Shown: piece after piece, positions 1-25,197 of the stretch
How positions within the stretch are numbered: the stretch's first letter is position 1
How the letters are laid out: each line of letters begins with the position of its first letter
DNA from: a virus
Direction: 5' to 3' (one strand)
Virus record (IMG/VR): IMGVR_UViG_3300009314_000079
Location: 1-25,197 of that record
Length of the DNA stretch: 25,197 nucleotides
Translations under genes and position numbers: made by a program
Notes under the pieces: generated by a model
Databases searched by the model: none
Told to the model about the DNA's origin: nothing
The model's input: only the letters and a program-made list of their open reading frames with translations

Positions 1-7024: not shown

Positions 7025-8652
7025 TATTTAGCTCCCGCAGTTTCTGCCGTAGCCAGGTTCTTGTCAGCCTCACTACCAACCTTTACCGCCTCTGTCCCCT
7101 GTTTCATCATTTCCATCTGCTGTAGTAGTGCCTGGCCTTCAGCCCGGTTCTGCCTTATATCATCTACCTCAGCATCATCCCGGATAACCTTCGGGGTAGT
7201 GTTAGTAAGCTTAGTAACATAATCAACAGCCTCATCAAAATCTATCTTGTCCAATACATCCGGGTTAACCTGAGCCATACCAGCTATGATGTCAAATGCC
7301 TGTGTAAAATTCTGTAATTCCAAAGCCTTCTGCGCTCTAGCCAACGGGGATATATACTCAATTACATAGTCCTCGCCCCGTAGAGAGGGAGGTAAGGGAG
7401 GTAATCTGCCACTACGGGCGAGGATGGAATAGCCTCTCTCTATTACCGGGCTTAGTTTCTCACGCATAACATTACCTATAGCTGAACCTAACAACTGCAT
7501 CCTTTGATTGTTGCGGACACTGACCTCGAAGGCTGTCATCTTCCCTATCTGTTGGAAGAGGATGAATAGATCATTGTAGAAAGCCTTCTGGACAGTTTCT
7601 TGTTTGTATTTGATGTAATCTATCCCTAGAGGAACATTGGCCCCGGTATTAACAGGGGTAATGTGTTCATTAGGATAGCCCGTGGCTTTGAGGTTTTTAC
7701 CCCCAGGATTAAAGTTGTAGGGTTTAAGAAATGCCTCATCAGGGATCTCCAGAGGAGGCAGTATTGACATCTGAGCGCCTAGAATGTTAGTCTTTTCTAT
7801 CTGGTTGAGCATCATAATGTCCGGCAAGACATTCATTTCCGGAGAAGCCCCGTAAGCTGAGAGCTTGGACTTGGCAAATCGGGATCCGTGGAATGGAAAC
7901 TCCCGGTAGCCCTTCTCTCTAACTACTGTCTTAGTTTCTCTATCTATCCATAGGGCCGCATAGGGCATATTGATAGCATCTTTCTTTGTAGGGTTGTAAA
8001 TGTTCCTAGGAAATACGCAGAAGATGTAGCGAAATTTAGTATTAAAATCACTCTTGTTATAACAGTCTTTAGCCTTCTGTCCTACAGCGTTGCCAAATTT
8101 CCCTATAGCTTGTTCGCAGTCAAAGGTGTATTCCATATAAGCTTTGTTCACCCGGCCCTGGGCGTCTGCAGCAATACAAATATTCTCTATCGGGACAGAA
8201 TCAAACCTCATCCCACCCTTTATATCCTCCTCTGAATACAGGACATCAGTGCCAACAGAGCCAAGGTTGAGATAGCTCTCTACATCCTCCTGGTAGAAAT
8301 TAGAACCATTTATCAGGTGATAAAGCTCATCCTCACTATCTTTGAGGTAATCTCTAACCTCTTTATTCCCGGCAAGGAGTTTCTGGTTACGCAAGGTGAG
8401 AGCGAACCACTTCGTCTGGGGGCTAGACATATAGGCTTGCATTCCAGCAGCGAAGTAAGCTAGGCTGACTATGGCTGTAGAGTCATAGATATCAGTAGGG
8501 ATCTTACTACCTTCATACTTCTCTTTGGTAATGTAAGCCTTCCGGGGTAGAGCATAATAGACTAAATCTTGCCAGTAGGACTCAAGAGAAGCCCTAGCCG
8601 ACTTCATACTTTCATATATCCTAATGTGCCTTTGGGCTAGTGTTTCTGCCAT
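7024..8652 (-). CDS. portal protein (T7 gp8-like head-to-tail connector)
   Basis: This 542-residue protein matches the size of T7 gp8 (536), the dodecameric portal through which DNA is packaged and ejected. Family signs are the early segment LESYWQDLVYYALPRK, the conserved IYDSTAIVSLAYFAAGMQAY, then TKWFALTLRN, then SVPIENICIAADAQG, and the late LSPVIERGYSILARSGRLPP. The C-terminal tail (about 500-542) is helical and Ala/Gln-rich. GGAGGGG precedes the ATG at suitable spacing. It stands upstream of the scaffold and capsid genes, as expected. The call is firm. Confidence 0.92.
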   Translation of the reverse strand: MAETLAQRHIRIYESMKSARASLESYWQDLVYYALPRKAYITKEKYEGSKIPTDIYDSTAIVSLAYFAAGMQAYMSSPQTKWFALTLRNQKLLAGNKEVRDYLKDSEDELYHLINGSNFYQEDVESYLNLGSVGTDVLYSEEDIKGGMRFDSVPIENICIAADAQGRVNKAYMEYTFDCEQAIGKFGNAVGQKAKDCYNKSDFNTKFRYIFCVFPRNIYNPTKKDAINMPYAALWIDRETKTVVREKGYREFPFHGSRFAKSKLSAYGASPEMNVLPDIMMLNQIEKTNILGAQMSILPPLEIPDEAFLKPYNFNPGGKNLKATGYPNEHITPVNTGANVPLGIDYIKYKQETVQKAFYNDLFILFQQIGKMTAFEVSVRNNQRMQLLGSAIGNVMREKLSPVIERGYSILARSGRLPPLPPSLRGEDYVIEYISPLARAQKALELQNFTQAFDIIAGMAQVNPDVLDKIDFDEAVDYVTKLTNTTPKVIRDDAEVDDIRQNRAEGQALLQQMEMMKQGTEAVKVGSEADKNLATAETAGAK

Positions 8653-8653
8653 C

Positions 8654-9046
8654 TTACGCCCCTCCTAGTAAAGACTTTGTCCCTACAGTAGACTCATCAA
8701 GCAAACCTAGAGGAGAAGTAAATATTGTCTGAGTAGCTGACCGCTTTCTCTTTTTTATCGTTTCAGTAGCCTTCTTAGCAGCTAGAGCCTCAGCCTCAGC
8801 CACTTTCGTTTCAGCCTTGACTACTTGTTCCTCCTGAAATTGGAGCAAACTTGATTGGCGCTGAGCTGCCTTTTTCTCTGCCCGGTGAGCTGTGTAAGTA
8901 GTAGCTCCCGCAGTGATAGCGGCAGATAGAACCAAAGCCGTGATAAGCTCACAACAAACGAAACCCTTACCTTCCCGGTAATCATCGGCCATCCTTAGGA
9001 TTTCTTCCCCGAATAAGAATTTAAAGATTTTACTGCGCAGATTCAT
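8654..9046 (-). CDS. virion-associated protein with a hydrophobic segment and coiled coil
   Basis: The 130-residue product has a charged N-terminus, a hydrophobic stretch at about residues 30-50 (CCELITALVLSAAITAGATT), and then a long Ala/Glu/Lys/Gln helix at about 58-98 that is likely coiled coil. The C-terminus contains TIFTSPLGLLDE and ends KSLLGGA. Similar short proteins with a TSPLGL tail occur just upstream of portal genes in podoviruses. The hydrophobic segment could be a membrane helix or an internal-virion segment. The gene overlaps the GNAT-like gene by 17 bp and ends 1 bp before the portal gene. The exact role is unknown. Confidence 0.55.
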   Translation of the reverse strand: MNLRSKIFKFLFGEEILRMADDYREGKGFVCCELITALVLSAAITAGATTYTAHRAEKKAAQRQSSLLQFQEEQVVKAETKVAEAEALAAKKATETIKKRKRSATQTIFTSPLGLLDESTVGTKSLLGGA

Positions 9047-9428
9047 AAGACCTCTCCATTTTGATTTTATTACCCATTCTTAAAGTTTCTTTAAACCCTA
9101 GCATTTCTCCTAATCTCCTTACGGAGTGATTATTCGCAGTAAAGGCCAACATCACGTCAGGATGCTTATCAACCATAGCCTTAGCTATCCTGTAGGCCGC
9201 TAAGGTATAGCCCTTAATCATCTTGTAGCCATCAAAGCTACGGATCCCGTTAAAATTGAATATCAGAGCATACCCGGCCTGGACTCCATCAACCCAATAC
9301 TCAGTGCATTCCTCAAGGTAATCTTCTATTACTAGTAAAACTTTATCCCTTGAAGCCTTTGTAACATCGTGTTTCATAACTTCATCTATTAGGCAATCCA
9401 TATTAGTAAGTCCTGTCGTTTTAATCAT
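9030..9428 (-). CDS. GNAT-like acetyltransferase-fold phage protein
   Basis: The 132-residue protein has a GNAT-like ending, HPDVMLAFTANNHSVRRLGE followed by MLGFKETLRMGNK: the Asn-x-x-Ser-x-x-Leu-x-x-x-x-Gly-Phe pattern that forms the last helix and strand of N-acetyltransferases. The middle (YWVDGVQAGYALIFNFNG) fits central strands. The acetyl-CoA loop (Q/R-x-x-G-x-A) is not clear. Comparable proteins lie near packaging genes in podoviruses, and some are virion-linked rather than enzymes. The ATG overlaps the stop of the 50-residue gene before it. Confidence 0.55.
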   Translation of the reverse strand: MIKTTGLTNMDCLIDEVMKHDVTKASRDKVLLVIEDYLEECTEYWVDGVQAGYALIFNFNGIRSFDGYKMIKGYTLAAYRIAKAMVDKHPDVMLAFTANNHSVRRLGEMLGFKETLRMGNKIKMERSYESAQ

Positions 9429-9573
9429 ACCTTAAAAGGCTTTTATCCTTCTTCTTAAAGTATTCTACCTGGCCAAGCCTTTTCTCCGCTGCCTCTTTGC
9501 TCTTATAAGGGCCGCCCAGGTTCTTCCCCTTCTTACTCACCACGTGCCACCCATCTTTCCTCTTGACTATCAT
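9421..9573 (-). CDS. 50-residue conserved phage protein (KGKNLGGPY family)
   Basis: The ATG overlaps the terminase stop (ATGA) and the stop overlaps the next start, so the gene is exactly coupled to both neighbours. The sequence includes VVSKKGKNLGGPYKSKEAAE and then KRLGQVEYFK. I recognise this pattern (K-G-K-N-L-G-G-P-Y, then A-E-K-R-L-x-Q-V-E-Y-F-K) from small proteins common beside phage packaging genes. It is lysine-rich and may be nucleic-acid binding; the function is not known. AGAGG-like bases precede the start inside the terminase gene. Confidence 0.65.
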   Translation of the reverse strand: MIVKRKDGWHVVSKKGKNLGGPYKSKEAAEKRLGQVEYFKKKDKSLLRYD

Positions 9574-11141
9574 TGCCACGGCCTCGTCGGATCGTGAAGG
9601 CCACCCGACTGAAGAGCCTTATGCCCTGTGTATTTCCCGGTTAGAGGGCTATACCCGCTAACCTCTTGCATCGCCCCTTTCGGCCTATCTACATTTCCTG
9701 TTACCGGCGGGGTAGCAATCTGACCTTGCATAGCCAACGAATCCAACAAATCAGTGAATAAAGACTTAAACCCGTCTTGAGTAACTCCTACAATCTCATT
9801 CTCAAACTCTGGTAGCCAGGGGGCATTCTCCGGAAGTAGAATTGTATGAGCTGCTACTCTCGGCGCTAACATCTTAACCCTATCTAGCTTATTGCCGGCC
9901 TTGGCGTGCTCAATGGGGATAATATTGAAGAATACATTCCGGGCCTGCATTTCTTTCATTATGAAAGGCTCAAGCATTTGCTTAAACCACCCCTTTTCTA
10001 TGCCGAAGGGGATACGCTTGTGTCGGCCATTGTAGGGAATCCACTTAATAACTGCCTTGAATATCTCATCTATACATACATCTGAACCCCACCGGCCATA
10101 GGTTACATCGCATATAATCCAGCGGTTATCCTCAGTTACAGCGTTAACAGTTATTGCCCGATAGCAAGATCCAGGCTCTTTGCTCGAAGCTCCGTCAAGA
10201 GTTAAGAAGAAGTTGCAATTTTGGGTTATCTTATCCAGGTAAAGGTAGGAGAATCTAACGAAGTCAGCGAGGTTAAATACCCGGTTCTCCGGAGTAACAG
10301 CCTCGCACATTCTCTCTCTCATCCATACATCCATTTGGCCTAGGGAACGATAAGAAGCTCTTTCTTTGTTGATGAACTCCATTGGAAACTTCTCAGGCCA
10401 AGAGGGCAGTCCGGCGCTATTCATTACGGCTACTTTCCTTGTGTGGAAACCTAGCTCAGCAGCGCTAGCAAATACCCTTTCTACAATACATTTCTCGCCT
10501 AGATTATTACCTATTAAGACTATCTTGGTATGTTGGCCGAGGAACTTTACATCTGAAAGGAACCAGCTCCAGTCATTCTTGAGGATTGTTTCACTCCGGG
10601 AATCCTCCAGGGATTGAGGATCATCGATGACGCATATCTTAGGCCGTCGATCTATGTTAGCCAGGCCTCGGATCGCCGAGCCTTTACCATAGGTTTCTAT
10701 GCGGACATTGATTAACTCCCCGGCTGCATTCTTAACATCTACCGAGAAAACCTTGTTAGATTTCTGCTTTACTTCTACAAGGTTAGAGCATAACACAGGG
10801 TTAGTTAAGTATTCGTCCTCGATCTCAAGTAGCTTTTGAGAGGCTAGAGTGGAATTTTCCTTAATTAAGACGATATAATCTCTGTCGGTGGAGGGAAACA
10901 TTAGGCAATGAAGAGGAAAAGCCCTTAGAACTATCTGCCCTTTGGCGCTTTCCCGGTAGCCTTCTACTGCAAAGTTACCTTCTTCATTGAGCAATATGCT
11001 TGACCAATCATAGTGATAATCAGCTGGGGCAACCTCATCCTTACCATTTACCAAGAGGTAATAGCGGAAGTTGACAAGGTTCTTCTCGGCTAAGCCGACT
11101 CTTTCCTTCATTTCCTGGGTTTGTTCTTTAGTTAGGTTCAT
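9570..11141 (-). CDS. terminase large subunit
   Basis: This 523-residue motor packages DNA into the procapsid. The N-terminal ATPase region has a P-loop-like motif at residues 61-70 (GYRESAKGQI), Walker B at 169-174 (CVIDD) and a coupling motif GNN at 211-213. The nuclease region has the acidic residues of the RNase H-like fold at LTLDGASS (D316), GIEKG (E382) and FTDLLDSLA (D464/D467). The P-loop is unusual: Lys is followed by Gly rather than Ser/Thr. The order of the motifs, length and location ahead of the portal make the family clear. The final 40 residues are Gly/Pro/Thr-rich and likely disordered. Confidence 0.9.
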   Translation of the reverse strand: MNLTKEQTQEMKERVGLAEKNLVNFRYYLLVNGKDEVAPADYHYDWSSILLNEEGNFAVEGYRESAKGQIVLRAFPLHCLMFPSTDRDYIVLIKENSTLASQKLLEIEDEYLTNPVLCSNLVEVKQKSNKVFSVDVKNAAGELINVRIETYGKGSAIRGLANIDRRPKICVIDDPQSLEDSRSETILKNDWSWFLSDVKFLGQHTKIVLIGNNLGEKCIVERVFASAAELGFHTRKVAVMNSAGLPSWPEKFPMEFINKERASYRSLGQMDVWMRERMCEAVTPENRVFNLADFVRFSYLYLDKITQNCNFFLTLDGASSKEPGSCYRAITVNAVTEDNRWIICDVTYGRWGSDVCIDEIFKAVIKWIPYNGRHKRIPFGIEKGWFKQMLEPFIMKEMQARNVFFNIIPIEHAKAGNKLDRVKMLAPRVAAHTILLPENAPWLPEFENEIVGVTQDGFKSLFTDLLDSLAMQGQIATPPVTGNVDRPKGAMQEVSGYSPLTGKYTGHKALQSGGLHDPTRPWQ

Positions 11142-11311
11142 CTTCTCTTCTGTTCAAGCCCATACCGCATTAAAAAGCATTGCGTTATTAAATACTGATT
11201 GACCTGTGTAAAATACCTTAGCTTCTTGACAATCTTCATAGCCACAATAGCCAAAACACCTTTCTTCCAAGGCTTCCTATGATAACTTATCTCTAGGCTA
11301 CGTGTGCACAT
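11138..11311 (-). CDS. 57-residue basic protein between terminase genes
   Basis: An ATG at 11311 overlaps the stop of the preceding gene and the TGA overlaps the terminase large subunit start, so it fills the interval exactly. The product is basic, with HRKPWKKGVLAIVAMKIVKK and an aromatic middle (LRYFTQVNQYL). No good ribosome site is visible, so translation would depend on coupling. The family is not recognised. The exact fit between two genes is the main support; chance is possible. Confidence 0.45.
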   Translation of the reverse strand: MCTRSLEISYHRKPWKKGVLAIVAMKIVKKLRYFTQVNQYLITQCFLMRYGLEQKRR

Positions 11312-11643
11312 TATGACTTACTAAAGCTAGTCATCTCGTCTACATTAACAAATGGCAACCCGGCTTTATACATCTTGTGCCAATCTATCTTCTCTCGGAT
11401 CTGGAGCATTTTACTCCTGTCAAACCATCCTTTCTCATCAGCGATTAAAGCATTGACTATTCTCTTCACTTCCCAAGTAGTGCTTTTATCTTTGTTAGGA
11501 AACTTTGACCACCAAGTTATACTATCCTCAAGCATCTTCTGATGTTCGAGGCTTACTTTACTTTTCTCAAAAATACAGCGCATAGCGAGGTAGTGCATTT
11601 CCTCGATACCTAAGATTATCTTCCCGTTAATTTTGATTTGCAT
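11311..11643 (-). CDS. hypothetical protein in the terminase cluster
   Basis: The 110-residue product begins MQIKINGKIILGIEEMHYLA and has a charged, tryptophan-containing middle (SITWWSKFPNKDKSTTWEVK). It overlaps the terminase small subunit gene by 17 bp. No domain or membrane segment was recognised. Sitting between the two terminase genes it may assist packaging, but this is inference from position only. Confidence 0.55.
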   Translation of the reverse strand: MQIKINGKIILGIEEMHYLAMRCIFEKSKVSLEHQKMLEDSITWWSKFPNKDKSTTWEVKRIVNALIADEKGWFDRSKMLQIREKIDWHKMYKAGLPFVNVDEMTSFSKS

Positions 11644-12112
11644 AGTTTTCCATCCTGTTCTTCTCGGCTAGTTTTGGCTTTGCTATTATCTCTTTGAAAA
11701 AGTGATTGTGTTCTACCTTGTGCTCAACTTTCTCTTTTAATTTCCCGGTTAGCTTTAAGATTGTTTCAAAAAACTTATGCCGGGCGGTCCAATCTTCCAC
11801 TTCAATAAAATCATTTGAGTTTTTGTTTAGGATTAACTTATCTCCTTCAACTGACTCTGCCTTTGCCTTTGCTACATAGAGATTGCAAGATTGTAATTTA
11901 TTTGCCTCTAAGCCTTTTAAACCATAAGCAACAATGGCCTTATCTGTAAGGCCAGCTCTTTCAAATTCATCCTCCAGACTAACTTTTACTAACCTTTCAA
12001 TTCGGCAAGCTTGTTTGGCATAGTTCTCTGAATAGCCAGCTGCTCTTGCAGCATTTATCGGAGTCATACCCATTAGCCTATTCTTTTTGTATTTTTGCTG
12101 GCGTGTATTCAT
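11627..12112 (-). CDS. terminase small subunit
   Basis: The 161-residue protein has an N-terminal helix-turn-helix typical of small terminases: YKKNRLMGMTPINAARAAGY followed by SENYAKQACRIERL (about residues 8-42), with the AAxxAGYS pattern. A helical oligomerisation region follows. WTARHKFFETILKLTGKLKE near residues 108-127 resembles the ARHK.FE..lKL.G.LK segment common in this family. It would recognise packaging sites and regulate the large subunit. A 12-bp palindrome lies just upstream. The 5' neighbour is the HTH regulator at the early/late junction. Confidence 0.8.
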   Translation of the reverse strand: MNTRQQKYKKNRLMGMTPINAARAAGYSENYAKQACRIERLVKVSLEDEFERAGLTDKAIVAYGLKGLEANKLQSCNLYVAKAKAESVEGDKLILNKNSNDFIEVEDWTARHKFFETILKLTGKLKEKVEHKVEHNHFFKEIIAKPKLAEKNRMENYANQN

Positions 12113-12131
12113 AGGATATCCTTTTCAGGGC

Positions 12132-12160
12132 AGGTGTTCGCTGCGCAGCGGTTGCCACCT
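12132..12160. repeat. palindrome ahead of the terminase small subunit gene
   Basis: CGCTGCGCAGCG (12139-12150) is a perfect 12-bp palindrome. Outer arms AGGTG (12132-12136) and CACCT (12156-12160) can extend the pairing across small unpaired stretches. There is no T tract, so it is not a standard terminator. The place next to the small terminase suggests a protein-binding or packaging site, or an mRNA hairpin in the leader. Confidence 0.5.
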
Positions 12161-12205
12161 ATAATCGTTTCAATCTGTTTAGCCCCTCACTATATATAAA
12201 CTGTC

Positions 12206-12430
12206 CTAATATTTAGGCTTTTTTAAGGCAGGATATTTTTCATAACCGTATGCTATATAAGAAGCTACAGTATTTTTGTCGATTTTCAAAAGTGTATGAA
12301 TTTGTCGGTAAGAGAAATCAGCGAGATAAAGGAGAAAACAAGCTCTTTTCTTGAGACTTTTAACCTTCCCAAGAGGCTTGTTCTTGAGCGGAATTATAAT
12401 TTCCCGATATTGATAGTCTCGACTTGACAA
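12206..12430 (-). CDS. small HTH regulator (sigma region 4-like) with RBS in a hairpin
   Basis: The 74-residue product contains a helix-turn-helix of the sigma-70 region 4 type: SLKKRACFLLYLADFSYRQI then HTLLKIDKNTVASYIAYGYE, covering about residues 25-63. It has only the DNA-binding part. The start is TTG at 12428-12430, preceded by AGAGGTGG. That ribosome site lies in the 3' arm of a 17-bp hairpin, so translation is likely controlled. The gene stands first in the late direction, just before the terminase genes, which fits a late switch or packaging regulator. An ATG start is absent in this frame, so the exact N-terminus is uncertain. Confidence 0.65.
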   Translation of the reverse strand: MSSRDYQYREIIIPLKNKPLGKVKSLKKRACFLLYLADFSYRQIHTLLKIDKNTVASYIAYGYEKYPALKKPKY

Positions 12431-12452
12431 ATACCACCTCTTGTATTAAGAT
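12424..12452 (+). promoter_or_regulatory. consensus-like promoter on the plus strand
   Basis: A perfect TTGACA (12424-12429) is followed after 17 bp by TAAGAT (12447-12452), which matches TATAAT at four of six positions. It faces away from the late genes. Transcription would start near 12458-12460 and meet the terminator at 12486-12512 after about 55 nt. The -35 box overlaps the start codon of the HTH gene on the other strand, so the HTH protein could be an autoregulator here. Prediction only. Confidence 0.5.
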
Positions 12453-12480
12453 TAAATTGGGTGATACAAGAAGTAGTATT
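12430..12480 (-). promoter_or_regulatory. 17-bp hairpin sequestering the HTH gene ribosome site
   Basis: In the minus-strand RNA, AATACTACTTCTTGTAT (12480-12464) pairs with ATACAAGAGGTGGTATT (12446-12430) around a 17-nt loop. All 17 positions pair, with two G-U wobbles. The right arm holds the AGAGGTGG ribosome site and the first base of the TTG start. The two positions are C-A mismatches in plus-strand RNA, so the pairing favours the minus transcript. Long read-through RNA would hide the site. Confidence 0.65.
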
Positions 12481-12512
12481 TTTAGACCCTGCTTTGGCGA
12501 GCAGGGTTTTTT
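12459..12512 (+). ncRNA. candidate short antisense RNA
   Basis: The predicted plus-strand promoter (12424-12452) and the terminator (12486-12512) define a transcript of about 55 nt with no credible coding content. It would be fully complementary to the 5' arm of the hairpin that hides the HTH ribosome site (12464-12480), so pairing could free the site and raise translation. The opposite effect through RNase III is also possible. No expression evidence is available. Confidence 0.4.
12486..12512 (+). terminator. strong intrinsic terminator
   Basis: ACCCTGCT (12486-12493) pairs with AGCAGGGT (12500-12507) around the loop TTGGCG and is followed by TTTTT (12508-12512). This is a textbook intrinsic terminator for the plus strand. 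On the minus strand the stem is followed by TCTAAAAA, so it should act poorly on early-to-late transcription. Confidence 0.75.
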
Positions 12513-12513
12513 G

Positions 12514-12741
12514 TTACCTATCTACACATTTTGCTTTCATCCAGAATCCTTTGCTCGGAAACTCTTGTCTTAATTTCCCTTTCCAGATTGGCTTGAGATT
12601 GTTTTTCATAAAGACTGGTGTCTTTAACTTTCGGCCTAAATCTAAAAATTCTTTAATCCATTCGCTCTTGTGAATTGGTTCAAGAAGCCATACTATATAT
12701 AATAACAGCGACAGATAGCCAAGCCCAAATTCTCCAGTCTC
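12514..12741 (-). pseudogene. C-terminal remnant resembling DUF5131 / phage Gp37-Gp68
   Basis: An open frame of 75 codons ends at TAA 12514-12516 without any good start codon. Its residues include EPIHKSEWIKEFLDLGRKLK, then TPVFMKNNLKPIWKGKLRQE, then FPSKGFWMKAK. The pattern E-W-x-x-x-x-x-x-x-x-x-x-x-x-P-V-F-M-K-x-N-L, then L-R-Q-E-F-P, resembles the end of DUF5131-type proteins of phages. Such proteins are normally several times longer, so the front is lost. A 21-residue frame with a strong ribosome site overlaps its 5' part in another frame, showing that foreign sequence has been joined here. Confidence 0.5.
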
Positions 12742-12745
12742 TCAT
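12680..12745 (-). CDS. 21-residue membrane-like micropeptide
   Basis: An ATG at 12745 is preceded by GGAGGTGAAGTG, a strong ribosome site. The peptide starts MRDWRIWAWL and continues with a short hydrophobic run (SVAVIIYSMA), enough for a single short membrane span. It overlaps the DUF5131-like remnant in a different frame. It may be a real micropeptide or the front of a gene cut off by recombination. Confidence rests on the ribosome site alone. Confidence 0.35.
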   Translation of the reverse strand: MRDWRIWAWLSVAVIIYSMAS

Positions 12746-12782
12746 CACTTCACCTCCACCTCATTCTTTTCTTAATTATTAT

Positions 12783-12797
12783 ACAGTTACAGTTACC
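12783..12797. repeat. one arm of a 15-bp inverted repeat
   Basis: ACAGTTACAGTTACC here has an exact inverted copy, GGTAACTGTAACTGT, at 13090-13104 inside the 85-residue gene. The distance is about 290 bp. An exact 15-base match this close is unlikely by chance, but no function is evident; it may be a trace of local rearrangement. Confidence 0.5.
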
Positions 12798-12968
12798 ATT
12801 TTTCCGTCTTACAACACGACTAACGGCATTACTAACTGGACGATTTACAGCGATACTTTAACCCTCCGATACCTTTTGGCTTATAGCCTAATCGGTTGGT
12901 CGTTTTGGGTTGTTTTCTCGACTAACAACGCCACTTACAGAATGACTAACAGCGTGAATTACTGCGGA
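12798..12968 (-). repeat. two diverged 57-bp direct repeats encoding VS-rich peptides
   Basis: Copy 1 is 12912-12968 and copy 2 is 12798-12854; by eye about two thirds of bases match with no gap. In the same frame they encode AVIHAVSHSVSGVVSREN and AVNRPVSNAVSRVVRRKN, sharing the pattern AV...VS..VS.VV.R.N. Peptide similarity across both copies suggests former coding selection. Copy 1 lies in a 33-codon frame with a start. Copy 2 has no ATG, GTG or TTG start. Confidence 0.5.
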
Positions 12969-12989
12969 ATATGACTTATTTTTTCGCAT
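12888..12989 (-). CDS. 33-residue peptide with strong ribosome site
   Basis: AAGGAGGT lies five bases before an ATG at 12989, inside the end of the preceding gene. The product starts MRKNKSYSAVIHAVSHSVSG and ends in a basic tail (RENNPKRPTD). The valine/serine heptad-like pattern could form one amphipathic helix. The same pattern occurs again downstream without a start codon. No family is recognised. The ribosome site argues that it is translated. Confidence 0.45.
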   Translation of the reverse strand: MRKNKSYSAVIHAVSHSVSGVVSRENNPKRPTD

Positions 12990-13233
12990 AAGCCACCTCC
13001 TTCAACCATAGTTTTTTATCAGTTACTTTACTTCTAAACATCTCTTCTAACTTGTTCTTTAGCTCTCTTCCTGTAGTGTTTTTTGGTAAGGTAACTGTAA
13101 CTGTTCCTATTTTCCAACCTATCATAACTTCGGTATTATTATGAGTAAACTCTTGCATAGTTTTTGAAATAGTATTAGATAAATCGGTAACTTCTTTCAA
13201 TAGACTTGAATATATTTCAAATTTTATTCTCAT
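12976..13233 (-). CDS. hypothetical 85-residue protein
   Basis: The product begins MRIKFEIYSSLLKEVTDLSN and has a beta-like middle (MIGWKIGTVTVTLPKNTTGR) and a helical end with KLEEMFRSK. The start lies 17 bp inside the truncated YopX-like gene, so the two are translationally coupled. No family is recognised. The inverted-repeat arm at 13090-13104 encodes the TVTVT part. Confidence 0.5.
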   Translation of the reverse strand: MRIKFEIYSSLLKEVTDLSNTISKTMQEFTHNNTEVMIGWKIGTVTVTLPKNTTGRELKNKLEEMFRSKVTDKKLWLKEVAYAKK

Positions 13234-13402
13234 TTATCTCCTTCCCATTCTTGTCTTTGAGACCGGTGTATTGGCAGGATAGTTCTTTGGCTAATTCTAG
13301 GTTCATCGAATATGATGAGGGGATACTAGCAAAACCGCCATTTATATATCCCCAATGATAAACCATTCCTCGGTGTATAATTCTAAACTTAATCTCTCTC
13401 AT
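13217..13402 (-). CDS. YopX-like protein, C-terminally truncated
   Basis: The 61-residue product has the start MREIKFRI and the hallmark CQYTGLKDKNGKEI of the YopX family, a phage protein of unclear function. Family members are usually 120-150 residues and continue after GKEIYEGDI; here the chain ends at GKEINENKI. The C-terminal half is therefore missing, and the next gene begins inside the last codons. The start overlaps the stop of the previous gene. It is probably a decayed or shortened copy. Confidence 0.7.
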   Translation of the reverse strand: MREIKFRIIHRGMVYHWGYINGGFASIPSSYSMNLELAKELSCQYTGLKDKNGKEINENKI

Positions 13403-13854
13403 ACCTCTACCCTCCCTTGTTCAATTAGCCAGCAAAGCATTTTAGCCATAGCATTTGCAAAGGTATAATCGAGTATATTTTCACCTACAAAAAATTGGGT
13501 TGTTGGTAGGCGATAACTAATGCTCCATTTTTCCCCACTCCAAACTCGTTCGCATCTAATATAACCCCATCGTCTTTTGTCATTCTCAATTCTATAGGGT
13601 AACATTTCCCCTAACTCACTTATAGTAAAAGCAGAGTAATAAGATTTTTGGTAAACATCACTTTTAAATTCTACTCTCTTGCCATCACAAGTTTTGGTAT
13701 CTTTTTCTAAACGTAAAATGACATTGTCTGGTTTTCGATGTTCTCTACCATTAAAAATATGATGTTCCCACCACCACAAACTCTCTTGCTTAACCCCTAA
13801 CTCTTTTAGTTTCTTAGCCCACTCTAAATCACAACATCCGTTATTTTTTATCAT
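13399..13854 (-). CDS. conserved phage hypothetical protein (SAFTISELGEMLP type)
   Basis: This 151-residue protein has an N-terminal part KKLKELGVKQESLWWWEHHI and the conserved stretch YYSAFTISELGEMLPYRIEN. Its ending, ANAMAKMLCWLIEQGRVEV, resembles the A-x-A-x-A-K-M-L-x-x-L-x-E-x-G close of a widespread phage family with no known function. It appears intact. Its start overlaps the end of the broken methyltransferase by 14 bp and its stop overlaps the YopX-like start. Confidence 0.65.
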   Translation of the reverse strand: MIKNNGCCDLEWAKKLKELGVKQESLWWWEHHIFNGREHRKPDNVILRLEKDTKTCDGKRVEFKSDVYQKSYYSAFTISELGEMLPYRIENDKRRWGYIRCERVWSGEKWSISYRLPTTQFFVGENILDYTFANAMAKMLCWLIEQGRVEV

Positions 13855-15088
13855 TGGTTTCCTCCAAAGTTATTTTTAAAGCCCGTTTCTTTCCGTCAAT
13901 CTCAACCCCGCCAATTTTTGTCGTTTTTGTTTCTTCAATTTCAAACAAATCTTTCACAAATTGAGTGTATTCATCTTTTTTAAGAGCAAAAATCTTTCCG
14001 AGATCATAAAGCCCGGAAGTAACGACGGAAAAAGATTTTGCCGGTTTGTTATATTTCTTTTTTGGATTTCTTAAATCTTTGCTCTGATCAATTTCCAGCA
14101 GTCGTTTTTGTGTTGTGTATATTTCCAATTTGCCAATATCGCACCCAACCCAACGGCGATTAAGTTTTTAGGCTACCGCAAGAGTAGAACCACTGCCACA
14201 GAAAAAATCTAAAACAAGATCGCCCTCGTTTGTTGCAGATTTTATTATTCTAGTGATTAAATTTTCGTTTTTCTGTGTTGGATATCCAGTCTTTTCATCG
14301 CTAAAAGACATGATTTGGATTGAGTGCATTTGATCTAATTCGCTACTATTCCAAGTATCCTCAATGGCATATCCTTTACCTTCTGGTTTTGCGCCATCAC
14401 GACGAGTATAATCTTCTGGATAAGGAATGTATTCTTTATTAAAAACAAAATCATCTGTTTTGGTATAAAAAAGTATAATGTCGTGATTACGAATCCAATT
14501 TTTTGCTTTTGTTTTATACCCAGAAAGCCAACCTATTCGCCAAACGATTTCACGCTGAAATTTGAAAAGTTCGTCCATTATAATTTTGATATAGTGAGAT
14601 TTTTTCTCATCAAGATGAATGTAAATACTTCCGTCATCAGCAAGTAGTTCATGGGCAACAATTAAACGCCTTCTCAAATATTCTACAAATTCAGCTCCCT
14701 TTGTTTTATCCGAGTATGCTTTTTGTCCTTTGTCCCCTTTGAAATCACTTTCTGACGCAAAAGGTGGATCAATGTAAATTAGTTTTACCTTGCCCTTTAT
14801 TTTATTTTTTATTAGAGAATCTTTGTTTTCGTTAAAAGTTTTAAGAATTTGTAAATTGTCGCCAAAAACTAAAAGATTGTGCCAATCTTTTGAATAAAGG
14901 GGATATTTTTTGCCGTTAAAAACTTTTTCAATTTGAAGCGGCACCGGCTTAGCTTCTTCGGTGTCTGCCAAAACATCTTCTTTTCGCATTTTTCCAGCAT
15001 AGACAAGTTCATATTCTTTTTGCTTTGTTGGAAAAATTGCGTATTTATAAATCTCCGGATTCTTTAGTTTAAGTTTATCTTTTTTCAT
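13841..15088 (-). pseudogene. type III-like (beta class) DNA methyltransferase broken by one in-frame TAA
   Basis: The frame encodes 306 residues, a TAA at 14168-14170, and then continues without any shift for 108 more. The first part has the adenine/cytosine-N4 motif IYIDPPF (DPPF at 107-110), the GYPTQKNE segment (268-275) and the SAM site LVLDFFCGSGST (292-302). Reading through the stop gives AVA-stop-KLNRRWVGCDIGK and TTQKRLLEI, which is the normal continuation (usually AVAEKLxRxWIGCDI). A single GAA to TAA change explains it. Motif IV before motif I marks the beta class. As an orphan methyltransferase it would protect phage DNA from restriction; the broken form lacks the last strands and is probably inactive. 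The C-terminal end also looks shortened. Confidence 0.8.
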
Positions 15089-15177
15089 TTCAAAATCGCC
15101 CCTTTACCATTGGTCATTTTGTAAGGATAATCATATGTAAAATATTCTTTAATCAATTTCTTTTCTTCGTCAGTCAT
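15085..15177 (-). CDS. 30-residue micro-gene before the methyltransferase
   Basis: ATG at 15177 to TGA at 15085-15087, which overlaps the methyltransferase ATG as ATGA. The peptide begins MTDEEKKLIKEYFTYDYPYK. No family is recognised. The overlap on both sides suggests translational coupling, or it may be what remains of a longer gene. Confidence 0.35.
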   Translation of the reverse strand: MTDEEKKLIKEYFTYDYPYKMTNGKGAILK

Positions 15178-15229
15178 TCTCTAGCTTTGCGTTCTTCTTC
15201 ACCAATTCTTCTTTCGTAATCTTAGCCAT
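15170..15229 (-). CDS. 19-residue micro-gene behind a G9 tract
   Basis: ATG at 15229 follows a run of nine G (minus strand, 15243-15235) that would act as its ribosome site. The peptide is charged (MAKITKEELVKKN) and its stop overlaps the next start. It may be a fragment whose frame depends on the G tract. Low confidence as a gene. Confidence 0.3.
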   Translation of the reverse strand: MAKITKEELVKKNAKLEND

Positions 15230-15234
15230 TGTTA

Positions 15235-15243
15235 CCCCCCCCC
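15235..15243 (-). repeat. G9 homopolymer in front of a micro-gene
   Basis: Nine consecutive G on the minus strand lie between the stop of the zinc-ribbon-like gene and the next ATG. Loss of one G would join the GTG overlapping that stop (GTGA) to the micro-gene frame. Such tracts are prone to slippage in replication and sequencing. Confidence 0.6.
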
Positions 15244-15247
15244 TTCT

Positions 15248-15424
15248 TCACTTCGACTTCTCCTTCATATTAAACCTAATAATCTTCCTAGCACAAACAG
15301 TGCAAGCATTATAATCTTTATGCCAAGGTCTATATGCTCTTGTGTCTATAGAAATATCTTTTTCATTGTCCCTAAATAAACACTCACAGATACCGGGTTG
15401 CTCTGCAGGGAATAGGTTTTCCAT
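15248..15424 (-). CDS. 58-residue putative zinc-binding protein
   Basis: An ATG at 15424 has AAGGAG seven bases upstream. The protein contains four cysteines in two pairs, PGICECLF (CxC) and NACTVCARK (CxxC), separated by about 27 residues with RPWHKDYN between, which suggests a small zinc ribbon. Many phages carry such tiny zinc proteins; function unknown. It follows the TPR gene after about 30 bp. Confidence 0.5.
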   Translation of the reverse strand: MENLFPAEQPGICECLFRDNEKDISIDTRAYRPWHKDYNACTVCARKIIRFNMKEKSK

Positions 15425-15456
15425 TTCACTCTCCTTAGAAGCTTTACTATCCTAAC

Positions 15457-15915
15457 TTACGACACTATATCTATATCTTTTATTTGCAGCCTTACATTCA
15501 TTTTTTCTTTTATAAGGAGATTTATCAGCTGCATTCTTCTACCAACTATTTCATCCCTTGATTTTTCCTGAGCATACACATCAGCCTTCCTGGCTCTCTC
15601 AAGGAATCCTATAGCCCTCTTTATATCCCCTTTTGCTATCCAACAAGAGGATAGGTCAAACAAGACTTTAAAGTTGCCCGGCCTTAGGTTCAGCGCCTCG
15701 GTGTAAGAAGCTATTGCGGCATTGAACTGGCCTCTCGCAAATTGAAGGTTGCCCATATTAAGCCAGCTATAATAAAATTCTGGTTCATCCCCTAGCGGGT
15801 AGAAGAAGTGCCAGAATACATTGCCATACTGCCTCCGGGCAAGTATTAGCTGCCGAGCATACCACCCGGCTAATATCCCAAATATCCATAATCCAACCCC
15901 ACTCAAACCAAACAT
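15457..15915 (-). CDS. TPR protein, likely C-terminal half of a split TMTC-like glycosyltransferase
   Basis: The 152-residue product opens with one membrane helix (about 3-22, SGVGLWIFGILAGWYARQLI). Residues 47-80 form a tetratricopeptide repeat (LNMGNLQFARGQFNAAIASY, then TEALNLRPGN) and 81-114 a second. In TMTC-like enzymes the last membrane helix is followed by just this layout, membrane helix, short link, then TPRs. The GT-C-like gene upstream ends just before that helix, with an HNH gene in between. The ATG at 15915 lies in the last codons of the HNH gene, with AAAGGA eleven bases upstream. It probably works as a partner of the GT-C half. Confidence 0.7.
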   Translation of the reverse strand: MFGLSGVGLWIFGILAGWYARQLILARRQYGNVFWHFFYPLGDEPEFYYSWLNMGNLQFARGQFNAAIASYTEALNLRPGNFKVLFDLSSCWIAKGDIKRAIGFLERARKADVYAQEKSRDEIVGRRMQLINLLIKEKMNVRLQIKDIDIVS

Positions 15916-16409
15916 TTTATTGTTCCTTTATTTTTAAGTTTCCTTCCGTCAAAAATTATATACTTTAGATTGACCTCCTTGCCGCTTTCAAACTTTTTGT
16001 GCGTAGATAGATTAGAAAAAGCCATAAGCATATGGGGTCTGTTGTCGTTTTTCTTGCCAAGATGATGAATTTGCTCACAAGATTTAAGATACCGGCCTAT
16101 TTGCTTTTCAACAACAAGACGGTGTTCGTAAACATAGTTATTCTTATCGCGGGATGGATGGTGAGGCGAATAAATTAGAATATATCCTTTTGGATTTATT
16201 GTTTTTCCGCCTTTCCACCAATGACTTTTAGCGCCTTTATGTGCTTCGCTTAATTTTCTTTTAGTCTCTTCAGAGCGAGGTTTTCCTTTTTTGCTTTCAC
16301 TTATCTTTATTCTATGACTTTCACTGTGCTTCTTACCAAGCCTATTGGCCGATATTCTTCCTAAGTGTTCAATCTGTTTTTTACTCCGTTTATATACTCC
16401 TTTTGGCAT
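15903..16409 (-). CDS. HNH homing endonuclease (NUMOD3 type) inserted in the glycosyltransferase
   Basis: From the ATG at 16409 the protein has 168 residues. NUMOD3-like repeats (KKHSESHRIKISESKKGKPR and SEETKRKLSEAHKG) precede an HNH_3-like core: GYILIYSPHHP, YEHRLVVEKQIGRYL, QIHH, KKNDNRP. GGAGGT is placed four bases before this ATG; a TTG four codons upstream is less likely. The 5' end overlaps nothing but supplies the stop of the upstream gene, and the 3' end overlaps the TPR gene start by 13 bp, as expected for an invading gene that keeps both flanks translatable. It is a paralogue of the gene at 461-943. Confidence 0.85.
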   Translation of the reverse strand: MPKGVYKRSKKQIEHLGRISANRLGKKHSESHRIKISESKKGKPRSEETKRKLSEAHKGAKSHWWKGGKTINPKGYILIYSPHHPSRDKNNYVYEHRLVVEKQIGRYLKSCEQIHHLGKKNDNRPHMLMAFSNLSTHKKFESGKEVNLKYIIFDGRKLKNKGTIKCLV

Positions 16410-16411
16410 AA

Positions 16412-17392
16412 TTACCTCCAAATTTTATCAATTTCAGAAATTAGACCTGATAAGAAAAGACATAGACCTACGTTAGCTAGATAAGTTTGCCGGTTAGAGA
16501 TATACTGCTGTCCTACGTTTACGAAGTTACACCACATCCCTATATTAACTGTGGCCCAAAAAAAACCCAAAGTCATAATGTGTCCTCTGTGGTTGATTAA
16601 CAGATATACCATCAAGATTGCTCCGGCTAACCCTACAAAGAAATATCTATCTGGTTTAGGGCTATTTTTAATCCCTTTTTTAGTATCTACAAAGTCATCC
16701 ATATAGCTTTGATAGAAAGAATAATGGAGGCCGAAGATAAAATTGACCAAATAATATCCGTAGAATTTCAAGGCTATAATAAATTTGAAGGGGTGTATTT
16801 TTAGTATTTCTTTATTCCTCGCATAACCAGTCAATTTTGGATTACCCTTCGAGTAAAACATTCTCTTAACACGCGAGAACACTAACCACAAAGTGAATAT
16901 GGCTAACACGCTATACTGTGGATGTAATAGGAAGGCTAAAGGTGAGAAGATCCCGTTAAAATATATCAATCCCGGAGGAGCAAAGAAGAATACTGCCGGG
17001 GCTAATAGAGGGAAGCACCACGCTAGAAGTATAATAATTGTAGTTGTGCCATAACATTTACCACTCACCCATACTGATACCTCAGTATTTATAGGATTTA
17101 AAGCAAATAGTATGGCTGCTACATAAGTGATATGAGTCCGGCCAAAGGCAAAGTAGATAAGGCAGCATACAGTAAAGTGTATTGCTATAGTCATAAAGTG
17201 AGCTATAGCACGGCAGCTTTTATCAGCCCAATAGGCCTGGCCTCGGAATACAAGCCATAGATAGATGAGCTTATTCTTAGGCTTAGGGTATTTATTCTTT
17301 TCAGTATTAGCCAATACCGCCAAGTCATCAACAACATAGTGGTAGCTTAGGGCCGGGAGAAGGAATAGCATACATAGTAGTAATATCATCAT
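16412..17392 (-). CDS. GT-C-like polytopic membrane protein, N-terminal half of a split TMTC-like glycosyltransferase
   Basis: AAGGAGG directs starts at 17392 or 17389; an upstream in-frame ATG would overlap RusA by 73 bp and is unlikely. The product (about 325 residues) has many hydrophobic helices. After the first helix comes HYVVDD, an acidic pair at residues 22-23 in the place of the catalytic Asp of GT-C glycosyltransferases. Next is AHFMTIAIHFTVCCLIYFAF, then LFALNPINTEVSVWVSGKCY, close to the HP-x-x-TE-x-V-x-W-x-x-GR block of TMTC/PMT-like proteins. Near the end, SNRQTYLANVGLCLFLSGL fits the E-R-x-x-Y-L-P-x-x-G block. The protein stops there, before the last helices and TPRs, which lie in the gene at 15457-15915. 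It would move sugars from lipid carriers to surface targets. Confidence 0.65.
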   Translation of the reverse strand: MMILLLCMLFLLPALSYHYVVDDLAVLANTEKNKYPKPKNKLIYLWLVFRGQAYWADKSCRAIAHFMTIAIHFTVCCLIYFAFGRTHITYVAAILFALNPINTEVSVWVSGKCYGTTTIIILLAWCFPLLAPAVFFFAPPGLIYFNGIFSPLAFLLHPQYSVLAIFTLWLVFSRVKRMFYSKGNPKLTGYARNKEILKIHPFKFIIALKFYGYYLVNFIFGLHYSFYQSYMDDFVDTKKGIKNSPKPDRYFFVGLAGAILMVYLLINHRGHIMTLGFFWATVNIGMWCNFVNVGQQYISNRQTYLANVGLCLFLSGLISEIDKIWR

Positions 17393-17400
17393 TGCCCTCC

Positions 17401-17796
17401 TTAAATTTCCGTTATATCCACTAAAACCCCATATCCATCGGTAGAGTATTTTTTCCTGCAAACCAGCTGACAAACTCTGCTATCATTGGTGTAGATTATC
17501 CCCTGTAAGGCATCCAAAACTGACTTAGCAAGGTTTTCTATATCCGGCTTTTTTGCGTGATAAATTACTTTTTTAGATAAAGACTTAGGCCGGGGTAAGT
17601 AAAAATCAAGCTGCATTTTAATAGGTCCGTCTATTAAAGACTCCGGCTTGTATCTTATAGCTTGCAATCTAATAAAGTTTTCCCAACTCTCGGTCTTCTT
17701 AGGCGTATATGTCTTAACAAAGTTTCCGCGCCTAGCAAACCTGGGCCTACCCTTGGCGGCCGGGTTACCGATAATTCTGAAAGTTATCCTTTTCAT
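17401..17796 (-). CDS. rusA: RusA-like Holliday junction resolvase
   Basis: The 131-residue protein matches the RusA family in length and motifs. The start is FRIIGNPAAKGRPRFARRG (the G-x-P-x-x-K-x-R-P-R signature), then TYTPKKTESWE, a PRPKS segment, and KKPDIENLAKSVLDALQGII followed by YTNDSR. Aspartates at 85, 95 and 105 correspond to the metal-binding acidic residues. It would cut Holliday junctions and branched DNA before packaging. The start overlaps the stop of the previous gene (ATGA). Its role fits with the annealing protein and nuclease upstream. Confidence 0.88.
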   Translation of the reverse strand: MKRITFRIIGNPAAKGRPRFARRGNFVKTYTPKKTESWENFIRLQAIRYKPESLIDGPIKMQLDFYLPRPKSLSKKVIYHAKKPDIENLAKSVLDALQGIIYTNDSRVCQLVCRKKYSTDGYGVLVDITEI

Positions 17797-17975
17797 AATC
17801 TAAACCCTCCCCCGACTCTTCGCTTCACATCCCCAACCTTTGCCCGGTTATCGGAAAATCCTTCAATAATCTTGAATGTTTGCTCTATCTCTTTCTTATC
17901 TGCTTGGCTCGTATAAGGGATTGAGACTAACTTATGTATCCAGCCTTTGATTTTTCTAAGTTTAGGTTTCTTCAT
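17793..17975 (-). CDS. 60-residue basic protein of unknown function
   Basis: The ATG at 17975 lies within the end of the methyltransferase gene (13 bp overlap), and the stop overlaps the RusA start. An earlier in-frame ATG at 17999 gives a longer overlap and is less likely. The product is basic (KKPKLRKIKGWIHKLVSIPY; later a KRRVGGGFRL end) and may bind nucleic acid. No family is recognised. Confidence 0.5.
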   Translation of the reverse strand: MKKPKLRKIKGWIHKLVSIPYTSQADKKEIEQTFKIIEGFSDNRAKVGDVKRRVGGGFRL

Positions 17976-18624
17976 TATCTTTCTGGCACTTCTTAACACA
18001 ACAGGCGCAGATCTGCCCTTTGCGTTCTGTATATTCCGCTACATCAAAATACCTTCCCACTAAGTGTATAAACTCTTTGTAAGTATACCCTTTAGGGTGA
18101 AGGTCTTTGGCAAACACTTTTGTGTGAGTTGTAATAAGTAATTTACCCTCTGGCTTTAAAACCCGGTGCATTTCCTTTACTGCCTTTTTATCGCCTTCAT
18201 CATATTGTTTACCGCCATACTCCCCTAAGCCTATATGCTCTATGGTTGATATACAGGTTACAAAGTCAAAAGCATCGCTAGCAAGGTAACTCATATCAGT
18301 AACATCTAGTTGGCAATAGACAATTCCAACTGGCAAATCTTCTTGGTAAGGCCTTTGGTCTATCCCATAAGTGTTATAGCCTCGCTTATCAAGCTCATAA
18401 ATAAATAGACTACTGCTTGCCCCTACATCTAAAACATAGATGTCTTTTTCTTTGGTCAAAGGGAATAAGTAATTCAAAACAAATTTCCACTCTTCGTATC
18501 TAGCCCCTATTGCCGGGAATAGCTTGTAGGCTAACATAAGAGTTCTGAATCTTAAAAAGCCGCAGATTCCTAACCGCTTATACCACTTGACTATTATGTT
18601 AGCTAATATGTCTTTTGCTTTCAT
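17962..18624 (-). CDS. class I SAM-dependent methyltransferase
   Basis: The 220-residue protein has a Rossmann-type SAM fold: motif I VLDVGASSSLFIYEL at about 63-77, the acidic end of strand 2 in YGIDQRPY, and DFVTCISTIEHIG, then EMHRVLKPEGKLLITTHTK as motifs of Methyltransf_11-type enzymes. It lacks the NPPY or PCQ motifs of DNA methyltransferases, so the target is more likely a small molecule, sugar or lipid. The N-terminal part is aromatic and basic. It overlaps the small membrane protein gene by 26 bp. With the GT-C-like gene nearby it may belong to a surface-modification set; that is inference. The C-terminus has a cysteine cluster (ICACCVKKC). Confidence 0.75.
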   Translation of the reverse strand: MKAKDILANIIVKWYKRLGICGFLRFRTLMLAYKLFPAIGARYEEWKFVLNYLFPLTKEKDIYVLDVGASSSLFIYELDKRGYNTYGIDQRPYQEDLPVGIVYCQLDVTDMSYLASDAFDFVTCISTIEHIGLGEYGGKQYDEGDKKAVKEMHRVLKPEGKLLITTHTKVFAKDLHPKGYTYKEFIHLVGRYFDVAEYTERKGQICACCVKKCQKDNEET

Positions 18625-18757
18625 TAGCTACCTTTCTCCTTTGCCTCCATCGGGAAAATTCATTGAAAGCAACAATTAAGGCTAAAGTTAATATCCCGAA
18701 TATGGCAACACCTAAGGCCAAATAAAAACCTATAATAATGTAATTTATCTTACTCAC
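18599..18757 (-). CDS. small single-pass membrane protein
   Basis: A GTG at 18757 overlaps the stop of the preceding small gene (GTGA) and follows AAGAAGGGG, so this start is preferred over an ATG at 18790 that lies inside that gene. The 52-residue product has one strong membrane helix (YIIIGFYLALGVAIFGILTL) and a basic cytoplasmic end (RWRQRRKVANESKRH). Size and topology would suit a holin-like or Rz-like partner, but neither can be assigned. Confidence 0.55.
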   Translation of the reverse strand: MSKINYIIIGFYLALGVAIFGILTLALIVAFNEFSRWRQRRKVANESKRHIS

Positions 18758-18876
18758 CCCCTTCTTGTAAAATAAGCGATTGCGTCCCAAATAAAACTAA
18801 TAACTACCGCTGCCCCCACAATCACTAAAACCCAAAACTTGATCTCTAAAAAAGTTTCGTAAATCATTTTATCCAT
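18754..18876 (-). CDS. 40-residue membrane protein
   Basis: The frame runs from ATG at 18876, two bases after the preceding stop, to TGA at 18754-18756, inside the next start. The peptide has a charged start (MDKMIYETFLEIKF), one hydrophobic helix (WVLVIVGAAVVISFIW) and a basic end (YFTRRG). With the following gene it makes a tandem of tiny membrane proteins, a common layout for phage holin/antiholin or envelope-active pairs. Function unknown. Confidence 0.5.
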   Translation of the reverse strand: MDKMIYETFLEIKFWVLVIVGAAVVISFIWDAIAYFTRRG

Positions 18877-18878
18877 TT

Positions 18879-19592
18879 CTAGTATTTCTTCCCTAACCCT
18901 TCATCAATTTCTCTTTCGGTGTAGCCTTTAAGTAATAGCTTTTCTTTGATAACATCATCTTTAACTTTGGCTGCCCTTAGTTCTATAACTTCTATATGCA
19001 CAGGTCGTTTACCCGACCCCAGTGTAAATTCTTTTTTACTTTCCCAAGTTCTAACCGCAGCCTGCCAATTTATCATCTTGTTGCGGCCGATATACCAGTC
19101 TTTAGCTTGATAGAAATTAAACCACCTATCAGGATCAACATTGTTCTTTCTTTCTCTACAATAAGAGGTAACTTCCTCAAGAGTGGGAGGAATAAAAACA
19201 CTCTTACTCTTCTTCTTATTCTTTATCTTTATCTTTCTCTTTATCTGTAGCTCACTTTGGCTTTCCTCGGGATTTCCCTTGGATTTCCCGATTGGAATGT
19301 AATTAGTCTTTTCTTGAAAATCTTGAAAATAGTAATAATACTTATTAGCCTTGAATTTTTTGAAGTTAGCCCTTATTTCTTCAATAGTTTTGCTAATCGT
19401 CAAAACATCTTGGTTGGTCTTAAAAGCCTTTTTAATCGCAATCTCATTCTTCGGAATTTTATTGTAAGTTTCGGCTGCGAAGAGGATAAATTTTATATAA
19501 TTAAGCTGTGCCGTTTCGGTCAACATATACCACCGGGGATCGTTTAAAAGACGCTTTTCGAGCTTAGCAAAGACGATATTAACGTATGGCAT
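18879..19592 (-). CDS. phage replisome-organiser-like protein
   Basis: The 237-residue protein opens with an initiator-type winged-helix region (KLEKRLLNDPRWYMLTETAQ) and a basic linker near 115-130 (KRKIKIKNKKKSK). Then comes the block PTLEEVTSYCRERKNNVDPD, with WFNFYQAKDWYIGR and MINWQAAVRTWE, that recurs at the end of phage replication proteins of the DnaD/replisome-organiser kind. The last 40 residues add a RecX/UBA-like helical tail. It would bind the phage origin and recruit host helicase machinery. No origin repeats were found in the gene by eye. It follows the winged-helix gene after 18 bp. Confidence 0.7.
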   Translation of the reverse strand: MPYVNIVFAKLEKRLLNDPRWYMLTETAQLNYIKFILFAAETYNKIPKNEIAIKKAFKTNQDVLTISKTIEEIRANFKKFKANKYYYYFQDFQEKTNYIPIGKSKGNPEESQSELQIKRKIKIKNKKKSKSVFIPPTLEEVTSYCRERKNNVDPDRWFNFYQAKDWYIGRNKMINWQAAVRTWESKKEFTLGSGKRPVHIEVIELRAAKVKDDVIKEKLLLKGYTEREIDEGLGKKY

Positions 19593-19610
19593 CTATTCCT
19601 TTTTTGATTT

Positions 19611-19976
19611 TCACGCCGCCAGCCTTGCATTAGTTATCTTAGGAAACAAAGTCTGCTGGTGTTCCCTATGCCTCGCAGCTACCTGTCTAACTTTCTTACC
19701 AGTTCGGCTATCCCTTATCTTTCCGCACTCTTTCAAATATCCGAAATCTATAAGCTCGCTTATCCTAGGCCTAACAGAGTTCATATCGGAATACTCAAGC
19801 AATTCTTTTATATTCCTATCTGTCAAAGGTCTATTTTCTCTTAAACATAACTCGTAGATTTCTCTATGCCTACTTTTTAAGGAAAGGCTCTTAAAGGCTT
19901 CCTTACTGTTAGAGTGACTCCATCTTTGAGTTTCAGGAATACCACCTTTGAGGTCTGGAAGGGTGGAGTTAGTCAT
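19611..19976 (-). CDS. winged-helix DNA-binding protein
   Basis: The 121-residue product contains a winged helix at about residues 36-95: SRHREIYELCLRENRPLTDR, then NIKELLEYSDMNSVRPRISE, then LIDFGYLKECGKIRDSRTGK and a wing-type ending. Similar small proteins stand beside phage replication genes and are often called regulators. The ATG overlaps the stop of the cytosine methyltransferase. A role in replication control or transcription is plausible; the target is unknown. Confidence 0.65.
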   Translation of the reverse strand: MTNSTLPDLKGGIPETQRWSHSNSKEAFKSLSLKSRHREIYELCLRENRPLTDRNIKELLEYSDMNSVRPRISELIDFGYLKECGKIRDSRTGKKVRQVAARHREHQQTLFPKITNARLAA

Positions 19977-20869
19977 AATAATCTCTCCATTATCGCTTCT
20001 ATGACATTAACCGTTACCGCATTACCAAGACATTTATATCTTTGAGTATCACTTACCCCTTCTGTCCATCCATCGGGGAATCCTTGGAGTCTTTCACATT
20101 CGGTTGGGGTTAGTCTTCTAATTCGCATACCATAGTCTACAAAGTTTTGATTTGAATATTGTGCTTGATTTCCTCGCAGGGTATTAAGGTGTTTTGATAA
20201 TTTGTTCCCATTTTTGACATCACAAGTTTTTGAGTTTTCTCCGATAGGAAATACTTGGGGTCTGCTTGTTCCTCTAAGATGTCCGATAATGAACACTCTC
20301 TCCCTATTCTGGGGGACGCCGAAGTTTTTACTGTTAAGCACTTGCCATTGGAGGTCATACCCAAGTTCATCCAGCGTGTTGAGGATAGTTCCGAAAGTTC
20401 TCCCTTTGTCGTGAGATAAAAGCCCTTTAACGTTTTCAAGGAGTAGAAGGCGTGGTTGTTTTTCCTGTGCAGCCCTAGCGATTCCAAAGAAGAGTGTGCC
20501 TCTTGTATCGTCAAAGCCTCCCCTTTTTCCTGCGATAGAAAAGGCCTGGCAAGGGAAACCTGCAACCAAGAGTTCAAAATCTCCCACATCATTCCATTTA
20601 ATTTTTGATACATCACCATACTCCTTGTGGTTAAAGTGTTTTTTGTAGATTTGGATTGCGTATTTGTCGATTTCGGAGAAACCAATACAAGTGAATCCTT
20701 CTGTACTTGAGTTAGGCTGTTCGCTACATTGTCCTTCCTTATCTCCAGATGATGACCCCTGGGATTGTCTCTCGTTCTTAGTGCTGCTCCTTTGTATTCC
20801 AAGTTCAAACCCTCCTATTCCTGAAAACATACTAAAATATTTTAGTCCATTCAAAATATCACCACACAA
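19973..20869 (-). CDS. C5-cytosine DNA methyltransferase
   Basis: All main motifs are present: I FSGIGGFELG (15-24), II SEID (65-68), IV GFPCQAFSIAGKRGGF with the catalytic Cys107, VI LLLLENV (Glu145), VIII QNRERVFIIG (187-196), IX RRLTPTECERLQGFPDGW (251-268) and X GNAVTVNV (282-289). It would add methyl groups to cytosine and hide phage DNA from restriction. The target-recognition region (about 200-245) is short. A hydrophilic Ser/Gln/Gly insert of about 30 residues sits between motifs I and II, an unusual place. The first possible start is TTG at 20869; TTG at 20854 or ATG at 20830 would also keep motif I. It overlaps the Dam-like gene end. Confidence 0.88.
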   Translation of the reverse strand: MCGDILNGLKYFSMFSGIGGFELGIQRSSTKNERQSQGSSSGDKEGQCSEQPNSSTEGFTCIGFSEIDKYAIQIYKKHFNHKEYGDVSKIKWNDVGDFELLVAGFPCQAFSIAGKRGGFDDTRGTLFFGIARAAQEKQPRLLLLENVKGLLSHDKGRTFGTILNTLDELGYDLQWQVLNSKNFGVPQNRERVFIIGHLRGTSRPQVFPIGENSKTCDVKNGNKLSKHLNTLRGNQAQYSNQNFVDYGMRIRRLTPTECERLQGFPDGWTEGVSDTQRYKCLGNAVTVNVIEAIMERLL

Positions 20870-21207
20870 CTTGGAAATGGAGCTGAGTTCTTAGCTCCGC
20901 CAAATTTCAAGCGTCCTTTAATAAAACAGATCTCTTTGGCTTTCATAACATAGTCGTGCCACCATTTTGTATCAGTCCTTGACGGCAACAAGCAAACAAC
21001 CAAAGTACCTTTTAGACTTTCTTCGTAGGCTTTTTGAACCCACTTTCCTATTCCACGGCCATAGGGAGGATTCATCCAGCACCTACCGACCCAATCTTCT
21101 AATAATCCCCCCCCCATATCATTCTTGGTGAAGTAAAGATTACACTTGGTGTTTTCTTCCGTAGCACAAATTACTCCTTTTATTCTGAGGGCCTGACTCC
21201 CTGCCAA
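20851..21207 (-). CDS. Dam-like N6-adenine methyltransferase, short at the N-terminus
   Basis: The frame holds the phage Dam family core: CATEENTKCNLYFTK, then CWMNPPYGRGIGKWVQKA with the catalytic NPPY, then LLPSRTDTKWWHDY and FIKGRLKFGG, and APFPSCVVIF-like end. Family members begin with about 40 more residues carrying D-W-x-T-P and the L-D-x-x-A SAM site; here only some 14 codons separate the previous stop from the homologous part, and no ATG is in frame. The best start is TTG at 21207 with a poor ribosome site. A G9 tract (21115-21107) encodes MGGG in the middle. The gene may be N-terminally truncated and inactive. It precedes the cytosine methyltransferase. Confidence 0.75.
   Translation of the reverse strand: MAGSQALRIKGVICATEENTKCNLYFTKNDMGGGLLEDWVGRCWMNPPYGRGIGKWVQKAYEESLKGTLVVCLLPSRTDTKWWHDYVMKAKEICFIKGRLKFGGAKNSAPFPSCVVIF
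21107..21115 (-). repeat. G9 homopolymer inside the Dam-like gene
   Basis: Nine G on the minus strand encode the MGGG of the Dam-like protein at a place where relatives usually have only DDG. The present length keeps family motifs in frame on both sides. A change of one base would cut off the NPPY catalytic part, so the tract could act as a switch or reflect a sequencing artefact. Confidence 0.6.
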
Positions 21208-21249
21208 GCCCCCATTATGCTGTACATGAACAAGAGCTCTAAGCTCCCT

Positions 21250-22170
21250 TTATTCTTCTACTCTTACTATCTTCTTCTTCCAATACTTGAATGGTTGTTC
21301 AATGGTGGCTGGTTTTACTCCTTTAATCCATTTTCCTGAAACAAAGAAATTTCCTACTAGCAGCTTATCTTTCCCCTCAACTATTTTCTTTACTTCCTCG
21401 TCAGCACGCTTGTATTCCTTCTGGACTTCTTTAGTTTCTTCCATTTTTAAAAGTAAATTCTCAAGCCTCTCATTGTCGATAATCTGCAACCCTTCGAGCT
21501 GTTTTAAATCAGGCAGGCAAATATGCCGGAAGGAACATTTGCTACATACATCGAAATCGCTACATCTATCTGGTAAAGTTTTTTCGGCTATATGCTTATT
21601 GATTCTTTCGGCTTTCTTGATTAACCCTTCGCAGAATTGATAATCAAGAGTCATCCAGATAGCTTTAGGTTGGTAAGTCAGCTTATTCAATAAGTAGAAG
21701 ACTCCATATCCCTCGGTAGCCATAAGCATATATAACTGTAATTGGGCCGGATAACCTCTTACCCATACTCTTTTGCTTAAAAGCATATCCTCGGCAGAAT
21801 CAATCTTGTCCCACTCAAAAGGAGAAATACCTTTAATCTCGCAGGGCGGCCTTACACCATTTAATTTTATTCGGCAATCAACATGTCCGGTAATCTGGTA
21901 TTGCTTCCATTCAAAGTCTCTTTGCTGTTCAGCAATCTCTATCTTTGCATCCTCTAATTGCTGTAATGCCAGTTTTTCTATGAACCGTCCGCCTTCAAAG
22001 ATAAACTCTAAGTCAACCGGGGGCAATTCCTGTTCTTCCCAACGGGTTCTCATATAGACGAGGTAGCGTTCGCAGGGATGCCCTAATTGGGAAGCCCGAT
22101 TCGAACGGCAAGGAAATACTCTTTGACTCTTGCGCTTGGCCTCTTTTACCTTAGATACTATATCTATCAT
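21250..22170 (-). CDS. Cas4/RecB-like PD-(D/E)XK nuclease with iron-sulfur cysteines
   Basis: The 306-residue protein has RASQLGHPCERYLVYMRTRW (Cys33), a helix GRFIEKLALQQL, then ITGHVDCRIKL (Asp98), PPCEIKGISP (Glu111, Lys113) and YPAQLQLYML (Gln143). Together these form the PD-(D/E)XK catalytic core of RecB-like nucleases. Cys209-x2-Cys212-x5-Cys218 with Cys33 fits the 4Fe-4S cluster of Cas4/AddB-type enzymes. The last 75 residues are a helical extension. It would trim DNA ends to single strands for annealing. GGAGG is five bases before the ATG, which overlaps the annealing gene stop; the pair form one recombination unit. No other CRISPR gene is present, so a phage recombination role is preferred. 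Confidence 0.8.
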   Translation of the reverse strand: MIDIVSKVKEAKRKSQRVFPCRSNRASQLGHPCERYLVYMRTRWEEQELPPVDLEFIFEGGRFIEKLALQQLEDAKIEIAEQQRDFEWKQYQITGHVDCRIKLNGVRPPCEIKGISPFEWDKIDSAEDMLLSKRVWVRGYPAQLQLYMLMATEGYGVFYLLNKLTYQPKAIWMTLDYQFCEGLIKKAERINKHIAEKTLPDRCSDFDVCSKCSFRHICLPDLKQLEGLQIIDNERLENLLLKMEETKEVQKEYKRADEEVKKIVEGKDKLLVGNFFVSGKWIKGVKPATIEQPFKYWKKKIVRVEE

Positions 22171-23024
22171 TTTGCCTCCTTGAATACCTCATCTACCAAG
22201 TTATGCAATTTAAGATATTTTTGGTATTCTTCTTTAGTTTTGTGATGAACTATATCGAGGCGTGTACCAGTAAGCACCTTAGTAGAAGTAACCCCGGGGA
22301 CTTTTGTTTTGTCTTTAGCAGTAAATTTTGACAACTCCCTTAAGTAGGCTACCGCTTTCTCCCTATTCTTCTCGGTCATTAACATACACATTGAGCTTAT
22401 CTCTTCTTGTTTTTTCTTTTCATCAGGGGAAGCTTGCTTTGTTTTATAGCCATACTCGACTCGAGCTACTTTGTTTGGATCTATACCAAATCCTTTTAGC
22501 TGTTCCCAGGTTAAGTTCCTGATTCCCAAGAGCCTGGTTACTCCGTTCATCAGCATGTTACTGTATGCGGCTTTTAAAATATTAGGTTCGTCTACCTCTG
22601 AAAGAGCCTTGTATTCTTGCGCTTTGCCATCCCAAGCAAAAAATTTATCCCGAGACGAACAAGCTCCGATGGCTTCTATTGATCCACCTTGCCAGCTAAA
22701 GGTTCCTTTAAATTTATAGATGTATAGTTTTCCTTTATCATCTTCGGAAAACTTTTTCTCGGAAGTAGTGTTGCATAATGATATACCAAATAGAGGCATT
22801 AGCTTTTCGCAACCTGACGCACCCAAGTAGGGCTTTCCTTGCTGGTCTACGAAATCATAATGGTTAAGTCTTTTAACCGCAATTCCTAAAACCTTTTTCA
22901 TTATTTCTACTTGTTTCTCGGCTCTTGCAATTATTACTTCAATGTTTTGCTCAGGTAGTATTACTTCTTTGTTCTCTGAAGCCTCGCCATTTGGCTGTAA
23001 AGCCATTATTTTTTGTTCAGACAT
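22167..23024 (-). CDS. putative single-strand annealing protein (Rad52/Erf-like)
   Basis: The ATG at 23024 follows GGGAGGTG and gives 285 residues; an upstream ATG at 23144 would run through the HNH gene. The central region has KLYIYKFKGTFSWQGGSIEA, then EPNILKAAYSNMLMNGVTRL and LGIRNLTWEQL (148-176). This pattern resembles the K-A-A-x-S-N...RLLG-R-N-L-T block of phage recombination proteins with a Rad52-like fold. The C-terminal part is lysine-rich and helical. The gene is joined by ATGA overlap to a RecB-like nuclease, the usual partner of annealing proteins. The family is inferred from pattern and context, not from a sure motif. Confidence 0.55.
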   Translation of the reverse strand: MSEQKIMALQPNGEASENKEVILPEQNIEVIIARAEKQVEIMKKVLGIAVKRLNHYDFVDQQGKPYLGASGCEKLMPLFGISLCNTTSEKKFSEDDKGKLYIYKFKGTFSWQGGSIEAIGACSSRDKFFAWDGKAQEYKALSEVDEPNILKAAYSNMLMNGVTRLLGIRNLTWEQLKGFGIDPNKVARVEYGYKTKQASPDEKKKQEEISSMCMLMTEKNREKAVAYLRELSKFTAKDKTKVPGVTSTKVLTGTRLDIVHHKTKEEYQKYLKLHNLVDEVFKEAK

Positions 23025-23505
23025 ACTGCACCTCCCTTTTTTTATGTAGTAAAATATGGCACTTTCTGCATAAAGTAACCAAATTATCCTCATTATTATT
23101 TGAAATCGACACCCCTCTTCCGCTTCCATCTTTGTGATGAACAACTAAATTTTGCTTACTTCCACATTCCTGGCAGGAATAATTATCTCGTTCTAAAATT
23201 TCTTTCCTTTTACCATCAAAGTTTCTCTTCTCTCTTCGTTTCTTAAGTTGCTCTATCAATCTTTTGCGATTATTCTTCCAATATTCCCTTGAATAAATTA
23301 CAGCTTCCGTCCTATGTTCTTGGCGATATGTCTTGTTAGCAAATAAGACTTTCTCTTTGTTTCTTTGATAATATTTTTTGCTATAAATATTTTCACAACT
23401 TTTACAACAAGCTTTTAATCCCCATTTACCATTGGGGTAAAATTCACCTTGGGGCTTTATCTTTTTGCATTTAGAACATTGCTTCACAATTTTCTCTTTG
23501 CTCAT
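23017..23505 (-). CDS. HNH endonuclease with two zinc sites
   Basis: The 162-residue protein starts with a zinc-binding CSKCKKIKPQGEFY and ACCKSCENIY, a module common in phage endonucleases. A basic helix follows (KKRREKRNFDGKRKEI). The classical HNH core is RDNYSCQECGSKQNLVVHHK, then NNEDNLVTLCRKCHILLH, with Cys111/114/146/149 binding zinc and His123/124 in the active site. It is probably a homing endonuclease. The ATG overlaps the previous stop, and the end overlaps the annealing protein start by 8 bp, so it was fitted into the operon without breaking it. Confidence 0.85.
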   Translation of the reverse strand: MSKEKIVKQCSKCKKIKPQGEFYPNGKWGLKACCKSCENIYSKKYYQRNKEKVLFANKTYRQEHRTEAVIYSREYWKNNRKRLIEQLKKRREKRNFDGKRKEILERDNYSCQECGSKQNLVVHHKDGSGRGVSISNNNEDNLVTLCRKCHILLHKKREVQYV

Positions 23506-23702
23506 GTCTCTATTTTTTTAATGTATTCTTTCTCACTCTCGCCGAATAACCTTAAATCCGAGCCATCGAGAGTAATTAAAATCTTTTCGCCATCAGTGCG
23601 GTAAACTTCGATTGCTCTTTGCTCAAGATGGCCGTCTTGATATTCTAAAACCTCGATATCGCTTAAAATTATTTTATTCACCTTGCTAATGTTTATATCC
23701 AT
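23502..23702 (-). CDS. hypothetical 66-residue protein
   Basis: Possible starts in frame are at 23735, 23714 and 23702. The last has GGTGAG four bases upstream and avoids most of the overlap with the small cysteine gene, so it is chosen. The protein is acidic and beta-like (NKIILSDIEVLEYQDGHLEQ, then AIEVYRTDGEKILITLDGSD), resembling small beta proteins of phages. No family is recognised. The stop overlaps the HNH gene start. Confidence 0.5.
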   Translation of the reverse strand: MDINISKVNKIILSDIEVLEYQDGHLEQRAIEVYRTDGEKILITLDGSDLRLFGESEKEYIKKIET

Positions 23703-23707
23703 ACTTC

Positions 23708-23824
23708 TCACCATATCCTCCGACACACAAAACATCTCTTAAAATGCGCACTATCGCTGACATCTCTGACCCAGTATTTTCGGTGAAATAGAAAACACCA
23801 GAGTCTTTTAAGCTTTTGTTTCAT
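23708..23824 (-). CDS. 38-residue basic cysteine protein
   Basis: ATG at 23824 lies just after the preceding stop, and TGA at 23708-23710 falls near the next start. The peptide is basic and aromatic: MKQKLKRLWCFLFHRKYWVR, then HFKRCFVCRRIW with CxxC. Similar tiny H-x-x-x-W...RCxxC proteins occur in phages. Function unknown. Confidence 0.45.
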   Translation of the reverse strand: MKQKLKRLWCFLFHRKYWVRDVSDSAHFKRCFVCRRIW

Positions 23825-23825
23825 T

Positions 23826-24002
23826 TTATTTATGCCCTTCTAACTTTCTTAGACGCTCTTTGTCGTCTTCTATGCGTTCTTCCTGAATTTTCAAGCATTG
23901 CTGAAAATAATAATCTGCTTGTTCCTGTACAGTAGATTCTCCGCGTTTTACCCTGAAAAAAGTAAAAGATTTCCTTAATATATTTTTATAGTATTCTGTC
24001 AT
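23826..24002 (-). CDS. 58-residue coiled-coil-like protein
   Basis: The ATG overlaps the hydrolase stop as ATGA. The product starts MTEYYKNILRKSFTFFRVKR and ends in a charged helix (IQEERIEDDKERLRKLEGHK) likely to form a coiled coil. No membrane segment is present. Its coupling to the cell wall hydrolase could mean a lysis-related role, but nothing in the sequence proves it. Confidence 0.5.
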   Translation of the reverse strand: MTEYYKNILRKSFTFFRVKRGESTVQEQADYYFQQCLKIQEERIEDDKERLRKLEGHK

Positions 24003-24412
24003 TTTTCCTTATAGAAGGTATGAGAACCTATCCGTGCTGTAACAACCATATGCTTAGCCCAGTAGGGTTCTCCAAAAGCCTTTGTATTTTCCCAATGTGT
24101 TCCGCCATTCGTTATATCTTTGCCTGTTAATGAAGCTCTATACGCCTTCTTAGCGAGTTTCCATACCCATTGAGGTTCGTTATCAACGTGCTTTGCCTTG
24201 AGCCCGTAAACACCTTTTAAAGTGCTTCTGTTACGGATACCACAGGCAACAGCTAACATTCCTTGATAGCCTTCACCAGAAGCTTCGCCTATAATCGCTC
24301 GGACGGCCTGGCTTTCGTTTACTTCCGCATAGCAGCTCATAGTGAAACAAACTGCTAAGATGAAAAGAATAATCAAAATATGTTTAAATGTTCTAAGCGA
24401 TATTAGAATCAC
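23999..24412 (-). CDS. secreted SleB-like cell wall hydrolase
   Basis: GTG at 24412 follows AAGGAG with 7-base spacing and gives 137 residues. A signal peptide is clear: basic start (LRTFKH), hydrophobic core ILIILFILAVCFTM, and a likely cut after CYA. The mature part has AVRAIIGEASGEGYQGMLAV then ACGIRNR, the Hydrolase_2/SleB signature with the catalytic Glu in the GEASGEG block. GGTHWENTKAFGEPYW and the HTFYK end are also typical. SleB-type enzymes cleave peptidoglycan. With a signal peptide this could be an exported endolysin that needs no classical holin. The small genes on both sides are coupled by ATGA overlaps. Confidence 0.8.
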   Translation of the reverse strand: MILISLRTFKHILIILFILAVCFTMSCYAEVNESQAVRAIIGEASGEGYQGMLAVACGIRNRSTLKGVYGLKAKHVDNEPQWVWKLAKKAYRASLTGKDITNGGTHWENTKAFGEPYWAKHMVVTARIGSHTFYKEK

Positions 24413-24430
24413 CCTGAATCTCCTTTTTAG

Positions 24431-24535
24431 CTATTTGTCTTTGCATTTGTTTCTATTCCGGCACAGCTCGCTTTTTTCAGCCTTCCATTTCCCCTTTGCT
24501 TTTAAGCTTTTGCAGATTGCTTTATTTACTGTCAT
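24431..24535 (-). CDS. 34-residue lysine- and cysteine-rich peptide
   Basis: The ATG overlaps the endonuclease stop (ATGA), and the frame ends just before the ribosome site of the hydrolase gene. The peptide (MTVNKAICKSLKAKGKWKAE, then CRNRNKC) has three cysteines and many lysines. It may be a micro-gene that maintains coupling, or chance. Low confidence. Confidence 0.35.
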   Translation of the reverse strand: MTVNKAICKSLKAKGKWKAEKSELCRNRNKCKDK

Positions 24536-25065
24536 CTGTTTCTTATATTTTCTATTCTTGTTACAAACCTACAGTTTTCAGGGCAATAGTTACCATCGTT
24601 ATTCCGTCTGTCTATCTCTAATCCTTTCTTGTGTCCGGCCTTAACAGCCCAGTTGTAAAAAGATATGAAGTTATCCTGCCATTCCTTACATACTGTGATA
24701 CCTCTGCCACCATAATATTTAAAATATTTGCTCTTAGGATCAAGGCATCTTTGTTTCATACCCTTCCAAATAATGTTTAATCCGTTAAATTTCTTTTTTA
24801 CTTTTTCCCGCTTTATAACCATACATTTTTTGCACTGACTGTGATACCCGTCTTTTTCACATTTGCTTTTACCAAATTCAGAATAAGGTTTAATCTCTTT
24901 ACATCCAGGGCATCTCTTCATTTTTGCTGCCACAAGTTCAGGAGTTGGAAGATGACGTTTGACTATTGAGTGGTCACCCCATTTTTTCCACCTTGCCCAG
25001 TGCATCTGACAATACCCTTTACACAGATATTTTTTTCTACACCCTTCCACTTTGCACTTTTTCAT
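24532..25065 (-). CDS. zinc-finger phage endonuclease, YGGRGI/AP2-HNH type
   Basis: The 177-residue protein begins with two zinc modules: C4, C9, C15, C19 and C52, C55, C78, C81 (RCPGCKEIKPYSEFGKSKCE, QCKKCM). The C-terminal half is the well-known phage endonuclease block: WKGMKQRCLDPKSKYFKYYG, then GRGITVCKEWQDNFISFYNW, then LEIDRRNNDGNYCPENCRFV. The H/DR-x-x-N-G-x-Y-x-P-x-N-C-R-W/F-V-T part corresponds to the HNH-like core. These free-standing genes are mobile. It sits nine bases after the HTH gene stop. Confidence 0.82.
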   Translation of the reverse strand: MKKCKVEGCRKKYLCKGYCQMHWARWKKWGDHSIVKRHLPTPELVAAKMKRCPGCKEIKPYSEFGKSKCEKDGYHSQCKKCMVIKREKVKKKFNGLNIIWKGMKQRCLDPKSKYFKYYGGRGITVCKEWQDNFISFYNWAVKAGHKKGLEIDRRNNDGNYCPENCRFVTRIENIRNR

Positions 25066-25074
25066 ATTAGTTTC

Positions 25075-25197
25075 TTAAACCCCTCTCCCAACTAAATCCA
25101 TTTCAACCATCCGTGCTACATCCGGATAATAAAACCTCAAGGATCCACCTATTTTTTTGTGTCTTAGCCCGTATTTGAGTGTCCATTCTTTGTACTT
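25075..25197 (-). CDS. excisionase/MerR-like HTH protein, C-terminal end only
   Basis: The frame is open at the window edge and gives the last 40 residues. LRHKKIGGSLRFYYPDVARM has the form K-I-G-G-S-L-R-F-x-x-x-D-V, the recognition helix and wing of HTH_17/excisionase-type proteins. It would be a small DNA-binding regulator or excisionase. The N-terminus is outside the window, so the exact family is open. Confidence 0.55.
   Translation of the reverse strand, partial: KYKEWTLKYGLRHKKIGGSLRFYYPDVARMVEMDLVGRGV

Follow-up and report, generated by a model that had tools for sequence, protein, structure and literature searches.

A ribosome site predicted to be locked in a hairpin and overlapped by a putative antisense RNA ahead of the terminase genes of a podovirus-like phage

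We report that the ribosome site of a small HTH gene, lying just before the terminase genes of an uncultured podovirus-like phage, is enclosed by a predicted 18-bp hairpin in RNA of its own strand, and that a promoter and a terminator on the opposite strand frame a predicted antisense RNA overlapping this hairpin. The DNA analysed (the window) is the whole stretch of 25,197 bases of the phage record (40% G+C), the minus strand of which encodes a head-tail connector (PHROG 332, Pfam Head-tail_con), a major head protein, a tail protein and the large terminase. Tentatively, we favour reading the arrangement as a locked ribosome site of the T4 gene e type, overlapped by a predicted antisense RNA that would probably open the lock. 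From the sequences, their predicted folds and energies and their rarity against shuffled DNA, we infer the existence of both transcripts, their pairing in the cell and a role for the HTH protein.

According to this model, the HTH gene would be transcribed by read-through from the early region, and the hairpin in the read-through RNA would lock its ribosome site, so that very little of its product would be made. From the opposite strand, a host-type promoter, its -35 box overlapping the HTH start codon, would give an RNA of about 55 nt. Beginning in the hairpin loop, this RNA would span the 5' arm, leave the ribosome site uncovered and stop at its own terminator. The GGGUG at its 5' end could act as a toehold by pairing with the loop and could then displace the 5' arm; alternatively, RNase III could remove the arm, and either route would expose the ribosome site. 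How much HTH protein is translated, and possibly late genes too, would then depend on how read-through transcription is balanced against antisense RNA. The features concerned are listed in Table 1.

Table 1. Features at the junction before the terminase genes (positions in the window).
Feature	Position	Strand	Remarks
Small terminase subunit gene	11627..12112	-	Next downstream of the HTH gene; PHROG 51, E 0.0018; relatives
74-aa HTH protein gene	12206..12430	-	Starts with TTG at 12430; next upstream of the small terminase gene
Sigma70-type promoter TTGACA-17-TAAGAT	12424..12452	+	TTGACA 12424-12429, TAAGAT 12447-12452
18-bp hairpin enclosing the ribosome site, in minus-strand RNA	12481..12429	-	Loop 12447-12463; from folding
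Dyad ATACCACCTCTTGTAT (ATAC-N8-GTAT), candidate operator 1	12431..12446	.	Fills the -35/-10 spacer
Shine-Dalgarno-like AGAGGTGG	12435..12442	-	All paired in the stem; unpaired probability 0.001
Predicted antisense RNA of about 55 nt	12459..12513	+	Start inferred from the -10 box
Dyad ATACAAGAAGTAGTAT (ATAC-N8-GTAT), candidate operator 2	12464..12479	.	Just past the promoter start
Intrinsic terminator of the antisense RNA	12484..12509	+	11-pair stem, T tail

The arms of the stem, AAATACTACTTCTTGTAT and ATACAAGAGGTGGTATTT, form 18 continuous pairs, two of them G-U, around a 17-nt loop; the initial annotation had placed the ribosome site and HTH start in just such a continuous hairpin, one pair shorter (17 bp). 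The minus-strand RNA folds at -20.2 kcal/mol (z -6.2), as against -14.2 kcal/mol (z -2.8) for the plus-strand RNA of the same DNA, in which the two wobble positions do become mismatches (C-A), as had been claimed. Selection on the mRNA had been argued from these two positions. Both agree with it, but the argument is thin, since both are transitions and since a third position, at the loop edge, favours the other strand, with U-G in the plus RNA and A-C in the minus RNA. The stem is the longest of its kind in the window. Dinucleotide shuffling of the whole 25 kb, with both strands scanned, yielded an 18-bp stem containing no more than two G-U pairs in 1 of 250 shuffles. When any number of G-U pairs was allowed, a stem that long arose in 6 of 200 dinucleotide shuffles, so that stem length alone is less striking than the combination of length, good pairing and position. 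The predicted cost of opening the HTH start (16.9 kcal/mol) is the highest among 28 minus-strand gene starts examined, the median of which is near 7, and stands at about the 99th percentile of random positions. These predictions support, in silico, a ribosome site that would be locked in read-through RNA. A crude scan also listed the hairpin as a minus-strand transcription terminator, a candidate that we rejected, its tail (TATTTGTC) being poor and its stem covering the ribosome site. A search with the hairpin pattern returned the hairpin itself and two matches without a pair, those two in apparent coding sequence.

On the opposite strand, the promoter ranked first across both strands of the 25 kb with a hand-written sigma70 matrix, and the terminator was the top plus-strand one in the scan. 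The predicted RNA opens with GGGUG, complementary to CACCC in the loop, continues through the complement of the entire 5' arm and ends in its own terminator, leaving the ribosome site uncovered. A promoter of such a score with such a terminator 20-100 nt downstream occurred in none of 300 shuffles (2 of 300 with relaxed thresholds), figures that are guides and not strict probabilities, because the thresholds were chosen after the data had been seen; they support in silico the view that the unit is an unlikely product of chance. Full complementarity is automatic for an antisense RNA; what is not automatic is a start in the loop and an end just beyond the 5' arm. Masking nucleotides 12459-12513 as bound by the antisense RNA lowers the predicted opening cost from 16.9 to 8.0 kcal/mol, a normal value for this genome, the predicted energy of the antisense/mRNA duplex being -105 kcal/mol. 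The TTGACA promoter with 17-bp spacing and the strong terminator, framing a transcript of about 55 nt over the 5' arm, had been pointed out in the initial annotation and hold good at the level of sequence, where they give the putative cis-encoded antisense RNA its own promoter and terminator opposite its target. The release of the ribosome site by pairing, also proposed there, is reproduced in silico by the fall in opening cost.

The same elements might serve to keep the HTH gene off, the plus promoter firing against the read-through polymerase, or the pairing of the two RNAs leading to cleavage and decay. Repression is the usual outcome of convergent promoters and of cis-antisense RNAs, and here the top-ranked promoter of the window faces the HTH leader; pairing within an mRNA leader can repress instead of activating, which counts against the opening model. 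However, the antisense RNA is predicted to pair at positions upstream of the ribosome site, which would thereby be released from the hairpin, and a second lock would be superfluous for a gene already locked; we regard such repression as distinctly improbable. As to when the antisense RNA would act, early firing is to be expected of a host-type promoter and fits poorly with a simple delay, as in the timing switch suggested initially; a timing role is therefore uncertain, unless a repressor or collision with the read-through polymerase silences the promoter.

One might also keep the lock and dispense with its antisense opener. The hairpin would then silence the HTH gene in read-through RNA until a later, phage-specific minus-strand promoter in the loop gave an RNA lacking the 5' arm, and the antisense RNA would be unrelated or incidental. 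As in T4 gene e, the predicted fold holds the Shine-Dalgarno sequence and start in a stable stem of RNA initiated upstream, and RNA begun within the loop (12447-12460) would open at a predicted 5.8-6.5 kcal/mol, as against 16.9 kcal/mol. Relief of a locked site by late promoters is well documented for T4 e and I-TevI (PMC3014915), and the late sigma gene of phage 7-11 has a hairpin ahead of it (PMC8948821). Yet the both-strand promoter ranking gave the minus strand no sigma70-type promoter at the loop by which the hairpin could be bypassed, the nearest (TSS 12386) lying inside the HTH gene; no repeated phage-specific promoter motif is apparent in the window, where T7-type promoters (CACTATA) are not above chance; and the non-random antisense unit would be left unexplained. 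Conservation of the structure in related phages was not found among the TerL/TerS relatives examined. We consider this alternative unlikely.

A serious rival is a pair of DNA operators, since the arms are also dyads, one in the promoter spacer and one past the promoter start. They would then be two copies of a repressor site controlling the plus promoter, the repressor being some phage protein, perhaps the HTH protein itself or the product of an unsequenced gene, and the RNA hairpin would be a by-product of inverted copies. ATAC-N8-GTAT has three matches in the window for 0.28 expected, and two of the three are the hairpin arms; all four half-sites read ATACnA, and the two bases at which the arms differ are both outside them. 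The first dyad occupies the 17-bp spacer, the dyad centres are 33 bp apart (about 3 turns), and in L035, a phage of the same group, a looser look-alike (ATACAAG-N4-AGTAGTAT) stands a few bases before a TTGACA promoter. The Arc site of P22 is a repressor operator inside a promoter spacer; such operators and the window share a dyad between -35 and -10 with a second copy near the start, but the copies in the window have conserved centres, are mutually inverted and were not found at other promoters. Dyads come cheaply, moreover: among random 18-mers, about 2% contain one of 5 bp and 12% one of 4 bp. Conservation also extends to the asymmetric centre (the copies agree at 14 of 16 bases), although a dimer site has no need of it. 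The identical contig described below has the motif, and no other locus examined does; the L035 look-alike aside, it did not turn up at any further promoter in the phage or in its relatives, and elsewhere in viral contigs it gave single matches, mostly in apparent coding sequence. The candidate operators come without a known repressor. We hold the operator pair to be rather doubtful; were it right, the junction would carry an ordinary repressor-controlled promoter. Because the sequences come from identical genomes, they do not separate RNA pairing from DNA binding.

TTG at 12430-12428 (minus strand) is the only ATG, GTG or TTG start of the HTH frame. Against Pfam, its product scored 21.5 bits with Sigma70_r4_2 (cut-off 25.7) and 18.7 bits with HTH_23, both below cut-off; it scored 16.4 bits (cut-off 136, E 0.0056) with NCBIfam PRK06930 (positive control sigma-like factor), and matched PHROG sigma factors weakly. 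A single-sequence AlphaFold model has four helices (pLDDT 72), for which Foldseek returned nothing at E <= 0.001, the top rows being sigma -35-binding domains at E about 0.8. Among viral contigs, the identical one alone has a homologue, and phage records have none. The product may fairly be described as a small HTH protein bearing a motif like sigma region 4; the sigma-like HTH protein of the initial annotation keeps its position before the small terminase gene, while its likeness to sigma factors stays under the Pfam and NCBIfam cut-offs. That it might control the late genes we infer from the position of its gene. Xpf, the late regulator of PBSX, is encoded just before the terminase genes; Xpf (PRK06930) and the protein of the window have in common a small size, a sigma region 4-like character and this gene position, but the latter matches far under the cut-off and has only 74 aa. 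In L024, another small HTH-like gene occupies the same place before the small terminase gene (PHROG sigma factor, E 0.11), with no BLASTP match to that of the window.

The hairpin, the HTH gene and the antisense unit were found together in this virus and in one contig (L003), identical to the window across 8,154 bp, junction included; as only identical copies were found, covariation lends the stem no support. A further contig (L054) has a 100% identical portal protein and stops short of the junction, and no portal-based relative at 84% extends to it. In L004-L006 the large terminase is 79% identical and the small terminase gene is different, and upstream of the terminase these contigs lack the HTH gene and show no comparable short-range hairpin. 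Among the small-terminase relatives L010-L052, inspected individually, the hairpin of the window was not seen. Rfam gave nothing at gathering scores for the window and its relatives. The sole bacterial or archaeal genome match to TerS, in a Nanoarchaeota MAG, was rejected as a host link, the match being a short contig that is probably a misplaced phage contig.

Near-consensus sigma70 promoters occur at this junction in relatives too. Upstream of the terminase, L004 and L006 carry a leftward TTGACA-16/17-TAAGAT, with the hexamers of the plus promoter of the window, directed away from the terminase, and in L006 leftward TTGACA/TAAGAT promoters aim at leftward frames. In L012 (2571-2678), L015 (about 690-803) and L018 (about 3455-3572), a near-consensus sigma70 promoter is followed 58-77 nt on by a strong terminator that abuts the small terminase start, with no evident Shine-Dalgarno sequence between, like an attenuator in a late leader; ATGCTAATTAGCG is common to the terminators of L012 and L015, and GCTAATTA lies in a similar hairpin of L006 (about 2650). 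A longer structured leader with closing arms of the GGCGC/GCGCC type, which gave no Rfam match, immediately precedes the small terminase gene in L011 (3610-3700), L032 (2720-2795) and L024 (3925-3995). Between two late genes of L006 (3863-4153), about 290 bases without a clear gene, including a 12-bp inverted repeat, come just ahead of the large terminase gene and could be intron-like or a structured RNA. Within the window, a G+C-rich imperfect palindrome (GGTGGCAACCGCTGCGCAGCGAACACC, 12125..12156) immediately precedes the small terminase gene, and two small minus-strand frames, 12989..12888, which has a good ribosome site, and about 12860..12750, encode the similar repeats AVSHSVSGVVSR and PVSNAVSRVVRR. 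The left-end gene 455..943 (+) looks like a paralogue of 15903..16421 (-), a 36-nt inverted repeat (86%) joining the starts of the two frames; the minus-strand ORF 302..913 overlying the former is probably spurious.

If the favoured reading is true, an antisense RNA would activate its own target gene, whereas cis-antisense RNAs usually repress, and a single stretch of DNA would provide the start codon, the lock on the ribosome site and the promoter of the opening RNA. Its more specific form is a natural phage switch of the toehold type, in which the antisense RNA pairs with the loop first, strips off the 5' arm and activates a sigma-like regulator, the promoter of the activating RNA sitting inside the repressing arm of the target gene. 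We think this form somewhat unlikely; if it is real, engineered toehold switches would have a natural counterpart, compressed into about 90 bp.

In T4, the ribosome sites of e, soc, 49 and I-TevI are sequestered in early read-through mRNA (PMC3014915). The window resembles these in that the ribosome site and start of a phage gene needed later are predicted to lie in a stem that only upstream-begun RNA forms; it differs in that T4 relies on late promoters inside or beside the 5' arm, whereas the window, which gave none of sigma70 type there, has an opposite-strand promoter giving a predicted RNA complementary to that arm. IsrK, a short RNA of prophage Gifsy-1, frees the ribosome site of its own downstream mRNA and so activates translation (PMC4825925). 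It likewise is a short phage RNA with an intrinsic terminator that frees a ribosome site, with an ultimate effect on a transcription regulator (AntQ), but it is the 5' part of a same-sense transcript, whereas the RNA of the window would be antisense and fully complementary. In phage 7-11, a hairpin proposed to be regulatory stands before the late sigma gene 47 (PMC8948821), so that there too a sigma-like phage gene is preceded by an mRNA hairpin proposed as a regulator; that hairpin, however, is a short one with a CUUCGG-kind tetraloop, is not shown over the ribosome site and has no antisense unit. The arrangement in the window would thus consist of parts of known kinds, joined with a putative antisense activator.
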